From contig JAJDTB010000062.1 of the NCBI GenBank assembly GCA_022827345.1, positions 1 to 64,000 of the forward strand: a DNA stretch of 64,000 nt, written 5' to 3'. This DNA comes from Gemmatimonadota bacterium. Its GTDB lineage: Bacteria > Gemmatimonadota > Gemmatimonadetes > Longimicrobiales > Gaopeijiaceae. This document shows, piece after piece, positions 1-64,000 of this stretch. A model generated the notes under the pieces. The model had not been told where the DNA came from. It saw only the letters and a list, made by a program, of their open reading frames with translations, and made no database searches. The position numbers were made by a program, and so were the translations under genes. Every line of letters starts with the position of its first letter. Position 1 is the stretch's first letter.

Positions 1-374
1 GGGATGGCAGTGGATCGCAAGAGGCGTAGCCGGTCGAAGGGAGTAGGCGATACCGTGTCTAACGTGTTGATAAGCAGGATGTTACGGAACTCTATGGACA
101 CCCTTGGACGACACTAGATTTCCACTGTCCGCCTCAATGGCCGGATGGGACTGATTGCCCGCATTATCCGCCTACTGTAATGTCAACTTTACATTCTGAC
201 ATGTCGACATGACATCCAAGCCCCCACTGGCCCAATATCACACTTGAGATGCAGCGTCGAGCGAAGTCCAAAGAGTACCAATCCCGGGGTAGAAGAAAGC
301 GATCCTCCTAGCCTCCGGGGGCGCATCCACACAACCGGTGCGTAGCTATTCGGTGCGCGGGCGTCCCTCGCCGC
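1..374. other. Non-coding left edge
   Basis: No open frame here resembles a gene on either strand. The stretch contains the first copy of the dispersed repeat (139-239). The rest (1-138 and 240-374) shows no recognisable RNA or coding feature. Confidence 0.5.
139..239 (+). repeat. Dispersed repeat, copy 1
   Basis: About 101 bp that aligns closely with 4111-4210 (shared blocks GGCCGGATGGGACTGATT, TTACATTCTGACATG and GACATGACATCCA) and partly with 1593-1636. It contains a TGTAA-N8-TTACA inverted repeat and the palindrome ATGTCGACAT. All three copies sit beside remains of Rpn-type genes. It could be a relic of an insertion-sequence end or a MITE; the family is not known to me. Confidence 0.7.
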
Positions 375-419
375 CTACGGCGACAACGGGGAACCACCTC
401 GGACGCTGTACCGCTTCAC
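375..419 (-). pseudogene. N-terminal stub of a ParE/RelE-type toxin
   Basis: A GTG overlapping the TGA of the antitoxin fragment (GTGA overlap) opens a 14-codon frame beginning VKRYSVR, a typical ParE/RelE toxin start, which then runs into a stop. The position directly after the antitoxin and the coupled start fit a toxin whose body has been lost. It is not expected to be functional. Confidence 0.4.
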
Positions 420-625
420 AGTGTCACGCCGAAGTCGTCGGCGAGCTCACGGACGACCTCCCAAGCGTCGCGGCCGGTATCGCCGGCTTCGAGGCGCTCG
501 AGGGCGGCTTTCCAGACATGACCGCGCTCGGCTGCATGGACGAGGAAGTCGTAGCGCCTGGGGCGCATCACGACCATGGCTGCTTCGCCGTTCTGCGTAG
601 TCGTTTCGATGCGGCCCTCGCCCAT
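416..625 (-). pseudogene. Phd/YefM-type antitoxin, 5'-truncated
   Basis: These 69 residues match the last ~67 residues of the intact 93-residue antitoxin at 7374-7655, with a few substitutions (for example TTTQNG for TITQNG). The N-terminal DNA-binding part is replaced by the end of the Rpn-type gene: the frame opens at an ATG 3 bp after the Rpn stop, with a GGAAGGG sequence upstream. Phd antitoxins bind DNA through the N-terminus and toxin through the C-terminus, so this fragment could at most bind toxin. It probably formed when the Rpn gene moved into the locus. Confidence 0.7.
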
Positions 626-628
626 GCG

Positions 629-1621
629 TCAGCCCTTCCGCACCCGCTCCAGGAATTCCTCGGCGGTCTCGCATTCAATCACCGCGTCGGCGATGGGTGC
701 GATGTCTTCCGGATCGGAGATTCGATCGAGTACAGGCAGGAGCTGACCGGCGGCGCTGGGCCCGAACCTGCGGGTGACCATCCGCTGAACCAGCTCGCGC
801 TCCCGCTGGATCGATGCTCTGCGCTCCCGCTCGACGCCCTTCTCCAGCTTCTCCTTCCACTGCCGATCGTATTCCTTGCCCCACTCCCGGGCCCGTTCCA
901 ACAGCGTCATCGTTCCTTCCTCCTCTTCCAGCACGGTGCGTTCCAGTTCCTCGCCAGCTTCACCGAACCGCCGCGCCACCGCCAGGCCGATCCATTTCCG
1001 GAAGGCCCCGGTCAATTCCGGTTCCCCAATTGTGTCAAGCCAGGCCCACAGCGGGCCGAGCAGTTCCTCGAGCAGTTCCGCCGTGGGAGCCTGCTCGAAA
1101 CGGGCAATCATCGCGAGCACGTTCTCCGGCGGCAGCGAGGCCGGGTCCTCCGACTGGATCTCGATGAGAAGATATCGGTGCCGGGGGCGGTAACCAAGCA
1201 GCTCGCCCGGCACCGGGCCGACCAGGTCGCCGATGTCGGTTGCGGCGGTCCAGCGCCGCTCTCCATTGTAGATGACAATGGGAAGCACGAAGGGGTACTC
1301 GCCGCGCGGCCCCAGATCCTCGTTGCCGAGCTGCATCCAGATGGTGGTCGTGTAGTCCGTCATTCGCAGGGCCATGCGTCGGTCGACGGTGGACTGGAAT
1401 TCCAGCAGGATCAGGATGTAGACCCAACCGCCCCAGGTGGTCCCGACTCGCCAGAGCATGTCGGTATGCCGCTGGCCGAGGTGCTCGGTGACGAAGCTCG
1501 CGGGCATGCGTTCCAGGGTGGTGAAGTCGAGGTGTAGGGCGAGGTCGCGAGCCACCGCGCGCAGCGTGTCGGCGACGGTGCGCGGGTGGGGTGCCCGCAT
1601 TATCCGCCCAATGTCATGCAA
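629..1621 (-). CDS. Rpn-family nuclease/transposase-like protein (N-terminus altered)
   Basis: 330 residues of the Rpn (PF04754-type, recombination-promoting PD-D/EXK nuclease) family. Recognisable blocks are HPRTVADTLRAVARDL near the start, VYILILLEFQSTVD with the E-x-Q catalytic element (about residues 68-82), FVLPIVIYNGERRW, and a charged C-terminal helical region ending in ETAEEFLERVRKG. The usual N-terminal block NPKHDASYKSFF, visible in the decayed copy at 3560-4000, is missing. The first ten codons (MHDIGRIMRA) lie inside dispersed repeat copy 2 (1593-1636), so the 5' end was replaced by repeat sequence. It may be inactive. No partner gene is evident. Confidence 0.75.
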   Translation of the reverse strand: MHDIGRIMRAPHPRTVADTLRAVARDLALHLDFTTLERMPASFVTEHLGQRHTDMLWRVGTTWGGWVYILILLEFQSTVDRRMALRMTDYTTTIWMQLGNEDLGPRGEYPFVLPIVIYNGERRWTAATDIGDLVGPVPGELLGYRPRHRYLLIEIQSEDPASLPPENVLAMIARFEQAPTAELLEELLGPLWAWLDTIGEPELTGAFRKWIGLAVARRFGEAGEELERTVLEEEEGTMTLLERAREWGKEYDRQWKEKLEKGVERERRASIQRERELVQRMVTRRFGPSAAGQLLPVLDRISDPEDIAPIADAVIECETAEEFLERVRKG

Positions 1622-1636
1622 ACCTTACATTCTGTC
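1593..1636 (+). repeat. Dispersed repeat, partial copy 2
   Basis: About 44 bp related to the centre of the repeats at 139-239 and 4111-4210 (shared GCCCGCATTATCCGCC and CTTACATTCTG). It overlaps the first codons of the Rpn-type gene and marks the point where that gene lost its normal N-terminus. Confidence 0.6.
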
Positions 1637-1836
1637 ACCCGCCAGGGGATTCTCGGCCAGATCGTCGATCAGTTTGCAGCCATCCTCACTGAACAGCCTG
1701 TCGGCTTGGCGGGTGCCTTGATGCGAGCCGAGTTGACGTCCTTGGTCTGGCCGGGCTCGGGCCAGCGGCGCGTGCCTTTGCGTGGCAGCGATCGGGCGTT
1801 TACGATGGCGGTATCCCCATCTCCAACGAGGTCCTC

Positions 1837-2328
1837 ATGAGACTGCGCTCGGTTGTGAGACTCATGCACGCCGCAATCGGACTGTCGGTCGGGGAGAATC
1901 TGTCTCTCGAGCGGGCGATCACCTACCTGGAGGGTGGAGCCAAAGCGTGGGTAAACAACCGCGGATGGTCGATTCGCTCTTTCGCTCAGCCCGAGGAGTG
2001 GGGCCGGGGCAACCGCGCGGAACGCCTGCGAGCCGAGGTGGACTTCGGCGACCCCGCGAGTGATGGCCACCAAACCGGTTTGGCCGTTGTAGTGCTGTCG
2101 TCCGCGGGGGTGCCGCCCACGCACCCGGCCGTGCAGCGCGGTCTCGATTGGCTCAGGCGGAACCAGAGACAATCGGGCCGCTGGTGGACCAGGTCACTCA
2201 ATACGGAGACATGGCACTTCATCACGTATACCGGGACGCTCTACCCGGTGATGGCTCTCGCGGTGACGAATTCTCTGGCGAGTCCCTCGTCCCAGGAGCG
2301 TTTGGGGAATCGCGTCGGCGGCCAATGA
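1837..2328 (+). CDS. Squalene-cyclase/prenyltransferase-repeat protein, C-terminal fragment
   Basis: 163 residues resembling the C-terminal repeats of the squalene cyclase / prenyltransferase alpha-alpha toroid: HPAVQRGLDWLRRNQRQSG followed by WWTRSLNTETWHFITYTGT. Full-length family members are several times longer, so this is the 3' part of a larger gene. The frame stays open back to a stop at 1690-1692 without ATG or GTG; ATG 1837 has a GAGGT five bases upstream and is a nominal start only. The stop overlaps the ATG of the Rieske oxygenase (ATGA), so the two were translationally coupled. A shared role in sterol or hopanoid metabolism is inferred from the pairing. Confidence 0.55.
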   Translation: MRLRSVVRLMHAAIGLSVGENLSLERAITYLEGGAKAWVNNRGWSIRSFAQPEEWGRGNRAERLRAEVDFGDPASDGHQTGLAVVVLSSAGVPPTHPAVQRGLDWLRRNQRQSGRWWTRSLNTETWHFITYTGTLYPVMALAVTNSLASPSSQERLGNRVGGQ

Positions 2329-3479
2329 GCTTCCTGACTCGCCGCTCGAAGCGCCGGGAGCCGCAATACTCCGACGACCTGCGTCTTGCCAACTATCCCC
2401 ATCCCTATCCCGACGGCTGGTACCGGCTGCTCCGCTCGAAGTCGCTGCGACGCGGGCAAGTGCGCTACCTGGAGTGCCTGGGCCGCGCACTTGTCGTCTG
2501 GCGCAGCGAAGCCGCGGACGCAGTATTCGCGATGTCAGCGTTCTGCCCTCACCTGGGCGCGAACCTCGCGGGCGGCCGCGTCTGCAAGGATCGCATCGAG
2601 TGTCCCTTTCACGGCTGGCAATTCACGGGCGACGGACGAGCGGCCCGTGTGCCCTACAGCGACACCGTGCCCACCCGCGTGGCGACCGAGAGCTTTCCCG
2701 TACAGGAGGTGCACGGGCAGATCTTCATGTATCACCGGAGTGGCGGAACTCCGCAGCAGGCGGGTGAGGAGGTTCCGTACCCGGTCCCCCGCATCCCGGA
2801 AGTCGATGACGGGATCTTCGTCTTTCGCGGACATTACGACGCCGGTCGCATCCGGATGCACATCATCGAGCCTATCGAGAATGCGGTCGACTCCGCGCAC
2901 TTCGGACACCTCCATAACCGGCTGACCGTGCCCTGGACGCAATTCCCGATTCCCCGCACGGCCATCGAATACACGTCGCGCCTGGACTTTGACGCCGCCC
3001 GGGGGGGCTACCGCATGCCGCTCCTCGTCGAGACCGTGTTCAACGTCGGCGGCCGTCGCATGGAAAGTACCAGGACAAAGACCCGAGTCATGTTCACGGG
3101 AGTCGGCAGCATCATGAACCTGAGGATCGAGTTGCCCAGGGTGGGCGTCGTGGAGATCGTGCAGACCTATCTGCCGATCGCACCACTTGACCAGCAGGTC
3201 GTCTTTCATTGGTTCGCCGAGCGCAGCGTCCCGCGACTTCTGGTCCGGGGCGCGGTCGGAGGCTGGGTCTCCCAGTGGCGCAACGATGTCCGCATCTGGG
3301 AGGAAAAAGCCTTCACGGCTCCCCCGATGCTCTGCCGCGACGACGGGCCCGTGATGCGTCTGCGGGACTGGTACCGACAGTTCTTTCCCCCCGGCGGGGA
3401 GGCGTCGCGGGACTACCCGAGGAGGCAATCCCCGGGGAGCTGCGCTGGAAGTTCGCCGAGCTCGCCATCGAGGCCGTGA
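2325..3479 (+). CDS. Rieske [2Fe-2S] oxygenase, DAF-36/cholesterol-7-desaturase-like
   Basis: 384 residues. The Rieske site is C74-x-H76 and C93-x2-H96 within CPHLGANLAGG and IECPFHGWQF, a pairing typical of the DAF-36/Neverland and KshA-like oxygenases that act on sterols. The mononuclear iron site follows as D189, H192 and H197 in AVDSAHFGHLH. The start at 2325 overlaps the upstream stop and is preferred over the longer in-frame extension to 2148, which is the shadow of the upstream gene. Known relatives desaturate or demethylate sterols using NAD(P)H reductase partners; none is visible here. The last ~27 residues are low-complexity (SSPSSPSRP) and a helix-like reading continues in the +1 frame, so a 3' frameshift is possible. 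Confidence 0.75.
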   Translation: MSFLTRRSKRREPQYSDDLRLANYPHPYPDGWYRLLRSKSLRRGQVRYLECLGRALVVWRSEAADAVFAMSAFCPHLGANLAGGRVCKDRIECPFHGWQFTGDGRAARVPYSDTVPTRVATESFPVQEVHGQIFMYHRSGGTPQQAGEEVPYPVPRIPEVDDGIFVFRGHYDAGRIRMHIIEPIENAVDSAHFGHLHNRLTVPWTQFPIPRTAIEYTSRLDFDAARGGYRMPLLVETVFNVGGRRMESTRTKTRVMFTGVGSIMNLRIELPRVGVVEIVQTYLPIAPLDQQVVFHWFAERSVPRLLVRGAVGGWVSQWRNDVRIWEEKAFTAPPMLCRDDGPVMRLRDWYRQFFPPGGEASRDYPRRQSPGSCAGSSPSSPSRP

Positions 3480-3559
3480 TGATCGTGTTCGCCGTCCTCC
3501 TCGCCAGGATCGACACCTGTGACACCCACACCCATCTGCTGTACGGTGCGAAGTGGCGG

Positions 3560-4000
3560 TCAGCTCCCCCGCACCCGATCCAGGAACTCCTCGGCGGTCT
3601 CGCATTCAATCACCGCGTCGGCGATGGGTGCGATGTCTTCCGGATCGGAGATTCGATCGAGTACAGGCAGGATCTGACCGGCGGCGCTGGGACCGAACCT
3701 GCGGGTGACCATGCGGTGAACCGGTGCCGGGGCCGGTAACCAAGCAGCTCGCCTGGCACCGGGCCGATCAGGTCGGCTATGTCGGTCGCGGCGGTCCAGC
3801 GCCGTTCTCCGTTGTAGATGACGACGGGCAGCACGAAGGGGTACTCGCTGCGTGGCCCCAGATGTGGTGAAGTCGAGGTGTCGGGAGAGGTCGGCGGCCA
3901 CCGCACGCAGTGTGTCGGCGACGGTGCGCGGATGGGTGAAGAAGCTCTTGTAGGACGCGTCGTGCTTCGGGTTGTCGGGTCGTTGCCGCTTTCCCGGCAT
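3560..4000 (-). pseudogene. Rpn-family gene, internally deleted remnant
   Basis: Pieces of an Rpn-type gene in order on the minus strand: an intact N-terminus (ATG 4000, NPKHDASYKSFF then HPRTVADTLRAVAADL), a middle piece (SEYPFVLPVVIYNGERRW, about 3735-3870, in another frame) and the C-terminus (MVTRRFGPSAAGQILPVLD to the stop at 3560). About two-thirds of the coding length is gone through at least two deletions. The surviving parts are nearly identical to the copy at 629-1621, so the two were recent paralogues. Dispersed repeat copy 3 lies 110 bp upstream. Confidence 0.75.
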
Positions 4001-4110
4001 GGCGGGAGTTCCCCCGGTGGGAAGGGCGGCGAGAGACGGCGTCGGGGCCGCTGTGCCGGACCTTCGGTGGTCAGGCGGGAATGATCGCCGGGGACCGGGG
4101 GCGGAGGAAT

Positions 4111-4210
4111 GGCCGGATGGGACTGATTTCCCGCCTATCCGCCTATGTAATGCCAACCTTACATTCTGACATGCCGACATGACATCCATGCCACCACCGG
4201 CCCAATATCC
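4111..4210 (+). repeat. Dispersed repeat, copy 3
   Basis: Close match to 139-239 in the same orientation, including GGCCGGATGGGACTGATT, the TGTAA-N8-TTACA inverted repeat (TGTAATGCCAACCTTACA) and GGCCCAATATC at the right end. It lies between the Rpn remnant and the lipoprotein gene. Confidence 0.7.
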
Positions 4211-4256
4211 CCCCCCCATTACGGCCGATCCCGCGGGCCCCCGCATCCTCGGCCGC

Positions 4257-5450
4257 TCATCGAACCACCTCATACACCACCACATTCTCCACGTCCATGT
4301 CGTCCCTGAGCACGCCCAGCACGAGCCCTCCGGTCACGTCGAGGATGCGGAACCTGGGCGGAGTCTCGACCTGTCCCAGCCACTCCCCGTCCGGGGAAAT
4401 GACGGTGTACGGCGATCCCTCTTCCGGGTAGGCCGGCCGGTAGGAGGGGAGCCACAGGTTTCCGTCGGCGTCGGCGAAGGGGGAACCGAAGAGCGGCACC
4501 GGCTGGCCGATCATGTCGCGATACCGGGACATGTCTTCCTGGATTATCTCCTCGAGCCGGGCTTCGGATACTCCGTAGTTCATCCGGCCGATCATGCGGT
4601 TGTAGGACTCGCCGTGCTCCAGGAGTTCCTCGGTCAGCAGGTTGGGCCCGGGCCGCCAGCGCACGATCTGGGTTACCGTACCGTCCGGCAGACGCCAGGT
4701 GATCTCGGGCCTGTCGGACCTCGTTTGGACGAACCGCCCCGCAGCGACCGTGACCTCGCCGACGGGCCGGATGATCGGGCGCGTCTGCCCCGACCGCTGT
4801 CGCGGGACGTGGTCGTACGACGCGACCGTGTCCAGGGCGCCGGTTTCGGTATCGAACAGGGTCATGTGCCCGGCGAGCCACTCCTCCTCTATGTCGACCC
4901 AGGAACGGTAGGCGTACCGGTCCATCATCATCAGCTCACCGGATGAGCCGATTCCCGCCAGACCGAAATGGGCCGCCCGTGGCAGGCGCGCGGTGCGCGC
5001 GACCGAATCGCCGACGAATAGAGTGAGGCGAGATTGACGACGGTCAGGCACAAGGACGCTGTCCCGGCCCAGGACGAACAGCGCGTAGGGCTCGATGACT
5101 TCTCCCGGTCCCTCTCCAACCTTGGCGAGCACCTTGTGCGTCGTCCCGTCCGGACTCAGGACGACCACTTCGCTGTACCAATCGGCAACGACCGCGCTTC
5201 CGTCCGGGAAGAGCCGGCCGGCCTCGGCGAACTGGAAGATGTAGTCGGCCGGGCCGTCGCCGTGGCGGTAGCGGGGTTCTTCCGCGAGGGCGAAGGGGGG
5301 CTCGACGTCGGGGACGCCCGCGTACTCGACGATCCGCACGCCGGCGCTGTCCGAAATCCGGACCGGGATGTCGCGCGCGGATTCGGTGTCGCCACCGCAG
5401 GCGAGCAGGGCTGCTGACAGGATCAGAGGGAAGTGGCGTCGGGTTCGCAT
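4257..5450 (-). CDS. Secreted lipoprotein, six-bladed beta-propeller-like
   Basis: 397 residues. A lipoprotein signal with lipobox LLAC (Cys18) is followed by a repeat-rich body of the kind annotated as 6-bladed beta-propeller in Gemmatimonadota and Bacteroidota: FQFAEAGRLFPDGSAVVAD, then VGEGPGEVIEPYALFVLG, and late propeller strands such as SPFADADGNLWLPS. No catalytic residues are recognisable. The predicted location is anchored in a membrane facing the periplasm or outside. A second copy with an internal deletion lies at 7812-8519. The upstream 150 bp, including a hairpin at 5613-5636, is also shared between copies, so the whole unit was duplicated. The function is unknown; a binding or scaffold role is a guess. 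Confidence 0.75.
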   Translation of the reverse strand: MRTRRHFPLILSAALLACGGDTESARDIPVRISDSAGVRIVEYAGVPDVEPPFALAEEPRYRHGDGPADYIFQFAEAGRLFPDGSAVVADWYSEVVVLSPDGTTHKVLAKVGEGPGEVIEPYALFVLGRDSVLVPDRRQSRLTLFVGDSVARTARLPRAAHFGLAGIGSSGELMMMDRYAYRSWVDIEEEWLAGHMTLFDTETGALDTVASYDHVPRQRSGQTRPIIRPVGEVTVAAGRFVQTRSDRPEITWRLPDGTVTQIVRWRPGPNLLTEELLEHGESYNRMIGRMNYGVSEARLEEIIQEDMSRYRDMIGQPVPLFGSPFADADGNLWLPSYRPAYPEEGSPYTVISPDGEWLGQVETPPRFRILDVTGGLVLGVLRDDMDVENVVVYEVVR

Positions 5451-5612
5451 TTGCTTTTGGACACCGATGAGATGAACAGCGTTTACACGTATCCCGGCGT
5501 GAGCACCGAACCCGGTCCACCGTTCTGAGGTCGGAGTGGGACGCGGAACTTGGACGCGGCCACCGGCCTTATCTTTGACGAGGGTGGCTGGTGACTACTG
5601 AAACGCCAGAGC

Positions 5613-5636
5613 CCCGAGGGCGAAATCGCCCTGGGG
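5613..5636. other. Stem-loop upstream of the propeller lipoprotein
   Basis: A five-base-pair GGGCG/CGCCC stem closes an AAAT loop and is extended by an A-T pair and a CCC/GGG stretch across one mismatch. The sequence just before it, ACTGAAACGC then GAGCCCCGAGG, is conserved upstream of the second lipoprotein copy (8661-8710), where the hairpin is longer. It lies between divergent genes (lipoprotein on minus, decarboxylase on plus). It could be a terminator or part of a leader. Confidence 0.45.
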
Positions 5637-5666
5637 AGGGTTCCGGACTACGGGAAAGGAGGCAAA

Positions 5667-7223
5667 ATGTCCGACGAAGTGCAGTATCTGCGCCGCGAAG
5701 TGGAACGGCTTCACGCGCGGTTGGCATTGGTTCAGGGAGGGCAGGACGGCTACTACGAGTCGCCGCTGGTCAAGACGGACTGGTTCAAGCTGCGCCACAT
5801 GCCCGAACAGGGCCTGGATCGGAGGGTGGCAAGGCAAGTCGTGGAAGACGCCCACGCGCTTGACTTCGATCACCGGCTGAATACCTCTTCCTATGTGAAC
5901 GTGGCCCTCGACCCCGAGGAGGAGGCAATCGCACTCCTGGGGCTACGGGTCAACCTGGCCGACCAAACGGTCTACCCACAGTCCTACCGGCTCCACGACA
6001 CGACCGTCAACATGATCGGCGGCCTGTGGAACTGCCCCGAGGGTCCCGACTTCGCGGACTTCGGCGTGTTCCCGGGCGCGGGCACGGCAGGTTCCACCGA
6101 AGCCTGCCTGCTGGCTGGACTGGCGCTGAAGTTCCGTTGGCGCGCCTGGTACGCCCAACGCTGCGGCATGACCGTGGAGCAGACGGCGAAAGTGCGCCCG
6201 AATCTGGTCGTATCCACCTGCTACCAGGCGGCATGGGAGAAGCTGTTCAGGTACATGGACGTTGAGCCCCGGCTCGTCCCGCCTTCGGTCGAAACCTTCA
6301 CCCTGGATGCCGCGAAGCTCCCGGACGTGATCGACGAGCGCACGATGGGGGTCGTCTGCATCATGGGCAATCACTACGGAGGCCACTACGACCCCGTTCA
6401 GGAGACAAGCGACGTCATCGACGAAATCAACGCCGAACACGGCTATCAGGTCGGCATCCACGTCGATGCGGCATCCGGAGGGTTCATCGCGCCATTCCAG
6501 GACGGCCTACCGCCATGGGACTTCCGGGTCGGAAACGTCCTGTCGATCTCCGCAAGCGGACACAAGTACGGCGAATCGATCTGCGGAACCGGTTGGATCG
6601 TCTGGCGACACCGCCAGCAACTGAGCGAGGGTATCGCCATTGCCGTAACGTATCTCGGGGGCAGGGCGGAGTCGTACACGCTCAACTTCTCCAGACCGGC
6701 GGCGGGCGTCTACGTCCAGTACTACAAGCTGCTTCACTACGGAATGTCCGGCTACCGGCAGTGCTGCGAAAACATGATGGCCAACGCTGCCTATCTGCGC
6801 GCCGGATTGCAGTCGATGCGCCAAGGCGGCAAGCCGCGGTTCGTCCTGCTCGACAACGGCGACGACGACTGCCTACCGGTGGTCACGGCCAGGCTCAACC
6901 CCGAGTGCCGACTCTCTTATGACGATTTCGACCTTCAGAACGCCCTGGCTCAGCATCATTGGTACGTAGGAAGCTACCGCATGCAGTTCGATCATCCCGT
7001 GACGCAGGAGAAGCTGCCATTGTTCCACGATGCCGATGCGGGTGCGTCCATGTTCCGGATCGTCGTGAAGAGCAACCTCACACGGGGCATGGCGGAGCAC
7101 CTGCTGGAGTCCATCCGGGCGAGTCTCGCATTCCTGGATTCGATTTCGGCAGACGGCTCGCTGGCGTTCGACACGCACGGCCTTCGCCATAGGGACCAGC
7201 GGCGGCTCAGCAACCACTGCTGA
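5667..7223 (+). CDS. gad: Glutamate decarboxylase, PLP-dependent
   Basis: 518 residues, group II PLP decarboxylase of the GadB type (L-glutamate to GABA plus CO2). Family marks are TSSYVNVALDPEEEAIALLG near residue 75, a GSTEACLLAGLALKFRW stretch, HVDAASGGFIAPF (PLP-nitrogen Asp), and SASGHKYGESICG with the Schiff-base Lys near residue 300. The length is somewhat above the usual ~460 because of a charged coiled-coil-like N-terminus (VQYLRREVERLHARLALVQ). AGGAGG lies 5 bp before the ATG. It is flanked by the two lipoprotein copies. In many bacteria GadB works with a GABA antiporter in acid resistance; none is seen here, so metabolic GABA production is equally possible. Confidence 0.9.
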   Translation: MSDEVQYLRREVERLHARLALVQGGQDGYYESPLVKTDWFKLRHMPEQGLDRRVARQVVEDAHALDFDHRLNTSSYVNVALDPEEEAIALLGLRVNLADQTVYPQSYRLHDTTVNMIGGLWNCPEGPDFADFGVFPGAGTAGSTEACLLAGLALKFRWRAWYAQRCGMTVEQTAKVRPNLVVSTCYQAAWEKLFRYMDVEPRLVPPSVETFTLDAAKLPDVIDERTMGVVCIMGNHYGGHYDPVQETSDVIDEINAEHGYQVGIHVDAASGGFIAPFQDGLPPWDFRVGNVLSISASGHKYGESICGTGWIVWRHRQQLSEGIAIAVTYLGGRAESYTLNFSRPAAGVYVQYYKLLHYGMSGYRQCCENMMANAAYLRAGLQSMRQGGKPRFVLLDNGDDDCLPVVTARLNPECRLSYDDFDLQNALAQHHWYVGSYRMQFDHPVTQEKLPLFHDADAGASMFRIVVKSNLTRGMAEHLLESIRASLAFLDSISADGSLAFDTHGLRHRDQRRLSNHC

Positions 7224-7250
7224 GCGCCGATGGGGGAACCAGCTCCTCCT

Positions 7251-7358
7251 TCAGCCCGTGTACTCGTCCAGCCCGGTTTGCCGGGCGGTGTGCACAAAGT
7301 CGATGACGTGGACGGCCATGGCGTCCTCGTCAATCGTGAAGAACACCCGGTGAGACAT
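7251..7358 (-). pseudogene. ParE/RelE-type toxin, C-terminal remnant
   Basis: A 35-codon frame directly downstream of the intact antitoxin reads SHRVFFTIDEDAMAVHVIDF then VHTARQTG, the C-terminal beta-strand pattern of ParE/RelE toxins. The toxin N-terminus is missing; the GTG that overlaps the antitoxin stop runs into another frame. The toxin is therefore dead while the antitoxin remains, the expected direction of decay for such a pair. Confidence 0.6.
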
Positions 7359-7373
7359 CACCAGCTTGGAGCT

Positions 7374-7655
7374 TCACAGCGTCACGCCGAAGTCGTCCGC
7401 GAGCTCACGGACGACCTCCCGAGCGTCGCGGCCGGTATCACCGGCTTCGAGGCGCTCGAGGGCGGCTTTCCAGACATGACCGCGCTCGGCTGCATGGACG
7501 AGGAAGTCGTAGCGCCTGGGGCTCATCACGACCATGGCTGCTTCGCCATTCTGCGTAATCGTCTCGATGCGACCCTCTGCCAGGCGGGCCAGGTGTTCGC
7601 CCGTCTTCTCACGAAAATTCGTGAGCGAATAGGTGTCTTGGGTCCGGTGGGTCAT
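7374..7655 (-). CDS. Phd/YefM-family antitoxin
   Basis: 93 residues. The N-terminal TYSLTNFREKTGEHLARLAE and the central GEAAMVVMSPRRYDFLVHA are characteristic of Phd/YefM antitoxins (N-terminal DNA-binding dimer, C-terminal toxin-binding tail). GGGAGGGC precedes the ATG by 4 bp. The partner toxin is only a C-terminal fragment (7251-7358). The C-terminal two-thirds is almost identical to the truncated copy at 416-625, so the locus was duplicated. It may persist as an orphan antitoxin. Confidence 0.8.
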   Translation of the reverse strand: MTHRTQDTYSLTNFREKTGEHLARLAEGRIETITQNGEAAMVVMSPRRYDFLVHAAERGHVWKAALERLEAGDTGRDAREVVRELADDFGVTL

Positions 7656-7811
7656 CGTGCCCTCCCTTCGTTATTCCGTGTGAATTCAGTATGACAGGAA
7701 TCCGCCGTGATGTACAGAGGTGGAAACGGCCCCCTGATCACGTCAAGCGATCAGATCCAGGCGGATTCTGGATCCCGCCGATGTCCGAGAGGCGGTCGTG
7801 AAGCCGCCAAC

Positions 7812-8519
7812 TCATACACCACCACATTCTCCACGTCCGATGATCGGGCGCGTCGGCCCCGACCGCTGCCGCGGCAAGTGGTCGTACGACGCGACCGTGT
7901 CCAGGGCACCGGTTTCGGTATCGAACAGGGTCATGTGCCCGGCGAGCCACTCCTCCTCTATGTCGACCCAGGAACGGTAGGGGTACCGGTCCATCATCAT
8001 CAGCTCACCGGATGAACCGATTCCCGCCAGACCGAAATGGGCTGCCCGTGGCAGGCGCGCGGTGCGCGCGACCGAATCGCCGACGAATAGAGTGAGGCGA
8101 GATTGACGACGGTCAGGCACAAGGACGCTGTCCCGGCCCAGGACGAACAGCGCGTCGGGCTCGATGACTTCTCCCGGTCCCTCTCCAACCCTGGCGAGCA
8201 CCTTGTGCGTCGTCCCGTCCGGACTCAGGACGACCACTTCGCTGTACCAATCGGCAACGACCGCACTTCCATCCGGGAAGAGCCGGCCGGCCTCGGCGAA
8301 CTGGAAGATGTAGTCGCCGCGGTTGGCGCCGTGGCGGTAGATGGGGTGTTCGGCGAGGGTGAAGAGGGGGTTGGTCTCGGGGACGCCGAGGTACTCGATG
8401 ATCTGGACGCCGGCGCTGTCGGTGGTTTGGACTTGGAGGTCGTGGGTGGGGTCGGTGGCTTCGCCGCAGGCGAGGAGGGCGGCGGACAGGATCAGGGGGG
8501 AAGAGGGTCTGGTTCGCAT
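7812..8519 (-). pseudogene. Truncated copy of the propeller lipoprotein
   Basis: 235 codons. After a diverged first ~70 residues the sequence is nearly identical to 4257-5450 up to TRPII, then ends in the unrelated octapeptide GRGECGGV. The DNA explains this: the sequence ACGTCC equivalent to 4291-4296 is joined at 7838/7839 to the sequence equivalent to 4770 onward, removing 473 bp relative to the first copy. As 473 is not a multiple of three, the end of the original gene is read out of frame. A signal peptide with lipobox LLAC is retained, so a truncated lipoprotein could still be made, lacking the last propeller blades. Confidence 0.8.
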
Positions 8520-8677
8520 TTGCCTTTGGACACCGATGGGATCGACGGCGTTTACAGGTACTTAGGCGCGAGAGGCGAATCGGGCCCGCCGTTGCGGCGT
8601 CGAACTGGGGCTCGGGAGTAGGTCGTGGCCACCGGTCGTATCTTCGACGGCAGTTCCTCGCGATTACTGAAACGCAA

Positions 8678-8710
8678 GAGCCCCGAGGACGGGAAACCGC
8701 CTCGGGGCTC
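8678..8710 (-). terminator. Strong hairpin, possible terminator
   Basis: A perfect 11-bp stem, GAGCCCCGAGG with CCTCGGGGCTC, encloses an inner CGG-GAAA-CCG stem with a GNRA-type tetraloop. Read on the minus strand it is followed by TTGCGTTTC, a weak T-rich tail, so it could end transcripts arriving from the DUF2971 gene. A related hairpin lies at 5613-5636 upstream of the other lipoprotein copy. Confidence 0.45.
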
Positions 8711-9075
8711 CTACCTCAGCGTCTTGCTGCGCCCGAAGGCTTCTGCAGTAGAGGACGATCTGAGGAATTACGCAGGGTCCGGGTTTCTCTCACCTCCCGA
8801 GCGGCGGAGGGCCCTCGGTATGGAGATGAGGGATTGGGAACGTAATGTCAAGCTGTCAATATGTAATGTTGTCTTCACACGGCCAAGCTCTCTACCGGAC
8901 TATGAGGTCGGTCCTACTTCGTTGGACAAGTGTCCTCATACCGTTGCGGAGTCCCGTCCGGCATTCGCCCGCCCGCGCCCGGGCGCGCTCCGGCCACTGG
9001 CGTGACGAATGATCCCCCGGACGCGCCACTCCCATGCGCCATTGGTAAGTCTCTGAGGCGGACGAATCACGGTTC
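8711..9075. other. Intergenic, no gene seen
   Basis: No supported coding region. A short stretch near 8840-8875 (TAATGTCAAGCTGTCAATATGTAATG) loosely recalls the centre of the dispersed repeat at 139-239 but cannot be aligned convincingly. Confidence 0.4.
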
Positions 9076-10224
9076 TTACGCGCCTCCGGCTTCGAGGTTT
9101 TCCGGCTCTCGATGGCTTGGCGGTGACTTGCGCCGGTGGACGGATGTGCTCGTTACCTGCAACCGGTACGCATGCCAGTGGGTATGCTTGAGGCGCCAAG
9201 TGCCCTGGCCAACATCCAGGATCCGACTGATTCTCCCGACCTGTTCCGTGGGCGTGTCGAAGCCGATATAGACCTCCGCCACCGCTTCCATCGGAAGCGC
9301 CAATGTATGGATTGGCCACGGAGAATCCCCGTTCGCGTTGAGCCGACAGGTGTGCAGATCGACCAGCAACCTCACCTCCTGCTCGTACTCCCAAGCCCGG
9401 CTCTTGACGAAAAGGAGCTTGGCCAATTGCCGGGAGTCGTTCGTCAGTTCAAGGAGTTCCACGTCGTGACTAATCAAGGGCGTACCTGACCGTTGTATAC
9501 CGCCTTCAGTGTCCTGTCGGCGATGCTCTTCATCGACGAAGCGAATCCGAATGACGTTGTCTCGTGTTGGAATGTAGACAGGTGCCAGTTCCAGATACAG
9601 CACGCGGCGAAGGTCGATCCCGAGATCACGTAGCATTTTGGTCTTGTAGCCCACGACGAACCCCGAGTTGCGCGCGTAGTGCGCCCACATCGTTGGGATC
9701 AGCGGGTCGGCTGAGAAGGACACGACGCCTACCGATTGGGAGAGGCGCTCCCTGATGATTGTAGAGACCTTCGGGTCGCCGTAGAGTCCCTTACGTCGCG
9801 CCAGCTCCTCGTCGGAGAGGGTGTCTTCGCCGAAGGCTTCGCGTAGCGACCGGGAGATAATGGTCCACCACTCGTCCCGATCCATCTTGTTCTCCATCGA
9901 CGTGGAGACATTGCCTTCCATGACATCGTTGAGCACTGCGGGTTGTGTGGCCCGAAGGGACATCGGGAATCCATCATTCAGCCGCTCGTGCGGCACGTAT
10001 TTGTAGATAATCTCGGGCAGTTCGACCATTTCCTGCATCGTCCGGGCGATCTGGCTCTTGTCAGTGATGTCTTTGAGGTGGAGCTGGAGAATGGCCCTCC
10101 GAGTTTCCTCGCGGCGGTGTGGGGGAAACGTCTTGATGAAGGCATCCACGCCGACGGGGTAGTCGCTGAGACGGTAGCTTGGGTAGCGGTCTCGCCTCGT
10201 GATTCCAGTTGGGTCTTCGGTCAT
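9076..10224 (-). CDS. DUF2971 domain protein
   Basis: 382 residues with the pattern of DUF2971: IIYKYVPHERLNDGFP near residue 72, VGVVSFSADPLIPTMWAHYARNSGFVVGY in the centre (first 20 residues conserved across the family), and LLFVKSRAWEYEQEVRLLVD in the C-terminal third. The biochemical role is unknown; relatives are common in defence islands and mobile regions. The start overlaps the stop of the small upstream gene (ATGA), giving a two-gene operon. It marks the left border of the defence island that runs to about 30.1 kb. Confidence 0.8.
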   Translation of the reverse strand: MTEDPTGITRRDRYPSYRLSDYPVGVDAFIKTFPPHRREETRRAILQLHLKDITDKSQIARTMQEMVELPEIIYKYVPHERLNDGFPMSLRATQPAVLNDVMEGNVSTSMENKMDRDEWWTIISRSLREAFGEDTLSDEELARRKGLYGDPKVSTIIRERLSQSVGVVSFSADPLIPTMWAHYARNSGFVVGYKTKMLRDLGIDLRRVLYLELAPVYIPTRDNVIRIRFVDEEHRRQDTEGGIQRSGTPLISHDVELLELTNDSRQLAKLLFVKSRAWEYEQEVRLLVDLHTCRLNANGDSPWPIHTLALPMEAVAEVYIGFDTPTEQVGRISRILDVGQGTWRLKHTHWHAYRLQVTSTSVHRRKSPPSHREPENLEAGGA

Positions 10225-10436
10225 GTACCGGGTGTCAGGTGAATGCCCACTTGTACGCTCCGTGGCGGATCTTCGAATATTGCATCGTCACGTTGAATGG
10301 TGTCGGCTTGGGTCATCAGCACCTTCGCGGCTGTCCGGCGGACATGCGCCTGAGCGGCTAGCTGGCGGCGCTCATAGTCCCAAGCTTCGCCAGCCAGTTC
10401 GCGGGCTAGGGAGCGGAGTTTCTCGATGCTCATCAT
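10221..10436 (-). CDS. Small hypothetical protein coupled to the DUF2971 gene
   Basis: 71 residues, mostly helical and charged (SIEKLRSLARELAGEAWDYE, then RRQLAAQAHVRRTAAKVL). The ATG at 10436 is chosen because GGAGGA lies 8 bp upstream; a longer frame continues upstream but lacks a good ribosome-binding site. The TGA overlaps the ATG of the DUF2971 gene. No family is recognised. Coupling suggests the two proteins act together. Confidence 0.6.
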   Translation of the reverse strand: MMSIEKLRSLARELAGEAWDYERRQLAAQAHVRRTAAKVLMTQADTIQRDDAIFEDPPRSVQVGIHLTPGT

Positions 10437-10646
10437 TGGGAGGTCCTCCGGGAGAAGCGGGGCTTGTGTCTCCCTAAGGTGCAACAGGCTCATCATGGAT
10501 CCATCAGGCGAACGCGCTGTCACTCTACGCCGACTTACGCCGCGCCTTCCAGCCACGCCCAACGGGCGATTCCGCGCCGCCGACGCTTGCCCTATTCTCC
10601 AAGCCGTGAACCGACGGGCCAACTGGATGAAGAGGAGACTGGCTTG

Positions 10647-11582
10647 GTGGAGAAGAAGACTGGCTATCGCCTTCGGTTGAAGCTTCGAGTGGGCAAAGCA
10701 CTGTCAACTGAAGATACTGCCATGACGGCATCGGTAGCTGGAAGGAACGTCACGATCAAGTCCGAGAGGCAGTCGCAACCGCTCTCCGAGGCGTCATGGT
10801 TGTTGATCGGATGTCGCGGATTCCAGGCCGAGCGTGACGCTAGGGTTTTCGGCGAGAAGCTTCGGCGAGCCGTTCATTTGGCCGGGTTGTGTGCCCGTGT
10901 GGGTGTGGACGCGGGCGACCCGGGCGACGACCGTACGGCCTTGGTCCTGCCGGACGACAGGAACACGCTGATCGTCCACGCCGGACGGCCGAAGGGAACG
11001 GTGCACGCGAATGCCGGCGATTTCGTTCGGGCTCTTCAGGAGGCTTTTCCCGCGCCCGCTATGTCCGCGGGCGATTGTCCCTCAATTCGGCGGGCTGTCC
11101 GGGTACTGAATCTCGCAGAGATCAGCACTGACCCCATCGCAAAGGTCGTGCTAGCGGTCTCCACCATCGAAGCGTTGGCGACTGACCCACCGTGGACGGA
11201 CGCACAGAAGAAGCAGATCAACAACGCCGCCGCTTGGCTCAAGCGGACGCATGGCAACCGGGAAGAGACCAGGCAGGTCGTCGAGGCGATTCGGAGAATA
11301 CGACCCGAGAGCATCCGTCAACGGATACGACAGATGCTGACCTCAAACAAACTCTCGGTCCTGTGGCCGGATTGGGAAGACCTCTATTCGAAGCGGAGCC
11401 GCTTGTTCCACGGCGGAAGGAGAGACGGCAGTGAGCACCGGGGCGACCACCTAGAGGAATCCGAGGTTCACGCCTTGGGGCAAGCGGCAGTGACCCTCTG
11501 TGGGAGGATTGTCCTATCCATTGCAAAGAGGGAAGGGCTCCCGGTTCCCAGCCGGGCTGGCGTGCATTTCGGCGTCGAATGA
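10647..11582 (+). CDS. Apea-like HEPN-domain protein
   Basis: 311 residues from the GTG at 10647 (GAGGAG about 10 bp upstream; TTG 10644 is an alternative). The C-terminal half has the pattern of Apea-type HEPN domains: AKVVLAVSTIEALATDPPW, a long helix with REETRQVVEAIRR, and the catalytic-type motif R250-x4-H255 in RSRLFHGG. HEPN domains with R-x4-6-H are usually metal-independent RNases used in abortive defence. The N-terminal half has no recognised domain and may be the sensor. The gene stands alone, convergent with the FRG-TPR gene. RNase activity is inferred from the motif only. Confidence 0.65.
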   Translation: MEKKTGYRLRLKLRVGKALSTEDTAMTASVAGRNVTIKSERQSQPLSEASWLLIGCRGFQAERDARVFGEKLRRAVHLAGLCARVGVDAGDPGDDRTALVLPDDRNTLIVHAGRPKGTVHANAGDFVRALQEAFPAPAMSAGDCPSIRRAVRVLNLAEISTDPIAKVVLAVSTIEALATDPPWTDAQKKQINNAAAWLKRTHGNREETRQVVEAIRRIRPESIRQRIRQMLTSNKLSVLWPDWEDLYSKRSRLFHGGRRDGSEHRGDHLEESEVHALGQAAVTLCGRIVLSIAKREGLPVPSRAGVHFGVE

Positions 11583-11700
11583 CGGCAAGCGACCCCGGCG
11601 TTGTTGGAGCGCCCGCCAACGCCCCGTACCGGATCGGGTGGTCCGTTGCCTGTGCGACAACGCCTGGAATATGGCTCGAAGTTCGCGGACAGGGTGGGAA

Positions 11701-13170
11701 CTATTCGGAAGATGCTACGTACAACATCGTGCCGATCGTGGACGGCATTCCCAAGCGGTGCTCAGCTTCGAAACGCTGCACGCCGGCGCATACTCCATGG
11801 AATGACGCTGCCACCAGCACCCTGTCGTTTCTCGCTTCCTCAAAATCGGCTTTGGCTGCCACCCAGTCCTGTTGCAGGCAACGCGCCACAGCTCGGTGGA
11901 ACAGCGCGTCACCTACTCCGATCAGGCTCAATTGCCCGACCAAGCGCAGGCTCGATACCGCCGCGTCGAAGTCCTTCATCGCCTCGTCCAGCGCCCCGCG
12001 ATCCCGAAGCGTGTTGCCGCGATCGATGAGCGCTGCAACCGGCTGCCGGGACAAGCTCATCGCCATTTCCCAGTCGGCCATAGCACGGTCCGCAGCGCCT
12101 TTCTGCTTATACGCACACCCGCGCCCGTGGTAGGCCTCCGGCATGTTCGCGTCCCACTTGAGGGCCGCGTCGAAATCCCGCAGGGCCAAATCCGCCGAAC
12201 CCTGAAACAGGTGCGCCTCCGCGCGCCGGCAATAAAGCTCCGCCCGCTGGCCGTCCAGCTCCTTTTTCTCAATAGCCCAAGTGTACAGTTGGACGACTTC
12301 GTCCCCCGCCAATTCCAAACGAACCGTCGTGGTTGGACCCGGGTTTGTCTGGTCCTCCTGGGTTACCCAGACTTGGCTCTTCTTGCCATCTCGGAACGCC
12401 ATCCCCCTCTGGTGATAGGCGTGACGCATGCATGCCAGTCGAATGTTGATCGCACCCGCCTCCAAGTAACCCTGCCAGTCGGGCACCGGCCGGGTCGACA
12501 ATCTGGTGACCACCTCCCGAAAGGCCCGCACATTGCGGCTTCGCTTTGGATCCTGGTGCCTGATGAATCCATGGATGTCGTTATACACGGTGCTCTTTGA
12601 AATCCCGTGAAAACGTTCCAAGTACTCCAGGATGCTGCCCTTCCGTCGGCCAGGGACGATGACCGTCTCCTCGCGGGCATCCGGCACGATGAACCCTCTC
12701 GGCGGCCGCACGAACACGCTCTTTTGCGAGACGATCCTGTTCATCGTGTGCTTCGGCCTCACCATCGTGTCGGACTCCGGCCAGTGCAGGACGACCCTGC
12801 CATCCTCCCCTTCGCACCCATCGCTCGCGAAAAAGAAGGCCACCAGGTAGTCGTCCGTGAAGTCGATCAGGTTCGTCGCACCGCCGAGGTGCTGGATCTC
12901 CGTGAGAATGTCATCGGCGGCAGCCAAGGTCGTGTATTGTCGCGCGCGCTCCACCGTTTCCAGCTCAACGCGCGCGATGTCGAATGCCTCATGCGCGCTG
13001 TGCGGGAGGCATTTCCGGTACAATCCAGACGACACCACGGAATAGCACGCCGGTTCACCCCTGTACACGCAGGGGTCATCGCGTTTCGAAGACTTGGACA
13101 CGACCTCGCGCATCAACTCGTGTATTCGTTCCCGTTCGGAGCCATCCGCCACTTTGTCCTTGTGAGTCAC
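11701..13170 (-). CDS. FRG domain and TPR repeat protein
   Basis: 489 residues from GTG 13170 (GGGAG 7 bp upstream). The N-terminal FRG domain shows CVYRGEPACYSVVSSGLYRK and IQHLGGATNLIDFTDDYLVAFFFASDG; the C-terminal ~200 residues hold tandem TPR motifs (LYCRRAEAHLFQGSADLALRDF, of which the first 20 residues repeat in pattern at PEAYHGRGCAYKQKGAADRA). FRG domains are frequent in prophages and defence islands but have no agreed activity. TPRs usually bind partner proteins. The gene is followed by the convergent HEPN gene (118-bp gap) and preceded by an integrase relic. Confidence 0.75.
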   Translation of the reverse strand: MTHKDKVADGSERERIHELMREVVSKSSKRDDPCVYRGEPACYSVVSSGLYRKCLPHSAHEAFDIARVELETVERARQYTTLAAADDILTEIQHLGGATNLIDFTDDYLVAFFFASDGCEGEDGRVVLHWPESDTMVRPKHTMNRIVSQKSVFVRPPRGFIVPDAREETVIVPGRRKGSILEYLERFHGISKSTVYNDIHGFIRHQDPKRSRNVRAFREVVTRLSTRPVPDWQGYLEAGAINIRLACMRHAYHQRGMAFRDGKKSQVWVTQEDQTNPGPTTTVRLELAGDEVVQLYTWAIEKKELDGQRAELYCRRAEAHLFQGSADLALRDFDAALKWDANMPEAYHGRGCAYKQKGAADRAMADWEMAMSLSRQPVAALIDRGNTLRDRGALDEAMKDFDAAVSSLRLVGQLSLIGVGDALFHRAVARCLQQDWVAAKADFEEARNDRVLVAASFHGVCAGVQRFEAEHRLGMPSTIGTMLYVASSE

Positions 13171-13210
13171 GCCGACTCCCTGGTGCGGCGGCCGCTCGTT
13201 AGCCGCTTCG

Positions 13211-13348
13211 CTACTTGTGCTCGATGAGCCCGCTCGACTGGGGACGACCCACCTCCGTGGTGCGGTGCCCAATCTCCCCCAACTGGCACAACAACTCGCA
13301 GCCGGGCTGGCAGTCGCGGCCGCGGAACTCGGGGCCGTTGTTGCCCAT
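13211..13348 (-). pseudogene. Integrase/transposase DDE-domain fragment
   Basis: A frame ending at 13211 reads GNNGPEFRGRDCQ then EIGHRTTEVGRPQSSGLIEHK, which is the D-N-G-P-E-F to P-Q-S-N-G-x-x-E segment of rve-type transposases (IS3/IS481-like). The catalytic Asp is replaced by Asn and only about 45 residues remain. It is a scar of past mobile-element activity at the end of the type I RM block. Confidence 0.6.
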
Positions 13349-13373
13349 CACTCTCCCCTGAGTTACCCAATAG

Positions 13374-14426
13374 CTACCTCTTGATCCAAGGCGGGTAAGC
13401 ATCGCGAGGTCTAGCACCACTGACGAAACGACTCGCCAGATTCGCCAATGACCGATTGGAGGCGACCAACTCCTCCCTCTTTTCTCTTAGATTGCCTGAC
13501 ATTGCAAAGTGCTCTTCCGACCTTGAGCCATCATGACGCTTTACCGCGGCCAATCCGATGCTAGTATCGCTTACTGTCTTCCATTCCGTTAGTGCCGACT
13601 GAACGTCAGCGTCAGCCCGCTTTACCGCCGCAGCCAATAGTTCGCGTAGTCGCTCTTGCGCTCGCCCGAGCGACTGAACATACTGCCGTACAAACAAGAA
13701 CAAGTCTTGTTGCTTCTGCGGAAGGTTCTCCAGTTCCTCCAAAGTGGGTTTCTTAAATCGTTCGTCCTCTCTGAGAGCCTCCAAGTCCAATGTGAGTGAC
13801 AAAGTGAATCTCACCAGTGGCTGAGTCGCTTCTGCCCGTACTCTTTTGCAACCATATGTTATTCCTGCGATGGCTAAGCTGCGATGTTGGACGTGGTTTC
13901 GGAGGGCGTCCATGATTCGATATGCGAGATTCCTGTCATACTGGTCTTTGAACACCTCTTCCGCTTGTTTGCGGGTACAGCCAATTGGTGTAGGGGATCG
14001 ACCGACGGAGTGCACAACTTGATCAACGTAGAGCCTACATGTGGTCAAGAGGTTTACGAGTCGTCTCCCCAGCAGCAGCCGGTCAGATGACATGCTGGCC
14101 CAGGTGAAGTCGTTTCTTACAGCGTGGGTCAACGTCAACGTAAGAGTTTCGCGCTCCAATTCCTCGTAGTTCGCAACTACAAGATCAAATTTCTCTTCGA
14201 TCTCAAGAGCCGCGCGCTGGACTCCTACAGCTTCGCTCAATGCGGCATAACGGCTTGCATCAATCGGGATTTCGGGCTGTTTTCCCAATACCCTTCGTGT
14301 CAGAACATACATTCGATTGCAACGCTCCTCAGTGGCAGTGATCTCGTCCGATAGCTGAATAGTATGACGATCATTATCGCCTTTCCACCTGTCGTCGTGG
14401 GGTGGGAGCGGGGCAACCACAGCCAT
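13374..14426 (-). CDS. Hypothetical protein with a HEPN-like motif
   Basis: 350 residues, rich in charged helices, with no family I recognise. One feature stands out: R176-x4-H181 in MDALRNHVQHRSLA, preceded and followed by helices, as in HEPN RNases and related AbiU2/Cthe-type proteins. Base composition is visibly more AT-rich than the neighbours, which suggests recent transfer. It begins 26 bp after the hsdR stop on the same strand and so may be the last gene of the type I RM operon. The ATG has AGGG 4 bp upstream. The HEPN assignment is tentative. Confidence 0.5.
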   Translation of the reverse strand: MAVVAPLPPHDDRWKGDNDRHTIQLSDEITATEERCNRMYVLTRRVLGKQPEIPIDASRYAALSEAVGVQRAALEIEEKFDLVVANYEELERETLTLTLTHAVRNDFTWASMSSDRLLLGRRLVNLLTTCRLYVDQVVHSVGRSPTPIGCTRKQAEEVFKDQYDRNLAYRIMDALRNHVQHRSLAIAGITYGCKRVRAEATQPLVRFTLSLTLDLEALREDERFKKPTLEELENLPQKQQDLFLFVRQYVQSLGRAQERLRELLAAAVKRADADVQSALTEWKTVSDTSIGLAAVKRHDGSRSEEHFAMSGNLREKREELVASNRSLANLASRFVSGARPRDAYPPWIKR

Positions 14427-14452
14427 ACGACCCTACGGCACCAGAACCAGCG

Positions 14453-17596
<3,144 letters not shown>

Positions 17597-17597
17597 G

Positions 17598-18569
17598 TCA
17601 CGAATCCGGCTCTCCGAGCTCATCAAAAGCAATCGACAGACCTTGAGCCACCTTCCCAACGAGTTGGAGAAGGTCACGTACCTCGTCTGGTTCGATATGA
17701 ATCCTCCGACCGACGACCGCCTCTCTGTCCGCCGCCTTGGCGAGGTAGGCTTGATCCACGACTCCCATTCTGTGCGCGATGAGATGGCGCCTCTGAAAAG
17801 CGCGAACGAGCGATTGCCATTCACAGGCAGTCAGTGCGGAAGACAAGTTTATGCCATAAGCTCGTCGCAGGCGCCTCTTCGCTCCTTCAAGGTCCTGGAA
17901 ACTAATCCTGCCCACGATGGCGCGATTGGTCGCGCTCCTCGTGTAGACTCGGCACAGTTCGCGCGCGAAGCCGTCGAAGACCGACACGCAATCCTCCAAC
18001 CCGTTCTCGACGAGCCTCCGAGAAACGTCTCTCTCGGTGCTCTCTGCCAAGTCCATCATCTTTGCTACAACTTCGATGTTCTTCTCGAAGATCTGGAGCG
18101 AATTGTGTTGGCCGCAGTCGGGACAGAACGCAAAAACACCGTAGATGGAGTAGCGAAGTGTACAACTGGTACAGACCACCTCGGTCTCGAGCTGCTTTTC
18201 CCTGTAATGGCGGATCGGCAGCGGACCTTCGGGTTTGAACGTCAATGACAGCCCGATTCCGAATGGCCCTTTCGGCTCCACGTTGAACTCCATCTCCTTG
18301 AGATCCCTGTGGATTGCTTCTGTGATCTCCCGCGTCACCACGGACTCGACATACTTGACCTGCTCTTTGGTCCAGAAGTGGTCATGCGCCGCAGTATGGC
18401 CGCAGTACGGGCAGTGGCACGGAAGGTCTCTTCCCTCAAGCCCAGTACCGAGTTCGATCTTGAAGTATCCCTCGCAGTCCGAGTGGGGACACTCACGGCC
18501 CGTGAAGCCATCTTCATCGGGTTTGATTGGGATCGAAATGCGATTGCCAAGTTTGCTGAGGTGACTCAT
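17598..18569 (-). CDS. Zinc-ribbon and HEPN-motif protein inside the type I RM operon
   Basis: 323 residues of no named family. Two zinc-finger-like clusters are visible: C27, C32, C53, C56 ([10 protein letters not shown] and CHCPYCGH) and C133, C136, C149, C152 (VVCTSC and FCPDCG). The C-terminal ~150 residues are helical and contain R261-x4-H266 ([10 protein letters not shown]), the catalytic signature of HEPN RNases. The ATG overlaps the hsdS stop (ATGA) and its stop abuts the hsdR start, so it is produced with the restriction complex. PrrC, another HEPN RNase, is guarded by a type I RM system in E. coli; an analogous sensor-effector role is my inference. Alternatively it may simply regulate or chaperone HsdR. 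Confidence 0.7.
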
Positions 18570-20215
18570 CGGTCGGTCATCCCCAGAGTCCATGCCGTCT
18601 GGCCCAACCGTATCTCGCCCGAGATGAGCTTGGGCAGGAGAGTGTCCCGGAGGGCGGCAAGGGTGCGGGATTGATGACCCCCGTTGCTCGCTCTCTTGAT
18701 GAGCGACCCAGCAACTTCTCCGAACCGTGCGGCCACCCGGCTTGGCGGCACGACCATCGGGAATTCTCGCAGCGCGATTGGCGATACCCGCTGGCGGCCG
18801 CTCGTGCCGCTCATGTTCTGGATCGCGAATTCGCGAAACCTGGCACTCCGAGCGAGGCAGTACGCGAATTGATTCGGGAGCGGGGGCTGCGGCCTGAGGA
18901 CGATGTACTCCGTAGAGCCCCATCCAACCTCGTCGTCGGTCAAGAAGTCCACGTAGGCCGTCTTGCCGTTCTCAAGGCACGGTGTGATCCGGGCAACAAG
19001 CGTATCGCCGTTAGCAAACCGCATGCCGGACCCGAAGGGTCGAACCGCGACGGCATCCGGCATGTGACCCCGGGTGGGCATATCGGCCATCGGGAGATAG
19101 GGAGCGGTCTGTCCCTTTCGAAGAAATCGTCTCGGGTTGACGTCGATGCGTTCCGCCAAAGTCGTAACCTGCCACCCCTCCGGTATCTCACCCATCTCGG
19201 AATCCACCAGCCGGTCAGGGAACAGGTCAGCGATGTCTTGCGGCAAGCCCGCGTCCCGGCCTTGCATGTTGGCCCGCACCGGATCGAAATCGACGAACCA
19301 GGACTTGAACAGTGCCCGTGCCGTTGCCTCCAGCGTCTCGTTCATACGCCGGTCAAACTCGATCTTGTCGTCCAAGGTGCCGAGCATGTAAGCGATAGTG
19401 CGTTGCTCGCGCAAGGAAGGGAGACGGATGAACTCAGAATCGAGGAAAAACTCGAACTGAAAGTTGCTGATGCCTGTTGACTGTTGTTCGTATAACGAAG
19501 CGCGGCCCGACAGGTACATCTCTTGGAGGGTGTAATACGCGTATCGCGTATCGACGACATCGGGATTGAATCGGACAAGACGACAAAAGCTCGCGGGGAT
19601 TACGTCCTGTCCCAACTCCGTGAGCACTCGTTCTGAGACGAAAAAGCTCCGGCCCGTCAACTGATTGCTAGTTCGGCTGCCACCGGAAATCTCCAGAAGA
19701 CTATCGCCCGCCCTCAGCCTGCGCCGACCCACTCTAAACGCCGTCTCGTAGCGCGCCGGAACTCCCGAGAACTCGCCATTCCGAATCCGACTGAAGTCCG
19801 TCCCACGGATAACGCGAACGGGTACCGAGTCTTCGAACTCCGTTTCCTTGCCCCAACCCCCTCCTATCGCGAACTCCAGGATCTCGCGAACGGTTGCACC
19901 CGCTACTTGTTGTGGACCCGCATACCACTCGACGCCTTCCTTACGAATGTGCTTCCGCAGGGTTGGGTCCTGGATCGAATTGTACAGCAGCAGATCCACC
20001 GTCTGCGCCATCGGGATCTTCTCGATCGCCGAAGTCAAGCGCGCCTGATCCGTCAACGTCAGCCGGTCGCCGAACAACGCGATGTCCACGTCGGAGGTCA
20101 CGGTGTTCGTCCCGGTAGCCCTGGATCCGAACAGCACGGCCCGCTTGACGCGGTCATTGGCCGCGATCACGGCGATGATCGCCTCTCGGTGCGCGTCCTT
20201 GAGGCCGTCCGTCAT
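18566..20215 (-). CDS. hsdS: MntA-type nucleotidyltransferase fused to type I specificity subunit HsdS
   Basis: 549 residues in two parts. Residues 1-~100 are a minimal nucleotidyltransferase: G30-S31-x10-D42-x-D44 (LFGSRATGTNTVTSDVDIAL) and a third acidic residue in QTVDLLLY (D74), all intact. Residues ~105-540 are HsdS: first target-recognition domain, conserved central repeat (TLEATARALFKSWFVDFDPV), second recognition domain and C-terminal repeat (TLAALRDTLLPKLISGEI). In HepT/MntA systems MntA AMPylates the HEPN toxin to silence it. Here the antitoxin is physically joined to the DNA-recognition subunit, and the toxin gene immediately precedes it with an ATGA overlap. Downstream also ATGA-coupled. 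Confidence 0.88.
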   Translation of the reverse strand: MTDGLKDAHREAIIAVIAANDRVKRAVLFGSRATGTNTVTSDVDIALFGDRLTLTDQARLTSAIEKIPMAQTVDLLLYNSIQDPTLRKHIRKEGVEWYAGPQQVAGATVREILEFAIGGGWGKETEFEDSVPVRVIRGTDFSRIRNGEFSGVPARYETAFRVGRRRLRAGDSLLEISGGSRTSNQLTGRSFFVSERVLTELGQDVIPASFCRLVRFNPDVVDTRYAYYTLQEMYLSGRASLYEQQSTGISNFQFEFFLDSEFIRLPSLREQRTIAYMLGTLDDKIEFDRRMNETLEATARALFKSWFVDFDPVRANMQGRDAGLPQDIADLFPDRLVDSEMGEIPEGWQVTTLAERIDVNPRRFLRKGQTAPYLPMADMPTRGHMPDAVAVRPFGSGMRFANGDTLVARITPCLENGKTAYVDFLTDDEVGWGSTEYIVLRPQPPLPNQFAYCLARSARFREFAIQNMSGTSGRQRVSPIALREFPMVVPPSRVAARFGEVAGSLIKRASNGGHQSRTLAALRDTLLPKLISGEIRLGQTAWTLGMTDR

Positions 20216-20621
20216 GGCGTTCGCCTCGCGTCCAGCGTCCGGTGGAGTCGCAGCAGGACAGGGTGGTAGCGTTCCTTGATAAGCGTCTCCGCCTCCTCGG
20301 CCACATCGAGCAAATAGGCATGGCTCAGGAGGTTGCGCTTGTCCAGCGCGTCGAGGAGGGTCTCGCAGTCGCTCTCGTCGATGTAGTCCACCTCGAAGCT
20401 CTTGCGGATCACCGCGCGAGGGACCTTCACGTCATGGCCCTCGTAGAAGAGGAGATCCTTGAGCACCTTCCAGGACAGCTCGAAACTGAACTCGAACGTC
20501 TTGATCAGCCCGGCCAGTTCCAGGTAGTCGTACCCTTCCCGGTCACAGGCGTTCGTGAGTTGGGCGAGCGCGGTCCCGAAAGTGTCGAGCCGCTGCTGCC
20601 AGCGCCGTTCATCCGCATTAC

Positions 20622-20625
<4 letters not shown>
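20212..20625 (-). CDS. HepT-like HEPN toxin (nucleotidyltransferase partner)
   Basis: 137 residues of the HI0074 / HepT group. The diagnostic motif R97-x4-H102-x-Y104 ([10 protein letters not shown]) is intact: Arg and His form the RNase site and the Tyr is the residue AMPylated by MntA in the Shewanella system. The upstream part ([20 protein letters not shown]) is the conserved helix of nucleotidyltransferase-substrate-binding proteins. The gene overlaps hsdM upstream and the MntA-HsdS fusion downstream, each by ATGA, so toxin and antitoxin are made at a fixed ratio with the RM subunits. RNase activity and AMPylation are predicted from the motif. Confidence 0.85.
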
Positions 20626-22202
<1,577 letters not shown>

Positions 22203-22445
22203 TGGGATCGCCTGTCCGCAGCGAAAAGATACGATAGGGCACGGGTCCCCGTACACCACTCAGCCGAGGCTAACCCCCCTGCCCCCCCGGGTCAGCTTGC
22301 GGGCGGAATATCGGACAACCCATCCCAACGGTTTGGGTGTTCACGCTACAGGATGACAGCGATAGCACCGGCACCAACGGGCAGGATCGGGTCACGCCCG
22401 CCGACCCTTACGCAACTCTTGCCCCGACCTCCGAGGGAGGAATCA

Positions 22446-22631
22446 GTGAGCCCGAAGACAGACCGACTGACACGGGCCGTCCTTTGGCTCAAGGTATACG
22501 GCGCCCCTATTACCACCGCATTGGTCGTGCTATTCGTCAGGAATGTCACGGCGACGGACGCCGCCCCCACGCTGCACGACGTCAGCGCTCTGCACCAATC
22601 TCCGAAGTTCGTCGCGGACCTTCTGAAATGA
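22446..22631 (+). CDS. Possible small membrane protein
   Basis: 61 residues from GTG 22446, which has an unusually good ribosome-binding site (GAGGGAGGA, 5 bp spacing). One hydrophobic segment, WLKVYGAPITTALVVLFV, could cross the membrane once. No family is recognised. The last 100 bp run antisense to the small gene at 22530-22751, and both cannot be strongly conserved, so this call is uncertain. Confidence 0.3.
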   Translation: MSPKTDRLTRAVLWLKVYGAPITTALVVLFVRNVTATDAAPTLHDVSALHQSPKFVADLLK

Positions 22632-22751
22632 CTGTTCAGCGTCAGCAATCGCCCGGCGCGAGATTTCGTCGTCGCCTCCTAGGAGCCTTCTGACGCTCCG
22701 CTTGCTGCCGGCATCGTCAGCGCGACGAAGAGGATGGGGCTGGTATTTCAT
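22530..22751 (-). CDS. Small hypothetical protein paired with the proteasome-fold gene
   Basis: 73 residues starting at ATG 22751 with GGGAGG 5 bp upstream. It overlaps the end of the preceding gene by 35 bp, so the two are coupled. The sequence is basic at first (HPLRRADDAGSKRSVRRLL) and then forms an amphipathic helix (ISRRAIADAEQSFQKVRDEL). No family is recognised. By position it may be an activator, substrate or inhibitor of the Ntn-hydrolase-like protein; this is inference. Confidence 0.5.
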   Translation of the reverse strand: MKYQPHPLRRADDAGSKRSVRRLLGGDDEISRRAIADAEQSFQKVRDELRRLVQSADVVQRGGGVRRRDIPDE

Positions 22752-24036
22752 GGTCGCCTCCCGATTCAGTATTGTGTGGTAGCGCTTGTCGTGTGAAGTA
22801 GTCGCGGTTGAGTCGAGGGTCAAAGTAGTGCTTGCGTTTGATCCATATAGAACCGTCTCCTTTCGAAATAACGGCAACATCAATCGGGCCACCAACAGTC
22901 TCTTGATCCGTCGAGACCCGTCGCTTCAGCGATGTGAGGCTAACCAACGCCTCCGCCATACTCGCCAATTCTTCCTTGGGAAGGTGCTTGACATTGTGCA
23001 AGACGGGAAGCACAAAATGTTCCCTGCAAAACTCCTTGGCGGCATTGCGAAAGTCCTCTAGGTTGCTCTCGACAATCTCACGGAGTCCTGTTGTCTGCGA
23101 TTCCGTCAGCTGTCCTGTTGGAGTGCTAGCTTCCAGTACTTCATGGGCCGACTTGTATAGCAGGTTTTCCAAGTATGGCTCAAGATATTGCAAAAATTCT
23201 TGGTCGACTCCGTTCATGAAACGACCAACCATTTCACTCTGTGCAAATGGCACGATTGCTCCCTGAGTGCCCATTCGGGCAATATCGCAATCTGTTCTAG
23301 TATCGGCTTTGATTAGTGACCCAATGGCACCGTCCGTTACAACTTCCACGAGGCTAGGAAAGAGCTCGTCGTCACCGAAGCCGGCAAACACAAGGCCCGA
23401 AAAACCGTTGGACAAGCTCGCACTCTTTAGCGCCCTTGCTAGGAGATCATGAAGCGCCTGCCCTATCGAGTCGTCTACCTCATAGCCATCGAAGTACAAC
23501 TGGATCAGCTCGTTGATGTCTGCCTGGTAGGTACAAACCAAGTCATCGACGTCAAGATTCTGCATTGACGGCGCATCACCAGCAGCGATGAGCATCGTGG
23601 ATTGTCTCTCGATGACACTGCGAATCACAGTTACAACATCAGGATTGGTCGCCCCGGGCGTTTCCGAGAGAGATTGACGGGACGCGCGATCGATGCGACG
23701 GAAGAGATCGTGGGCAATGCTGTGAAGATTGTACCGTCGTTGGTCGTCTGTACATATTGTGTTATTGCTAATGTACCCAAGAAAATCCTGAGCGTAATCC
23801 GTAACCGTCGGCTTGCCAGCGGAGCCAATCTCTCTCCGGTACATCTTGACGAGGGTCTCCCAGGGAATGCCCATAAACTCAGCGCTATTGTAGACCATAA
23901 TGCCGATAGGCTGGTGCTTTGTAAGCGCAAACAGTTTATTTGTGGGATAAATCTTGCCGGTGTCCCCGACACTCATAGCGCTGTCGGCTGCCATTGCTAC
24001 AGCGGATTTGTTGAGGACGGCCACTTCTGCAGTCAT
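22717..24036 (-). CDS. Proteasome/HslV-like Ntn-hydrolase-fold protein
   Basis: 439 residues. The start MTAEVAVLNKSAVAMAADSA, followed by KIYPTNKLFALTKHQPIGIM, matches the pattern of proteasome-type beta subunits and HslV (nucleophile at position 2, Ala-x-Asp-Ser, then a K-I strand). If Met1 is removed, Thr2 would be the N-terminal nucleophile. The rest (~370 residues, helical) is unlike HslV, which is about 175 residues, so this is a distinct long family. Codons are AT-richer than the neighbours, pointing to transfer. It lies upstream of hsdM on the same strand, paired with a 73-residue gene. A proteolytic effector in defence is plausible but unproven. Confidence 0.5.
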   Translation of the reverse strand: MTAEVAVLNKSAVAMAADSAMSVGDTGKIYPTNKLFALTKHQPIGIMVYNSAEFMGIPWETLVKMYRREIGSAGKPTVTDYAQDFLGYISNNTICTDDQRRYNLHSIAHDLFRRIDRASRQSLSETPGATNPDVVTVIRSVIERQSTMLIAAGDAPSMQNLDVDDLVCTYQADINELIQLYFDGYEVDDSIGQALHDLLARALKSASLSNGFSGLVFAGFGDDELFPSLVEVVTDGAIGSLIKADTRTDCDIARMGTQGAIVPFAQSEMVGRFMNGVDQEFLQYLEPYLENLLYKSAHEVLEASTPTGQLTESQTTGLREIVESNLEDFRNAAKEFCREHFVLPVLHNVKHLPKEELASMAEALVSLTSLKRRVSTDQETVGGPIDVAVISKGDGSIWIKRKHYFDPRLNRDYFTRQALPHNTESGGDHEIPAPSSSSR

Positions 24037-24717
24037 AATCTAATCCTAATACACTGATCGGAATAACGAAGATCTTCAAGACCCAGTTGGTGGTGCTTGG
24101 TCCGCGCGATCACGCCGGAAAAGCCGAAGTGTGCTTTAGGGCGCACGAGAGCCCCAAGGGCACTGGCCAAGATCTCGTCCACTCTGCACAGGGATTCGGG
24201 ACAGCAAAAACGCAACGGAGGCGGAATCAGATCTTCCCTTTGGCGATGGCAGAGGGGTTGCGTTCGATGACCTTTTCGGCGGTGGACCCGAAACGGGTCC
24301 GGTAGTTCACCGTGTGTCCCAGTTCCCTTTCGGTGACACCGGGATCCGGGATGCGAGCCATCCGCTTCGGCTTGAGCGCGCAGTGGGTGCGCTCCGCACG
24401 GCAGGACGCGGCCCGTAATCCAGCGATCGATGTCACCCGAATACCGATCCAAGTCCTCGGTGGGAAGGAGCGGGGCGGGGTGGCGCGGTGTCGCCGATGG
24501 GCGCCGTGTGGCGACGAGCGGTTGCATGACGCAATCTATCTGACGGTGAGTCCGTAATCCACCCCGGTAGTCCGACACCGAGAGCTCGAAACCCGAAAGA
24601 AGGTATCCTTTCGTCGGGCTCCAGCTACCTGGACCGACGCCACGCTCATTGAAGATATGCGTGGATCTGGGCGGCAGGCGCCAAGCTTCCGTCTCGCGTA
24701 TGAGGTCATTCGAAGGC
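24037..24717. other. Gap without a supported gene
   Basis: The longest plausible reading is a 69-codon minus-strand frame at 24227-24436 (contains KPKRMARIPDPGVTERELGH), which has even codon-like composition but no start signal and no recognised family. It may be the 3' remnant of a lost gene. Nothing else is supported. Confidence 0.35.
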
Positions 24718-25164
24718 TCACTCTCGACCCCGTCCCCACGGGCGCCTTAAGACCTCGATAATCTTCCAGATCGCGCTTCGGAAGCCACCTTCGGGGTCTT
24801 TCCCAGAAGCTCCCTGGACCGACTCGGCGCTCTTCCCGTAGTAACCAGCGCGACGCGTCCGCGCCTCTTGTCGCACCGTCGCAACCTCGGTTGCGGAGAA
24901 CCCGGGCGCCCACTGGACCTTCCCTTCATCGATCCAGTAGTGTGACCTGCATCGGAAACTCCAATTGCCTACTGACGGCACCAGCGAGACGGTCCTGCCG
25001 TCGTAGGTGAACTTCCACTCGGCCGGACCCAGGGGCGTCACCACTTCCTCGCCACACCCGCACGCACACCGATGGACCACGGTGCCGAAACGAATTGACA
25101 CATACAGAACACCGTCATCGAGCTTTTTCGGTACGTAATCCACGAACTCGTGCCGCAGTTTCAT
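24718..25164 (-). CDS. DUF6527 metal-binding protein of a ubiquitin-like operon
   Basis: 148 residues. The core HRCACGCGEEVVTPLGPAEW then VSLVPSVGNWSFRCRSHYWI has conserved cysteines (CACGCG, RCRSHYW) likely to bind zinc, as in DUF6527. The family recurs as the last gene of bacterial operons with ubiquitin-like proteins and E1 enzymes. Its ATG overlaps the E1 stop (ATGA). The C-terminal ~50 residues are basic. Its role in conjugation (E2-like, adaptor or structural) is not known. Confidence 0.75.
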   Translation of the reverse strand: MKLRHEFVDYVPKKLDDGVLYVSIRFGTVVHRCACGCGEEVVTPLGPAEWKFTYDGRTVSLVPSVGNWSFRCRSHYWIDEGKVQWAPGFSATEVATVRQEARTRRAGYYGKSAESVQGASGKDPEGGFRSAIWKIIEVLRRPWGRGRE

Positions 25165-26339
25165 CGCCTATCGCCCGGGTTCTCCGGCCTCCGGTTACTC
25201 ATGTGATTCCCGTCGATCGTGTACGCACTCCTGCCCTCTCGGCCAAGGTCCAGGTAAAACCCCCGGTGCTTTTTCCACCGGATTACCGCGAGGGCCGCAT
25301 TTAGCGCGTTCAGTTCCACGATCTGGACGTTCCTCTCGTACTCGCCGACATCCCACAAACCGCCGTCACCACGCGGTGCTGCTGAGCTGCTCGGTGTCTC
25401 ACAGAAGCTCGTTCTGATTACCCCCAGTAGTCTTTCACCGGCCTGCTCGATGCCCATTCCGACATCGACGAACGGTATCCCCATCGCGTCCAACGCCGGC
25501 AACAGCCATCCCCTAGTGTCGTTGTCGTCGACTGCGACGAACACGAAGTTGAGTTTATCAAGCACGTCAACGTTGTTGGGCATCACGTTAAACTCATGCG
25601 CGACGATGCCCCTCCTCATCCGTCCGTATCGTTCGCAGTACAGCTGAGCTTTAGTTGTTTTTCTTTCAAGCTCTCCGGCTGTCGTTGGACCTGGGGCGCG
25701 GAATGCATTGTGCTGTGCGAACCGGTCGCCGTCGAACAGATGGATCTCCGCAACGCGCGTCTTGCTGACGTAGTCCAGGATGTAGGACCCCGTGCCTCCT
25801 AGGCCTACGATACCGATCCGGTCACGGGACAGTCTCTCGTTCAGTCGGGTTATCCCTGCGCGGCTCGACGCAGTCTCCATGAACACGAAGGGGTCGTTCC
25901 GGTCCTTCGACAGCACCAGCTGTCCCGTGCGGGAGACGGCCCCGGGATCGATTCGCCTTGCACATCGTCCGATTACCTGCTCGTAATGCGTCAACTTGTG
26001 ATGGTAGTCCTCGTAGCGACCGGCAAACGGTCTCGCCGAGAAGTAGTGGTCAACCCAAAAACCCTCGGCGAGTTCTTGGCGCTTGCTGCTGTTCCGCAAG
26101 GCTTCGATCGGCGCTCCCCTATCGTCGCAGGGGTATTCGCCCGCGAAGTACATCGTGTGATTTGGTGGCGGTCCGGTCTCAGCAACTGGGCAGACGAGCT
26201 GACCGTACTTTACGGTTCGCTCGCTGGTTACGTATGGGACGCGGTGGAGAACCAAATATCCAGAGCGAAGCTCCAACTCGTACCCTTCGGCGACGAGTCG
26301 TTGGAGGTCGGCCCTATGACTGATCAGTTCTGGTGACAT
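25161..26339 (-). CDS. E1-like adenylyltransferase with DUF6791 N-terminus (ThiF fold)
   Basis: 392 residues. Residues 1-~150 are a DUF6791-type domain (YLVLHRVPYVTSERTVKYGQ, then MYFAGEYPCDDRG). Residues ~155-390 are ThiF/E1: nucleotide-binding G179-x-G-G-x-G184 (IGIVGLGGTGSYILDYV), D203/D205 in LFDGDRF, N211-x-x-R and the aspartates of VAVDDNDTR. C313 (RTSFCET) is a candidate catalytic cysteine. E1-like enzymes adenylate the C-terminus of a ubiquitin-like protein. The start lies 26 bp inside the Ub-like gene and the stop overlaps the DUF6527 gene, so the three form one unit. Confidence 0.82.
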   Translation of the reverse strand: MSPELISHRADLQRLVAEGYELELRSGYLVLHRVPYVTSERTVKYGQLVCPVAETGPPPNHTMYFAGEYPCDDRGAPIEALRNSSKRQELAEGFWVDHYFSARPFAGRYEDYHHKLTHYEQVIGRCARRIDPGAVSRTGQLVLSKDRNDPFVFMETASSRAGITRLNERLSRDRIGIVGLGGTGSYILDYVSKTRVAEIHLFDGDRFAQHNAFRAPGPTTAGELERKTTKAQLYCERYGRMRRGIVAHEFNVMPNNVDVLDKLNFVFVAVDDNDTRGWLLPALDAMGIPFVDVGMGIEQAGERLLGVIRTSFCETPSSSAAPRGDGGLWDVGEYERNVQIVELNALNAALAVIRWKKHRGFYLDLGREGRSAYTIDGNHMSNRRPENPGDRR

Positions 26340-26586
26340 TGACTATCGTTCCGTCGCGCAGCTTCAGCCGTTGCCCTTCGTCCAGCTCTCCTTCCGGGAT
26401 TCGACCACCAGCCTCCCGGAACGTGATCGTGAACACGATCTGGGGGCCCCTGGCGGGATCGTCGAATGCGAGGTCGACTAGCTCATCAAACGATAGTTCA
26501 TCACGCTCGACGTCTGTTGGTCTCCCATTCACAACTATCGAAAACGTCTTGTCTTCGGGACGATCTATTTGATTCTCTTTACTCAT
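26314..26586 (-). CDS. Ubiquitin-like protein (multiubiquitin-type domain)
   Basis: 90 residues forming one beta-grasp unit of the multiubiquitin type: FSIVVNGRPTDVERDELSFD near the start, a central IVFTITFREAGG strand, and LRDGTIVNVTRTDQS at the end. Most relatives have several tandem domains; this one has a single domain and no C-terminal glycine pair, ending in TDQS. Either conjugation uses another residue or the protein binds without conjugation. It overlaps the E1 gene downstream. Confidence 0.72.
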   Translation of the reverse strand: MSKENQIDRPEDKTFSIVVNGRPTDVERDELSFDELVDLAFDDPARGPQIVFTITFREAGGRIPEGELDEGQRLKLRDGTIVNVTRTDQS

Positions 26587-26785
26587 GAAACTCTCTCCTC
26601 ATCCTGTTCTAGCTCGGTGGTTCTATTTCATCGTCCAGTCCGAAAGCCGGATTCAACCTCGATGCCGATAGTCTCCGGGTCCCTATGTGATCCCTTCGCC
26701 CAAGCCCGGAGTGCGCACGTCCGGTCGGGAGAGCGCTTGGGATCCGTGTTCATGCCCGACGTCTGCATTCTGGTAGGCGCGCGCC
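26587..26785. other. Gap inside the ubiquitin-like operon
   Basis: About 200 bp between the GIY-YIG-like gene and the ubiquitin-like gene. No gene is supported; it may hold an internal promoter for the three-gene ubiquitin-like unit. Confidence 0.3.
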
Positions 26786-27148
26786 TCATCCGCCGGGCTT
26801 TTCGTTGCAGCCCGTGGGGGCGAACGCATCCGTGAAGCGACTTAGTAGATCGGCCTCCTCTACGCGACGCGCCGCTGCATCTGATTTCAGATGGCAATGG
26901 AAGTGGGTCGCTCCTTTCTGACGGATGCACCCGGCTTTGTGGTGAGCGGGGCCAGAGCGCTCTCCCAGATCGCCCTCGCCGATGTAGACGGGCACCCACT
27001 GTCCTAGCGGGTTCTGCCTCGCGTAGATGTAGTTGCCGTTCTGTCCGGTCTTCAGTGAGGCCGGGAGCTTGTGGACGTAGTACTCGTACTCCACCCCACT
27101 CGCCCCCGGCCAAATGCAGGTCGGGGTCTTCGTTCTTTTGGCGTGCAT
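26786..27148 (-). CDS. GIY-YIG-fold protein
   Basis: 120 residues. NYIYARQNPLGQWVPVYIGE has the two short strands of the GIY-YIG fold (here YIY and YIG), followed by an Arg in GDLGERSG, the HHKAGCIRQKGATHFHCHL block, and a C-terminal E...N pair (EADLLSRF, PTGCNEK). GIY-YIG enzymes are usually DNA endonucleases. Whether this member cuts nucleic acid is unknown, since the first motif is divergent. It lies 20 bp after the DUF3892 gene on the same strand and leads into the ubiquitin-like operon. Confidence 0.6.
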   Translation of the reverse strand: MHAKRTKTPTCIWPGASGVEYEYYVHKLPASLKTGQNGNYIYARQNPLGQWVPVYIGEGDLGERSGPAHHKAGCIRQKGATHFHCHLKSDAAARRVEEADLLSRFTDAFAPTGCNEKPGG

Positions 27149-27168
27149 GTCGGTTGGTCTGCTTCTGG

Positions 27169-27429
27169 TTAGCAGTCGGGAAGTTCGTCCAGATTGTTGC
27201 TGGAAAGGGGATCTGGGTCCGTTCGCAGGTACTTCCCATTCGGCCCGGTCACTACGCGGACGTACAACCGTCCGCTCGTGCCGGTAACGTAGTACCTGTG
27301 AATGCCTGTTTCGATGTCTTGGATCGCCCCGGCCTTGGCTCGGGGAGACCAGTATTGACCGGGGTTACAAAGGGCCGTGATGTCGCCGTCGGCATCCTTG
27401 CGCGATCGGGTCACGTGTCGTTCTGCCAT
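27169..27429 (-). CDS. DUF3892 domain protein
   Basis: 86 residues of the DUF3892 type: a small beta protein with ADGDITALCNPGQYWSPR, IETGIHRYYVTGTSGRLYVR and the typical ending KYLRTDPDPLSSNNLDELPDC. Its function is unknown. GAGGAGGG precedes the ATG by 6 bp. It is the first gene after a promoter with an inverted-repeat operator (27464-27494) that is now interrupted upstream by an ISL3 element. Confidence 0.75.
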   Translation of the reverse strand: MAERHVTRSRKDADGDITALCNPGQYWSPRAKAGAIQDIETGIHRYYVTGTSGRLYVRVVTGPNGKYLRTDPDPLSSNNLDELPDC

Positions 27430-27463
27430 GGGATCCCTCCTCGTCGGTTAGAGTGTACGTACT

Positions 27464-27494
27464 GTACGCTAACACTGCGTACGATCTAGGTCAA
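27464..27494 (-). promoter_or_regulatory. Promoter with inverted-repeat operator
   Basis: On the minus strand, TTGACC (27489-27494) and TAGCGT (17-bp spacing) make a plausible sigma-70 promoter for the DUF3892 gene. Within it lies a perfect inverted repeat GTACGC-N7-GCGTAC (27464-27482), which would place a dimeric repressor over the -10 region. The ISL3 left end starts 7 bp beyond the -35 box. Confidence 0.5.
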
Positions 27495-27500
27495 GAAACA

Positions 27501-28931
27501 GGCTCCTCGCCATGTAGAATGGGTAGGCGCGGTAGCGCTCAGTCGAGGTGGGTAGGAGGGAAGGGTCTTACGGGAGGGGGCGAGTTAAGCGGAGATTGGG
27601 GGGATGAGACCGGGCAGCGTTCCGGTCCCCGAGGGGAGCGTTGTTCGGCCCGGGCTTCCAGGTTCTCCCGGGGGTCACTGGCCATGGGGACCGGGCGAGC
27701 GAGAAGAACGAGATGCAGGGGACGGGACTCTTCGAGCAGGCGCTGGGGCTGGAACGGCCGTGGTATGTGGAGCGGACGGGGTTCGACGCCGGGCAGCGGC
27801 GGCTGGATCTCTACCTGAACTTCGAGATGGGGGGAACGTTCGCCTGTGGCGGGTGTGGCGGGGAGGGATGTAAGGCGTACGACACGACGCCGAAGCAGTG
27901 TGGCGGCACCTGAACTTCTTCCAGCACCAGGTGTACCTGCACGCGCCGTCGCCGCGAGTGGAGTGCCCGGAGTGCGGGATTCGGCAGGCGCGGCTGCCGT
28001 GGGCACGTCCGCGAAGCGGCTTCGCCCTGTTCTTCGAGGCGCTCGCGCTGGCGATGATGTCCGAGATGCGGGTCAAGGCGGTGGCGCGGATCGTCGGCGA
28101 GCATGACACCCGGCTGTGGCCGATCGCTAGGCACTACATGGGCGAGGCGAGGGCGGCGGCCGACCACTCGGGAGTCCGGGCTGTCGGCGTGGACGAGAAG
28201 GCGAGTCGCCGGGGCCACAGCTACGTGACGTTCTTCGCGGACCTGGACCAGCGGCGGCGGCTGTATGCGACCGAGGGGCGCAAATGGGGCGTACTGGGAC
28301 AGTTCCAGGCCGACCTCGATGCCCACGGGGGTAGCGCGGACGGCATCGAGGAACTGTGCATGGACATGTCGCCAGCGGACATCAAGGGGGCGCGGGAGTC
28401 GTTCCCAGACGCCGAGATCACTTTCGACCGTTTTCACGTCGTCAAGCTGCTGAACGAGGCGGTCGAGAAGGTGCGGCGCACCGAAAAGAAGGAACGCCCG
28501 GAGCTGAAGCGGAGGCGGTCGCTGTGGAACCCCGACGGGCTCAGTCCTGCACAGCGGCAGCGCCTCGACGAACTGCTGGATCCGTCGCGGGATCGCGCTT
28601 GCCACGGCCCGGGCATATGAGCTCAAACTGTCGTTCCAGGAGTTCTGAAACTGGCCTGGCGGCATCTGGAGCGATGGTGCGCTCGCGCCGAGGAAAGCGG
28701 TCTTGCGCCGATGGCCACCGTCGCCGGGACGATCCGCGCACACTCAACCGACATGCTCCGTTGGCTTCACTCCCGGATCAGCAATGGCATGCTGGAAGCC
28801 ATGAACTCGCTCGTCCAGGCCGCCAAGGTTCGGGCGCGCGGCTACCGCACCACCGACAACTACATCACCATGGCCTACCTCGTCTGCGGCAAGCTCACTT
28901 TCAACCTACCCACTTGAAACGGCGAGGAGCC
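27501..28931 (+). mobile_element. ISL3-family insertion sequence, decayed
   Basis: 1431 bp bounded by 27-bp imperfect inverted repeats: 27501-27527 and 28905-28931 both begin GGCTCCTCGCC and share GTGGGTAGG or ATGGGTAGG at their inner ends (22 of 27 positions match). The transposase inside is broken by at least three frameshifts. The 8 bp outside each end (AAGAAACA, AAAAAATC) agree at only five positions, so no clean target duplication is left. Confidence 0.85.
27713..28917 (+). pseudogene. ISL3-family transposase, frameshifted
   Basis: In three frames it reads an ISL3 transposase: an N-terminal zinc-ribbon (FACGGCGGEGCKAYDTTPK), the DDE core (GVRAVGVDEKASRRGHSYVT; ITFDRFHVVKLLNEAVEKVR) and the C-terminus (SRISNGMLEAMNSLVQAAKV, ending at 28917). 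The frame breaks near 27895 (KQCGGT instead of a V-W-R-H continuation), near 28600, and at a TGA at 28646-28648 before LAWRHLERW resumes. It cannot make active transposase. Confidence 0.85.
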
Positions 28932-28937
28932 AAAAAA

Positions 28938-29681
28938 TCAACCTCGAAGCTTGAGGCTGCCTTGGTCGAGCAGGTCCCGGTTCCGGATGAATCCGAGTTC
29001 CTCGAGCCGGTACAGAAGCGCCTGCCAACTGACATCGAATCTATTTGCCAGAGCCCGGACGATGTCCACGTCTTGGTCCTGCTTCGCGGCTTCACTGTAC
29101 GAACCGGCGCCGACCGCGTTCAACGCGGCATGGAAAAGCGGCGCCAAGAAGTGACGGGGCAGAAGCAAACAAGCCATGCATTGGTTGGCCTGGTACTCCC
29201 ACCACTCCCCCGAATACCCCGAATACCCCGAACCAACCGTACTCTCCCGGCACAGAATGGCAGGTTTTTCGTCTTCGTGGTCCTCATCCGAAAGAAACAG
29301 CGACATCGTCTCCGTGTCAGCCTGGAAGAGCATCCGGTGGCAAGCGACGTGACCACACTCATGTGCCAGGGTCGTACGGAATCTGCGGCGGGCAAGCGGG
29401 TCGGCCTCGGCCTCGTCCGCGAGTTCCCGCGAGATTTCGATCTGCGCGGAACCGTCCGCGCGAAACAAGGTCCGGCCCAGTACGCCATCCGGGAGGCTAA
29501 CGTAATCTGCTTCAAGCTGGTAGGCAGCTAGGAGCACGCGGTCCACGTCCACGCCCGATCCGTCAACAAACACACCCGGACCCGCGCACAGCAGCAGGTC
29601 GTTCATCATCGTTTCGAACTCGTGAGGCTCAAAATAGTAGCGCTTGCCCCAAGGGCTCCTGTGGTCGCGAAAACTCCTCAC
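28938..29681 (-). CDS. ImmA/IrrE-family metallopeptidase
   Basis: 247 residues with the zinc-protease signature TLAHECGHVACH (HExxH) and a downstream Glu in WWEYQANQCMACLLL. ImmA/IrrE enzymes cleave a partner XRE repressor in response to DNA damage or another signal and thereby de-repress the element. The GTG start directly follows the TAG of the XRE gene. The stop lies 6 bp from the right end of the ISL3 element, so whatever was co-transcribed downstream is now separated by the IS. Confidence 0.85.
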   Translation of the reverse strand: MRSFRDHRSPWGKRYYFEPHEFETMMNDLLLCAGPGVFVDGSGVDVDRVLLAAYQLEADYVSLPDGVLGRTLFRADGSAQIEISRELADEAEADPLARRRFRTTLAHECGHVACHRMLFQADTETMSLFLSDEDHEDEKPAILCRESTVGSGYSGYSGEWWEYQANQCMACLLLPRHFLAPLFHAALNAVGAGSYSEAAKQDQDVDIVRALANRFDVSWQALLYRLEELGFIRNRDLLDQGSLKLRG

Positions 29682-30044
29682 CTACCCCCCTTCACGACTC
29701 GAAATGTCTTCCCGATATCGCTTTAGCAATCTTCGGCCGGATACCCCCGAATCCTTCGCCTCTCGAAGGAGCTGGCGGACATGCCGGTCAGTGGTTACCC
29801 ACTTATCCAAGTCTTCTTCGAGTTGGGGCTTGAGCAAGCGCAGGGATTCGTAAGTGCCCCCGACTTCGGAGAGGTGATCGGCCATGTTCCGAAGCACCGG
29901 GTCGGACGGCATGCGGCGGCCGTGCTCAATGTCCGATTGGTGTGACGCTGAAACGCCAACCCGCCGGGCCATCTCACGAAGCGTGAGACCCGCTCGGAGC
30001 CGGAGTCGGCGGATAGTGTCGCCGAGTGAGATTCCCCTTGGCAT
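29682..30044 (-). CDS. XRE-family transcriptional regulator
   Basis: 120 residues from ATG 30044 (AGGGGG 5 bp upstream). The helix-turn-helix is IRRLRLRAGLTLREMARRVG followed by VSASHQSDIEHGRRMPS. The C-terminal part is helical and charged and is the likely target of the adjacent ImmA/IrrE protease. Together they form the standard repressor/antirepressor switch of mobile elements and defence islands. It probably controls its own promoter (30065-30095) and may have controlled the DUF3892-ubiquitin-like operon before the IS insertion. Confidence 0.82.
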   Translation of the reverse strand: MPRGISLGDTIRRLRLRAGLTLREMARRVGVSASHQSDIEHGRRMPSDPVLRNMADHLSEVGGTYESLRLLKPQLEEDLDKWVTTDRHVRQLLREAKDSGVSGRRLLKRYREDISSREGG

Positions 30045-30064
30045 ATTGCCCCCTGGCATGTGGA

Positions 30065-30095
30065 GTAAGATTACATTCCAAACGGAAAGCGTCAA
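30065..30095 (-). promoter_or_regulatory. XRE-ImmA promoter with palindrome
   Basis: Minus-strand TTGACG (30090-30095) and TAATCT (30068-30073) with 16-bp spacing form a good sigma-70 promoter. The palindrome GTAA-GA-TTAC (30065-30074) covers the -10 box and is a candidate autoregulatory operator. Confidence 0.5.
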
Positions 30096-30113
30096 CGCAG
30101 GTATCGGGGCCAA

Positions 30114-30511
30114 GCAGACTTGCCGTCATGACCTCTTTCCTATCTCCACGCCTGGAGCCGGAGAAATCGTGGCTTCCCAGGTGGTCCGGCGCGGAGTCTC
30201 CGTCGAGACCGGGAATAGGCACCCATAAGGTGCGAAAGACAGCGGCTCCGCCACGGCCAGCGCAACGTGATGCCGACACGAAAGCCTGCCGATCTGGACG
30301 GCCTGTTGACTTCGAAAGCCGAATGCAGCCCGCGATGGGAGCGATTGTTCGTCGGTCGCCCTTGACTGGCGACGCGTCCCCCAAAGGATGCGGAACTCTC
30401 GACCCCGGAGCCCTGTCGCCAGTAGTGACGGCCGTTCGGTAGGTCAGCCCCTTTCCCTCGTGCGGGTGGTCCGGCCCCTAGCGAGTCCGCTAACCGACGT
30501 TAGCACCACCC
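30114..30511. other. Intergenic, no gene seen
   Basis: About 400 bp between the defence island and the SDR gene. Open frames here overlap on both strands without start signals or recognisable motifs. This is probably the right boundary of the acquired island. Confidence 0.4.
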
Positions 30512-31291
30512 TCACACCAACGACCGCCCCTGCCCCCCATCCACCGCCACACACGCCCCCGTGATCAAACTCGCCCGCTCCGACGCCAGGAACGCCACCA
30601 CATCCCCCACCTCCCCACCCTTCCCAAACCGCCCTAGCGGCAAGTTCGCCCGCACAAACGCCTTCATCCCGTCCGGGTCGGCCTTCACCCGCTTGTCCCA
30701 GCTGCCACCCGGAAACTGAATCGACCCCGGCGCCACGCAGTTCACGCGGATCGCGTCCTTCGCAAGCTCCAGCGCCATGATCCCGGCCGCCGAGATCAGC
30801 GCCGTCTTCGTCGTGTTGTAGATCGACAGCCCCGGGCCGCCCTTCTCCCGCCCAAACACCGACGACACGAACACGATCGACCCGCCGCCACCCTCGCGCA
30901 TCAGCGGAATCGCCAGCCGCGCCGCCCGGAACCCGGACAGCACATTCAGCTGGATGATGTCCAGCCAGTCCTCGTCGCTCGTCTCCTCGAAGCGGCCGCG
31001 GCGGTTGCCGCCGACATTGTTCACCAGTACGTCGAGCGCCCCGTACCGCTCCCGCACCGCGTCCACCAACTCAGCCGCGCCGCCCTCCTCGGCGATGTCG
31101 CACCGCACCGTAACCACCTCAGCGGCCCCCTCAGCCCGCAGCGTCTCGGCAGCCGCCGCCAGCCCCTCCTCCCCGCGCGCACAGATCGCCAGCCTCGCAC
31201 CCTCCGCCGCCATCGCCCGCGCACTGTAGAACCCCAGGCCGCGGCTGCCCCCCGTGACAACCGCGACCTTCCCTTTCAGTCCCAGGTCCAT
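30512..31291 (-). CDS. Short-chain dehydrogenase/reductase
   Basis: 259 residues from ATG 31291, 4 bp after the stop of the propeller gene. Classical SDR motifs are TGGSRGLG (residues 13-20, cofactor), NNVG, the Ser in VFVSSVFG, and Y-x3-K in YNTTK, then VAPGSI and a C-terminal TGACVAVDGG. It is likely an NAD(P)-dependent oxidoreductase of the FabG type; the substrate cannot be told. Tandem order with the upstream secreted protein suggests co-transcription but no shared function is evident. Confidence 0.85.
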   Translation of the reverse strand: MDLGLKGKVAVVTGGSRGLGFYSARAMAAEGARLAICARGEEGLAAAAETLRAEGAAEVVTVRCDIAEEGGAAELVDAVRERYGALDVLVNNVGGNRRGRFEETSDEDWLDIIQLNVLSGFRAARLAIPLMREGGGGSIVFVSSVFGREKGGPGLSIYNTTKTALISAAGIMALELAKDAIRVNCVAPGSIQFPGGSWDKRVKADPDGMKAFVRANLPLGRFGKGGEVGDVVAFLASERASLITGACVAVDGGQGRSLV

Positions 31292-31295
31292 CGGC

Positions 31296-34200
31296 TCAGC
31301 CCCCGGATCCCGCGCCCACCGGCGCACCCGCGCCGCCGGCCGCGCCCGGCCCGTCGCCGTCGTCCGAGATATTCGCCCGCAGCAACCGCTCCAGCCGCGT
31401 CACGTGCTCCTCCAGCGCCGTATTCAGCTGGTCATACCGCACGATCGCGTCCTGCCCGGGTTCCTGATCCGCACGCGTCAAGTTGCTGTACAGGTACTGC
31501 AACTGGTCCACCAGCATCGGACGCGAGTACCGCCGCGGCGCCGTCACCAGCTCCCGCTCGATCGCCTCGATCTCGGCCGCGAGGTTCCCCCCGCCGCGCT
31601 CCCGCGCCTCGTTGATCCGATGCACCGCCAACCGCCCCTCGCTCAGCGCATCGCGCGCCTGCAGCGCCAGCTCCACCTGCCGCCGCACCACCGCCTCGCC
31701 GGTCCCCTCCGCCACCACACGCGGATCCAGCATCACCTCGAAGCTCCGGCTCGCGCTCCAGTCCCCGGCCGTCAGACGCGCCGTGTACGTCCCCGGCGGC
31801 ACCATCGGCCCGCCGCGACCCGATCGGGCCGGGTTCGCATCCCACGGGCCCGGATACGTCAGGTCCCACGTGAACCGGTGCGTCCCCGCGTCCGAAGGCA
31901 GGCGCGGCGTCCCGAACCGCTCCAGCTGCCACTCGCGCATGCCGGGCTCGGCCGGCACCGTGTACTCCCCGGGACCCTCGCTGGAAAACGAGCGCACGAC
32001 CTCGCCGCTCGAGGCCACGATGTCGAGCGTGATCGGGCCCCGCGCCGCCGACGCCAGCATGTAGTCGATGTTGACGCCCGCCTGCGGATACTCGGGCTCG
32101 TGGGGGTCGCGCGGGCGGAAGCCGCCGAAGCCACCGCCGTAGCGCAACCGGTAGGGGTCGCGGATATCGAACAGGTGGGCGTCAGCGCCGGCTACACGGT
32201 CGCTGAGTTCGTGCAGCGGCGTGAGGTTGTCGAGGATCCAGAATCCCCGGCCCATTGTCGACAACACCAGGTCTCCCTGCACGACCTTCATGTCCGTGAT
32301 GGGCGTTGCCGGAAGGTTCAGCTGGAAGGGCTGCCACGCGCCGCCGTCGTCGAACGAGACGAACATCCCGAACTCGGTGCCCAGGTAGAGCAGGCCCTCG
32401 CGGTCGGGATCCTCGCGCACGACGCGCACGGGATGGTTGTTCGGCACGCCGTTGTCGCCGGTGGTGATGCGGGTCCAGGTCGCGCCGTAGTCGTCGGTGC
32501 GGTAGGTGTGCGGGGTGAAGTCGCCCATCATGTAGCGGAGGATCGCGACGTAGGCCTTGGCCGGGTCGTGATGCGAGACCGCGATGGTCTGGACGCGGCC
32601 GTAGGGGCCGATGCCGGGGGGCGTCACGTCGGTCCAGTTGCGGCCGCCGTCGCGGGTGACGTGCACCGGTCCGTCGTTGGCGCCCGCCCAGATGACGCCG
32701 GGCTCCAGCACCGACTCCTGGATGTCGTAGAGGACCGAGAAGTGCTCCTCGCCGGTGACGTCGATGGTGATCGGCGTGCCCGACACGACCTGGGTCTCGG
32801 GGGTGAAGGCTGTGAGGTCGGGCGAGATGGTCTCCCAGTACTGCCCGCCGTTGGTGGTCACGTGCACGTACTGCGAGCCGTGGTAGACCTTGTTGGGATC
32901 GTGCGGCGAGACGTGGATGGGGACCACGCGCTGGAAGCGGTACTCGAGGTCGCGCGGGTTGTGCCCGTAGAGGTTGCCGAAGCCGACGTAGTACTGCGCC
33001 TCCTGCCCCGTGCGCCGGTTGTAGAGCCCGAAGCGGCCCTTGCAGTTGGCGTAGACGATGTCCGGATCGCCGGGCTTGGGCACCACCGGACCGGTCTCGC
33101 AGCCCCCGTGGGCTTCCCAGGCCGACTGGGATCCGCCGGGCTCGGAGCGCTCGGGCAGGGCGGGCACCGAGATGGTCGAGTTGTCCTGCTGGCCGGCGTA
33201 GAGGCGGTAGGGGAAGTCGTCGGAGACGTCCACCTGGTAGAGTTCGGCGGTGGGCTGGTTGTACTGGGTGGACCAGGTCATGCCGCCGTCGAGCGACACG
33301 TTGGCGCCCCCGTCGTTCGACTGGATCAGGATGTTCGGGTTCTCCGGGTTGATCCACATGTCGTGGTTGTCGCCGTGCGGTGTCCGCTCGGAGATCCAGC
33401 TCACGCCCCCGTCGACGGACTTCCAGTGGCCCTCGGCCATCCCCCAGAGGATGTCGGGGTCGGTGGGGTGCCCCTCGAGGTTGTTGTAGTAGAAGGGCCG
33501 GTTGCGGATCGGCTGGAAGTCGGAGACCTGACGCCAGGAGGCGCCTCGGTCGTCGGAGCGGTAGACGCCGCCGGTGTCGGCGGGCGCCTCGATGAGCACG
33601 TACACCCGGTCGGGGTCGGCCGCGCTGACCGCGAGGTCGGACTTGCCGCGCAGGCCGGTGGGGAGGCCGGTGGTGGCCCGGTCCCAGTTGTCGCCGCCGT
33701 CGCGCGAAATGAAGACGCCGCCCTGCATGCCGCCCGAGATGATCGTCCAGGGCTTGCGCTCGGCCTGCCACATGCTGGCGTAGACGGTGCTCGGGTCGTC
33801 GGGCGCGAACTCGAGGTCGACCGCGCCGGTGCTGTCCGAGACGAAGAGGACGTTCTCCCAGCTCGCACCCCCGTCGCTGCTGCGGTACACGCCCCGCTCC
33901 GCGTTCGGCGCGAAGGGGTTGCCGATGGCCGCGACGTAGACGAGGTCGGGGTTGGTGGGGTGGATGAGGATCGCCCCTGAATTCCCGGTGGCCGCTAGCC
34001 CGACATGCTGCCAGGTGGCCCCCGCGTCGGTGGATTTGTAGACCCCGTCGCCGATGATCACGTTGCTGCGCAGGCCGTCCGAGCCGGTCGACACGTAGAC
34101 GATGTTCGGGTCGGAGTCGGCGACGCGGATGGCGCCGATCGAGCCCGTGCCGATGTATCCGTCGGAGATGTTGTGCCAGCTGTGGCCGTTGTCGGTGGTC

Positions 34201-34439
34201 TTCCAGACGCCGCCGCCCGTCGCCCCCATGTAGAAGGTGGTGGGGTGGGCGACGTGGCCTGCGACGGCGGTGACGCGGCCGCCGCGCGAGGGGCCGACGT
34301 AGCGGTAGCGGAAGCTGCCGAAGAGGTCGTCGCTGTAGGCGGTGGCGCCGTTTTGGGCGGTGGCGGGGGTGGGTGGGAAGATGGCGGCGCCGGCGGCCGC
34401 GGCGATGACGAGGGTCGTGATGCCCAGGAGCCTTCTCAT
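31296..34439 (-). CDS. Large secreted BNR/VPS10-like beta-propeller protein
   Basis: 1047 residues with a signal peptide (cleavage near residue 28, PATAQN). About twelve Asp-box/BNR motifs of the form S-x-D-G-G-x-x-W (TTDNGHSWHN, KSTDAGATWQ, RSSDGGASWE, SRDGGDNWDR) build one or two large propellers of the sortilin/VPS10 or xyloglucanase-like type. A C-terminal ~250-residue part has an immunoglobulin-like FTWDLTYPGPWDANPARSGR segment and helices. NCBI commonly labels relatives as glycosyl hydrolases, but no catalytic residues are recognised. It is exported to the periplasm or outside. Confidence 0.8.
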   Translation of the reverse strand: MRRLLGITTLVIAAAAGAAIFPPTPATAQNGATAYSDDLFGSFRYRYVGPSRGGRVTAVAGHVAHPTTFYMGATGGGVWKTTDNGHSWHNISDGYIGTGSIGAIRVADSDPNIVYVSTGSDGLRSNVIIGDGVYKSTDAGATWQHVGLAATGNSGAILIHPTNPDLVYVAAIGNPFAPNAERGVYRSSDGGASWENVLFVSDSTGAVDLEFAPDDPSTVYASMWQAERKPWTIISGGMQGGVFISRDGGDNWDRATTGLPTGLRGKSDLAVSAADPDRVYVLIEAPADTGGVYRSDDRGASWRQVSDFQPIRNRPFYYNNLEGHPTDPDILWGMAEGHWKSVDGGVSWISERTPHGDNHDMWINPENPNILIQSNDGGANVSLDGGMTWSTQYNQPTAELYQVDVSDDFPYRLYAGQQDNSTISVPALPERSEPGGSQSAWEAHGGCETGPVVPKPGDPDIVYANCKGRFGLYNRRTGQEAQYYVGFGNLYGHNPRDLEYRFQRVVPIHVSPHDPNKVYHGSQYVHVTTNGGQYWETISPDLTAFTPETQVVSGTPITIDVTGEEHFSVLYDIQESVLEPGVIWAGANDGPVHVTRDGGRNWTDVTPPGIGPYGRVQTIAVSHHDPAKAYVAILRYMMGDFTPHTYRTDDYGATWTRITTGDNGVPNNHPVRVVREDPDREGLLYLGTEFGMFVSFDDGGAWQPFQLNLPATPITDMKVVQGDLVLSTMGRGFWILDNLTPLHELSDRVAGADAHLFDIRDPYRLRYGGGFGGFRPRDPHEPEYPQAGVNIDYMLASAARGPITLDIVASSGEVVRSFSSEGPGEYTVPAEPGMREWQLERFGTPRLPSDAGTHRFTWDLTYPGPWDANPARSGRGGPMVPPGTYTARLTAGDWSASRSFEVMLDPRVVAEGTGEAVVRRQVELALQARDALSEGRLAVHRINEARERGGGNLAAEIEAIERELVTAPRRYSRPMLVDQLQYLYSNLTRADQEPGQDAIVRYDQLNTALEEHVTRLERLLRANISDDGDGPGAAGGAGAPVGAGSGG

Positions 34440-34552
34440 GCAGGGTCTCTTTCGGGTTGGGGCGTGGTGTCTTGGTGCCTGTCTGCAAGCGACCGGACAG
34501 TTGCGTCCGGAGCCGGTTGAAAGTACCGCGCCGGGCGGGCCGGGTACAGCCG

Positions 34553-35113
34553 TCAGCGCCCGATCGGAATCCCGCGCAGCGCGATCCGCAGCACCGCGAG
34601 TTCGGCGTTCTCGCGCACCCGCCAGACGCCGTCCTCCAGCACGAGGGTCGTCGTGGGCGCGGCCTCGATGACGGTGCCCATGTGGTCGGTCGTCTCCCGG
34701 TAGACGACATGACGGATCGTGTCGCCCTCGGCGACCGTCCCCAGCACCCGGAAATCAGTCATCACCTGCGACTCCATCAGCCCGCGGGCGTAGCGCGTCA
34801 GCCCCGTCATCGAGCGCTCGAAGACTTCGCGGGGCGACCAGCTCTCCCATTCCTCGAGCGAGGCGTCGTAGAGCTGGATCAGGATGCTGTCGCCCCGAAG
34901 GCTCTCGACGAGCTGCCGCGAGATGAGGTGGAACTCCGCCAGCGCCTCCGTGTGCATTTGCTCTGAGACCTGTGCCCAGCGCAGCCGGCTGAGCCCGTCG
35001 AAGAACGCCTGGGCGGCTTCCTCGGGGGTGGCCTGGGCGGCGGCGGGGTGCGGAATCGCGGCCGGAGTCAATGACGCGGCCACGGCAAGTAACACGGCCA
35101 GGACCCGGCGCAT
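34553..35113 (-). CDS. Secreted hypothetical protein
   Basis: 186 residues from ATG 35113, with a signal peptide (VLAVLLAVAASLTPAAIPHP, cleavage after AAAQA). The rest is a small alpha/beta domain of NTF2-like pattern: TPEEAAQAFFDGLSRLRWAQ, then EVFERSMTGLTRY, and C-terminal strands RHVVYRETTDHMG and TTTLVLEDGVWRV. An NTF2-like or DUF3828-type fold is likely. It lies 113 bp upstream of the propeller gene on the same strand. The function is unknown. Confidence 0.65.
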   Translation of the reverse strand: MRRVLAVLLAVAASLTPAAIPHPAAAQATPEEAAQAFFDGLSRLRWAQVSEQMHTEALAEFHLISRQLVESLRGDSILIQLYDASLEEWESWSPREVFERSMTGLTRYARGLMESQVMTDFRVLGTVAEGDTIRHVVYRETTDHMGTVIEAAPTTTLVLEDGVWRVRENAELAVLRIALRGIPIGR

Positions 35114-35132
35114 GGGCAGCGCGGCGCGCGGA

Positions 35133-35459
35133 CTAGTCACATCCCGTGGCGATTATGAGTGCACGGCATACTTCCGCCATCCTGGCCTCGCCAAGTGACC
35201 CCACATAGTGGGTGAGCAGCCGCTGCTCGACGGTCTGAACCCAATCCAGGTTCACCACGGAGTCGTGCTTCAGGCCTTCGTCCACTCCAACCGGTACTTC
35301 GCTTGGCAGCCCGCGGATGTGGGATGTCACCGGCGCGACCACGGCAGTCCGCAACAGCGGGAGCACGGATTGCCGGGTCAGGATCACTACCGGGCGCCTC
35401 TTGTCCGGGGGGTTGAAGGTGTACAGCCAGATTTCTCCCCGTTGTGGGCGTCCGGTCAT
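35133..35459 (-). CDS. mazF: MazF/PemK-family toxin
   Basis: 108 residues from ATG 35459. RGEIWLYTFNPPDKRRPVVI and VVAPVTSHIRGLPSEVPV are the conserved MazF/PemK blocks; the C-terminus LDWVQTVEQRLL completes the fold. MazF toxins are sequence-specific mRNA endoribonucleases. Its ATG overlaps the antitoxin stop (ATGA), the usual arrangement. Confidence 0.9.
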   Translation of the reverse strand: MTGRPQRGEIWLYTFNPPDKRRPVVILTRQSVLPLLRTAVVAPVTSHIRGLPSEVPVGVDEGLKHDSVVNLDWVQTVEQRLLTHYVGSLGEARMAEVCRALIIATGCD

Positions 35460-35689
35460 TCTTCGGGCCACACACCCTGGGCCGCCCACTCCTTCAACTC
35501 GCGGTCGAGTTCGGCGGCATTCGCGTATCCCTCGCGGTACTGCCGGTCGATCTCCTCGGCTTCCTTTCGCTTCAGGAACGCTGCGGCAGCCTCGCGCAGG
35601 ACCGCGGATCGACTGCGTTCGCGCACCATCGCGTGTCTATCGAGTCTGGCAAGGAGCGCCTCGTCAAACGTGACCTGAATCGCTTTCAT
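35456..35689 (-). CDS. Ribbon-helix-helix antitoxin (MazE-like)
   Basis: 77 residues. The N-terminal KAIQVTFDEALLARLDRH and SRSAVLREAAAAFLKRKEAE form a ribbon-helix-helix DNA-binding domain; the acidic C-terminus (ELDRELKEWAAQGVWPEE) is the toxin-binding tail. It is expected to repress its own promoter and neutralise the MazF-type toxin downstream. Confidence 0.88.
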   Translation of the reverse strand: MKAIQVTFDEALLARLDRHAMVRERSRSAVLREAAAAFLKRKEAEEIDRQYREGYANAAELDRELKEWAAQGVWPEE

Positions 35690-35795
35690 GGACCATCTCC
35701 ATCATGGATTATCGACATGATTAATGTATATGGCAATGCGGTATCGAGCATAGAGCAGGTACGGACGCCCGACCGCAGACCCGAAGGAGACACCC

Positions 35796-35945
35796 ACGAC
35801 GAGCAGGACGAACACCGCGACCCGACGCCTGGCCTCCGCTGCCGCACTGCTGCTTGCAAGCGGTTTGGTGGATGAGGGCGGCGTTCCCCTCGCGGCCCAG
35901 ACCTTCCCGACGGACGACCCCGTCATCCGCGCGATGTGGGAGGAA
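35796..35945 (+). pseudogene. Secreted peptidase gene, N-terminal remnant
   Basis: A plus-strand frame reads a signal peptide (RRLASAAALLLASGLVDE) and the start of a mature protein (PLAAQTFPTDDPVIRAMWEE), a pattern I associate with secreted M28/M20-type peptidases of this group. It has AAGGAGA at the right distance but ACG in place of a start codon (35796), and the similarity ends near 35945, just before the left 25-bp repeat (36021). It looks like a host gene cut off by insertion of the cassette at 36.0-39.1 kb. Confidence 0.45.
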
Positions 35946-36020
35946 ACGGGGCAGCAGGGTGTGTGGCCGCGGTGCGGGCCGCCGAGGATGAGTTCGCCGG
36001 GGCAGTAGGGGGCGCAACTG

Positions 36021-36045
36021 GCGCGCAACAACAAATGATGCGCGG
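36021..36045 (+). repeat. Left 25-bp direct repeat of an accessory cassette
   Basis: 25 bp beginning GCGCGCAACAACAAATGATG, identical at 24 of 25 positions to 39048-39072 in the same orientation. It contains a CGCGCA/TGCGCG inverted repeat. The two copies enclose the AlbA-type gene and the RES/Xre pair. Confidence 0.75.
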
Positions 36046-36123
36046 GAGGAGTGCCGGATCGCTGTCAACCGGGTTCGATCGATCTCTCCAAGGCGCACAG
36101 GAATCGGTGCGTATTTCGTTCCC

Positions 36124-37866
36124 CTACTCCTGCGGCGTTGCTGCCCAATGCTCAACGAGCGCGGAACGGCCGATGATTTCGACAATGCGTACGAAGCGGA
36201 CCACACCGTCCGAGTCGGTCAGCTGGAGCGCTTCGCCGGGCACGAAATGAACGGGCTGCGGCCGGCCCCGGCCAACGGCGATGTTCGACGCATACAGGTA
36301 GGTGCGATCCAGCGCGTCGCGAATGGGGTTTAGCCGCCCTTTCAACCCGGGCAGGTGGCCAGTCGCCTCGGCGAAGATGGTGCTCCCGCCCCGCGGCAAT
36401 GGGGTCAGATCGAGTGCCAGAGCGCCAGCCGCAGGAAGCCATTCCCGGACCAGACACGCCGCATGATTGGGTGCCGCACCGAACACCGTCATTGGCAACT
36501 CGGTCGTGTAGAGGTCCATGACGGCCTCGCCGTGTTCGTCCGCGACCGCCTGTTTCCAGGTTCGGTTCGGGAACAAGGCCAGGACGTCCGCTCCAGGCAG
36601 GGGCTGCCCGTCCGCCCTTACGGTGACAACCACGCGAGAGGAGGTGGCGTCCTGCGGTGCGGCGGGGATCCGCAACAGAACCTCCGCGCTGTCGATCAAC
36701 CGGTACTCCGGCGACCGTCCGGAGAGCTCGCGGGTCTTGCGCATGATTGCGGGGACACCATCCCCGCGGCGCTCCATGAAATAGCGCCGGTGCGCGGAGC
36801 CACGAGTATCGCCCACGCCCATTCGACCCATCACGGAAGCGATGACCTCATTCCGCGTCGCCTGCCTCAGAGCCATGCTCTCGACGGTCAGGTTGTTGGG
36901 GAGCGCACCGGGAGACTGGAGCTCCAGGCGGTCCGAGAACATCGACAGGCGGATCCTGCCGCCTCGGATTGAATAGTCGCGATGCACAACGGCGTTGACG
37001 ATCGCCTCGAAGAGCGCCGTCTCGCTGTACTGCGGCATATCGATCCGCGCAGGGGTCTTGCGGGCGGCCACCTGCATGTTCCGCACTACAAACGTCAGCG
37101 CGTCCGCGATCTGTCGCTGGAGCGGACCGGTGATCTCCTGCGAGTCCACCTGGCCGGTTGTACGGTCCGTCCCTCGATAGCGGGTCGCAGTAATGACCGC
37201 GTTCGGCAGCCACCGCTCGGGACGATGCGTACACAAAAGCAAGCCGGCGATGGTTGCGCACTGGAGGCCGGACTCGTCCGACCCGAGCAGCGCGAGCTTC
37301 GTCAGCGCGACCTCCGGCTCGGTAGCACCCTCGGCGCTCAGCATCGGCCTCCAAAGTGCGGCGTCAAGCGTGTCGAACCCGGTGCCTGCCACCGGCTGCT
37401 CGTCGAACCACAGGTGCCGGCCCTGAGCACGCCGCTGTGCCAGCCGCATCGGTTCGTCGCCCGTCAACCGGCGTTTGCTTGCGCCGACACGGACCCAGCT
37501 TCTACCCCCGCGTTCGTGCAGGGTGTCGCCTCGGGGCACCTCGACCAGGATGAAGGCCTTGCCGTCCAGCTGCCGATGATGCACACCAATGCGCAGGGCG
37601 GGTTTGATGGCATCCGTACTCACAGCGACCAGCATGTTGTCGAGGGCAGACAGCTGATTACGGGATATGCCCTGAAGCGACCCGTCATCGGTCACGCCCA
37701 TCAGCAGTCTGCCGCCATTCGAGTTGGCGAAGGCAATCATTTCGGCGGCGAGATCATCGCGACTGGGGCTCACGGGACGGTCGCCGGAAAACTCTACCTG
37801 CTTGAACTCCCACCTGGTGTCCTCGCCCAGGCTCAGCCGCTGCCGGATGTCCTCGTCACGCAGCAT
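36124..37866 (-). CDS. AlbA_2 (Schlafen-like) ATP-binding protein
   Basis: 580 residues. The N-terminal AlbA_2 domain shows DTRWEFKQVEF, LAAEMIAFANSNGGRLLMGV and GVTDDGSLQG. A GHKL/HATPase_c_4-like region follows (YSETALFEAIVNAVVHRDYS, then RLELQSPGALPNNLT). Such proteins are annotated as ATP-binding or transcriptional regulators and are common in defence islands; the Schlafen link suggests nucleic-acid processing. The last ~150 residues (after the winged-helix-like part) include a beta-rich segment (RVVVTVRADGQPLPGADVLA) and are not part of the usual domain set. It shares its repeat-bounded cassette with RES/Xre. Confidence 0.75.
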   Translation of the reverse strand: MLRDEDIRQRLSLGEDTRWEFKQVEFSGDRPVSPSRDDLAAEMIAFANSNGGRLLMGVTDDGSLQGISRNQLSALDNMLVAVSTDAIKPALRIGVHHRQLDGKAFILVEVPRGDTLHERGGRSWVRVGASKRRLTGDEPMRLAQRRAQGRHLWFDEQPVAGTGFDTLDAALWRPMLSAEGATEPEVALTKLALLGSDESGLQCATIAGLLLCTHRPERWLPNAVITATRYRGTDRTTGQVDSQEITGPLQRQIADALTFVVRNMQVAARKTPARIDMPQYSETALFEAIVNAVVHRDYSIRGGRIRLSMFSDRLELQSPGALPNNLTVESMALRQATRNEVIASVMGRMGVGDTRGSAHRRYFMERRGDGVPAIMRKTRELSGRSPEYRLIDSAEVLLRIPAAPQDATSSRVVVTVRADGQPLPGADVLALFPNRTWKQAVADEHGEAVMDLYTTELPMTVFGAAPNHAACLVREWLPAAGALALDLTPLPRGGSTIFAEATGHLPGLKGRLNPIRDALDRTYLYASNIAVGRGRPQPVHFVPGEALQLTDSDGVVRFVRIVEIIGRSALVEHWAATPQE

Positions 37867-38064
37867 CGATCGCTACCCGAGATTCCGGCGCCTGGAGATC
37901 CACAACCCGGCCTCGAAGCCGACCGTTGCGCCGCTGTCAGTATTCACTGCGGGCATCGTTGTGGGCATCTCGCTTCTTCCATCCGCCGGGGATCGCCGTT
38001 TCGTTTGCGAAAAATACGACCTCCGACGGGTCGCCGTCACCCTCGGTGCAGCCGCCCCGTCCCG

Positions 38065-38628
38065 TCACAACGACAGTGGCATCCCCAAGGCGGCCGCAGC
38101 TTCACCGAGCGCCGGGGTGTCGCTGACGATTTCTCGCGGTTCGCCGAAGTGCAGATCCGGACCGGCCCGGGCGGTGAAGAGGACAACGCCGTGCCAGTCG
38201 CCCCGAAAGCTCGACCACCAGCGCAACCCGACGTTCCCGCTGTCCCAGATCGACGCCGCGATCGGCTGGGTGCTCCGCCGGTGGCGGGACGCGATCTGAT
38301 CCGGCCCAAGACGTCGGCGGCGCAGCGTTGCGGGATCGCAGAGGTCGACAATCTCTGCGGCCTCGTCCGCCCCCAGCTGGACATCCACCAGCGCAAGAGG
38401 GCGTCCCGCCCTGCGCAGATGAGCCGCGCGGAGCGGCCGGTTGCGCCAGGGCTGCAGGGCCTCGGCGATCGCGTGCTCCGGTGATTCGGCAACGTAGAGG
38501 ACCGGAGAACAGGCAATGGGGAGGTCGAAACGTCCCCGGGCAGTCGTGGCGGGGATGTAGGAGGGCGAAAAAGGCTCCCCGTCGGGCATTTCGCGGTCCC
38601 AGGGAAAGACTCGCCAGTACAGAGACAT
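38065..38628 (-). CDS. RES-domain toxin
   Basis: 187 residues of the RES family: YWRVFPW near the start (conserved Arg), LYVAESPEHAIAEALQPW with the conserved Glu, and WDSGNVGLRWWSSFRGDWHG in the centre. RES toxins degrade NAD+ by phosphorolysis (MbcT) or hydrolysis. It starts 16 bp after the Xre-type antitoxin gene on the same strand, the standard RES/Xre arrangement. Confidence 0.85.
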   Translation of the reverse strand: MSLYWRVFPWDREMPDGEPFSPSYIPATTARGRFDLPIACSPVLYVAESPEHAIAEALQPWRNRPLRAAHLRRAGRPLALVDVQLGADEAAEIVDLCDPATLRRRRLGPDQIASRHRRSTQPIAASIWDSGNVGLRWWSSFRGDWHGVVLFTARAGPDLHFGEPREIVSDTPALGEAAAALGMPLSL

Positions 38629-38644
38629 GGTGTCGTCCCGCCGC

Positions 38645-39019
38645 TCAGGCGAAGACGCCGGCCTTCATCGCCTCGAGAGCGCCCACGACCTCGGCGAGCT
38701 GGCCCTGCTGGATGTGGCAGGCCGGTGTGACGCCATCGAGGTGGGCGTTCGCGCCGGTGAGCCACTCCTCCACGATGTCGGCGTCCAGCCACCGCAGCAG
38801 CATCTCGACGACCAGCGCCAGTCCCGCGAGCCGGTCGGCGTTGTCCCGGTCCGGGCGCTGACCGCTCCGCCAGCGCGAGACCTGTGACGACGAGACCCCC
38901 AGGATCTCTGCCAGGGCACGGTCGGACTTCACCACCGAGCGAATCATCTGCAGGTGACTTCGGGCCCTGGCGCGGCGATGATCGGGGGTTTGCACGGTGC
39001 CATCGGCGGCTTGAGTCAT
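38645..39019 (-). CDS. Xre/MbcA/ParS-type antitoxin
   Basis: 124 residues. A helix-turn-helix (VKSDRALAEILGVSSSQVSR then WRSGQRPDRDN) is followed by the MbcA/ParS/Xre C-terminal domain (VVEMLLRWLDADIVEEWLTG, LEAMKAGVFA). Partners of RES toxins bind and block the NAD+ site and repress the operon. It lies just inside the right 25-bp repeat. Confidence 0.85.
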   Translation of the reverse strand: MTQAADGTVQTPDHRRARARSHLQMIRSVVKSDRALAEILGVSSSQVSRWRSGQRPDRDNADRLAGLALVVEMLLRWLDADIVEEWLTGANAHLDGVTPACHIQQGQLAEVVGALEAMKAGVFA

Positions 39020-39047
39020 GGGGTCAAGCTACCGGGGCTCGGCGAGA

Positions 39048-39072
39048 GCGCGCAACAAAAAATGATGCGCGG
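39048..39072 (+). repeat. Right 25-bp direct repeat of an accessory cassette
   Basis: Matches 36021-36045 at 24 of 25 positions (one C to A change), same orientation, 3027 bp apart. It lies between the Xre antitoxin and the serine-hydrolase gene and ends 30 bp before the latter's stop codon region. Confidence 0.75.
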
Positions 39073-39101
39073 CGTGTGGCGCGGTCGGAGGCGGGCGGGC
39101 G

Positions 39102-40346
39102 TTACCGCAGCGTCGGCTTGTCCAGCGCGTCCCAGCCGTACGCCCGCTGAATGCGCGCGATCACCTCCTGGAAGACCTGGCCGCCGCCTGAGGCGTTGGT
39201 CATCACCGCGGCGCCGTAGCCCTTTGCCTTGTGGGCGACGAGGTAGCAGGTGAAGCCCCAGTTGCCGCCCGAGTGGCTGAAGTACCAGCCCTGGCCGTGG
39301 CGCGCGAACTCGAAGCCCACCGCGAAATCGCCCACGCCGACCGGGCTGAGCATCTCGGCGGCCGAGGCGGCGGTGATCACGCGGTCCGGGTCGCCGCGGG
39401 CAGCCTTCTGCACCTCGATGGCGAAGCGCGCCAGATCGCGGGCGTTGGTCCAGAGCCCGGCCGCCGCCATGGCCGAGTAGACGTGCCACTTGGCGTCGCC
39501 CATGGCTTCGCCGCGGCCGTGGGCGCGGGCCGCGTTGGCGTCGCGGTCGGGCGGCAGGGGCTGCTCGAAGGTGCTGGTCGTCATCCCGGCGGGCTCGAGC
39601 ACGGTCCTGCGCATGAGGTCCGGGAAGGACTCGCCGAAGACGTCGGTGAGCGCGAGCTGCATGATCGTGGTGCCGCCGCCCGAGTAGTGCATGGCCGTGA
39701 GCGGGGGCCGCACCATGGTGACGGCCTCCACGTTCGACGGCTCGTCGCCGTTCAGGATCTGCACCGCGGTGGGACGCGGGACGCCGGGGTCGTAGCCGGG
39801 GAAGCCGTGTCCGTCGCCCAGGCCCGCGGTATGGCTGAGGAGCAGGCGCGGCGTGACCGGCCGGTCGCCGGTGAAGCCGTTGCCGGGCAGCTGCCACGAC
39901 GTCAGGATCGCATTGATGTCGTCGTCGAGCGAAAAGCGGCCTTCCTGCACGGCCACCATCGCGGCCGTGGCGGTCACGGGCTTGCTGATCGACGCGGCCT
40001 GGAAGAGCGTCTCGACATCGACCGGGGCGCCGGTCTCGACATCGGCGACGCCGTAGCCCTTCGCCCAGTGCACGTCGAAGTCGTGAATCACGGCCACGCT
40101 GATGCCGGGCACGCCGAACCGCTCCATGACCTCTTCGAGGGTGAGCACGTCGAGCCCCTGGCGGTTCGGCGTCTGGGCGCCCTCGATGATCGCCTGCATC
40201 TCGGCCGGGGTGCCGACCGCGTCCGTCCCTGCAGCGCCCTGCTGGGCAGCCACCGGCGCTGGCACGGCGGCCGAGGCCAGCGCACCCTGCACCATCACGA
40301 TGGCGGTGAGCGCCGCCCACCTGACCTTGCCGGCAAGTCTTGTCAT
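39102..40346 (-). CDS. Secreted beta-lactamase-fold serine hydrolase
   Basis: 414 residues with a signal peptide (cleavage near PVAAQQ). Class C beta-lactamase/DD-peptidase motifs are S-x-x-K in AASISKPVTA, Y-S-G in MHYSGGGTTIM (in place of Y-x-N) and H-S-G in YFSHSGGNWGF. Relatives are esterases, D-amino-acid peptidases or beta-lactamases; the substrate is not predictable. GAAGGA lies upstream of the ATG. Confidence 0.85.
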   Translation of the reverse strand: MTRLAGKVRWAALTAIVMVQGALASAAVPAPVAAQQGAAGTDAVGTPAEMQAIIEGAQTPNRQGLDVLTLEEVMERFGVPGISVAVIHDFDVHWAKGYGVADVETGAPVDVETLFQAASISKPVTATAAMVAVQEGRFSLDDDINAILTSWQLPGNGFTGDRPVTPRLLLSHTAGLGDGHGFPGYDPGVPRPTAVQILNGDEPSNVEAVTMVRPPLTAMHYSGGGTTIMQLALTDVFGESFPDLMRRTVLEPAGMTTSTFEQPLPPDRDANAARAHGRGEAMGDAKWHVYSAMAAAGLWTNARDLARFAIEVQKAARGDPDRVITAASAAEMLSPVGVGDFAVGFEFARHGQGWYFSHSGGNWGFTCYLVAHKAKGYGAAVMTNASGGGQVFQEVIARIQRAYGWDALDKPTLR

Positions 40347-40365
40347 CCTGCTGTCCTTCCCTGTC

Positions 40366-41265
40366 TTATGCGAATCGTCGTTTCCGTTCAGCGCTGATCG
40401 CCGGCTTCACCGCCTCGATCGTCCCCCCGTGGATCGACGCGACGAAGTCCCGCACCTCCCGCTCCCGCGCCGGATCCCGCCGAATCACGGCCTGCACCTG
40501 AGGGTCGGCCAGAACGTTGGCGGGGTAGCGCTGCCTGGGCACGACGCTGACCTCGGCGAAGCCCGCGGCGGCCAGATCCTCCTCGTACTCGCGCACCAGC
40601 ACCGGCAGGCACCCGACCAGCGACTCCTTAGACGCGGCCACGAAGTCGGGCACGGGCCGCTCCGAGACCAGGTCCGAGATCATGATCCGGCCGCCGGGCC
40701 TCAGCACCCGCAACGCTTCGGCGAGGACGCGCGGCCGCTCACCGGAGAGGTTCAGCACGCAGTTCGAGATGACGACGTCGACCGTGCTGTCGGCTACGGG
40801 CAGCGCCTCGATCTCGCCCAGGCGGAACTCGACGTTGGTGAAGCCGCCCCTGCGCGCGTTGTCGCGGGCGCGCTCGAGCATCTCGGGCGTCATGTCCACC
40901 CCGATGACCCGGCCTGCCGGCCCGACGCGCTCGGCGGCCAGGAAGCAATCGATCCCGGCGCCCGAACCCAGGTCCAGCACGGTCTCACCGGGCGCGAGCG
41001 ACGCCAGCGCCACCGGGTTGCCGCAGCCGAGGCCCAGGTTCGCCCCCTCGGGCACGCTGGCGAGGTCGGCTTCATCGTAGCCGACGGCGCAGCTGATCTG
41101 CTCGGCGGTCGCGGGGGCGGCGGTCGCCGTTGCACCGGCTGCGGTCGACGGTCCGCAATCCGACGGTCCGCAGCAGCTCTCCTCCGTCGTCGCGGCCCTG
41201 GCATAGCGGTCCCGCACGGCGCTGCGCCGCTCCGTCAGATCGAGTCCTGTCGTGTCGGTCGTCAT
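40366..41265 (-). CDS. arsM: Arsenite methyltransferase
   Basis: 299 residues from ATG 41265, which overlaps the transporter stop (ATGAC). SAM-binding motif I is VLDLGSGAGIDCFLA (about residues 96-110), followed by GRVIGVDMTPEMLERA. Arsenic-binding cysteines are in place: CC at 31-32, C81 in GLGCGNPVAL, one in VISNCVLNL and one in LVGCLPV. ArsM methylates As(III) using SAM. Coupled transcription with an MFS protein suggests uptake or export of an arsenic or related compound. Confidence 0.9.
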   Translation of the reverse strand: MTTDTTGLDLTERRSAVRDRYARAATTEESCCGPSDCGPSTAAGATATAAPATAEQISCAVGYDEADLASVPEGANLGLGCGNPVALASLAPGETVLDLGSGAGIDCFLAAERVGPAGRVIGVDMTPEMLERARDNARRGGFTNVEFRLGEIEALPVADSTVDVVISNCVLNLSGERPRVLAEALRVLRPGGRIMISDLVSERPVPDFVAASKESLVGCLPVLVREYEEDLAAAGFAEVSVVPRQRYPANVLADPQVQAVIRRDPAREREVRDFVASIHGGTIEAVKPAISAERKRRFA

Positions 41266-42506
41266 GCTGAAGCTCCTTGCACTGCCCCGGGGGCCTTGGG
41301 ATCCCTCACCCGCTGCAGCAGGATCAGGCCGATGAGAAAGAGGGCGGTGAGCACCAGAAAGCCGGGGCGCTGGTTGCCGCCGGCGAGAAAGGTCACTCCG
41401 CCGAACAACAGCGGGCCGATCACCGAGGACGATTTGCCGCACAGCGCGTAGAATCCGAAGATCTGCGCTTCCCGGCCGTCGGGGATCAGCGACGCGACGA
41501 ACGCGCGGCTGGCCGACTGCGCGGTCCCCAGCCCGATGCCCGCCACGACCGCGAGTACATAGAAGGCGGTCTGTCCCTGGATGAAGTACGCGGAGATGCC
41601 GGCCGCCACCCACAACATCAACACCCACGTCAGCACCTTCTTCGGCCCCACGCGATCCGTCGGCTTCGCCATGGCGAGCGCACCGGCCAGCGCCGAGAAC
41701 TGCACGATGAGGAAGAGGATGATGACGCCCTCGGTGGTGAAACCGAACGTGACGCCCGCGATCACCCCGGCCATCGCGATGATGGTCAGCACCCCGTCGA
41801 TGTAGAAGAAATACGCGAACATGAACTTCCGCAGATCCGGGACGGACCAGACTTCGGCGGTGATCTTCTTCAGGTTGGCGACTCCCCAGACGGCGGCCCG
41901 GCCCATGGGCATCTGCCCGGGGGCATCACGCGGGAGTATCCGGAATGCCGGGATCGAGAAGAGGACGAAGAAGGCGACGACCGTGAGCCAGACGAACGGG
42001 TACCTCCCGCTCATGCCGAAGGGGAGCACCAGGACGAGGCCCAGCGCCGAGCCGAGGTATCCCCAGCCGAACCCCTTGCCGGACACCTCACCCAGCTTCT
42101 CCGGTGGCGAGATGTCTGGCAGGTAGGCGTTGTAGAAGACGAGCGCGCTCTCGAATCCCACGTTCGCGATGACGAAGAAGACGAAGCCCGCGACGACCAT
42201 CCCGGGCTCGAGCGTGGTCATCAATGCCACGCCGATCAGGCAGACCGTCACATAGCTGGCAAAGAACTTCTTGCGTGCGCCGCTGCGGTCGGCGATCGCG
42301 CCCAGCAGCGGCGAGGTGAACGCCACCACCAGCGCGGAGAGCGACACCGCCCAGCCCCACCAGAGCTCTCCCAGCCCTCCATCGTCGGCAACGATGACGT
42401 TGACGTAGAAAAGCGGAAACACCGCCGTCGTGACGACCGCCGGGTAGATCGAATTCGCGAAGTCGTAGAGCACCCACGAGCGCACGGTGCGCTTGTCGTA
42501 GTTCAC
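41262..42506 (-). CDS. MFS transporter, UMF1/Atg22-like
   Basis: 414 residues, about twelve membrane segments. The start NYDKRTVRSWVLYDFANSIY is typical of the UMF1 (Atg22-like) group, as is the motif DRSGARKKFF in the first cytoplasmic loop. It begins at GTG 42506 with GGGAAT upstream. The substrate is unknown; coupling to arsM suggests a methylated arsenical or another metabolite, by inference. Confidence 0.82.
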   Translation of the reverse strand: MNYDKRTVRSWVLYDFANSIYPAVVTTAVFPLFYVNVIVADDGGLGELWWGWAVSLSALVVAFTSPLLGAIADRSGARKKFFASYVTVCLIGVALMTTLEPGMVVAGFVFFVIANVGFESALVFYNAYLPDISPPEKLGEVSGKGFGWGYLGSALGLVLVLPFGMSGRYPFVWLTVVAFFVLFSIPAFRILPRDAPGQMPMGRAAVWGVANLKKITAEVWSVPDLRKFMFAYFFYIDGVLTIIAMAGVIAGVTFGFTTEGVIILFLIVQFSALAGALAMAKPTDRVGPKKVLTWVLMLWVAAGISAYFIQGQTAFYVLAVVAGIGLGTAQSASRAFVASLIPDGREAQIFGFYALCGKSSSVIGPLLFGGVTFLAGGNQRPGFLVLTALFLIGLILLQRVRDPKAPGAVQGASA

Positions 42507-42564
42507 TGTGGGATTCCCTGTTCGGGGTTTGAAGGCAGGTTGTGCGGCGCGCGAAGGCGGTCCG

Positions 42565-42819
42565 TTATGCTCCGCGCCGCGCCTGCTTGATTCCCATGGC
42601 GACCCCCGTGCCCACGCCCACGCCCACCAGCACCGCCGGCAGGAGGGTGATGACCGGCAGGGCGGCCACGGCGATGGTGGTCACCGCTCCCGTGGCGACT
42701 CCCACGCCCGTCGCGGGCTTCTCGGCGACTTTCGTGTACCGGAGCTTCCGCCGAACGAAATCCTTGCTCTTCATGTGCCCGACAACACCGGCCGCGCCGG
42801 CGATCACTTCGAGAATCAT
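42565..42819 (-). CDS. Small membrane protein
   Basis: 84 residues. A glycine-rich N-terminus (MILEVIAGAAGVVGHMKS) is followed by a basic loop (RRKLRYTKVAEK) and a long hydrophobic, Gly/Val-rich segment (VGVATGAVTTIAVAALPVIT), probably one or two transmembrane helices. AAAGGA lies about 9 bp upstream of the ATG. No family is recognised. Confidence 0.55.
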   Translation of the reverse strand: MILEVIAGAAGVVGHMKSKDFVRRKLRYTKVAEKPATGVGVATGAVTTIAVAALPVITLLPAVLVGVGVGTGVAMGIKQARRGA

Positions 42820-42937
42820 CGCTCACTGTCCTTTCCCGGGAGTCGGCTCCCGGTTTTTCGCGTTCCTACGGCAGACGCTTGCGCATCGTTTCTCCCCGCC
42901 GCCGCGCACCGGCCACGGCGCCAGGGCCACACCGCAC

Positions 42938-43450
42938 CTACGACGGCCGTCCCATCTCCGACCAGGCGCGGCTGACCTGGGTGGAAACGTCCTGGAGCGC
43001 AAAGATCGACGCGGCATCCAGCTTTCGCGTGATCTTCCGGCCCACGAGCCTCCTGAGGAACCGCAGAGGCTCCCCGAAATCCGCATCGAAGAGCGGGTCC
43101 GCGCCCCGGTTGAGGTTCTCCAGGATTCGCAGGGCAAGGTAGGTATCGTCGAGGAGCCCGGCCATGCCCTGGGTCATCTCGGGGATGAGGTCGATGGGGT
43201 TGATGAAGTAGTCGGCGGCGTGCTCGAGCAGCGGCATCACCACGACCTTCAGGCCGCGCTGGTCGGCGGCCTGGGCGGCGCGGGCCAGGAGCAGCGGAAC
43301 GGTCTCCACCACCTCGACCGCGACCGACGCGGCGTCCGCAACGTCCTGCTCGCTCGCCTCGGGCGCGATCCCGCGGATGAACTCCTCGAGTCTCCCCTCG
43401 TCGCGCACCTTGGCGCTGTCGATGACCGCCTGTACGTCCGACAGATTCAT
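42938..43450 (-). CDS. DUF1232 (YkvA-like) protein
   Basis: 170 residues from ATG 43450, which overlaps the stop of the FG-GAP gene (ATGA). The central FINPIDLIPEMTQGMAGLLD matches the DUF1232 signature P-x-D-L-I-P-x(n)-L-D-D. DUF1232 proteins are small, often membrane-associated, with unknown function. It is the last gene of a four-gene operon with three exported repeat proteins. Confidence 0.7.
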   Translation of the reverse strand: MNLSDVQAVIDSAKVRDEGRLEEFIRGIAPEASEQDVADAASVAVEVVETVPLLLARAAQAADQRGLKVVVMPLLEHAADYFINPIDLIPEMTQGMAGLLDDTYLALRILENLNRGADPLFDADFGEPLRFLRRLVGRKITRKLDAASIFALQDVSTQVSRAWSEMGRPS

Positions 43451-45300
43451 CCGCCGCCCCCCCTCAGGTACACGGTGAGCCCCCCGCCGATTCCCCCCGA
43501 CACGAGGTCGAGATCGCCGTCGCCGTCCAGGTCGACGAAGCTGGGCGCGGCGAAGTTCGGCACCGGGAGCGGGAACGGCTCGGATTCCACGAAGACCGGC
43601 TCGGAGCGCGACCCCTCGTTGAGGTAGATGCGCACGCCCGATCCCTCCGAGCCGAGGGCCAGGTCGAGATCGCCGTCGCCGTCCCAGTCGAGGAGGAAGG
43701 GGATGCTGCGGCGGCCCGCGTCGATGTCCTGGAATTCGTCCGAGACGAGCTCGAAGGCGGGCGCGCGGGGGCCGCCGGCGTTGCGGTAGTAGTTGAGCGC
43801 GCCGGAGGATTCGCCGAGCAGGAGGTCGAGGTCGCCGTCGCCGTCCAGGTCCCCCAGCGCGGGTGTGGTGTTGCGGCCCCGGGTGAGGGTGGCCGCGGCA
43901 GAGTCGACCAGCGTCCACCGGGGCATCGCGCCGCTGGTGCCGTCGCCGGAGTCGCGGTCGTTGCGGTAGTAGGCGGCCGCGTCCCCCCACTGGCCGAGGA
44001 TCACGTCGTCGTCGCCGTCGCCGTCCAGGTCGCCGAAGGCGGGCGCGAAGTGATAGGCGTCGGGCAGGCCCGGCACCGGTCCGCGGGCAGCAAAGGCGGG
44101 AGCGGTGGCGGAACCGGTGTTCTCGAACACGTAGATGCGCCCCGTGCGCGTGTTGTCCGTCTCGATCTTGTTCGACAGCAGCAGGTCGAGGTCGCCGTCG
44201 CCGTCCAGATCCGAGAAGGCCGGATACGACTCGGCACCCACGTCCACCATGCGGATCAGCCGCGTGGTCGCGACGCTGAAGTCCCCCGCCCCGCCCTGCT
44301 CGAACTGGTAGAGGTTCTCGACGCTGGTCCGGTTCGGGTTGAAGGCGCCGCCCAGCACGCCCATGACGAGGTCCATGTCTCCGTCGCGGTCCACGTCGCC
44401 GAGCGCGGGGGCGTTGTAGCCCGAAGTCGCCACCGGATCGCCGAGCGGGAACGGCCTCGGCGTCCCCCGCAGCACGGGACGCTGGCAGGTGCCGGTGTTC
44501 TCGATCAGCAGGAGGCCGGGCTCGAAGAAGTCGCCCCAGAAGAGGTCGTGGTCGCCGTCCTGGTCGAAGTCCTGAAGCGCCATCGTGTTCGCGCCGTGGA
44601 GGCTCCCCTGCATGGCGCCGATGATTTCGATGTCCTCGAACGAGTCGGTGATGTGCTCGAAGCGCGGCACCCCGTTCTCGTCGACGGTCTCGGCCTCGTA
44701 ACGCGTGATCGTCCCCGTGAGGCGCCCGATCAGCAGGTCGAGGTAGCCGTCGCAGTCGATGTCCGCCGCGTTCGGGATGTTCTGCCGGTCCGAGAACACC
44801 GCCTCGCCGTCGACATCCTTGATGGTGTCGGTGGCAAGCACGTACGAAGCCGGCCCCGAGCCGCCGTCGTTGCGGTAATACCGGATGTAGCTGAAGGGCT
44901 CCTCGGCAAGCAGATCGAGATCGCCGTCGAGATCGACATCGACGAACCGGAACCACTCCCCGACGGACAGTCCCTCGTAGGTGTCGGTAATCCACCGATA
45001 CTCGGCTCCGCCTCCCTGGGCGACGTTGCGGAAGTACATCACCCGGTCGGAGTGCTCCTGGACGAACAGGTCGAGATCGCCGTCCCCGTCCGCGTCCGCG
45101 AGCTGCGGCCGAGGCAGGTTGAAGCCGCCGAGGAAGGGGTGGTCGAGAGGTTCCCCCGCCTCGTCGACGACCTCGATCCCATACACGACGCGCTCCCACC
45201 CGGCCGCGCCTGCGGCATTCGCTTCGGCACCGGTCTGGGCCGTGGCGCACGACACCAGCGCGGCAGCGCTCGCCACCGCCAGGATCGAGAGCGCCTTCAT
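43447..45300 (-). CDS. Secreted lipoprotein with FG-GAP/VCBS repeats
   Basis: 617 residues from ATG 45300. A lipoprotein-type signal (ALVSCATA) is followed by about ten Ca2+-binding D-x-D-G-D-x-D-L repeats (LADADGDGDLDLFV, FVDVDLDGDLDLLA, FSDLDGDGDLDLLL, LGDLDGDGDLDLLL), which form an integrin-like propeller. Such proteins bind calcium and often carbohydrates or other surface partners. It lies 8 bp after the YVTN gene and is coupled to the DUF1232 gene. Confidence 0.85.
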   Translation of the reverse strand: MKALSILAVASAAALVSCATAQTGAEANAAGAAGWERVVYGIEVVDEAGEPLDHPFLGGFNLPRPQLADADGDGDLDLFVQEHSDRVMYFRNVAQGGGAEYRWITDTYEGLSVGEWFRFVDVDLDGDLDLLAEEPFSYIRYYRNDGGSGPASYVLATDTIKDVDGEAVFSDRQNIPNAADIDCDGYLDLLIGRLTGTITRYEAETVDENGVPRFEHITDSFEDIEIIGAMQGSLHGANTMALQDFDQDGDHDLFWGDFFEPGLLLIENTGTCQRPVLRGTPRPFPLGDPVATSGYNAPALGDVDRDGDMDLVMGVLGGAFNPNRTSVENLYQFEQGGAGDFSVATTRLIRMVDVGAESYPAFSDLDGDGDLDLLLSNKIETDNTRTGRIYVFENTGSATAPAFAARGPVPGLPDAYHFAPAFGDLDGDGDDDVILGQWGDAAAYYRNDRDSGDGTSGAMPRWTLVDSAAATLTRGRNTTPALGDLDGDGDLDLLLGESSGALNYYRNAGGPRAPAFELVSDEFQDIDAGRRSIPFLLDWDGDGDLDLALGSEGSGVRIYLNEGSRSEPVFVESEPFPLPVPNFAAPSFVDLDGDGDLDLVSGGIGGGLTVYLRGGGG

Positions 45301-45308
45301 CCGCCGCG

Positions 45309-46481
45309 CTACCCCGCGGGCCCGATCGAGATGCCGGCCGCGTAGGCCCCGACCTCGATGACCTGCACGACCTCGAATGTCTCGGTGTCGATCTTGACCA
45401 CGGTCCCCACCTCGGCGTTGTCGTCGACCTCGCGCCGCGGCGTGTACGTCCCCTTCTGGTTGCGGTTCGACACGAAGAGGTAGCGGCCGTCGGCCGTGAT
45501 CGCGCTGCCGTGCGGCTCCACGATCCCGGGCCCGGCGAGGCGCCGCGTGACGGTCCACCCCTCGGTCTCGACCTCGACGATCGCGTCGTCGTCCTTGGCG
45601 CCGAAGTAGACGCGGGAGCCGTCCGGCGCGTAGACGGGGTGCCACGGCTGCGTGCCGACGTCGACCTCGGTGAGCAGCTCGAGGCCGGCGGTCGTGGCGT
45701 CGAAGACCAGGAGCTTTCCGGTGAGCTGCGCGGTGGCGACCAGGCGGCTCCGGTCGGGCGACAGCGCGAACTGCACCAGGGTGTGCGGGGGCCCCGCCAC
45801 GTCGGCCAGCTCCAGATCGCCGGAGCCGCCGCCCAGGAGCGCGATGCGGTTCTCGACCAGCGAGGCCGCGAAGATGCGGTCGCTTTGGGGATCGACCGTG
45901 AGGGCGTGGGGGCGCGGGAAGAACACGTCCAGCTCCTCCACGCTCATGTCGTCGCGCACGATGGCGCCGATGCGCTGCGGCGGGTTGACCGCCATCATCG
46001 AGCGGCCCACGTAGAGCAGGTCGGAGGAGGGATCGACCGCCAGCAGCCCCGGTGTCTCGAAGGGGGCCTGGCCGACCAGCTCGCCGTCCGCGGTGAAGCG
46101 CAGGACGTGCCCGCCACCGATGAGCGAGACGTACCAGTGCCGTCCGTCGGGGTCGACCGCGGTGTCGTGCGGGCGGCAGTTGGCGTCGAAGCCGAGCGCG
46201 GTCATGTCGATGGTGCGTATGACCTCGCCCGAAGCGGCGTCGATGATGGAGACGCTGGCGGCCGCCTGGTTGGCCACGTAGACGCGCTCGCCGCTGCCGG
46301 GCGATTGCGCGGTGGCCGCGGCCGGACCGCCGCCCGGGAGCCACGCGAGGACCGCGGCCAGCAAGAGGAGGGCACCTCCCGCGGTCGGCGCAGCCGCTCG
46401 CGCGCCGGTGGCCGCGATCCGTGGGGCGGGAACGTGTGGGAGCGCGCCGTGTGGCCGACTTCGCCCTTTATTCATCCACAT
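45309..46481 (-). CDS. Secreted YVTN/YncE-type beta-propeller
   Basis: 390 residues. A hydrophobic segment near residues 35-58 (GALLLLAAVLAWLPGGGPAA) acts as signal or anchor. The propeller follows with VYVANQAAASVSIIDAASGE, LLYVGRSMMAV, RIFAASLVENRIALLGGGSG and YLFVSNRNQKGTYTPRR. These domains are non-enzymatic or lactonase-like; no active site is seen. It is the second gene of the exported-protein operon, 19 bp after the choice-of-anchor protein. Confidence 0.8.
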   Translation of the reverse strand: MWMNKGRSRPHGALPHVPAPRIAATGARAAAPTAGGALLLLAAVLAWLPGGGPAAATAQSPGSGERVYVANQAAASVSIIDAASGEVIRTIDMTALGFDANCRPHDTAVDPDGRHWYVSLIGGGHVLRFTADGELVGQAPFETPGLLAVDPSSDLLYVGRSMMAVNPPQRIGAIVRDDMSVEELDVFFPRPHALTVDPQSDRIFAASLVENRIALLGGGSGDLELADVAGPPHTLVQFALSPDRSRLVATAQLTGKLLVFDATTAGLELLTEVDVGTQPWHPVYAPDGSRVYFGAKDDDAIVEVETEGWTVTRRLAGPGIVEPHGSAITADGRYLFVSNRNQKGTYTPRREVDDNAEVGTVVKIDTETFEVVQVIEVGAYAAGISIGPAG

Positions 46482-46500
46482 TTCTCTTCTGAGCCTCCCG

Positions 46501-48858
46501 TTACTGGGAAACCGGGGTACGGTCCCGCTTCTTGACGAGGAACATCCCCTGGCGGCCCGACGTGACGACGATGATGCCGGACTCGAAGAAGGGGTAGTTG
46601 CTCCAGGAACCGTCCATCGACGGGGAGTCCTCGCCGGGAACCGTGTCGAAGAACGCCACCTCGCGGGGGTTCTCCACGTCGGTGATGTCGAAGACGCGCA
46701 GCCCGCTGTTGTAGTTGGACTGGTACATCAGGTTGTCGCGGATGTACAGGTTGTGATCGCTCGACGTGTTCTCCGAGAAGTGCTCCTTGAGCAGCAGCGG
46801 CTCGTCGAGGTCCCTGACGTCGAAGATCAGTGTGCGCGTGTTCTGCACCATGCCCTGCACCTCGTCCAGCTCGTCGTTCATGTAGAAGTAGGACTGGTCT
46901 TCGGTCAGCCACCCCTGGTGCGTGTAGGCGACGTTGGGATAGTCGGCCAGCCCGAGCACGACCGGGTTCTCCTTGTCGGTGACGTCGGCGATGCTGAGCG
47001 CCGTCTCGTTGGAGCCGAAGCAGATCTCGCTGCCGGCGTGTTCCTCGTCGGGGCCGTTGTAGATGACGCACTGGGCGTCGTGCGAGTAGCCGGTGCCGCG
47101 GCGCCCGGTGTTGGGGTGGGCGAAGCAGCCGGCGAAGGTCGGGTTCTTCGGCTCGCGGATGTCGATCATGTGGAGGCCGCCGCCGCAGGTGTTGCCGCCG
47201 CCGCTGCTGCCGACGGCGTAGGCGAAGCCGGTCTCTTCGTTGATGACGATGTTGTGGACGCTGTGGAGCAGGTCGTAGTGGACGTCCTCGTCGAAGGTGA
47301 GCATGGTGCCGGAGAAGTCGCGCAGGCGGGTGAGGTCGAAGACCTGCATGCCGTGATCGGCGGCGCCGTCCGCGACGATGTAGACGTGGTCCATGTACAC
47401 CTTCATGTCGCGCCAGGAGCTGCCGGGGGCCGATTCGGGCTTGGGCAGATTGCCGACGACGACGGGGTTGACGGGGTCGGTCACGTTGACGAACGAGGTG
47501 CCGTCCATGCGGCCGACGATGGCGTAGTCCTGGCTGGTCTCGGGGTCGGTCCAACCCCAGACGTCGTTGACGCGGACGCCGCGGGCGCCGCCGAGGTCCT
47601 CGACGGGGACGAACGACACGAGGTCGACGTCGCTGCAGCCGAAGACGGAGGCCTCGCCCTCGGCGCAGTCGAGCTGCTCGCCCAGCACGGCTTCGTAGCC
47701 CTCGACCTCCGTCAGGATGGACTGGCCGGCGCTCCAGCCGTCGCCGTCGCGGTCGAAGATGAGGGCGGTGCCGAGGCCGTAGTCGTCACGGGGCATGCCT
47801 GAGACGAGGACTTCGCCGGCCTGGGCAACGACGGTTCCCATCCAGTCGCCTTCCTCCGGCTGGGGAGCGGTGATCTTCGTCACGGAGGACCAGTCGCCCG
47901 CGCCGCCGCCGGCGAATTCGTAGATGCCGCCGCGGCGGCTGTTGGCTCCGGGGGCGCCGACCCAGAGGGTGCTCCCGTCCGACGCCATCGTCGACCCGAA
48001 TCCGTCGCCCGCGCCGCCGTCGAAGGCCGCGAGACGGCCGGTCTCCGTCCACTCGCCGTCCTGCTGCGCGAATGTGATCACGCTCCCGGGCTGGCCGAAC
48101 GGGCTGCCGGCGGCGACCAGGATGCGGTCGCCGAGGAGCATCGCCGAGCTGCCGAAGAACGACCCCTCTCCATCGGGGCTCGCGATTTCGCCGGTCACGG
48201 TCCATCCGTCCTGTCCGCGTTCGTATATGTACGCGAGGCCCGCCTGCGATTCCGCCAGCGGGGCACCGACGACCAGCATCTGCGGGGAAACGGCCAGCGT
48301 TCCCGCGAACCCGGACCTCTGGCCGGCTTCGGGATCGCTGAGCATCGCTTCCTGGGTCCATGCGCCGTCGACGTTGCGGAAGACGAACACGGCGCTCGAT
48401 CCGGATCGCGACACCGCGCCGATCGCCGCGACGTCACCGCTCATGGCCAAGGTCATCCCGAGGATCATGTCTTCGGGCAGGCCTTCCGCCATGATGCGGC
48501 CGTCGTGGCTCCATCCGCCGGCGGTCCTGCTGTACGAAAGTACGGCCGCGCTTTCGGGCGATCCCGGGTTCACGGAAGTCACCAGCAGCCGGTCTCCCGA
48601 AAGCGCCAGGCTCATGCCGAATCCGTTCTCGGCGGAGGGTTCGGGGTGCACCAGACGCGCCCCCTCGACCCACCCGTCGGCGGTGCGGGTGTAGACGTAG
48701 ACGATTCCGCCCTCGTCGCCGCCGGCTCGCGGCTCGGCGACCAGAACTTCGTCTCCGGCGACCACCACGCTCGACGCGAACCCCTGCGCCTGCAGTGAAC
48801 CGGGCAGCAGGGCAAGCCCCGCAAGCAACAGCGCCGCACGACAAAGTATGTTTCGCAT
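46501..48858 (-). CDS. Secreted choice-of-anchor B family protein
   Basis: 785 residues from ATG 48858 (GAGG 4 bp upstream; ATG 48867 also possible). A signal peptide (LLLAGLALLPGSLQAQG) is followed by FG-GAP-like repeats (VVVAGDEVLVAEPRAGGDEG, TLAVSPQMLVVGAP) in the first ~400 residues. The choice-of-anchor B/LVIVD domain follows: VRVNDVWGWTDPETSQDYAI, then GTSFVNVTDPVNPVVVGNLP, VQVFDLTRL-like and ITDVENPREVAFFDT. Cysteines at DCAEGEASVFGCSDVD may pair. It is surface-exposed; the function is unknown. It is first in the operon down to 42938. Confidence 0.82.
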   Translation of the reverse strand: MRNILCRAALLLAGLALLPGSLQAQGFASSVVVAGDEVLVAEPRAGGDEGGIVYVYTRTADGWVEGARLVHPEPSAENGFGMSLALSGDRLLVTSVNPGSPESAAVLSYSRTAGGWSHDGRIMAEGLPEDMILGMTLAMSGDVAAIGAVSRSGSSAVFVFRNVDGAWTQEAMLSDPEAGQRSGFAGTLAVSPQMLVVGAPLAESQAGLAYIYERGQDGWTVTGEIASPDGEGSFFGSSAMLLGDRILVAAGSPFGQPGSVITFAQQDGEWTETGRLAAFDGGAGDGFGSTMASDGSTLWVGAPGANSRRGGIYEFAGGGAGDWSSVTKITAPQPEEGDWMGTVVAQAGEVLVSGMPRDDYGLGTALIFDRDGDGWSAGQSILTEVEGYEAVLGEQLDCAEGEASVFGCSDVDLVSFVPVEDLGGARGVRVNDVWGWTDPETSQDYAIVGRMDGTSFVNVTDPVNPVVVGNLPKPESAPGSSWRDMKVYMDHVYIVADGAADHGMQVFDLTRLRDFSGTMLTFDEDVHYDLLHSVHNIVINEETGFAYAVGSSGGGNTCGGGLHMIDIREPKNPTFAGCFAHPNTGRRGTGYSHDAQCVIYNGPDEEHAGSEICFGSNETALSIADVTDKENPVVLGLADYPNVAYTHQGWLTEDQSYFYMNDELDEVQGMVQNTRTLIFDVRDLDEPLLLKEHFSENTSSDHNLYIRDNLMYQSNYNSGLRVFDITDVENPREVAFFDTVPGEDSPSMDGSWSNYPFFESGIIVVTSGRQGMFLVKKRDRTPVSQ

Positions 48859-49016
48859 GTACCTCATTCCTCTTCCAGCCAGTATTCTCGAAGGATGCCG
48901 AACTATGAACGCTGACACTAATCTACTGGTTGGACAAGGTTGCCCCCGCTCGGGTGGAGGCCCCGCTGCGGGTGCCCGCCTGCGCGCGCACGCAGGCGAT
49001 TGACACGGAGACCGAC

Positions 49017-49751
49017 ATGCACGTGATCTACCTGATCCCCGGCCCGCTCTCCCGCGGTCCGATGGGACGCAGCGAACTGACGCGGCGGAAGGAGTACCTG
49101 GAACGCCACGCCGCTCCCGGCACGACCGTCTCGGTGCGCGACTGCGAGACCGGGCCACCGTCCATCGAATCGTCGGCGGAGGAGTACCTGTCCGTCCCAG
49201 GGCTGCTCGATGCCGCGCCGAAGCTGGAGGCGGAGGGTGCGAGTGCCATTATCGTGGGCTGCTTCGGCGACCCGGGGCTGAGCGGCGCGAGGGAGGTGAC
49301 GGGCATCCCGGTGGTGGGGCCGGGTCAGGCCAGCGCGCATCTGGCGGCGCAGCTTGGGTCGCGCTTCGCCGTGCTGACGGTGGTGGATGAGGTGGTGCCC
49401 GCGGTGAGGCGCCAGATGCGTGCGCATGGGGTGGAGGGGTTCCTCACCGAGGTGCGCGCGGTGGACGTCCCGGTGCTGGAACTGCGCCGCCGCCGCGACG
49501 AGGTGGTGGCCGAGATGGAGCAGGCGGGACGGGACCTTGTTCGCGGCGGGGCCGACGCCCTCGTCCTCGGCTGCATGACGATGGGGTTCCTGGATGTGGC
49601 GCGCGACCTGCAGCGGGAACTGGGCGTACCGGTGGTCAATCCGGCGGTGGCGTCGCTGAAGCTCGCGGAAACGTTGGTGGTGGCCGGCCTGGCGCCTTCC
49701 CCGACGGCCTACCCCACCCCGCGCAAGCAGCTGAAGCCGGTGCTGGTCTGA
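49017..49751 (+). CDS. Asp/Glu/hydantoin racemase family protein
   Basis: 244 residues from ATG 49017 (CGGAG upstream). Two catalytic-type cysteines are present in conserved settings: VGCFGDPGL and VLGCMTMGF. The pattern VVGPGQASAHLAAQLGSRFA is typical of hydantoin racemases, which interconvert 5-substituted hydantoin enantiomers without PLP. No hydantoinase is nearby, so the substrate is uncertain. Confidence 0.8.
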   Translation: MHVIYLIPGPLSRGPMGRSELTRRKEYLERHAAPGTTVSVRDCETGPPSIESSAEEYLSVPGLLDAAPKLEAEGASAIIVGCFGDPGLSGAREVTGIPVVGPGQASAHLAAQLGSRFAVLTVVDEVVPAVRRQMRAHGVEGFLTEVRAVDVPVLELRRRRDEVVAEMEQAGRDLVRGGADALVLGCMTMGFLDVARDLQRELGVPVVNPAVASLKLAETLVVAGLAPSPTAYPTPRKQLKPVLV

Positions 49752-49782
49752 ACCGCCCGTAGCCGCGCGTCACGGCGGTCGA

Positions 49783-51576
49783 TTACCTCTTCTTCTTCGG
49801 CTTCTTCTTCTTCTTGGCGCGTTTGCTCTTCGGAGTCTCGGGCTCCGGCATCGGGGCAAAGAGGTCGAGCAGCCAGATCGCTTCCGTGAGGCACTGCGCG
49901 ACCTCGTTGGCCTGCCGGCGCAACTCCGTCCGGACGAACGGCAGCCGCTCCGACTCCGCTTCGACCAATTCCGGAAGCTCGTGCAGCTTCGCGAGCCTGG
50001 GAATCGGGACGCGCGGGGTGGCCGGGTCGTGCTCGAAGCGAGGTCTCTCCGAGTATCCCAGGGGCACCAGCACGCGGCCGAGCCTCAGCAGGAGGTCGTT
50101 GACGACTTCGGGCGGCAATGCACCCTCTTCGATCTTCGAATAGAGGTAGTCGAGCCTGAGAATGACGGCATCGAGGGCCTTTCGCACCGCACTCAGGTCG
50201 AACTTCTTGAAGGCCTTCGTTTCGTAGTCGGCGAGGGCCTCGTTCAGCTCCGCCGCGGTCTTGCGGAAGTCCAGCGGCAGAATCTCGGCGGTGAGGAACT
50301 CGCTGAGCGCAGTCAGGTAGATGCGCAGGTCACGCTCGAGGTTCGCGCGGTCGGCCACCTCGATTCGATCCCATTCCGTATGCCACGCGATGTTGCCGCC
50401 GCAGCCGCCGACAGGATAAAACCCCAGGCGTTCGCGCTCCTCCTCGGGGATGTTCGAGAGGAGCATGAAGAACGAACTGATGCCGAGCTGGTTGAAGGAG
50501 TAGTCTCCGGCCCGGAGGGGACGCTGGCGCCCTGGCTCGATCCCTGCCACGGACTCGATCGAGGAACGGCAGACATCCGCTGTCTCGGCCATCCAGGCGA
50601 CCTCGTCGTACCGGGTGGCCCGCCAGCAGCCAGGCGAGTCGATGTTGACCGCGGCGACGCAGCGACGGCGCAGGTCGAGCCCGAACTCGTCGGCATACCA
50701 GGTCGATCCCCCGTATCGCCCGGTCGAGTGCGCGGGCCACCAGGCCACGCGCAGCGACCGCCGCATTTCCTCGCGATGGGTGTGAAAGATGCGCGCGAGT
50801 TCCAGGAGAGTCGCGTCGCCGACCGCATTGTCGCCGATCCCGATGTCCCACGAATCGTAGTGTCCGTGGACCAGAACGAATTCCTCGCTTTCGCCCTCGA
50901 TCCGGGCCACCGGCACCGAGCAGGTGGACCACCCCTCCGCAAGCTCCGTATGAAGCTTGACCTGCTCTTCCCCGGCCTCGATCGCCTCGATCAGCCGGTC
51001 GCCGTCGGGCCTGTTGATCGCCACGATCGGGGTGGTCGGCGTCTGCCTGAGTTGCTCCTCGGTCGGAGCCCCCCATATGGAGGTACAGATCCCCCAGTGC
51101 ACGCGGCTGCCCGGGTTGATGTAGATCTGCCCGGCTGCCCCGGCCGCCTCGAAACGCGCCACCGACACCGGCATGGCGAGCCCCTCGGTCACCACGATCT
51201 TGCCCCGCAGATCCGGGATCTCGCCTTCGACCACCGACTTGAACAGGTCCGATCCGCCGCGGACGGTGGTGGCGGGCACATGGACCGGCTCCCCGGTCAG
51301 CCCCTTCGAGTCGGTCGAAACCGAAAACGAGGGCGGTTTTCCGGCCATCGCGGCCCCAGCGACCTCGACCGCGGCGCTGCGCGGGACGGAGAGGTACAGC
51401 TTCGGCTCGTGCAGGTCGTAAGGGATGTCCAGCGCATCGAGGCGCGAGACGATGAAGTGGGCTGCGGCCCGCTCGTCCGCCGAACCCGACTCGCGAACGA
51501 GGACCGCGAATCGTTCGATCAGACTCCAGCCCAGGTCGAAGGAGACGTCTCCGAGAACCGACTCGACCAGGCTCAT
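49783..51576 (-). CDS. M28-like peptidase with altered metal site
   Basis: 597 residues, no signal peptide. A PA-like insert (LRGKIVVTEGLAMPVSVARF) lies in the first third. M28 metal ligands are seen as H-x-D in LVHGHYDSWD, D in GDNAVGDATLLELA, D in NIDSPG and H in IAWHTEWD. The usual Glu-Glu pair is replaced: WWPAHSTGRYGGSTWYAD. Some related M28-type proteins carry this variant, so it may be inactive or use another base. The C-terminus ends in a lysine-rich tail (KSKRAKKKKKPKKKR). Confidence 0.75.
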   Translation of the reverse strand: MSLVESVLGDVSFDLGWSLIERFAVLVRESGSADERAAAHFIVSRLDALDIPYDLHEPKLYLSVPRSAAVEVAGAAMAGKPPSFSVSTDSKGLTGEPVHVPATTVRGGSDLFKSVVEGEIPDLRGKIVVTEGLAMPVSVARFEAAGAAGQIYINPGSRVHWGICTSIWGAPTEEQLRQTPTTPIVAINRPDGDRLIEAIEAGEEQVKLHTELAEGWSTCSVPVARIEGESEEFVLVHGHYDSWDIGIGDNAVGDATLLELARIFHTHREEMRRSLRVAWWPAHSTGRYGGSTWYADEFGLDLRRRCVAAVNIDSPGCWRATRYDEVAWMAETADVCRSSIESVAGIEPGRQRPLRAGDYSFNQLGISSFFMLLSNIPEEERERLGFYPVGGCGGNIAWHTEWDRIEVADRANLERDLRIYLTALSEFLTAEILPLDFRKTAAELNEALADYETKAFKKFDLSAVRKALDAVILRLDYLYSKIEEGALPPEVVNDLLLRLGRVLVPLGYSERPRFEHDPATPRVPIPRLAKLHELPELVEAESERLPFVRTELRRQANEVAQCLTEAIWLLDLFAPMPEPETPKSKRAKKKKKPKKKR

Positions 51577-51716
51577 GGCTCACACGTGGTGATTGGCGAC
51601 ATAGATCCTTCCAAATCCAGGATTTCAAGCGCTTTTCACTAATGTAACCACGGGCACAAGGCTCCCCGCATTCGGCCGGCAACCGTCCGAACGCAGCATG
51701 CCAAACGCGCTGGCAG

Positions 51717-52433
51717 CTACCAGTCGACCTTGTCCGGTTCCGGTCGATAGCGTGCGATTCCGTCGCGGGTCAGCCTGAAGGCAGCGGCCATCACCAATGC
51801 GCTCGACAGAAGAATGGCCGATGCCAGGATCGCGGGTCCCGAATCTCGAGCCACCAGATCGGTGACAACGTCCAGCGGACTACCGAACAACCGATCGAAT
51901 ACCCACAGGACTCCGAACAGCACGACAAATGGGACCAACAGGCCGATGCTGGCCAGTCGCGTCACCGTGTAGCGCATCGTCAGCCCGATAAGCAGCCAGG
52001 AAGCGGCGGACGAGCTGAACCAAACCAGAGGATAGGCAACGATCACGACCCGAAGCGCCGGGGTATCGAGCAGCGGCGGGAGCACGATGCCGCACGCGGC
52101 AGTCACGAAGATCGCGCCCAGGGCCGTCAACCCGCTGGCCGCCGCGCAGCGCGCCAACGCGAGACTCGGTGGAGTCGCCGGGAGACCGGCGAGGAACTCC
52201 ATCGTGCCGTCCAGCTTGTCCTTCAGGACATGCATCGCGCTCATGCCCACGAAGCTCAGCCCGACGGCGACCGCAATGAACCCCACGGCACTTGAATCGA
52301 AACCGGCCAGCGCAACCACACCGACCGCCGCGAGCGCCCCTCCCAGGGTGTGCAGCACCTGCTTGCGCACGCGTCGGAATTCCAGCCCCAACAGACTGCC
52401 GACGATACGACGCGGGGAGATGAGTCTATTCAT
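51717..52433 (-). CDS. ABC transporter permease of the peptide cluster
   Basis: 238 residues with six predicted membrane segments (TLGGALAAVGVVALAGF; VGFIAVAVGLSFVGMSAMHV; TALGAIFVTAACGIVLPPLL; LVPFVVLFGVLWVFDRLFG and others). The middle motif KDKLDGTMEFLAGLPATP is typical of ABC-2 type permeases. It overlaps the ATPase gene by 8 bp and is the last gene of the C39/small-peptide cluster. ABC-2 pairs in bacteriocin clusters often give immunity or export. Confidence 0.78.
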   Translation of the reverse strand: MNRLISPRRIVGSLLGLEFRRVRKQVLHTLGGALAAVGVVALAGFDSSAVGFIAVAVGLSFVGMSAMHVLKDKLDGTMEFLAGLPATPPSLALARCAAASGLTALGAIFVTAACGIVLPPLLDTPALRVVIVAYPLVWFSSSAASWLLIGLTMRYTVTRLASIGLLVPFVVLFGVLWVFDRLFGSPLDVVTDLVARDSGPAILASAILLSSALVMAAAFRLTRDGIARYRPEPDKVDW

Positions 52434-53163
52434 CTGTGGATCTCAGCAGGGTGTAGAGTTTCCTGGACATCGGCGTTGCGGGGTCGCGCGCGTCCACATC
52501 CGCAGCCGACATGTCGGCCACCAAGCGACCGTCCCTCAGGAGGACGACGCGATCGGCAAAGCGCTCGACATCCTCGAGGATATGGGTCGAGTAGAGGACA
52601 AGACGTTTGCCGCCGGCGGGAGCGGACTCGTTGATGACCTGCAGGAGTTCGCCACGCATCACGGGATCGATGGACGATGTGGGTTCGTCGAGGACGAGAA
52701 CGGGTGGACGGAATGCCTCGGCAGCGACGAGGGAGAGCTTGACGGCCATCCCCTTCGAGAGAGTTCCGACCCGGGAAAGGAGCGGCAGCTGCAGGCGCTC
52801 CGCGAGGTCGGCGGCGTGTGCATCATCCCAGGTGGGGTAGAAGTTCGACAGGAACCGCAGGTGTTCGCCCACGGTCAGCCACCCGTACCCCAGCAGGCGC
52901 TCCGGCAGGAATCCGATACTTGCCCGGATCGCCGGCAGATTCGATCGGACTTCCGTCCCCCCCACGGTGACGGTACCTCGATAGTCGTTCATCCTCCCGG
53001 CCATGGCCTTCAGGAGGGTGCTCTTCCCCGCTCCGTTCGCACCGACCAGTGCGACCCGCTCTCCCGGGTGGAGATCCAGACTCAGGGGACCAAGGGTGAA
53101 GTTGGGGTATTCGACCCTGAGGTCCCGCACACTGACCTCCGGCCTCGTTTCAGCCGGTTTCAC
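52426..53163 (-). CDS. ABC transporter ATPase of the peptide cluster
   Basis: 245 residues from GTG 53163 (GTGA overlap with the upstream stop). Walker A is VGANGAGKST, the signature is LSKGMAVKLSL (degenerate LSGGQ), and Walker B is VLVLDEPTSSID, then STHILEDVER. The 25-kDa CcmA/BcrA-type ATPase works with the downstream permease. Its likely job is self-protection against, or release of, the peptides encoded upstream; inference from context. Confidence 0.88.
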   Translation of the reverse strand: MKPAETRPEVSVRDLRVEYPNFTLGPLSLDLHPGERVALVGANGAGKSTLLKAMAGRMNDYRGTVTVGGTEVRSNLPAIRASIGFLPERLLGYGWLTVGEHLRFLSNFYPTWDDAHAADLAERLQLPLLSRVGTLSKGMAVKLSLVAAEAFRPPVLVLDEPTSSIDPVMRGELLQVINESAPAGGKRLVLYSTHILEDVERFADRVVLLRDGRLVADMSAADVDARDPATPMSRKLYTLLRSTDE

Positions 53164-53837
53164 AGCGTCACCTGGGCCCGAACGGCCGCGAACGCCAGTA
53201 CGGCTGCCCACATGAGGCAGGCCAGACCGACCGCTCTCGCCCGGCTGAATCCGAAGCAGTGGCGGAACGCTGCGGTCAGGAAAAGGAACCACGCCAGGTG
53301 GAACAGCGTGACGGACTGCGCCACCGCCCACAGAACCGGCATGGTGGGAGGCACGATCGCCCCCAGGCCCAGGGGGAGCTGCAAGTCCTGAGGCGACGAT
53401 ACGACGCCCCCCGTGGTGAGATGCACCAAAAGAACAACTGCCACACCCTGGAACATCAGAATCGCCTCTCCGTACAGTAGCACCGAGACGAGCGGCCTTA
53501 TCCGGCTGTCGACACCGCCGAGGGTCAGGGCGGCCCACCCAACCGCAGTCAGGAGCAGGGCCTTGAGCAACATCAGAAGCGGCGCGATCAGCGCGGCAAA
53601 CACGAGCACGAGCTGGACGGTCGACGATGCACCAGGCTGTTCACCGCCCAGGGCGCGCAGGAGCAGCGGCCGCGAAGCGACCGCAGCCACGACCGAGAAC
53701 ACCCAGCCCGCGACCAGCGGAGGGAAGACGGGCTCATGCCTCCTGATGTCATCAAGGCCCGGTACCAGAAGGGCGAGGAAGCGCCTGATCCGGCCCCAGC
53801 CCGTGGGCCGCGGCGGGTCGATCACCATTTCATTCAT
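53160..53837 (-). CDS. YIP1-like membrane protein
   Basis: 225 residues with about five to six membrane segments (VAGWVFSVVAAVASRPLLL; LVLVFAALIAPLLMLLKALL; AVGLACLMWAAVLAFAAVRA). The pattern of a cytoplasmic N-terminus followed by a five-helix bundle resembles Yip1-domain proteins. It is ATGA-coupled to the thioredoxin-like gene and GTGA-coupled to the ATPase. YIP1-like genes occur next to ABC ATPases in many bacteria; the function is unknown. Confidence 0.65.
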   Translation of the reverse strand: MNEMVIDPPRPTGWGRIRRFLALLVPGLDDIRRHEPVFPPLVAGWVFSVVAAVASRPLLLRALGGEQPGASSTVQLVLVFAALIAPLLMLLKALLLTAVGWAALTLGGVDSRIRPLVSVLLYGEAILMFQGVAVVLLVHLTTGGVVSSPQDLQLPLGLGAIVPPTMPVLWAVAQSVTLFHLAWFLFLTAAFRHCFGFSRARAVGLACLMWAAVLAFAAVRAQVTL

Positions 53838-54376
53838 TGTTCTGATTCATCTCCGGTAATGGTCTGTATGTTGTTGATCAGCCTCCGCCTGCTGCTCTGT
53901 CCGACCTCGACGATGCGGACCGTATCCGTGGCGTCGATCCAGAAGGCGGCGGGCACCGCGTTGACTCCCAGCATTCGTCCTGCGCTGCCGTCCGGATCCT
54001 GCACCGTTCGCGCGCGGAGAGGCTCGGGCACCCATTGTGCACCCTCCATTTCCGAGGTGGGTGACGCGACCACCCAGACCCTCTCCGCAAAACCATGCTC
54101 GGGAGCCAGGGCTTCCCACTGATCCAGTTCGGCCCGGCAGTACACGCACTCACGATCCACGTAGAGAAGGACCGCCGGAGACCCTTTCATTTCCTCCAGG
54201 CTCCCGGGGCCTCCCCCGACCTGTACAACGGTCAGGGGAGGCAACGGCCAGGGAGGCTGCCGCGGGCCGGAACCGGCCCGATTCCCATTCGCCAGGAGCA
54301 CCGGCAGCAGCGCGGCCGCGGCGGCGCACGCAGCCACAAGCACGGCCGCAACCCTGCGCGGAACTGCTACGTGCAT
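53834..54376 (-). CDS. Membrane-anchored thioredoxin-fold protein
   Basis: 180 residues from ATG 54376. One N-terminal membrane segment (AAVLVAACAAAAALLPVLLA) is followed by a redoxin domain with C77-x2-C80 (VLLYVDRECVYCRAELDQW), RVWVVASPTSEMEGAQWV and the cis-Pro-type loop LGVNAVPAAFWID. In this cluster, which encodes several two- and four-cysteine peptides, it is probably the oxidase or isomerase for their disulfides. The start lies 10 bp inside the upstream peptide gene. Confidence 0.75.
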   Translation of the reverse strand: MHVAVPRRVAAVLVAACAAAAALLPVLLANGNRAGSGPRQPPWPLPPLTVVQVGGGPGSLEEMKGSPAVLLYVDRECVYCRAELDQWEALAPEHGFAERVWVVASPTSEMEGAQWVPEPLRARTVQDPDGSAGRMLGVNAVPAAFWIDATDTVRIVEVGQSSRRRLINNIQTITGDESEQ

Positions 54377-54636
54377 GCCAGCACGCGCGCGTAGAAAGTA
54401 AGGCCGGGATAGGCGGGACCGCCCGCGACACAATCGAGCCACGTGATGACCCGGACCGCCGACCCGACGAATTCGAGCAACTGGCCGCCGGAGGGATCGC
54501 TCGCGACGGTCTGCCGATGCACCTCCTGGACGGTGGCCTCGCGGGGACGGGCCGTCGGCGGTGCAAGAACGGCTGCGCATGACACTGCCACTGCCAGCCG
54601 CATGGCAAGGGCTCGGTGAAAGATCGCTGTGGGCAT
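54367..54636 (-). CDS. Secreted two-cysteine peptide (precursor-like)
   Basis: 89 residues from ATG 54636. A signal-like segment (MRLAVAVSCAAVLAPP) leads to a hydrophilic stretch and then SDPSGGQLLEFVGSAVRVIT, WLDCVAGGPAYPGLTFYARV and LACT. The GGQ and the pair of cysteines 18 residues apart recall the next two peptides (GGQ, cysteines 20 apart). Processing after GG by the C39 peptidase would release about 43 residues. The family is unknown. Confidence 0.5.
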   Translation of the reverse strand: MPTAIFHRALAMRLAVAVSCAAVLAPPTARPREATVQEVHRQTVASDPSGGQLLEFVGSAVRVITWLDCVAGGPAYPGLTFYARVLACT

Positions 54637-54649
54637 CGTCACACCGCCG

Positions 54650-54937
54650 CTAGCCAAGGGTGCCGAGGAGCACGCCGCCGCAAACGGGAACGGCGAAGAT
54701 GAGCGCGAGCGGCATCACAAAGGAGAGGCCGGCGAGTCCAATGCAGAGATAGACATCCTCCGCCGCCTGGCCTCCCACGACATGCGTCGCGTCGACGACC
54801 TGAATCGACTCGGCGACGTGATCGGTGTCGCCCCACGCCGAACCGCCATGTCCCAGCAGCGAAGCGTTGATGATGGACAGAGCTGCCAGGGTTGCCATGG
54901 CAGAACGGATTTTCGTTGATCCTGAGAATTTCTTCAT
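54650..54937 (-). CDS. Secreted bacteriocin-like peptide, GGQ family member 1
   Basis: 95 residues from ATG 54937. The N-terminus is signal-like (SAMATLAALSIINASLLGHG); a linker ends in VVDATHVVGG; then QAAEDVYLCIGLAGLSFVMP and LALIFAVPVCGGVLLGTLG. The two cysteines are 20 residues apart in a very hydrophobic, Gly-rich tail. It is a clear paralogue of 54943-55215 (A-L-S-x-x-N-A-x-x-L-G-H and VVGGQ shared). GG before Q is a candidate C39 cleavage site, giving a 39-residue peptide. Confidence 0.65.
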   Translation of the reverse strand: MKKFSGSTKIRSAMATLAALSIINASLLGHGGSAWGDTDHVAESIQVVDATHVVGGQAAEDVYLCIGLAGLSFVMPLALIFAVPVCGGVLLGTLG

Positions 54938-54942
54938 TTTGG

Positions 54943-55215
54943 TTACCCCCAAGTCCGTACTACGGCCGAGTAGCACGACATTGCTGCAAATACTCCCATG
55001 AACGGAAAGAAGTGGGCGCCGACGCCCGAAACGACGCAGGTCACCCAGTCAATTCCCTGGCCTCCGACCACATCGGGGCCAGTTCGTGTTTCTGCCTGGT
55101 ATGCGACGGGTGCGCCAGTACCCGTCCCCTGCATCTCGTGTCCGAGGTACAGGGCGTTCGACAGCGAGAGCGCCGCTACCAGGCACAGCACTCGCCGATT
55201 CAATCTTGAAGTCAT
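54943..55215 (-). CDS. Secreted bacteriocin-like peptide, GGQ family member 2
   Basis: 90 residues from ATG 55215, with AGGAGG 4 bp upstream. Signal-like segment VLCLVAALSLSNALYLGHEM, linker ending TGPDVVGG, then QGIDWVTCVVSGVGAHFFPF and MGVFAAMSCYSAVVRTWG. The cysteines are 20 residues apart, as in the previous peptide. Cleavage after GG would leave 38 residues. The gene ends 5 bp before the start of the next gene on the same strand. Confidence 0.68.
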   Translation of the reverse strand: MTSRLNRRVLCLVAALSLSNALYLGHEMQGTGTGAPVAYQAETRTGPDVVGGQGIDWVTCVVSGVGAHFFPFMGVFAAMSCYSAVVRTWG

Positions 55216-55259
55216 GGTTCCTCCTGAGTTGTGTTGCTCGTCACGACGGATCCGGCCGC

Positions 55260-55559
55260 CTATGAAAAGCCAACGGTGCATGCACCGACGCAGGCTCCGA
55301 GTAGGGCGCCGTTTGCGCCCGCGAGCACAAGAAGACCGATCACCGACGACCCGCCCCCCACGATTGCGCCGGCCGCGCACCCCGCGCAGATGAGCTTGGC
55401 CAACCAGGGACCCGTTCCGACGACCGCTTCCGTCACAGGCGTGGCCGGCGGGGTTGCCGAAGCGGAGCCTGCTGCGACCTGACCGCCGATGGCGGCGGCC
55501 GGAACGGCGATCAGCGCGAGAATACCCGCAATGGTTCGCACTACTGACTGCTTTTTCAT
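55260..55559 (-). CDS. Secreted four-cysteine Gly/Ala-rich peptide 1
   Basis: 99 residues from ATG 55559. Signal peptide (AGILALIAVPAAAIGGQVAA), linker to VTEAVVGTGPW, then LAKLICAGCAAGAIVGGGSS and VLAGANGALLGACVGACTVG. The cysteines are C-x2-C, 28 residues, C-x3-C, the same plan as 55610-55894. The hydrophobic glycine-rich core is typical of pore-forming bacteriocins; halocin C8 is a distant analogue in style only. A 15-bp tandem duplication (GAAGGAACGAACAAT twice) copies the ribosome-binding site and start, so an alternative ATG at 55574 exists. Confidence 0.65.
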   Translation of the reverse strand: MKKQSVVRTIAGILALIAVPAAAIGGQVAAGSASATPPATPVTEAVVGTGPWLAKLICAGCAAGAIVGGGSSVIGLLVLAGANGALLGACVGACTVGFS

Positions 55560-55609
55560 TGTTCGTTCCTTCATTGTTCGTTCCTTCTCCCTGTTGCAGG
55601 GGTCGATGA

Positions 55610-55894
55610 TCACAGGTTTGCACACGCTGCTATGCATCCTGCGAGGGCCAGCGAAGACCCGGGAACCGACGCTGCCGCAACGACGGCACCCCAGCCCCCG
55701 GCGGCGATACCGATCCCGGCCACGAGACATCCCACGCAGGCTGCAAACGTCTTCCAGCCAGTCCCGGTGACGTCCTCTGCCGCTGCCGGTGGTTCGCCGG
55801 TCCCGAAGGATGCGCCCGGCTGTGCTGCGCTGTGCATCCCCAGGACGGCGAGACACAATCCGAGGGTAAGAACCCTCATGTTAGATCGAAGCAT
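55610..55894 (-). CDS. Secreted four-cysteine Gly/Ala-rich peptide 2
   Basis: 94 residues from ATG 55894 with GGAGG 5 bp upstream. Signal peptide (VLTLGLCLAVLGMHSAAQPG), then EDVTGTGWKTFAACVGCLVA, a Gly/Ala-rich core and SSLALAGCIAACANL. The cysteine plan is C-x2-C, 30 residues, C-x3-C, matching 55260-55559, and both share G-T-G-x-W/K before the first cysteine. The start lies 14 bp inside the C39 peptidase gene, so it is the first peptide of the operon. Confidence 0.68.
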   Translation of the reverse strand: MLRSNMRVLTLGLCLAVLGMHSAAQPGASFGTGEPPAAAEDVTGTGWKTFAACVGCLVAGIGIAAGGWGAVVAAASVPGSSLALAGCIAACANL

Positions 55895-56552
55895 TTTTCC
55901 TCCAATGATGGTGCTTGAGCCCATGGCGCAGTTCGCCACGGGAGATCCGCTCCTGTCCGGCCAGCAGCACGGCTTCGCCGGACCAGATGGATCTGAAGTC
56001 CTGTTCGCTGATCGTGTAGCGACCCACGCGCGGGTCGATGACCGTGATGGTCCCGGTGGGACTCAGGTCCGTCACTGTGACGAAATGATTGCGGTTGACC
56101 CATGCGATGAACGGTCTCGGAGTGGCGGCGACCTGCTCCGGGGCGATGTGCTCCAGGGTCATCGGCAGCCCGAAGACCGCGCCGGCCCGAATGAGCCCGC
56201 TGGCTCTGGTCCCGACCGGGCCGGTGCCCGCAAGCGTGGCCAGCGAGTCCAGCGATGGGGCATCGATGCCGACGGCGTGCAACAGGTTCGCCAGGGCCGC
56301 GGGCCCGCAGTCGTTGAGGGTGGCCTGCAGGACCACGCCTTCCGCTCCGAGATACGAGCCCCCGAGATCGGTCAACTCCTGCCGGGCGGCGATTCTGCCC
56401 ATGCGCGGCAGTTCCGTGACTGCGAACGCCGCGATTCCGATGGTGGCCGGAACCAGCACCAGTACCGCCAGCGCACCCAGTCGACGGACTGCGGAAGGGT
56501 GCCGGAAGAACGCCTTGCGAGGATTTGTGGAGCCGGACCGACGTGCGATCAT
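55881..56552 (-). CDS. Membrane-anchored C39-family peptidase
   Basis: 223 residues from ATG 56552 (TTG 56591 is an in-frame alternative). One N-terminal membrane segment (ALAVLVLVPATIGIAAFAVT) is followed by a papain-like C39 domain: Q76 and C82 in LQATLNDCGPAALANLL, H156 in AWVNRNHFVTV and D173 in TVIDPRVGRYT. C39 peptidases cut bacteriocin leaders after double glycine; usually they are fused to an ABC exporter, whereas this one is free-standing and faces the periplasm. As first gene of the cluster it is the likely processing enzyme for the downstream peptides. Confidence 0.8.
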   Translation of the reverse strand: MIARRSGSTNPRKAFFRHPSAVRRLGALAVLVLVPATIGIAAFAVTELPRMGRIAARQELTDLGGSYLGAEGVVLQATLNDCGPAALANLLHAVGIDAPSLDSLATLAGTGPVGTRASGLIRAGAVFGLPMTLEHIAPEQVAATPRPFIAWVNRNHFVTVTDLSPTGTITVIDPRVGRYTISEQDFRSIWSGEAVLLAGQERISRGELRHGLKHHHWRKNASI

Positions 56553-56705
56553 GCCGAGGATTCCGTGATTGTGAGTCGTCTCTGCGATCAAGCGAGAGAG
56601 ACTCTACAGGGTCCTCAGGGGCGTTTCCATAGCTGGATGGGACAGATTTCCGGCCGCCCGCAATCCACCGGCGAGGGCGGCCCGGACGCCGGGTGCCTCG
56701 GAGGC

Positions 56706-57326
56706 CTACAAGGTCATCAGCACCGCCAGGATGTCCTCGTTGGTGGGCCGCACGCGGTAGTCGACCTCGACGAAGCTGTATCGGACGACCCCCTCCCTGT
56801 CGATGACGTAGGTCGCCGGGTGCGGCAGCGGCCTGTTCGGGGGTGCATCCTCGTTGAAGAGGCCGTAGCGGTCGATCACCCGGTGGTCCGGATCCGACAG
56901 CATGATAAAGTCGGGCGTCACGCCGTCATCAGCAGCGACTCGGTCGATCATCAGCTGCATGCCTTCGCGGTCGTCCACCGACACCGTCACGATCTCCGTG
57001 TCGTCCTGCAGTTGGTCGGGAAGAAGGGCTCTCAGCTCCACGAGCTGACTGGCGCAGTACGGTCACCAGTGGCCGCGGTAGAAGACCAGGACGACGTTCT
57101 TCTCGCCCCGGAAGCCGGCGAGGTCCACCGCCCCGTGCTCGAAGGATTCGAGGGTGAAGAGCGGCGCTTCAGTGCCAATCGCCACACGCCCGATATCGGT
57201 GGGGGGCAGGTCGTGGCCGTCCACGGGACCCAGCGTCTGGGCGGCGGCGGGCGCGGATGCGAAGAGGCCGGCAAGCAGCAGCGGCAGGATGCCGGCGCGG
57301 ACCGGCGATCTTGGAGAGCGTTTCAT
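56706..57326 (-). CDS. Peroxiredoxin-like protein with predicted selenocysteine (UxxC)
   Basis: 206 residues if the TGA at 57063-57065 is read as selenocysteine (residue 88). Before it: a signal peptide (AGILPLLLAGLFASAPAAAQ), then APLFTLESFEHGAVDLAGFR and VLVFYRGHW. After it, in the same frame: PYCASQLVELRALLPDQLQ, then TEIVTVSVDDREGMQLMIDR and LSDPDHRVIDRYGLFNEDAP. Relatives have C-P-Y-C at this place, so the TGA replaces the first catalytic Cys. A hairpin right after the TGA (57032-57048) fits a bacterial SECIS. A nonsense mutation is the alternative, but the frame beyond is intact and well conserved in pattern. Predicted periplasmic thiol peroxidase or oxidoreductase. Confidence 0.75.
57032..57048 (-). 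promoter_or_regulatory. Candidate bacterial SECIS element
   Basis: In the mRNA of the peroxiredoxin-like gene, U-CAGCUC pairs with GAGCUG-A (7 bp) around a three-base loop GUG. The loop begins 21 nt after the UGA and its first base is G, which agrees with the general bacterial SECIS model (loop 16-37 nt downstream with G in the first two loop positions). Confidence 0.55.
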
Positions 57327-57405
57327 GGGGGCCGTTTCGTGAGCGGGCGGGGGGATGATGTCTCGGCAGTACACCGGCGAGGCGGCTTGACGATATGTTA
57401 ACGGC

Positions 57406-59064
57406 ATGTGTTCCGTCCTCGCCATCCTCGAAATCGATCCGGCCGCTCCGTACTCGCGCGAGCGCGCGCTGTCCCTGTCCAGGCTGCAGCAGCACCGCGG
57501 CCCCGACTGGTCCGGCGTCTTCGCCGGCGAGCGCGCCCTCCTGGCGCACAACCGCCTGGCCATCGTCGATGTCGAGCACGGTGCCCAGCCGCTCGAGAAC
57601 GCCGCCGGCACGCACGTCCTGGCCGTAAACGGGGAGATCTACAACCATCGCGCCCTCGAGGCGGAGCTCGGCGGCGCCTTCCAGCCCCGCACCCGCAGCG
57701 ACTGCGAAGTCATCCTCGGCCTCTACGCCGAGCAGGGCAGCGACTTCGTGGATCGCCTGAACGGGATCTTCGCCTTCGTCCTCTACGACATCGAGCAGGA
57801 CCGCTACATCGTCGCCCGCGACCACCTCGGCATCGTGCCGCTCTACACCGGGTACGACGACGAGGGGCGCTTCTACGTCGCCTCCGAGATGAAGGCGCTC
57901 GTGCCGGTCTGCCGCACAGTGTCGGAGTTCCCGCCGGGCCACGTGCTCGACTCGAACGACGGCGAGCCCCGGCCCTACTACAACCGGAATTGGCGGACAT
58001 TCGAGGCGGCCACAGCCGAGCCCGGTCCTGACGGCGTCCGCGAGGCCCTCGAAGCGGCGGTCCACCGCCAGCTCATGTCGGACGTCCCCTACGGCGTGCT
58101 CCTTTCCGGAGGCCTCGACTCGTCGATCATCTCGGCGGTTGCGCGCCGGTTCGCGCGGAGGCGCGTGGAGGACGACGACCAGAGTGAGGCCTGGTGGCCC
58201 CGGCTCCACTCGTTCTGCATCGGCCTGGAGGGCTCGCCGGACCTGGCCAGCGCGCGCATGGTCGCGGATCACATCGGCACCGTGCACCACGAGTTCCACT
58301 TCACGGTGCAGGAGGGGATCGACGCCCTGTCCGACGTCATCCACCACCTCGAGACCTTCGACGTCACCACCGTCCGCGCGGCGACGCCCATGTACCTGAT
58401 GGCGCGGCGCATCCGCACGCTGGGGATCAAGATGGTCCTGTCTGGCGAAGGGGCCGACGAGGTCTTCGGCGGCTACCTCTACTTCCACCGCGCGCCCGAC
58501 CCCCGCGCCTTCCACGAAGAGACGGTGCGGAAGATCGACCGGCTGCACCAGTTCGACTGCCTGCGCGCCAACAAGGCGATGGCTGCCTGGGGCGTCGAGG
58601 CGCGGGTGCCCTTCCTGGACAAGGAGTTCCTGGACGTGGCCATGTCGATGGACCCGGCAGCGAAGATGCCGAACGGAGGGATCGAAAAGCGGATCCTGCG
58701 CGAGGCGTTCGCCGACTACCTGCCTCCGGAGATCGCGTGGCGGCAGAAGGAGCAGTTCTCGGATGGCGTCGGCTATTCCTGGATCGATTCGCTGAAGGCG
58801 CACGCGGAGCGGAGCGTCAGTGACCGCGAGCTGGCCAGCGCGCCCTACAGGTTCCCGGCAAACCCGCCGACGGACAAGGAGTCGTACCTGTACCGGCGCA
58901 TCTTCGAGTCGCACTTTCCGCTGCCCTCGGCGGCGGCGTGCGTCCCCGGCGGCCCGAGCGTCGCCTGCTCGACCCCCGAGGCCCTGGCCTGGGACGGCAG
59001 TCTGTCGGAGACGATCGATCCGTCAGGGCGCGCGGTCGCGGGTGTGCACCGGGCGGCGTACTGA
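57406..59064 (+). CDS. asnB: Asparagine synthase B, glutamine-hydrolysing
   Basis: 552 residues, the same length class as E. coli AsnB (554). C2 (MCSVLAI) is the glutaminase nucleophile after Met removal; RHRGPDWSG-like LQQHRGPDWSGVFAGE, VNGEIYNH and SDCEVILGLY complete the class II amidotransferase domain. The synthetase domain has the PP-loop VLLSGGLDSSIIS and LSGEGADEVFGGY. It makes asparagine from aspartate, ATP and glutamine. It is divergent from the selenoprotein gene with a 79-bp shared promoter region. Confidence 0.95.
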   Translation: MCSVLAILEIDPAAPYSRERALSLSRLQQHRGPDWSGVFAGERALLAHNRLAIVDVEHGAQPLENAAGTHVLAVNGEIYNHRALEAELGGAFQPRTRSDCEVILGLYAEQGSDFVDRLNGIFAFVLYDIEQDRYIVARDHLGIVPLYTGYDDEGRFYVASEMKALVPVCRTVSEFPPGHVLDSNDGEPRPYYNRNWRTFEAATAEPGPDGVREALEAAVHRQLMSDVPYGVLLSGGLDSSIISAVARRFARRRVEDDDQSEAWWPRLHSFCIGLEGSPDLASARMVADHIGTVHHEFHFTVQEGIDALSDVIHHLETFDVTTVRAATPMYLMARRIRTLGIKMVLSGEGADEVFGGYLYFHRAPDPRAFHEETVRKIDRLHQFDCLRANKAMAAWGVEARVPFLDKEFLDVAMSMDPAAKMPNGGIEKRILREAFADYLPPEIAWRQKEQFSDGVGYSWIDSLKAHAERSVSDRELASAPYRFPANPPTDKESYLYRRIFESHFPLPSAAACVPGGPSVACSTPEALAWDGSLSETIDPSGRAVAGVHRAAY

Positions 59065-59201
59065 CGCACCGGAAGAACCGGCCCGGCGCCAACTTGCTGC
59101 CCGGTCCGCCAGACCGTAGCATCACTGAACCCTGACGCTCGCCGTTCGGTGCCGTGTCGCCGAATGGCATGTATACCAATCCGGATGCCAGGAGGTGAAC
59201 A

Positions 59202-62200
59202 ATGAACGCAATCCGTTTGTTCCGCCGGTCTCGATCAGCCAGGACCGGTCATTACCGCAACGGGGGAGGCCGCGCCGCGCGGCCTTCCTGCGTGGCTCTC
59301 GTTGCGGGGGCCCTCGCGCTGGGGACGCCGCTCACCGGCACCACCCAGCAGAACGTCATCCGCGGCACCGTTCTTCAGCAACAGACGCTGCAACCGGTCG
59401 TGGGGGCCCAGGTCGTCGCCGAAGGGACCCAGCAGGGCTCCATCACCGACGGCAGCGGGCGCTTCACGATCGCGGGTCTGACCGGTACCCGGATCACCCT
59501 CGAGGTCATCATGGTGGGGTACCGGACCGCGCGGCAGACCGTTCCCGTGGGAACCACGGACGTGCGCATCCTGCTCGCCGAGACGGCTGTCGAGCTGGAG
59601 GGCATCGTGGTAACCGGCACACCCGGCGAAACGCGGGCACGCACGGTGGGCAACGCGGTCGCCCAGGTCTCGGCGGAAGCAAACCTCCAGGCAAAACCGG
59701 TTCGCGACGTTCAGGACCTGTTGAAGGGAGCGGCTCCCGGGGTCCTCGTGCGAACCGGACAGGGCAATGTCGGGACGGGCGGAGTCATTCGGATGCGGGG
59801 CGTGACCAGCCTTTCGCTCAACAACCAGCCCCTCATCTACGTCGATGGGATCCGGGTCAACAACGACTTCCGTTCCGGGCCATCCATCCGGGGCGGCCGC
59901 CAGACCTCCCGGATCAACGACATCAACCCGGAGGAGATCGAGTCCATCGAGATCATCAAGGGACCGGCCGCCGCCACTCTATACGGCACGGAGGCCTCCA
60001 ATGGAGTAATCCAGATCATCACCAAGAGAGGAACCGCCGGCGCGCCGACCTGGAACCTCGCGGTCAGACAGGGACTGAACTACTTCCGCAACCCGCATGG
60101 CAGGCTTCCCAACAACTACGCCCTCGGAGCGAGTGGTGAACTGCTGGAACAGGATCTCTACGAGGAAGAACTCGCCGCCGGGCGCAACGCCTTGCAGAAC
60201 GGGCACGCACAGGGCTACGACCTGAGCGTGCGCGGGGGCAACGAAGGCATCCGCTACTTCGCGTCAGCCGCCTGGGACAACACCGAGGGCATTGTCGACT
60301 ACAACTGGCAGAAGAAGCTGAGTGCCCGGGGCAACCTCCAGATCACCCCCGGCGACAACCTCAGTGCGACTGTCAACCTGGGCGTGGTGAGCAGCGAGAC
60401 CCGCTACGGACAGGCGGCATCGGGGTGGGATCTGATGGGACAGTTCATCTGGGGCAATCCGCGGTCCCGGGACGGACGTCTTCGGGGCTTTCTGCGCGCC
60501 ACCCCGGAAGCCGCCGCCAGTATCCAGTCCTTTTCCGAGGTGTTGCGCGCGACCGTGGGTACGACGGTGGATTACCGTCCCTTCGATTGGCTGAACGCCC
60601 GCATGAACGTCGGGCTGGACATGACCGACGAGGAGAACTCGATCCTCTTCCCGCGTCACCCCACCGGCTCCGCCTATTTCTTCGGCTCCAGGAGTCTGGG
60701 CGAAAAGAACTCCGAACGCACGGCAGTGCGCAACGCCACGGTCGATTTCGGCGGTACGGCCGACTTCGATCTTACGGACGCCATCTCATCGGCCACCTCC
60801 ATGGGCTTTCAGTACTTCACCAAGGAAACGGAGGGTCTCTCCGGACTGGGGCTGGTTTTCCCCGCGCCGCCGGTCATCACCATCGGAGGCGCGGCCCAGA
60901 CCTTCTCCAGCGAGTCCTACGTCGCCAACAAGACCGTCGGCGTGTATCTCCAGGAGCGGATCGGCTTCAACGACCGTCTCTTCCTGACCGGCGCCGTGCG
61001 GGGCGACGACAACTCGGCCTTCGGGCAGAACTTCGATTTCGTCGTCTATCCCAAGGTGAGCGCTACCTGGGTCATCAACGAGGAATCGTTCTTCAACGTG
61101 CCCTGGGTGAACACGCTCAAGCTCCGGGGAGCCTGGGGTCAGGCCGGCCAGCAACCCGACGTCTTCGCGGCCATCCGGCTCTACCAGCCGGCCACCGGCC
61201 CCGGCGACTCGTCGATTCTCACGCCACGCACGATCGGCAACCCCGATCTGGAACCCGAGCGGGGCGAAGAACTCGAACTCGGCTTCGACGCGGCCCTCGT
61301 CGACGACCGCGTGGGGATCGACTTCACCATGTACAGTCAGAGCCGGAAGAACGCCATCATCGCGGCACCGGTTCCGCCGTCGTCCGGATTCCCCGGCGTC
61401 CGCTTCGTCAACGTGGGGCAGGTCGACAGTTGGGGCATCGAGCTGGGGATCGACGGCCAGGTCGTCCAGGGAGACGACATCACCTGGTCGCTCGGTGTCA
61501 ACATCGGCACCAACGACTCGGAGGTGGTCGACCTCGGAGAGTTCAGCGACCTCGGCGCTGGCGCGGCCCAGATTCATCGCGTCGGCTACCCGGTCGCGTC
61601 CTACTTCATGCGCCGCGTGACAAGTGCGGAACTCGACGCCCAGGGGAACGTGGTCAGTGCGATGTGCGAGGGCGAGGACGGGGCGGCGGCCGTGCCCTGC
61701 GAGAGCGCCGAAAGGGTGTTCGCAGGCCAGCCGGATCCGAAGCTCTCCGGGAACTTCAACACCTCCGTGACCCTCTTCGGCAACCTGCAGCTCTCGGCCG
61801 AGGTGGACTTCCAGGGAGGTCACAGGTCGGTCACCGGAGACATCTCGGGTGCGCACCACCTCTTCCGCAATACGCGGGCCATTCTGACGAACTCGCACCC
61901 GATCCTCGAGGCGTACGACCAGATCAGCGGGTTCGGCTGGTTCGAGTCGGGCCTCTACGGCGCGGGTTGGGCCAAGCTGCGCAATGTGTCCGCCACCTAC
62001 ACGCTGCCCGACGAAATGCTGAGCGGAATCGGAGCCTCGCGCGCCTCGCTCACGTTGTCGGGGCAGAACCTGGCGATCCTCTGGCAGGAGACGGAGGAAC
62101 TCTTCGGGCGCAGGATCATCGACCCCGAGAACCGGCTGACCGGGAGCGAGACCTCCGGGTACGTCCAGACGGTCGTTCCGCACCTCTCGAGCTTCGTCGC

Positions 62201-62222
62201 GACGATGCGAGTGACCTTCTGA
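59202..62222 (+). CDS. SusC/RagA-family TonB-linked outer-membrane protein
   Basis: 1006 residues. A signal peptide (VALVAGALALGTPLTGTTQQ) is followed by a carboxypeptidase-like regulatory domain (IRGTVLQQQTLQPVVGAQVV to LLAETAVELEGIVVTGTPGE), the plug (VQDLLKGAAPGVLVRTGQGN, then IESIEIIKGPAAATLYGTEA) and a 22-strand barrel ending in FVATMRVTF with terminal Phe. SusC-type proteins import oligomers (glycans or peptides) with a SusD lid and TonB energy. AGGAGG lies 7 bp upstream of the ATG. The SusD gene follows after 45 bp. Confidence 0.93.
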   Translation: MNAIRLFRRSRSARTGHYRNGGGRAARPSCVALVAGALALGTPLTGTTQQNVIRGTVLQQQTLQPVVGAQVVAEGTQQGSITDGSGRFTIAGLTGTRITLEVIMVGYRTARQTVPVGTTDVRILLAETAVELEGIVVTGTPGETRARTVGNAVAQVSAEANLQAKPVRDVQDLLKGAAPGVLVRTGQGNVGTGGVIRMRGVTSLSLNNQPLIYVDGIRVNNDFRSGPSIRGGRQTSRINDINPEEIESIEIIKGPAAATLYGTEASNGVIQIITKRGTAGAPTWNLAVRQGLNYFRNPHGRLPNNYALGASGELLEQDLYEEELAAGRNALQNGHAQGYDLSVRGGNEGIRYFASAAWDNTEGIVDYNWQKKLSARGNLQITPGDNLSATVNLGVVSSETRYGQAASGWDLMGQFIWGNPRSRDGRLRGFLRATPEAAASIQSFSEVLRATVGTTVDYRPFDWLNARMNVGLDMTDEENSILFPRHPTGSAYFFGSRSLGEKNSERTAVRNATVDFGGTADFDLTDAISSATSMGFQYFTKETEGLSGLGLVFPAPPVITIGGAAQTFSSESYVANKTVGVYLQERIGFNDRLFLTGAVRGDDNSAFGQNFDFVVYPKVSATWVINEESFFNVPWVNTLKLRGAWGQAGQQPDVFAAIRLYQPATGPGDSSILTPRTIGNPDLEPERGEELELGFDAALVDDRVGIDFTMYSQSRKNAIIAAPVPPSSGFPGVRFVNVGQVDSWGIELGIDGQVVQGDDITWSLGVNIGTNDSEVVDLGEFSDLGAGAAQIHRVGYPVASYFMRRVTSAELDAQGNVVSAMCEGEDGAAAVPCESAERVFAGQPDPKLSGNFNTSVTLFGNLQLSAEVDFQGGHRSVTGDISGAHHLFRNTRAILTNSHPILEAYDQISGFGWFESGLYGAGWAKLRNVSATYTLPDEMLSGIGASRASLTLSGQNLAILWQETEELFGRRIIDPENRLTGSETSGYVQTVVPHLSSFVATMRVTF

Positions 62223-62267
62223 CCGGCCGAGGAGACAAAGACAATGTGCGCTACAGGAGAAGCATCA

Positions 62268-63548
62268 ATGAATAGGAAGATGAAAGGGTCGACCTGGACC
62301 TCGACGGTCCCGCTTTGGGCGCCCTGGCGAGTGGGCGCGCTCTGCCTGGCTCTGACGATGGGCCTGGGAGGCTGCGACGGCCTCCTGGATGTCGACATAC
62401 CGGGTGACGTCCCGGCCGAGGCACTCGACGATCCCGCGCTCGCCAGCGTACTCGTTCAGAGCGCGGTGGGGGACTTCAACTGCGCCCTGACTAACTATGC
62501 CGGGGCGACCGCCGCCCTGACCGACGAACTCATCGGCGCGACAGGCTGGGCCGACTACACGGACTGGGACACCCGCAAGATCACGGCCTCCGATGGCGAC
62601 CTCGGGTCGGGAGGGTGCACGAACTTCGGCTTCGGCGTCTACACACCGCTACAGACGGCCCGGGTCCAGGCCGAGGGCAACTTCGCCCGCATCCAGGAGT
62701 TCCCGGACGGGGAGGTGTCGGACAAGCCGGTCGGAATGGCCACGCTCGCGGTCTATGCCGGCTACAACTACACGGTGCTGGGCGAAGCGTTCTGCGAACT
62801 CGCGTTCGACCAAGGGCCGCTGGTGACGCCCGCCGAGGCCATGAGCCAGGCCGAGAACTGGTTCGGCCAGGCGATGCAGCTGGCCCAGCAGGCGGGGGCC
62901 GACGATCTGCTGAACATGGCCCGGGTCGGGCAGGCCCGCGTGCTTCTCAACCAGGGCAGAGCGGCCGAGGCGGCCGGGGTCGCCGCCATGGTGCCCGAGG
63001 GCTTCGTCAAGAACGTGGAGCGCTCCGGCACCGCCGAACGGCGCTGGAACCGGATCGCCCGACACACGCACGGGGACTTCTACTACTCGGTGGACCCCGT
63101 CTTCCGCGATCTGGAGTTCGGCGGCACCCCCGATCCGAGGGTGGCCACCGCCGACGCCGGGCGCCTGGGCCACGACGGCATCACCCCAGTCATCCTCCCG
63201 ATGAAGTACACGGACGTTTCCGACCCCATCGCTCTCGCGACCTGGACGGAAGCGCAACTCATCATCGCCGAAGCGAGCGGCGGACAGGACGCGGTCGATA
63301 TCATCAATGCGCTGCATGCCCGTGCGGGTCTGCCGCCCTTTGCAAGTTCCGACCCCACGGAAATCAGGAACCAGATCATCGAGGAGCGGAGCCGGGAGTT
63401 CTTCCTCGAAGGGCGTCGCCAGGCCGACCTGTTGCGCTACGGGATTCCGTTCCAGACGGGCGTCAACCACAAGGGGCAACCCTACGGCGATACGACGTGC
63501 TTCCCCCTCCCCGACGTGGAGCGCATCAACAACCCGAACATCGGGTGA
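62268..63548 (+). CDS. SusD/RagB-family outer-membrane lipoprotein
   Basis: 426 residues from ATG 62268 (AGGAG upstream; ATG 62244 is an in-frame alternative). A lipoprotein signal (LCLALTMGLGGC) precedes a helical TPR-rich SusD fold (ALTDELIGATGWADYTDWDT; FGQAMQLAQQAGADDLLNMA; VDIINALHARAGLPPFASSD) and the usual C-terminus IIEERSREFFLEGRRQADLL then PLPDVERINNPNI. It captures ligand and closes the SusC channel. No glycosidases are in the window to indicate the substrate. Confidence 0.9.
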   Translation: MNRKMKGSTWTSTVPLWAPWRVGALCLALTMGLGGCDGLLDVDIPGDVPAEALDDPALASVLVQSAVGDFNCALTNYAGATAALTDELIGATGWADYTDWDTRKITASDGDLGSGGCTNFGFGVYTPLQTARVQAEGNFARIQEFPDGEVSDKPVGMATLAVYAGYNYTVLGEAFCELAFDQGPLVTPAEAMSQAENWFGQAMQLAQQAGADDLLNMARVGQARVLLNQGRAAEAAGVAAMVPEGFVKNVERSGTAERRWNRIARHTHGDFYYSVDPVFRDLEFGGTPDPRVATADAGRLGHDGITPVILPMKYTDVSDPIALATWTEAQLIIAEASGGQDAVDIINALHARAGLPPFASSDPTEIRNQIIEERSREFFLEGRRQADLLRYGIPFQTGVNHKGQPYGDTTCFPLPDVERINNPNIG

Positions 63549-63554
63549 GCCGTA

Positions 63555-63620
63555 CAGCCGATTGACGGCTGAAGTCCGGAACGCCCGCGGCGGGGCCCCG
63601 ACAGGCGACCCGCCGCGGGC
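63555..63620. terminator. Hairpins between convergent SusD and M20 genes
   Basis: Two inverted repeats: CAGCCG-ATTGA-CGGCTG (63555-63571) and a perfect 12-bp stem GCCCGCGGCGGG/CCCGCCGCGGGC with a 14-base loop (63583-63620). Placement between two convergent genes suggests transcription termination in both directions, although no T-run follows. Confidence 0.55.
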
Positions 63621-63626
63621 TACCGG

Positions 63627-64000
63627 CTACTCCGTCGCCGGATTGGCCCCCTTCAGGTAATCCAGCAGCAGGTTCGTCATCGCGCGGATTCCGACGGGCA
63701 CCGCCGAGTTGTCCGCCTGGAAGTCCGGGGTGTGGTGCCCGCCCGAGGTCCCGCCGGGCAGAACCTGGCCGAGGCGGAAGAAGAACCCCGGCACCTCGTT
63801 GGCGAAGTAGGCGAAGTCCTCGCCGCCCATGGTGGGGTCGAGATCGACGACGTTGTCTTCGCCCACCACGCGCGCCAGCGTGGGCAGCATCCGCTCGCCC
63901 AGCGCGGGGTCGTTGATCGTTGCGGGCGTCCCCCGGTCGTATTCCAGCTCGAAGGTGCCGCCGCCCGCGGCCGTGATCCCGTCCAGGATCTCGCCCATGC
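63627..64000 (-). CDS. M20-family metallopeptidase, C-terminal part
   Basis: The last ~124 residues of a gene that continues beyond the window. DPTMGGEDFAYFANEVPGFF has the conserved G-G-E-D and Phe of M20/amidohydrolases, and GGHHTPDFQADNSAVPVGIR has the metal-binding His of H-x-P-x-F. The N-terminal metal-binding half is outside. Typical substrates are N-acyl amino acids or peptides. Confidence 0.85.
   Translation of the reverse strand, partial: MGEILDGITAAGGGTFELEYDRGTPATINDPALGERMLPTLARVVGEDNVVDLDPTMGGEDFAYFANEVPGFFFRLGQVLPGGTSGGHHTPDFQADNSAVPVGIRAMTNLLLDYLKGANPATE

Follow-up and report, generated by a model that had tools for sequence, protein, structure and literature searches.

The window, a 64,000-nucleotide stretch of DNA from a Gemmatimonadota bacterium, carries on its minus strand one tight operon of ten genes running from 56552 to 51717, with intergenic gaps of −14 to +50 bases. 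The gene order is C39 peptidase, peptides P1 and P2, extra peptides, a thioredoxin-fold protein, a Yip1-like protein, an ABC ATPase and a permease (Table 1). Both the coordinates and the gene content given for this operon in the initial annotation proved exact. The cluster is flanked on one side by a peptidase-like gene (49783–51576), and on the other by a peroxiredoxin-like gene and, beyond it, an asparagine synthase-like gene. An Rfam search of positions 51500–57500 gave no match.

Table 1. Features of the cluster and its upstream region (positions in the window).
Feature	Coordinates	Strand	Evidence
Free-standing C39 peptidase, 223 aa	55881..56552	-	Pfam PF03412 Peptidase_C39, E=6.7e-21
Peptide P1 precursor, 94 aa, VTGTG site, 4-Cys core	55610..55894	-	12 homologues, P1 profile
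Peptide P2 precursor, 99 aa, VVGTG site, 4-Cys core	55260..55559	-	13 homologues
Peptide P3 precursor, 90 aa, VVGGQ site, 2-Cys core	54943..55215	-	Leader type and VVGGQ pattern also occur in other loci
Peptide P4 precursor, 95 aa, VVGGQ site, 2-Cys core	54650..54937	-	tblastn match to a peptide of locus L027
Peptide P5 precursor, 89 aa, SGGQ site, 2-Cys core	54367..54636	-	Uniform peptide filter; weakest of the five
Membrane-anchored thioredoxin-fold protein, CVYC	53834..54376	-	Pfam AhpC-TSA, 1.1e-7
Yip1-like multi-pass membrane protein, candidate immunity/accessory	53160..53837	-	Pfam Yip1, E=0.006, below cut-off
ABC ATPase	52426..53163	-	Pfam ABC_tran, 3.7e-26
ABC-2 type permease	51717..52433	-	Pfam ABC2_membrane_5, E=0.0014, below cut-off
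Upstream element, probably promoter/regulatory	56571..56644	-	97% identical in L109 (72 bases)
Whole exchangeable cassette	51663..56570	.	Stretch absent from closest relative G009 (blastn of flanks)

The first gene encodes an N-terminal transmembrane anchor (about residues 29–45) followed by a peptidase domain. Its catalytic residues Q76, C82, H156 and D173 are invariant in 12 homologues, and the solved folds nearest to its AlphaFold model (pLDDT, 83.5) are the C39 domains of PCAT1, ComA and LahT; the protein thus shows the papain-like fold, catalytic Cys/His/Asp and oxyanion Gln that define peptidase family C39. The side preceding the anchor is the more positive one in 11 of the 12 homologues, and the anchor is therefore predicted to lie N-in/C-out, which would place the catalytic domain in the periplasm. 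This agrees with the free C39 protein with a single membrane anchor described initially. The fusion to transmembrane and ATPase exporter domains that marks the PCAT/AMS transporters is absent; the peptidase stands alone, and the ABC-2 type ATPase and permease are encoded separately. Pairwise dN/dS of the C39 gene among three close relatives was 0.19–0.27. The internal TAG flagged in C39 matches from the same genus is explained by alignments that run beyond the point where a somewhat shorter protein normally stops.

The products of the small ORFs, P1 to P5, matched no family in Pfam and NCBIfam, and no bacteriocin model up to E=1. Comparison across loci nevertheless indicates that these ORFs are real genes. 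When 19 loci (the window included) were screened for peptides with a basic and then hydrophobic N-terminus, a G-x-G/Q-like site and, in a hydrophobic core, two or more Cys, 58 peptides were found on the sense strand in 18 loci, compared with none on the antisense strand. The only locus without a match was L034, which has a long P2 and a P1 core lacking an in-frame intact leader. This filter misplaced the site in a few peptides, and the sites were re-tallied afterwards. Among three close relatives, pairwise dN/dS of the peptides was 0.23–0.69 rather than near 1, the value that the initial annotation had associated with small ORFs not conserved as proteins, suggesting that the peptides are under constraint and yet evolve fast.

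The precursors are laid out alike: the Sec-type signal is joined through a linker to the V-x-G-x-(G/Q) site, after which comes a hydrophobic core of ~35–54 residues, usually bearing four cysteines. The leaders, about 36–65 residues in total, are made up of a basic stretch, a hydrophobic segment and a low-complexity linker, in keeping with the Sec-type signals proposed earlier; signal peptides were assigned here by hydrophobicity and charge alone. The short amphipathic leader without export signal that typifies double-glycine peptides was not seen in the cluster precursors. The V-x-G-x-(G/Q) site, the predicted cleavage motif, or a close variant of it was present in 55 of the 58 precursors. Position −4 was V, I or L in 52 of these and position −2 was G in all 55, the latter being fixed by the search pattern. 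Only 28 had G, A or S at position −1, R, Q or T being frequent there instead, so that the exact cut position is unsure.

P1 carries the core motif CxxC ... CxxxC, and its V, G, G and four Cys are invariant in 12 homologues; the four Cys of P2 are likewise invariant in 13. The P1 and P2 profiles are homologous (97% probability), making the two peptides paralogues. An AlphaFold model of P1 consists of a helix (2–22), a disordered linker and three further helices (47–65, 68–75 and 80–93), and a helical hairpin is a plausible form of the core at the modest confidence of this model (core pLDDT, about 63–74). P5, already described as the weaker fifth ORF, fits the series in its signal, its SGGQ site and its two core Cys, but its orthology is the least certain of the five: a clear orthologue was not found among the loci compared. 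An internal start in this ORF would give a product of 78 aa. As a control, we considered locus L156 from another family of the same phylum, which encodes a canonical fused C39-ABC protein with adjoining peptides of 58–59 residues. Their leader of ~15 residues ends in VGG and has no hydrophobic start, indicating that ordinary double-glycine peptides do occur in the phylum and that those of the cluster differ from them in the leader. Profile comparison of P1 with the canonical GG peptide of L156 gave a probability of 2.5%, i.e. no significant similarity.

The thioredoxin-fold protein has an N-terminal anchor, a CVYC active site and the cis-Pro motif V-P. Both Cys of the CxxC and the V-P are invariant in nine homologues, which bears out the CxxC partner named in the initial annotation, and the residue preceding the second Cys is often histidine or tyrosine. 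VKOR is encoded in the same genome. The remaining three proteins were also correctly recognized from the outset, the ATPase being firm in Pfam and the other two sub-threshold. The Yip1-like gene is kept at the same position in 16 related loci, and the permease in 15. The ATPase gene begins with GTG at 53163, overlapping the Yip1-like stop; its best NCBIfam match is PmtA, a phenol-soluble modulin exporter (E=4.9e-37, below that model's cut-off). The cluster encodes neither a FapF-like outer-membrane pore nor any other exporter of the outer membrane.

A search for homologous clusters within Gemmatimonadota, as initially suggested, revealed the same gene order in 18 further genomes from four families (f1, f4, f6 and f7), six of these loci having been added by a phylum-wide search. 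Among 98 relatives, the C39 query was matched in a minority; identity was 56–63% in six congeneric species and lower in the others. Free C39 proteins (E below 1e-27) were present in 18 of 395 Gemmatimonadota genomes, and longer, mostly fused C39 proteins appeared from 9.6e-24. An independent search with the P1 profile found matches in all 18 genomes with a free C39 and three weak matches in the other 377. Whereas loci of the home genus carry 4–6 peptides, ten loci outside it (L035–L038 and L089–L094) contain exactly two, P1 and P2. Across these loci, the invariant unit is the adjoining pair of four-Cys paralogues and the other peptides are lineage-specific extras. In L032 the contig ends ahead of the thioredoxin-fold gene, and in L094 it begins within the C39 gene. 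With the window proteins as tblastn queries, the Yip1-like protein was undetected in L092 and the permease in L038 and L094, which may reflect divergence.

A C39 pattern scan of 84,980 species genomes, based on a single short pattern and thus not exhaustive, gave strong matches only in Gemmatimonadota. The distant matches (a methanogen, Ruegeria and others; L051, L052 and L054–L058) were rejected, as they are not accompanied by these peptides or the remaining cluster genes; most of them adjoin or are fused to ABC transporters. Among the matches listed for plasmid records, only C39 proteins of the exporter type were seen. The cluster was not reported in the literature searched, most subscription journals lying outside the scope of that search. 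As far as searched, the cluster is real, conserved and undescribed.

The cluster behaves as an exchangeable cassette. Four sister species (L113–L116) have the same flanks with no cluster between them. In the nearest relative, G009, identity of 95.4% extends up to 51662 and identity of 97% resumes from 56571 (blastn), with an unrelated 2.8-kb sequence between those flanks (locus L109), so that the cassette boundaries are well defined. At the matching place, L110 and L112 contain a stretch resembling the first 57 C39 residues (42% identity; E about 0.2–0.3), which we regard with modest confidence as a remnant of the C39 gene. Among the cluster-bearing genomes compared, the flanking genes are 67–85% identical, but the permease is only 27–39% identical. 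Though conserved, the cassette is frequently exchanged among Gemmatimonadota; sister species lack it, have other DNA in its place or seem to retain only a remnant, a turnover that would be typical of bacteriocin loci. The 74-base upstream element could be aligned in eight related upstream regions and is common to the cluster and to the replacement cassettes at the same site; it is probably a common promoter. The element has one perfect copy in its own genome. A near-copy on contig C8 lies within housekeeping genes and was discarded.

As a whole, the pairing of the peptides, the conservation of their Cys, their fast evolution and the exchange of the cassette favor a bacteriocin. We consider it somewhat probable that the cluster encodes a class II-like bacteriocin system of two peptides in which Sec-dependent crossing is followed by periplasmic C39 cleavage and disulfide bonding. 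The ten genes include, according to Pfam and NCBIfam, no tailoring enzyme besides the thiol-disulfide protein, and for this reason we prefer the term class II-like bacteriocin to the RiPP label of the initial annotation. From the gene content and the predicted topology we infer the following route. The precursors would be threaded through the inner membrane by means of their Sec-type signals. The protease and the disulfide enzyme appear to act outside the cytoplasm: the anchored C39 peptidase would cleave at the V-x-G-x-(G/Q) site and free the hydrophobic cores, and the anchored CxxC protein would form or correct disulfides expected to hold the helical core together, itself being recharged by the oxidative folding pathway of the cell, VKOR being present. 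P1 and P2 would be the essential pair, acting jointly on target membranes, with further peptides broadening the set, and the ABC pair, together with the Yip1-like protein, may protect the producing cell by ridding its membrane of peptide.

The same Sec, C39 and oxidation pathway could instead yield secreted signal or developmental peptides that are sensed by kin and are not toxins, and C39 peptidases of the ComA family do also mature quorum-sensing peptides. However, a locus may hold up to six diverse hydrophobic peptides, mostly with four Cys, the cluster contains no receptor kinase or regulator, and an efflux-like ABC pair together with rapid cassette exchange would suit a toxin and its immunity better; a signaling role is therefore unlikely in our judgment. 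It is very improbable that the cluster is a Fap-like surface or fiber system, in which C39 processing licenses the export of subunits that assemble outside the cell. FapD of the Pseudomonas functional amyloid is indeed a documented periplasmic C39 protein, active and essential for amyloid export, although its cleavage target is not established (PMC5557850). The present cluster, however, has no FapF-like pore and no Q/N-rich repeats, its cores of merely ~35–54 residues contain up to four Cys, and it includes an ABC pair and a thioredoxin-fold gene.

The C39 protein and the ABC pair might also represent a conventional peptidase-containing transporter that has become fragmented and works on the cytoplasmic side, the hydrophobic N-terminus of the peptides being just an unusual leader. 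The PCAT-like C39 fold, the GG-like site and the almost constant presence of the ABC pair are in line with such a split exporter. The charge distribution around the anchor, by contrast, predicts a periplasmic C39 domain, the ATPase belongs to the ABC-2 exporter type and is accompanied by a permease encoded separately, in contrast to a PCAT-type fusion, and canonical leaders in the phylum are devoid of a hydrophobic segment, which leaves a split exporter quite unlikely. Returning to the bacteriocin system, we propose more tentatively that Sec-first export, followed by glycine-site cleavage by an anchored periplasmic C39 peptidase and the action of a dedicated disulfide enzyme, may represent a novel arrangement for two-peptide, disulfide-stapled helical hairpins that, as far as searched, is specific to Gemmatimonadota.

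To our knowledge, C39 peptidases are almost solely cytoplasmic exporter domains that cut and export in one step, FapD being the one known periplasmic case. In the cluster, a predicted periplasmic C39 peptidase is paired with obvious candidate substrates alongside, which opens both the specificity and the function of exported C39 enzymes to direct testing. Gemmatimonadota are known mainly from uncultured, often sponge-associated genomes, and the cluster provides a candidate competition system for this phylum. Mining tools that look for short GG leaders or for fused transporters would be prone to overlook it.

The blp system is Gram-positive and, unlike the cluster, has a fused C39 exporter; its cleavage is cytoplasmic. 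The Blp cluster of Streptococcus thermophilus resembles the present one in combining a number of small peptides that have GG leaders with a thiol-disulfide oxidase, BlpG, which is needed for the activity of thermophilin 9 (Fontaine and Hols 2008, cited in PMC11286413). FapD is similar in that it is exported to the periplasm and separate from any ABC transporter, as predicted for the C39 protein of the cluster, but it serves the export of Q/N-rich amyloid through FapF (PMC5557850) and is not accompanied by paired peptides, a disulfide enzyme or an ABC pair, all three of which are present here. Microcin PDI is likewise a Gram-negative GG-leader peptide with four Cys, two of them needed for activity, but it differs in its 18-residue leader and its fused C39-ABC exporter, McpB, and no dedicated disulfide enzyme was found necessary in the producer (PMC5311971). 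A review of RiPP leader proteases treats C39 enzymes as transporter domains (PMC10885120).

The closest resemblance is to the class IIb double-glycine bacteriocins with PCAT/AMS exporters (LahT, PCAT1 and ComA), which likewise have small hydrophobic Gly-rich cores, a GG-like site and the same C39 fold and catalytic residues, as well as paired peptides and dedicated membrane or ABC protection genes, a role that their counterparts here may share. As in class IIb, two distinct peptides lie side by side, P1 and P2 being adjacent and the only two in 10 loci. The cluster differs from these systems in its free, membrane-anchored and predicted periplasmic C39 protein, theirs being fused to the exporter, in leaders that begin with a Sec-type signal and a linker, and in P1 and P2 cores with four conserved Cys and no sequence match to known bacteriocin families. 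We would place the cluster within the double-glycine bacteriocin-type systems rather than in a separate category, with a predicted role as a bacteriocin.

The chromosomal site of the cluster (the ten-gene cassette with a free C39 peptidase) appears to be a hotspot for exported small proteins accompanied by ABC genes. The alternative cassettes found there in loci L118, L119 and L120 of other species lacked C39 and encoded a beta-propeller-like protein together with an ABC ATPase and its permease; exported small Cys-rich proteins were also present in that of L118. In L109, a further short ORF preceded the gene that represents the third alternative, and an N-terminal remnant of C39 seems to have been retained in the loci L110 and L112. 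The conserved upstream element, common to the cluster and the alternative cassettes, had no second convincing copy in the window's genome, and is possibly a locus-specific promoter or recombination handle.

Features at the cluster's site and in the control locus
Feature	Location	Strand	Remark
Conserved element upstream of cluster	Window 56571-56644
Peroxiredoxin/thioredoxin-like gene	Window 56706-57326	minus	In-frame TGA at catalytic position
Alternative cassette	L118 1800-6600
Alternative cassette	L119 7400-12500
Alternative cassette	L120 1700-5900
Third alternative, beta-propeller-like gene	L109 333-3133
Third alternative, beta-propeller-like gene	L110 2825-3859
Canonical short-leader GG peptides	L156 4589-5000		Adjoin fused C39-ABC transporter; another Gemmatimonadota family

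The catalytic position of the neighboring peroxiredoxin/thioredoxin-like gene reads FYRGHW-TGA-PYC, with the TGA found in the window and in 17 related loci. Because this codon is in frame and SelA is encoded in the window's genome, the product is very likely a selenoprotein whose gene ordinary ORF calling breaks into two pieces.

The canonical GG peptides of the control locus L156 (MKTLTMQQQHEIVGGDWGF... and MQTMSVAEQSRLVGGDF...) showed no convincing match to a Pfam family.

Follow-up and report, generated by a model that had tools for sequence, protein, structure and literature searches.

The window, by which we mean the whole 64,000-nucleotide stretch that was analysed, contains a single minus-strand operon (56552–51717) encoding a C39 peptidase, five small precursor peptides termed P5, P4, P3, P2, and P1, a thioredoxin-like protein, a Yip1-like membrane protein, an ABC ATPase, and a permease, with overlaps or gaps of no more than 50 bases between genes. 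The peptidase gene occupies 55881..56552, and the start of P5 (55610..55894) overlaps it by 14 bases. P5 is the local representative of a class of precursors that we call type A and carries DVTGTG together with a four-cysteine core of the form W...CVGC...CIAAC; its putative processing motif, V-T-G-T-G, lies at computed coordinates 55757..55771. P4 (55260..55559) represents type B, with VVGTG, a four-cysteine core of the form P...CAGC...CVGAC, and the motif V-V-G-T-G at 55410..55424, likewise computed.

The remaining three precursors, P3, P2, and P1, are the last of the five and share the order Sec-like leader, GGQ motif, and two cysteines. P3 (54943..55215) belongs to an accessory GGQ class and has a two-cysteine core of 38 residues; it contains ALSLSNALYLGH, the motif V-V-G-G-Q (55057..55071, computed), and a cysteine pair 21 positions apart, that is, with 20 residues between. 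P2 (54650..54937), of the same class and homologous to P3 (BLASTP E 7e-08, a single comparison), contains ALSIINASLLGH, V-V-G-G-Q (54767..54781, computed and read), and a cysteine pair also 21 positions apart in a core of 39 residues. P1 (54367..54636) is a divergent member with the motif P-S-G-G-Q (54481..54495, computed), a core of 38 residues, and cysteines at +18 and +37, which are 19 positions apart with 18 residues between. Its similarity to P3 extends over 10 residues only (E 0.048), and it deviates in having Pro at position −4, where P2 and P3 have Val, and in the +18 position of its first Cys. P1 sits within the same gene run, has a GC content at the third codon position of 0.76, like the neighbouring genes, and overlaps the thioredoxin-like gene at its 3′ end. 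The earlier note had described these three frames with their GGQ motifs and wide cysteine pairs, and both the frames and the spacings of 20 and 18 intervening residues are found as it gave them; the range of 38–43 residues that it proposed for the released peptides is slightly wide for the 38 (P3), 39 (P2), and 38 (P1) residues that follow GG, and P4 and P5 were missing from its list.

The thioredoxin-like protein (53834..54376) has a membrane segment at residues 9–27 and a CVYC motif, matches Pfam AhpC-TSA (2.1e-7, in a longer frame), and is a probable disulfide catalyst. The polytopic protein encoded at 53160..53837 has five membrane segments by hydropathy and is weakly Yip1-like (Pfam Yip1 E 0.006, below the cut-off, and no Pfam match for two of its homologues); it is a possible immunity protein. 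The ABC ATPase (52426..53163, Pfam ABC_tran 4.1e-26) begins with a GTG codon overlapping the stop of the preceding gene (GTGA). It resembles PmtA of the phenol-soluble modulin exporter in that PmtA is its best NCBIfam match (5.9e-37), but at 127.5 bits the score falls well short of the family cut-off of 350, and here there is a single ATPase-permease pair. The permease partner (51717..52433) is ABC-2-like, with four membrane segments by hydropathy and a match to Pfam ABC2_membrane_5 below the cut-off (E 0.0014). A Pfam scan of the ten operon proteins gave no match to an outer-membrane pore or amyloid family, and no outer-membrane exporter was seen within the operon. Comparison of P1–P5 with Pfam, NCBIfam, and PHROGs produced no convincing family match, and none at all in PHROGs, and only sporadic weak single-member matches were obtained for type A members against NCBIfam, type B against Pfam, and accessory peptides against NCBIfam. 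A weak match of P4 to the SPP1 holin family (E 0.076–0.15) was attributed to the signal helix and rejected.

The same arrangement is present in 18 further Gemmatimonadota loci from four family-level groups. The genomes searched comprise 98 of the neighbourhood and 395 from the phylum, two overlapping sets that each include the window's genome; flanks were fetched for a first group of 16 loci, yielding 12 operons, and for a second group of eight, yielding six. The fetched loci that stand outside the operon count are L044–L047, which are other C39 loci, L090, where the C39 is truncated by the end of its contig, and L091, the window genome's own C39-ABC protein. By tblastn across 18 loci including the window (L053, which is cut, is excluded), the ATPase is present in 18, the Yip1-like and thioredoxin-like proteins in 17 each, and the permease in 15; the thioredoxin-like protein of L084, missed by tblastn, was read by eye. 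A pattern match located the CxxC of the thioredoxin-like protein in 14 of 17 loci, and inspection of the sequence located it in the remaining three. Occurrence of the operon is patchy across the genera and families that were searched. The named records recovered with the C39 are metagenome bins of Gemmatimonadota or Longimicrobiales, no relative of the operon C39 was found in viral contigs, and plasmid records yielded only C39 proteins below 60% identity, most of the annotated ones among the 25 of 113 records listed being fused to ABC domains. None of the titles and abstracts listed in searches of open-access literature describes this operon.

The C39 protein of the window has 223 residues, one membrane helix by hydropathy (residues 27–45), and no ABC domains, which separates it from the PCAT and AMS transporters. 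Its match to Pfam PF03412 (7.7e-21; 74.8 bits against a cut-off of 22) places it in the C39 family, and it aligns with PCAT1 and ComA among PDB sequences. An AlphaFold2 model (pLDDT 87.1) has a long helix at residues 15–58 and the C39 fold, and its best PDB match is the ComA peptidase 5xe8 (E 1.5e-9), with PCAT1 next. The catalytic cysteine is Cys82, and the Gln, Cys, His, and Asp of the active site, whose roles are assigned from the PCAT1 alignment and from the known mechanism, are invariant in all 13 aligned copies. The proposal of the earlier note that a C39 enzyme serves the GGQ peptides is thus consistent with a catalytically complete C39 at the head of the operon. An N-terminal membrane helix precedes the C39 domain in the same 13 copies and in five of five further complete ones (18/18), and Lys and Arg outnumber Asp and Glu before this helix in 13 of 13. 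A basic side before the N-terminal helix predicts a periplasmic catalytic domain, so that the C39 domain should face the compartment where Sec would deliver the precursors. It is very improbable that the C39 merely assists, either without proteolytic activity or from the cytoplasm, while the precursors persist uncut as small proteins anchored in the membrane. Catalytically inactive C39-like domains do exist, as a passage of PMC5557850 describes, and the hydrophobicity of the cores is very high (mean GRAVY 1.29); the invariance of the four catalytic positions argues against loss of proteolysis, and the basic N-terminal side argues against a cytoplasmic location.

A tree was built from 46 C39 domains, rooted at the midpoint and with non-operon copies labelled fused or stand-alone from open-frame length. 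In it the 19 operon copies and L090, which was excluded from the 19 loci, group together (support 99/97) and are separate from the transporter-fused domains. Five small stand-alone C39 proteins of other loci form a separate group (98/86) on the transporter-fused side; a Caballeronia hit from the plasmid records (L092, unannotated and within a long open frame) entered the tree as fused-type by frame length alone. A 757-residue C39-ABC frame is present elsewhere in the genome of the window (G000, contig C51, 246060–246518), beside a gene whose start, we presume, resembles an NHLP leader, and the ordinary cytoplasmic double-glycine route probably coexists in this cell.

The 19 loci supplied 62 precursors; their selection relied on the start signal, the length, and a hydrophobic leader, with hand additions. 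Type A is intact in 18 of the loci and type B is present in all 19, the window being included in both counts; each type has four cysteines in the arrangement CxxC...CxxxC, and their profiles match each other (hhalign E 6.5e-14). Intact precursors number two to six per locus. Accessory peptides multiply and differ between genera: 20, P1–P3 among them, come from seven loci of the window's genus, and five others come from L038 and L039. In L039 the type A gene (reverse strand, about 8640–8930 in oriented coordinates) has a frameshift between leader and core, and this split gene, a pseudogene or an assembly error, was left out of the precursor set. The hydrophobic leader segment is a selection rule for most precursors, and leader orientation was judged from hydropathy and charge rather than with a trained signal-peptide predictor; ahead of the hydrophobic segment the net charge is +1 or higher in 61 of 62. 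The leader continues into a linker rich in Ala, Val, Gly, Pro, Thr, and Ser.

The precursors share a short motif at the end of this linker. An anchor G-x-[G/Q/D] could be placed in 60 of 62, the exceptions being two accessory peptides of L039 that keep the leader and have no glycine motif. Gly at −2 is set by construction in 59 of the 60 anchors and by hand in one, and six anchors in total were reset by rule or by hand. Position −4 is Val or Ile in 53 of 60 (Val, Ile, Leu, or Met in 57), position +1 is Gly in 38, Gln in 21, and Asp in one (Gly or Gln in 59), and the first core Cys is at +8 or +9 in 49. Position −1 is relaxed (Gly 22, Ala 9, Ser 4, other 25), so that GG, GA, or GS occupies −2/−1 in 35 of 60, and the reading that all sites are GG was rejected. 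The general motif is [V/I]-x-G-x-[G/Q], of which GGQ is one form. Comparison of homologous leaders, which the earlier note proposed as a check of its claim that the GG before Q is the C39 site, gave GGQ in 19 of the 60 anchored precursors, with counts of none in 18 for type A, three in 19 for type B, and 16 in 20 for the accessory class; G-x-[G/Q] is kept in homologues, which supports the claim in part, and GGQ is only a special case of a wider motif.

The joint occurrence of [VI]xGx[GQ] and a first core Cys at +8 or +9 was observed in 43 of 62 precursors, compared with 0.44 on average, and never more than 4, when the stretch preceding the first core Cys was shuffled 1000 times. Control open reading frames from the same loci, chosen by the same leader and start rules, gave 0 of 85, against 44 of 62 precursors in this slightly looser count, and the motif anywhere after residue 25 occurs in 11 of 85 controls and 52 of 62 precursors. 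The precursors are mutually related, and these occurrences are therefore not independent events.

A view of where the motif lies comes from a model of a type A precursor of moderate confidence (pLDDT 68.6), which has a helix at residues 4–23, coil at 24–46, and helices at 47–65, 68–75, and 80–93, and for which a fold search matched no solved fold. The motif G44-T45-G46 lies at the border of coil and helix, where a protease could gain access. One might propose that signal peptidase alone matures the peptides, that the glycine motif serves as a structural cap for the core helix, and that the C39 has another substrate. The leaders do resemble Sec signals, and the motif is located where the modelled core helix begins. 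A signal peptidase cut would, however, leave the long variable linker on the product, the motif is fixed relative to the cysteines and fits the −4/−2 pattern of C39 sites, and the C39 gene neighbours the peptide genes in all 19 loci, although this last co-occurrence is not an independent count because all the loci were found via the C39 gene. We regard this combination as quite improbable and retain the predicted cleavage by the C39 at the glycine motif.

The exact bond can be approached through a second system, found in three genomes that belong to a different family of the same order, in which a small C39 with an N-terminal hydrophobic segment is encoded near precursors that combine a Sec-like signal with a full canonical leader ending VEGG, VSGG, VRGG, or VQGD↓G (the arrow marks the predicted cut; four precursors). 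In L044 the C39 is at 7987–8526 and the precursor at 6887–7510, with the leader LSRDEMEKVEGG↓FFNW. In L045 the C39 is at 867–1790 and the precursors at 1872–2609 and 2639–3415; one leader reads LSAAQMGEVSGG↓GWFT and the other LDVRQLASVRGG↓DPGR. In L046 the C39 is at 4275–4808 and the precursor at 3163–3918, with the leader LSVAQMSDVQGD↓GLWK. Two of these C39 proteins have 179 and 177 residues and the third lies in a 307-residue frame with an unsettled start; all carry the Pfam domain, and the cores of the precursors are basic and hydrophobic. The L044 locus continues with OEP, HlyD, and MacB genes, which suggests periplasmic pick-up of the product by a MacAB-TolC-like pump. Among 154 genomes of the order searched, L044–L046 are the only close relatives; five other matches (E up to 1e-15) are weaker and include an operon copy and long frames. 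L047 (genome G042) was considered as a further parallel and rejected, as its stand-alone C39 has a lipoprotein-like start and no clear precursor with both Sec signal and GG is nearby.

This second, independent system combines a Sec-like signal with a C39 site within a single leader and thereby supports Gly at −2 as the register of the motif. The competing register places the cut of the GxG precursors one residue later, as GxG↓W. In its favour, −1 is Gly in 19 of the 21 precursors with Gln at +1 and almost anything in those with Gly at +1, and the helix of the type A model starts at residue 47, directly after G46. Such a cut would break the invariant Gly at −2 of ordinary C39 sites, and VQGD↓G of the second system aligns with VEGG and VSGG at Gly −2, with Leu at −12 and Met at −7 in addition. 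The later cut is thus unlikely, and the register [V/I]-x-G-x↓[G/Q] is used below.

The PCAT/AMS proteins ComA, PCAT1, and LahT share with the operon enzyme the C39 fold and catalytic residues. Their substrates and the present precursors have in common a hydrophobic −4 and a Gly at −2 that is often followed by a second Gly at −1, and in both cases a cluster holds several short precursors. Their C39 domain is fused to ABC domains, whereas here it is a separate membrane-anchored protein. Ordinary C39 leaders are described in PMC10885120 by a GG, GA, or GS site together with positions −4, −7, and −12, and LahT150 is reported there to depend on hydrophobic residues at these three positions; the leaders of the operon differ in having Sec-like N-termini and a relaxed −1, and the hydrophobic residues at −7 (tabulated) and −12 (read) are not kept. 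At the site itself, P1–P3 all have GG. A nearer parallel in location is FapD, a periplasmic C39 needed for Fap secretion in the Pseudomonas amyloid system (PMC5557850; PMC6173800), the target of which is called "unclear" in a passage of the former paper and "yet to be determined" in one of the latter. From these passages the likeness is that of an extracytoplasmic C39 among Sec-exported proteins, the location being a prediction in the present case; FapD stands in an amyloid operon with the FapF pore, whereas here the C39 stands beside two to six small cysteine-containing peptides that share a motif, and the scan of the ten operon proteins matched neither a pore of this kind nor amyloid subunits. 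An archaeal island described in PMC6393860 likewise has a C39 gene adjoining duplicated genes with double-glycine leaders and was read there as bacteriocin-like or related to quorum sensing.

These features can be assembled into a pathway. The Sec signal and flexible linker rich in Ala, Val, Gly, Pro, and Thr suggest that Sec would carry the precursor into or across the inner membrane, where the helix-anchored periplasmic C39 would cut at [V/I]-x-G-x↓[G/Q], corresponding to GG↓Q in P1–P3, and the anchored thioredoxin-like CxxC protein would form the disulfides of the core. The usual order for the C39 family would thereby be inverted, with export first and trimming at the inner membrane afterwards. 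The universal A and B pair may then act like a two-peptide bacteriocin, with the GGQ peptides as variable extra members beside it, and immunity or final export may be the task of the PmtA-like transporter together with the Yip1-like protein. The extracytoplasmic maturation route is a prediction that we consider likely, and we rank it above the predicted bacteriocin role; the model as a whole, in which an inverted double-glycine pathway yields the small, hydrophobic, disulfide-bearing peptides of the operon, is read from sequence and is judged reasonably probable.

The bacteriocin role deserves separate consideration. Class IIb bacteriocins are two-peptide systems with double-glycine leaders. 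The operon resembles them in having two short hydrophobic Gly/Ala-rich peptides side by side with an ABC transporter and a membrane protein, and A and B are two distinct adjacent peptide genes conserved together. It differs in the four cysteines of CxxC...CxxxC, the Sec-like leaders, and the anchored thioredoxin-like protein, and it has no C39-ABC fusion and no match to a library model; antimicrobial action is unsupported by any family match in Pfam, NCBIfam, or PHROGs. In L038, three paralogous accessory peptides have leaders 88–93% identical and cores 38–49% identical, the change occurring just after VTGSG, a pattern of kept leader and diverging core that is the usual one for conflict peptides. 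The position of the change also supports the motif as the processing site. Six of nine orthologue pairs, by contrast, show higher conservation in the core than in the leader, which weighs against a simple form of the model. The peptides could instead be a conserved component of the membrane or of signalling, such as two membrane peptides active in thiol redox chemistry or a quorum signal, given the conservation of types A and B across four families and the occurrence of their CxxC and CxxxC pairs next to a thioredoxin-like gene. The multiplication of accessory peptides and their differences between genera, the L038 pattern, and the patchy occurrence of the operon speak against such a component, which we hold to be possible but doubtful. 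The bacteriocin role is favoured by a modest degree.

With the second system taken into account, the balance tips slightly towards the proposal that Gemmatimonadota enlisted C39 peptidases on at least two occasions for the periplasmic maturation of Sec-exported precursors whose leaders are bipartite, the operon described here having a relaxed Gx↓[G/Q] site and feeding a multi-peptide disulfide bacteriocin system. The membrane-anchored C39 and the 60 motif-aligned candidate sites offer testable substrates for an extracytoplasmic C39, and such clusters would be expected to escape genome mining that relies on a C39-ABC fusion or on a Sec-less leader.

Upstream of the C39 gene lies a peroxiredoxin/AhpC-like frame (56706–57611) with an in-frame TGA at 57065–57063, in the context HW[TGA]PYC. 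This TGA is kept in nine of the nine loci that have the gene, and the genome has matches to SelB (320.9 bits) and tRNA-Sec (76.5 bits), both over the cut-off, indicating that the peroxiredoxin-like gene probably encodes a selenoprotein read through at the TGA.

Follow-up and report, generated by a model that had tools for sequence, protein, structure and literature searches.

C39 proteases normally form the cytoplasmic front end of peptide exporters. C39 peptidases are encoded in the loci of class IIb two-peptide bacteriocins, in which two small, adjacent, glycine-rich hydrophobic peptides each carry a leader that ends at a glycine motif. The Bacillus SDP cannibalism toxin derives from a Sec-exported precursor, which is processed to a hydrophobic peptide of about 42 residues containing a disulfide. 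Among Gram-negative bacteria, a pair of small hydrophobic glycine-rich proteins makes up the contact-dependent glycine-zipper bacteriocin CdzC/CdzD of Caulobacter, for which the small membrane protein CdzI provides immunity (PMC5380434, excerpt). Stand-alone C39 proteases outside a transporter are represented by FapD, for which a periplasmic location is experimentally supported (PMC5557850, excerpt), and by NapP, which is encoded beside several small GG peptides and is proposed to cut them in the periplasm; NapF of the same system is FapF-like (PMC11798529, excerpt). The glycocins sublancin, glycocin F, and orniglycocin contain two nested disulfides, and C39 protease and thioredoxin-like genes are found in their clusters (PMC12457901, excerpt). 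The parts of the operon described here each have precedents among two-peptide bacteriocins, periplasmic C39 proteases, and nested-disulfide glycocins, but their combination matches none of the systems compared. A literature search retrieved no paper describing such a C39-A-B operon by title or abstract.

The operon is located on the minus strand of a 64 kb stretch of Gemmatimonadota DNA, which was analyzed as a whole and is referred to as the window. Its first gene (55884..56552) encodes a C39 peptidase that stands alone, has a single N-terminal transmembrane helix, and lacks ABC domains (PF03412, E 6.7e-21); the start codon is uncertain, and the open reading frame extends up to 56591. Two precursors follow, which were identified by ORF translation, alignment, pattern scan, and profile search: peptide A (55613..55894, 94 amino acids) with a Sec-type leader, a DVTGTG motif, and a CVGC-x30-CIAAC core, and peptide B (55263..55559, 99 amino acids) with a Sec-type leader, a VVGTG motif, and a CAGC-x28-CVGAC core. 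Three related precursors with hydrophobic two-cysteine cores are encoded just downstream. Peptide C (54946..55215, DVVGGQ motif) and peptide D (54653..54937, HVVGGQ motif) were recognized from ORF and motif; similar two-cysteine VVGGQ peptides are present in the locus of genome G018, where D has a tblastn match (E 2.4e-4). Peptide E (54370..54636, PSGGQ motif) is the weakest of the five, since it was read from ORF and motif only and no homologue of it was found. Neither these three peptides nor the surrounding operon appeared in the first-pass annotation of this DNA.

The peptide genes are followed by a gene for a membrane-anchored thioredoxin/TlpA-like protein with a CVYC motif (53837..54376; PF00578, 31.1 bits against a cut-off of 26, computed on the longer ORF 53837–54580). 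The next gene encodes a multi-span membrane protein, which is Yip1-like by a score below the Pfam cut-off (53163..53837; PF04893, 16.9 bits, cut-off 28.6) and by its conserved position. The ATPase of an ABC transporter (52429..53163; PF00005, E 3.7e-26) resembles models of the PmtA, GldA, and drrA types, the nearest NCBIfam model being that of the phenol-soluble modulin exporter ATPase PmtA (NF047565, E 4.9e-37, under the model cut-off). The last gene encodes an ABC-2 type permease-like protein (51720..52433; PF13346, 18.6 bits, under the Pfam cut-off of 25), whose position is likewise conserved. From the C39 gene to the permease gene, neighbors overlap or are separated by gaps of at most about 50 bp, and the arrangement is therefore operon-like. 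The five small proteins share one plan: a signal-like N-terminus and a spacer lead to a glycine motif (VTGTG, VVGTG, VVGGQ, VVGGQ, and PSGGQ in A to E), behind which lies a hydrophobic core whose cysteines are located toward its two ends, four of them in A and B and two in C, D, and E.

The first-pass annotation had read A and B as Gly/Ala-rich paralogues with a selected disulfide framework around a hydrophobic hairpin, as would suit a membrane-active pair, and had named the conservation of the cysteine spacing among homologues as the decisive comparison. The two sequences and their spacers of 30 and 28 residues are as it described. When both strands of the window were scanned in all frames for C-x2-C, 15–45 non-cysteine residues, and C-x3-C near the stop codon, two matches were obtained, namely peptides A and B, both with at least 90% hydrophobic or small residues and a glycine motif upstream. 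In 100 dinucleotide shuffles, a mean of 0.15 matches of any kind and no hydrophobic match occurred, which rules out the pattern as an accident of GC-rich sequence. The four cysteines and their spacing are invariant in 12 of 12 aligned A and 13 of 13 aligned B relatives from different genera and families; in the A alignment, G-x-G and G-S are invariant, too. Profile–profile comparison with hhalign aligned A with B including the cysteines (probability 84%, E 7e-6, 21% identity), which identifies them at the sequence level as remote paralogues. Across the whole peptide, dN was lower than dS in all 13 orthologue pairs computed, the individual values being rough for such short sequences. The invariant cysteines and the low dN of orthologues bear out the claim of a selected framework.

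To place the operon in a wider context, the C39 protein was used as a query against 121 genomes of its GTDB family and 395 genomes sampled from the phylum. The searches separated ordinary C39-ABC fusions (open frames of 600 amino acids and more) from a stand-alone, transmembrane-anchored subfamily present at 21 loci, the window included. In agreement with the proposed pairing, A is directly followed by B at every one of these Gemmatimonadota loci. Together they encode 59 four-cysteine peptides with the exact spacing, two to six per locus; a glycine motif lies within 22 residues upstream of the core in 58 of them, and 55 have a signal-like start. The A copy of G037, possibly affected by a frameshift, has no readable leader and was kept in the count. 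Searched against the 395 phylum genomes, the A profile gave strong matches (E ≤ 3e-7) in 20 genomes, always beside a stand-alone C39 gene, and the B profile was found in 18 of these at E ≤ 1.5e-8; B was seen in the remaining two, G185 and G170, by the pattern scan only. Most of the weaker A-profile matches corresponded to additional peptides or to B copies at loci already identified. Those in G122, G137, G189, G289, G296, and G297 (E 3.8e-4 to 6.1e-3) were regarded as noise, as were weak B-profile matches in G214 and G330. The named records available for 13 loci are Gemmatimonadota, several of them labeled Longimicrobiales.

The conserved gene order, with the A/B pair as its core, is C39, A, B, optional extra peptides, thioredoxin-like protein with CxxC, Yip1-like protein, ABC ATPase, and permease. 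Among the 20 loci other than the window, a thioredoxin-like gene encoding CxxC lies 3′ of the peptides in 17 and the ABC ATPase, always further downstream, in 19; matches to the Yip1-like and permease-like proteins are weaker, but their positions are fixed. The three loci without a thioredoxin match are that of G017, where the contig ends, and the two most divergent loci (G185 and G170), in which neither a thioredoxin nor a Yip1 homologue was detected by tblastn. Five control loci with other C39 genes yielded a single pattern match, which is not strongly hydrophobic (fraction 0.79, L108). Other stand-alone C39 genes of the phylum (G290, G310, G055, and G088) are not accompanied by an A/B pair and were left out of the family, and no call was possible for G249, whose gene is located at a contig end. 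A TAG codon inside six of the C39 matches was considered as a case of recoding; according to the sequences, it is the normal stop codon of a shorter protein. Downstream of C39 in G037 (L046), two further peptides with a common leader and different CxxC…CxxC cores display a third cysteine plan.

The C39 protein has the features of its family, since the catalytic Cys82, His156, and Asp173 and the oxyanion Gln76 are invariant in 12 of 12 aligned sequences and align with those of PCAT1. The profile matches the PCAT1 C39 domain (4ry2) with an E-value of 1.8e-17 and also ComA and 6mpz, the LahT-type double-glycine protease domain of an AMS/PCAT transporter. In all 12 sequences, basic residues at the N-terminus come before a hydrophobic segment, and the positive-inside rule would accordingly place the peptidase domain outside the inner membrane. 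Such an outward-facing protease and the Sec-type leaders of its putative substrates would together give a coherent route of Sec export followed by periplasmic cleavage, a biogenesis that appears well supported by the anatomy of the predicted proteins. The first-pass annotation had pointed out a G-T-G just before the first cysteine block of A and B. Its position is as described; it presumably belongs to a V-x-G-x-[G/Q] motif that ends the Sec-type leader as the C39 recognition site, and it is most likely removed with the leader rather than part of the mature framework. Many members have GT, GR, GQ, or GN in place of a canonical double glycine. A G-x cleavage site is possible, since cleavage at Gly-Lys is described for the C39 domain of a glycocin cluster (PMC12457901, excerpt).

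AlphaFold2 models of both cores are all-helical, with helices at residues 2–19, 22–30, and 34–47 in A (pLDDT 73.5, pTM 0.40) and at 2–17, 23–32, and 34–48 in B (pLDDT 74.4, pTM 0.42). The C-x2-C block is located on the first and the C-x3-C block on the last helix; the models, of moderate confidence and low pTM, are compatible with the hydrophobic hairpin suggested in the first-pass annotation. A nested clamp of C1-C4 and C2-C3 on this hairpin would be geometrically reasonable. The net charge of the 59 four-cysteine cores ranges from −4 to +3 and is mostly 0 or −1. GxxxG occurs once in the A core and four times in the B core of the window, and overall in only 36 of the 59 cores.

Comparison with reference collections gave no assignment for the peptides. 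In Pfam and NCBIfam, the 12 A and 13 B members had no meaningful match, none at curated cut-offs for the first members, and A and B did not match the bacteriocin families therein. Scattered weak library matches of single members (best E 0.0038, to a synthase model) were dismissed. PADLOC returned no match for the window peptides A, B, C, and D. Profile searches of the PDB gave no meaningful match for A or B (weak B matches at E 0.018 and 0.9 were dismissed), and a Foldseek search with the A model gave no match there either. B was not matched in the plasmid collection, and a plasmid origin was rejected.

With the class IIb bacteriocins, the operon shares the two adjacent hydrophobic peptides, the leaders ending at a glycine motif, and the C39 gene in the locus. 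It differs in that the leader begins with a Sec-type signal, the C39 protease is separate and predicted to face outward instead of being part of a C39-ABC exporter, and the cores are neutral rather than cationic and carry four invariant cysteines each. The likeness to SDP lies in the Sec-exported precursor and the short hydrophobic disulfide peptide, whereas SDP has other processing proteins, its own immunity protein, and a single peptide. The pair of small hydrophobic glycine-rich proteins is reminiscent of CdzC/CdzD, and the stand-alone C39 protease of FapD and NapP; in contrast to the Fap and Nap systems, the substrates here are of a four-cysteine hairpin type, and genes for a thioredoxin-like protein and an ABC transporter are present in addition. 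The cysteine positions and helical models of A and B are compatible with nested disulfides as in glycocins. Unlike in glycocin clusters, the C39 protease is not fused to an ABC transporter and there are two partner peptides; no glycosyltransferase was found among the operon proteins scanned with Pfam and NCBIfam.

Judged from these sequence features, the operon probably makes bacteriocin-like, disulfide-stapled hydrophobic peptides, which would be exported by Sec, trimmed by the C39 protease, and act on membranes as an A+B pair. A, B, and the optional extras would be made as precursors of about 95–110 amino acids with a Sec-type signal, a low-complexity propeptide, and V-x-G-x-[G/Q] before the core, an anatomy that can be read from the translations. 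The Sec pathway would carry them across the inner membrane, where the anchored, outward-facing C39 protease may cut off the propeptide at the glycine motif and release neutral Gly/Ala-rich peptides of about 45–50 amino acids. The thioredoxin-like CxxC protein may aid in forming or proofreading the nested disulfides C1-C4 and C2-C3, which would clamp the ends of the helical hairpin, and C, D, and E would each receive one disulfide. The final step is the least certain. In it, A and B may jointly attack the membranes of competing or sibling cells in the manner of two-peptide bacteriocins, and the ABC ATPase, permease, and Yip1-like protein may expel the peptides from the producer membrane, serving immunity, release, or both. 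The exporter Pmt transports phenol-soluble modulins, and its raised expression accompanies nisin resistance (PMC8535901, excerpt). A killing activity of A and B is inferred. Among the features that speak against a bacteriocin are the near-neutral cores, which are unlike typical cationic antimicrobial peptides, the motif, which is often not GG, the missing thioredoxin and Yip1 matches at the two most divergent loci, and the modest confidence of the models. In the same direction, neither an outer-membrane exit channel nor a homologue of a known immunity protein was detected among the operon proteins scanned with Pfam and NCBIfam.

Instead of acting on membranes, A and B might be structural or aggregating surface peptides of a fiber or envelope layer, with the C39 protease in the role that FapD has in the functional amyloid system of Pseudomonas. 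FapD is Sec-exported to the periplasm and its active-site cysteine is needed for secretion (PMC5557850, excerpt), and aggregation is possible for hydrophobic cores rich in Gly/Ala, with CdzC as an example (PMC5380434, excerpt). A Pfam scan of 10 window proteins, however, revealed no FapF/NapF-type channel, the cores are devoid of Asn/Gln-rich repeats, and invariant paired cysteines in combination with diversifying paralogue cores suit toxins better than fiber subunits, so that we regard this explanation as unlikely. Peptides directed against the producer itself, for lysis or programmed death rather than as weapons against competitors, have been proposed for the gonococcal Nap island, in which a C39 peptidase is accompanied by several small GG peptides that promoted autolysis and caused no inhibition of the bacteria tested (PMC11798529, excerpt). 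A comparable role is distinctly unlikely here: the Nap peptides are cationic and their island includes an outer-membrane channel gene, whereas the present peptides are neutral and their operon encodes an ABC transporter of a protective or export type.

If A and B were pheromones that related cells detect, the ABC transporter would serve for their import or sensing; this would be in line with the role of C39 enzymes in pheromone maturation, for which the ComA matches are an example. A secreted signal of this kind is nevertheless very unlikely, given that the cores are long and very hydrophobic, that up to six different peptides are encoded per locus, and that no regulator or kinase was present among the conserved neighbors looked for. 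CxxC and CxxxC are able to ligate metals, and membrane peptides binding, for example, zinc or an iron–sulfur cluster through four cysteines would do without disulfides. The Sec-type leaders, the outward-facing protease, and the CxxC thioredoxin-like neighbor argue for disulfides, and the cores of C, D, and E contain only two cysteines, which renders metal binding highly improbable.

Returning to disulfide-stapled bacteriocin-like peptides as the preferred reading, the C39 protease here appears to act after Sec export. If so, a single pathway combines Sec export with the maturation of double-glycine peptides, and genome mining for C39-ABC fusions alone misses such systems. It would also provide the Gemmatimonadota, a little-studied phylum for which the literature search yielded no report of such a bacteriocin, with a testable antagonism system in which variable cores are borne by an invariant cysteine scaffold. 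Tentatively, the operon might represent an undescribed class of Gram-negative multi-peptide bacteriocins, characterized by Sec-exported precursors, a periplasmic anchored C39 protease cutting at V-x-G-x-[G/Q], thioredoxin-aided nested-disulfide hairpins, a fixed A+B pair with lineage-specific diversifying extras, a swappable slot in Gemmatimonadota, and a related plan in Neomarinimicrobiota. The latter refers to a Neomarinimicrobiota locus (L067, around 8001–10000), in which a stand-alone C39 gene is followed by genes for two precursors, whose near-identical leaders end in YDVDGSGW and YDVVGGDY. From these sequences, the plan of Sec export plus C39 cleavage may extend beyond the phylum. The first of the two precursors looks truncated after CVASEQ.

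The diversification of extra peptides is most evident in G036, which encodes three additional paralogues with leaders of 88%–93% and cores of 38%–50% identity. In these cores, dN (0.41–0.61) exceeds dS (0.26–0.53), although the alignment of such cores is uncertain; together with the highly similar leaders, this fits a set of toxins undergoing diversification.

Within the genus, the operon is located between a redoxin gene and a gene that we take to encode an M28-type peptidase. Seven of the 23 congeneric genomes carry the operon, in one case with the flanking genes on different contigs. In six, the flanking genes are only 156–338 bp apart, leaving no room for it, and in another seven the site is occupied by other DNA of about 3–15.5 kb. 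In the remaining three, the flanking genes are on different contigs and the operon was not detected. The chromosomal slot is thus variable. Such a distribution would be expected for accessory weapons, although other accessory functions behave likewise.

In four genomes, the same slot contains a different cassette of an ABC transporter and small secreted cysteine-rich precursors of about 109–126 amino acids (L139, L140, L141, and L142 in G014, G033, G031, and G027, respectively), with two different precursors at three of the loci and one at the fourth. This cassette may be another peptide export system. In G020 (L143), the slot holds about 15 kb of other genes including, as judged by eye, a helicase-like and a large ATPase-like ORF, possibly a defense island. 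In the closest congener (G023, L145, near 1846–3069), an ORF judged by eye to be tyrosine-integrase-like is located beside the redoxin gene, which suggests that the slot is used by mobile elements.

Elsewhere in the window, a cluster at 14453–22259 on the minus strand is type I restriction-modification-like, with a large helicase-like, a specificity-like, and a methyltransferase-like ORF recognized by eye from the ORF list. The redoxin gene directly upstream of the operon (56709–57341, minus strand) contains an in-frame TGA at about 57063–57065 in the context FYRGHW-TGA-PYC. TGA is found at this codon in every locus where the motif was found, and SelA is present in the genome; judged by its sequence, the redoxin is very probably a selenoprotein (GHWUPYC).

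Follow-up and report, generated by a model that had tools for sequence, protein, structure and literature searches.

The window analysed here, a stretch of 64,000 nucleotides from a Gemmatimonadota bacterium (assembly GCA_022827345.1, contig JAJDTB010000062.1, positions 1 to 64,000), contains a gene whose reading frame is crossed by a TGA triplet, which raises the question of whether this triplet breaks the gene or is read as selenocysteine (Sec). The first-pass annotation had favored a peroxiredoxin-like selenoprotein, on the grounds that the TGA stood where relatives have the first Cys of C-P-Y-C, that the frame stayed open for 118 more codons, and that a 7-bp hairpin with loop GUG followed at the correct distance. 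It had seen no sel genes in the window and had named Sec machinery elsewhere in the genome, Cys/Sec alternation among homologs, and the base itself as the points to check; a genome without the machinery, or a TGC or TGT at the site, would have told against the proposal.

Translation of the minus strand from 57326 to 56706 revealed an ATG, 86 further codons, a TGA at codon 88, 118 sense codons, and a stop codon other than TGA, in agreement with the open frame first described. The features of the gene are as follows.

56706..57326, minus strand: entire selenoprotein gene with its stop codon, encoding 206 residues; delimited by translation, the AhpC/TSA domain, and orthologs
57063..57065, minus strand: in-frame TGA, codon 88, taken as selenocysteine (U of UxxC); TGA in 69 and TGC in 3 of 72 orthologous loci
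57054..57056, minus strand: TGC, codon 91, encoding Cys91, the partner of Sec88 in the redox pair; conserved as Cys in all but one of the 72 orthologous loci, the exception being a second copy with Ser
57240..57326, minus strand: likely signal peptide, read by eye from a basic start (KR...R), a hydrophobic core, and an AxA-type end (APAAAQ) near residue 29

The TGA lies in the context FYRGHW-U-PYC, giving the redox pair U88-P-Y-C91, and residues 50-183 match the AhpC/TSA domain PF00578 with 94.1 bits against a cut-off of 26. Judged by its N-terminal sequence, the product is probably exported to the envelope. Annotation of the TGA as a stop would leave a 111-residue fragment starting at GTG (56706..57041) from which the active site is lost, and an equal loss is expected wherever the TGA form occurs. 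Our reading, for which the comparative evidence is strong and to which we give a probability of about 0.95, is that codon 88 is recoded as Sec in a SelB-dependent selenoprotein of the AhpC/TSA fold.

Orthologs were collected in two ways. A scan of named genomes yielded 15 loci, and the TGA was present in all 11 of those from Gemmatimonadota (or Longimicrobiales) whose sequence spans the site, a count that leaves out locus L032, which stops short of it. The same scan, from which spread beyond Gemmatimonadota was judged, contributed three distant homologs from other groups (L033-L035, 28-34% identity) with Cys codons at the site. Within the phylum, 298 genomes were searched, with at most 10 initial candidates scored in each, so that weak paralogs may be missed; some relative (E ≤ 1e-5) was found in 276 genomes. 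A group of 72 loci in 71 genomes, all with E ≤ 2.7e-51, was clearly separated from the remaining matches, the best of which had 1.1e-18, and these loci may overlap the named-locus genomes. The site codon was TGA in 69 of these orthologous loci, with the frame open on either side, and TGC in three. Together with Cys in the distant homologs, this bears out the first-pass annotation in its placement of the TGA at the first Cys of the relatives' motif. Relative to Sec, the residues L-8, R-4, G-3, W-1, Q+6, and L+7 were invariant in 72/72 loci, and Cys at +3 was found in 71/72.

A chance TGA is excluded because the same codon is TGA in 69 of 72 orthologous loci with an open frame. An error in sequencing, or a nonsense mutation that recently turned an ordinary Cys gene into a pseudogene, would take only a single base, the difference between TGA and TGC or TGT, and the window comes from a 75-contig assembly; however, TGA recurs at this codon in those 69 loci, in independently assembled genomes of other species, single-contig assemblies included (e.g., G017, G058, G068, G069, and G074), and the downstream frame and protein sequence are kept. 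Both forms of this explanation are refuted because the TGA is conserved, and we regard their residual probability as negligible. Comparison with locus L038 over 100 codons downstream of the TGA revealed 32 synonymous and 10 non-synonymous codon changes, and synonymous changes exceeded non-synonymous ones in 6/6 pairs compared. By this measure, the codons 3′ of the TGA are under purifying selection.

Several further loci carry in-frame TGA codons. A second copy in genome G239 (L066, contig C308) has Ser in place of the resolving Cys (WUPFS) and keeps both the TGA and the hairpin described below. The source genome itself encodes a more distant paralog (L114, G000:C51:8835-9350, minus strand) with an in-frame TGA in FFRGRW-U-PYC, and in-frame TGAs were likewise found in L110-L113, L115-L117, L122, and L125, some of which have their own hairpin at about equal spacing. 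Two related proteins, L108 (G007) and L120 (G003), have the TGA in DW-U-GYC, the former with a long C-terminal extension.

In the RNA just downstream of the UGA, the following element was found.

57032..57048, minus strand: bacterial SECIS-like hairpin with a 7-bp stem (UCAGCUC/GAGCUGA), loop GUG, and a spacer of 14 nt after the TGA, identified by RNAfold, conservation, and resampling

The hairpin is real, with stem, loop, and distance as first proposed, and belongs to the minimum-energy fold calculated by RNAfold. It lies just 3′ of the UGA and has a G in a small apical loop, as described for the SECIS apical loop in PMC1088965. Among the 69 TGA loci, all seven pairs can form in 60 and six in the other 9, and the loop begins with G in every case (GGG 18, GTG 15, GGC 14, GGA 12, GGT 10). 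The outermost pair (15-31) alternates between T-A (42) and G-C (22) and is the sole covarying pair, the stem being otherwise nearly invariant. In each of the three Cys loci, an internal mismatch interrupts the stem, leaving 6, 4, and 5 pairs. When synonymous codons were redrawn 1000 times with the codon frequencies of the remainder of these genes, the complete stem arose in a mean of 2.9 and a maximum of 9 rows as against 44 of the 53 distinct rows observed, a contrast that is not a strict probability, the rows being related. Synonymous resampling cannot explain the conservation of the hairpin. When the structure was slid along the genes, the best other offset gave 5.3 pairs as compared with 6.9 at the site.

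The machinery needed for Sec insertion was found in the source genome (4.79 Mb in its 75 contigs, 97% complete). A tRNA-Sec scored 76.5 bits and was also called by ARAGORN (tRNA-SeC, anticodon tca), and SelB (320.9 bits; cut-off 242.25), SelA (508.4 bits; cut-off 267.9), and SelD (378.3 bits; cut-off 125) were all above their cut-offs. These four genes sit elsewhere in the genome, on contigs C17, C19, C61 (selD), and C65; within the window (contig C68), none of the four had an above-cut-off match. This agrees with the first-pass annotation, which had noted no sel genes in the window, and the lack of machinery in the genome that would have told against its proposal was not what we found. The selD gene (L018, G000:C61) has an in-frame TGA of its own in GAGUACK, a second recoding site in a known kind of selenoprotein.

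Presence of SelB was then compared with the codon at the site. Among the 71 genomes with an ortholog, SelB scored above the cut-off in 67, against a background of 218/298 in the phylum sample, and below it in G039, G073, G278, and G121. The first three are exactly the three TGC genomes, all without SelB, while G121 has the TGA and a SelB in two pieces at two contig ends. TGA therefore goes with SelB in 68/68 genomes (one split, G121) and TGC with its absence in 3/3. The alternation of Cys and Sec in the alignment thus exists and tracks SelB. Worked out by hand, a hypergeometric model gives such a split a chance of 1 in C(71,3), or roughly 2 in 100,000, but the three Cys rows belong to one clade (tree support 100/99). 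Because they form one clade, the association of Sec with SelB represents one evolutionary event and not three. The tree (rows L036-L125, 90 loci, minus L118, L119, L123, and L124, plus L033-L035) has long, misplaced branches (L121, L108/L120) and was used just to group the Cys trio. From the placement of the g49 clade among Sec rows on this long-branched tree, we infer that the change there ran from Sec to Cys.

For the tRNA-Sec gene, the cut-off of the Rfam model RF01852 (47 bits) fails to separate tRNA-Sec from other tRNAs in these genomes: matches of 46-50 bits (L126-L129) were identified by ARAGORN as tRNA-Ser (G039, G278, and G122) and tRNA-Leu (G097) and were rejected. A minimum of 54 bits was therefore applied, giving tRNA-Sec of at least 54 bits in 64 of the 71 ortholog genomes instead of 67. 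It was absent at this threshold from the three Cys genomes and from G097, G122, G209, and G279. The latter four have the TGA and SelB, and our guess is that assembly gaps account for the missing tRNA-Sec.

These distributions also bear on whether the TGA could be decoded as another amino acid, such as Trp, through a changed code or a suppressor. An open frame and the Trp next to the site would suit such decoding, but the alternative residue among orthologs is Cys (TGC in 3/3, with Cys also in L033-L035), the full Sec machinery is present, and TGC is limited to genomes without SelB. Furthermore, in many orthologs the only nearby in-frame TGAs are the site itself and one about 117-125 codons further on, at the end of the homologs; since this second TGA falls where homologs end, TGA also acts as a stop. 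A changed genetic code was rejected on these grounds, and we consider decoding as another amino acid very improbable. Recoding as Sec would proceed by binding of SelB with Sec-tRNA(UCA) to the hairpin just downstream and insertion of Sec at UGA 88.

Structure prediction (pLDDT 87.2, 12 sequences) gave a peroxiredoxin fold, and the best PDB matches were Mycobacterium tuberculosis AhpE (1xvw, 4xih; Z about 20-21, 28-29% identity) together with peroxiredoxins related to it (Z about 20); such matches show the fold, which does not decide function. Alignment with AhpE paired Sec88 with the Thr of PxxxTxxC and Cys91 with the peroxidatic Cys, and an Arg takes the place of the motif Pro, the motif residues being named as is usual for peroxiredoxins. 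Across the orthologs, the PxxxTxxC/U motif of true peroxiredoxins is altered, its Pro being replaced by Arg (72/72) and its Thr by Sec or Cys. In the predicted model, a peroxiredoxin scaffold carries a thioredoxin-like active site whose UxxC opens a helix. The original description of the protein as peroxiredoxin-like thus stands for domain and fold and needs a refinement at the active site, where Sec occupies the Thr position and the second Cys the peroxidatic one. Cyanobacterial Prx-like proteins are described in PMC3514251 as likewise having one Cys of a CxxC that corresponds to the peroxidatic Cys.

Two main functions were weighed. The protein may chiefly be a hydroperoxide reductase with true peroxiredoxin function, Sec being peroxidatic and Cys91 resolving. 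Selenols react fast with peroxides, the domain is AhpC/TSA, and the nearest solved structures are peroxiredoxins, but the Pro and Thr of PxxxTxxC are replaced by Arg and Sec, and among NCBIfam models none exceeded its cut-off on the selenoprotein, all curated peroxiredoxin families scoring below theirs. We rate this function as possible, at somewhat under even odds. At about even odds, the protein would instead act mainly as an envelope thiol:disulfide oxidoreductase, in a ResA/TlpA-like role on a peroxiredoxin fold. The thioredoxin-like UxxC at the helix start and the probable export fit such a role, as does a weak match to the ResA model (40.7 bits, below the cut-off of 170), and two reviews (PMC13188914, PMC9312934) call proteins of this kind Prx-like thiol:disulfide oxidoreductases. 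The gene neighborhood, on the other side, gave no hint of a redox partner: of three neighbors tested, the asparagine synthase alone was present in 11/11 loci. The adjacent features are as follows.

57406..59064, plus strand: asparagine synthase (AsnB type, PF00733), divergent neighbor, adjoining the ortholog in 11/11 named loci
55881-56591, minus strand: C39-peptidase-like protein (PF03412)
about 54650-55939, minus strand: several small hydrophobic ORFs with Cys, precursor-peptide-like
53834-54580, minus strand: Cys-type AhpC/TSA protein with CVYC
52426-53538, minus strand: ABC ATPase

We know of no functional link between AsnB and the selenoprotein. In 5/11 named loci the ortholog is followed by the C39-like gene, and the minus-strand genes beside the selenoprotein gene (52426-56591) are possibly a secreted-peptide cassette.

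From fold and motif, a common course of reaction can be proposed for the envelope. The selenolate of Sec88 would probably attack an oxidized substrate, which may be a hydroperoxide or a disulfide. Resolution by Cys91 would then give a Sec88-Cys91 selenenylsulfide, and a thioredoxin-type partner would reduce this bond. More tentatively, at odds a little short of even, the orthologs may constitute a phylum-wide family of exported Gemmatimonadota selenoenzymes that is separate from the Prx-like selenoproteins named so far. Its members would work with reversed roles, Sec at the old Thr position attacking and the old peroxidatic Cys resolving, under strong selection for selenium, and Cys would appear only upon loss of SelB. 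With 72 loci that have either Sec or Cys at a single codon, in step with SelB, the clade offers a large, clean set for studying when bacteria keep or drop selenocysteine.

The kind of protein is already known, and the first-pass annotation was right that UxxC Prx-like selenoproteins occur in metagenomes. A Sargasso Sea survey of 2005 reported 22 Prx-like selenoprotein sequences, 21 of them UXXC (PMC1088965), an ocean survey reported 225 sequences of Prx-like 1 with PF00578 and UxxC (PMC2398784), and reviews of 2022 and 2026 list a Prx-like thiol:disulfide oxidoreductase with PF00578 and UxxC/UxxU (PMC9312934, PMC13188914). Gemmatimonadota are not mentioned in these two reviews, and among the matches listed for Gemmatimonad and selenocysteine literature, no title concerned Gemmatimonadota selenoproteins. 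With the present clade, the range of envelope redox proteins encoded with Sec would come to include a phylum absent from both reviews; nothing known is overturned.

Comparison with individual systems revealed both shared and distinguishing features. PrxU/Prx (TxxU; NF040737) resembles our protein in its AhpC/TSA fold and in having selenium at the active site, but carries Sec as the peroxidatic residue of TxxU and not, as in our protein, in place of the Thr; the NF040737 score is 34.4 against a cut-off of 270. M. tuberculosis AhpE has the same fold but is a one-Cys enzyme with Thr-Gly-Ile-Cys where Sec-Pro-Tyr-Cys is found here. SelL-related redox proteins (NF040769) match weakly in the region of the redox motif (38.9 bits; cut-off 120). 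The Prx-like thiol:disulfide oxidoreductase selenoproteins share PF00578, the UxxC pair, a bacterial SECIS hairpin just past the UGA, and Cys homologs; their listed representative is WP_010940744.1. The Gemmatimonadota proteins are characterized by their FYRGHW-U-P-aromatic-C motif and probable export. What is added to this known kind is a deeply conserved, probably exported clade of the Gemmatimonadota.
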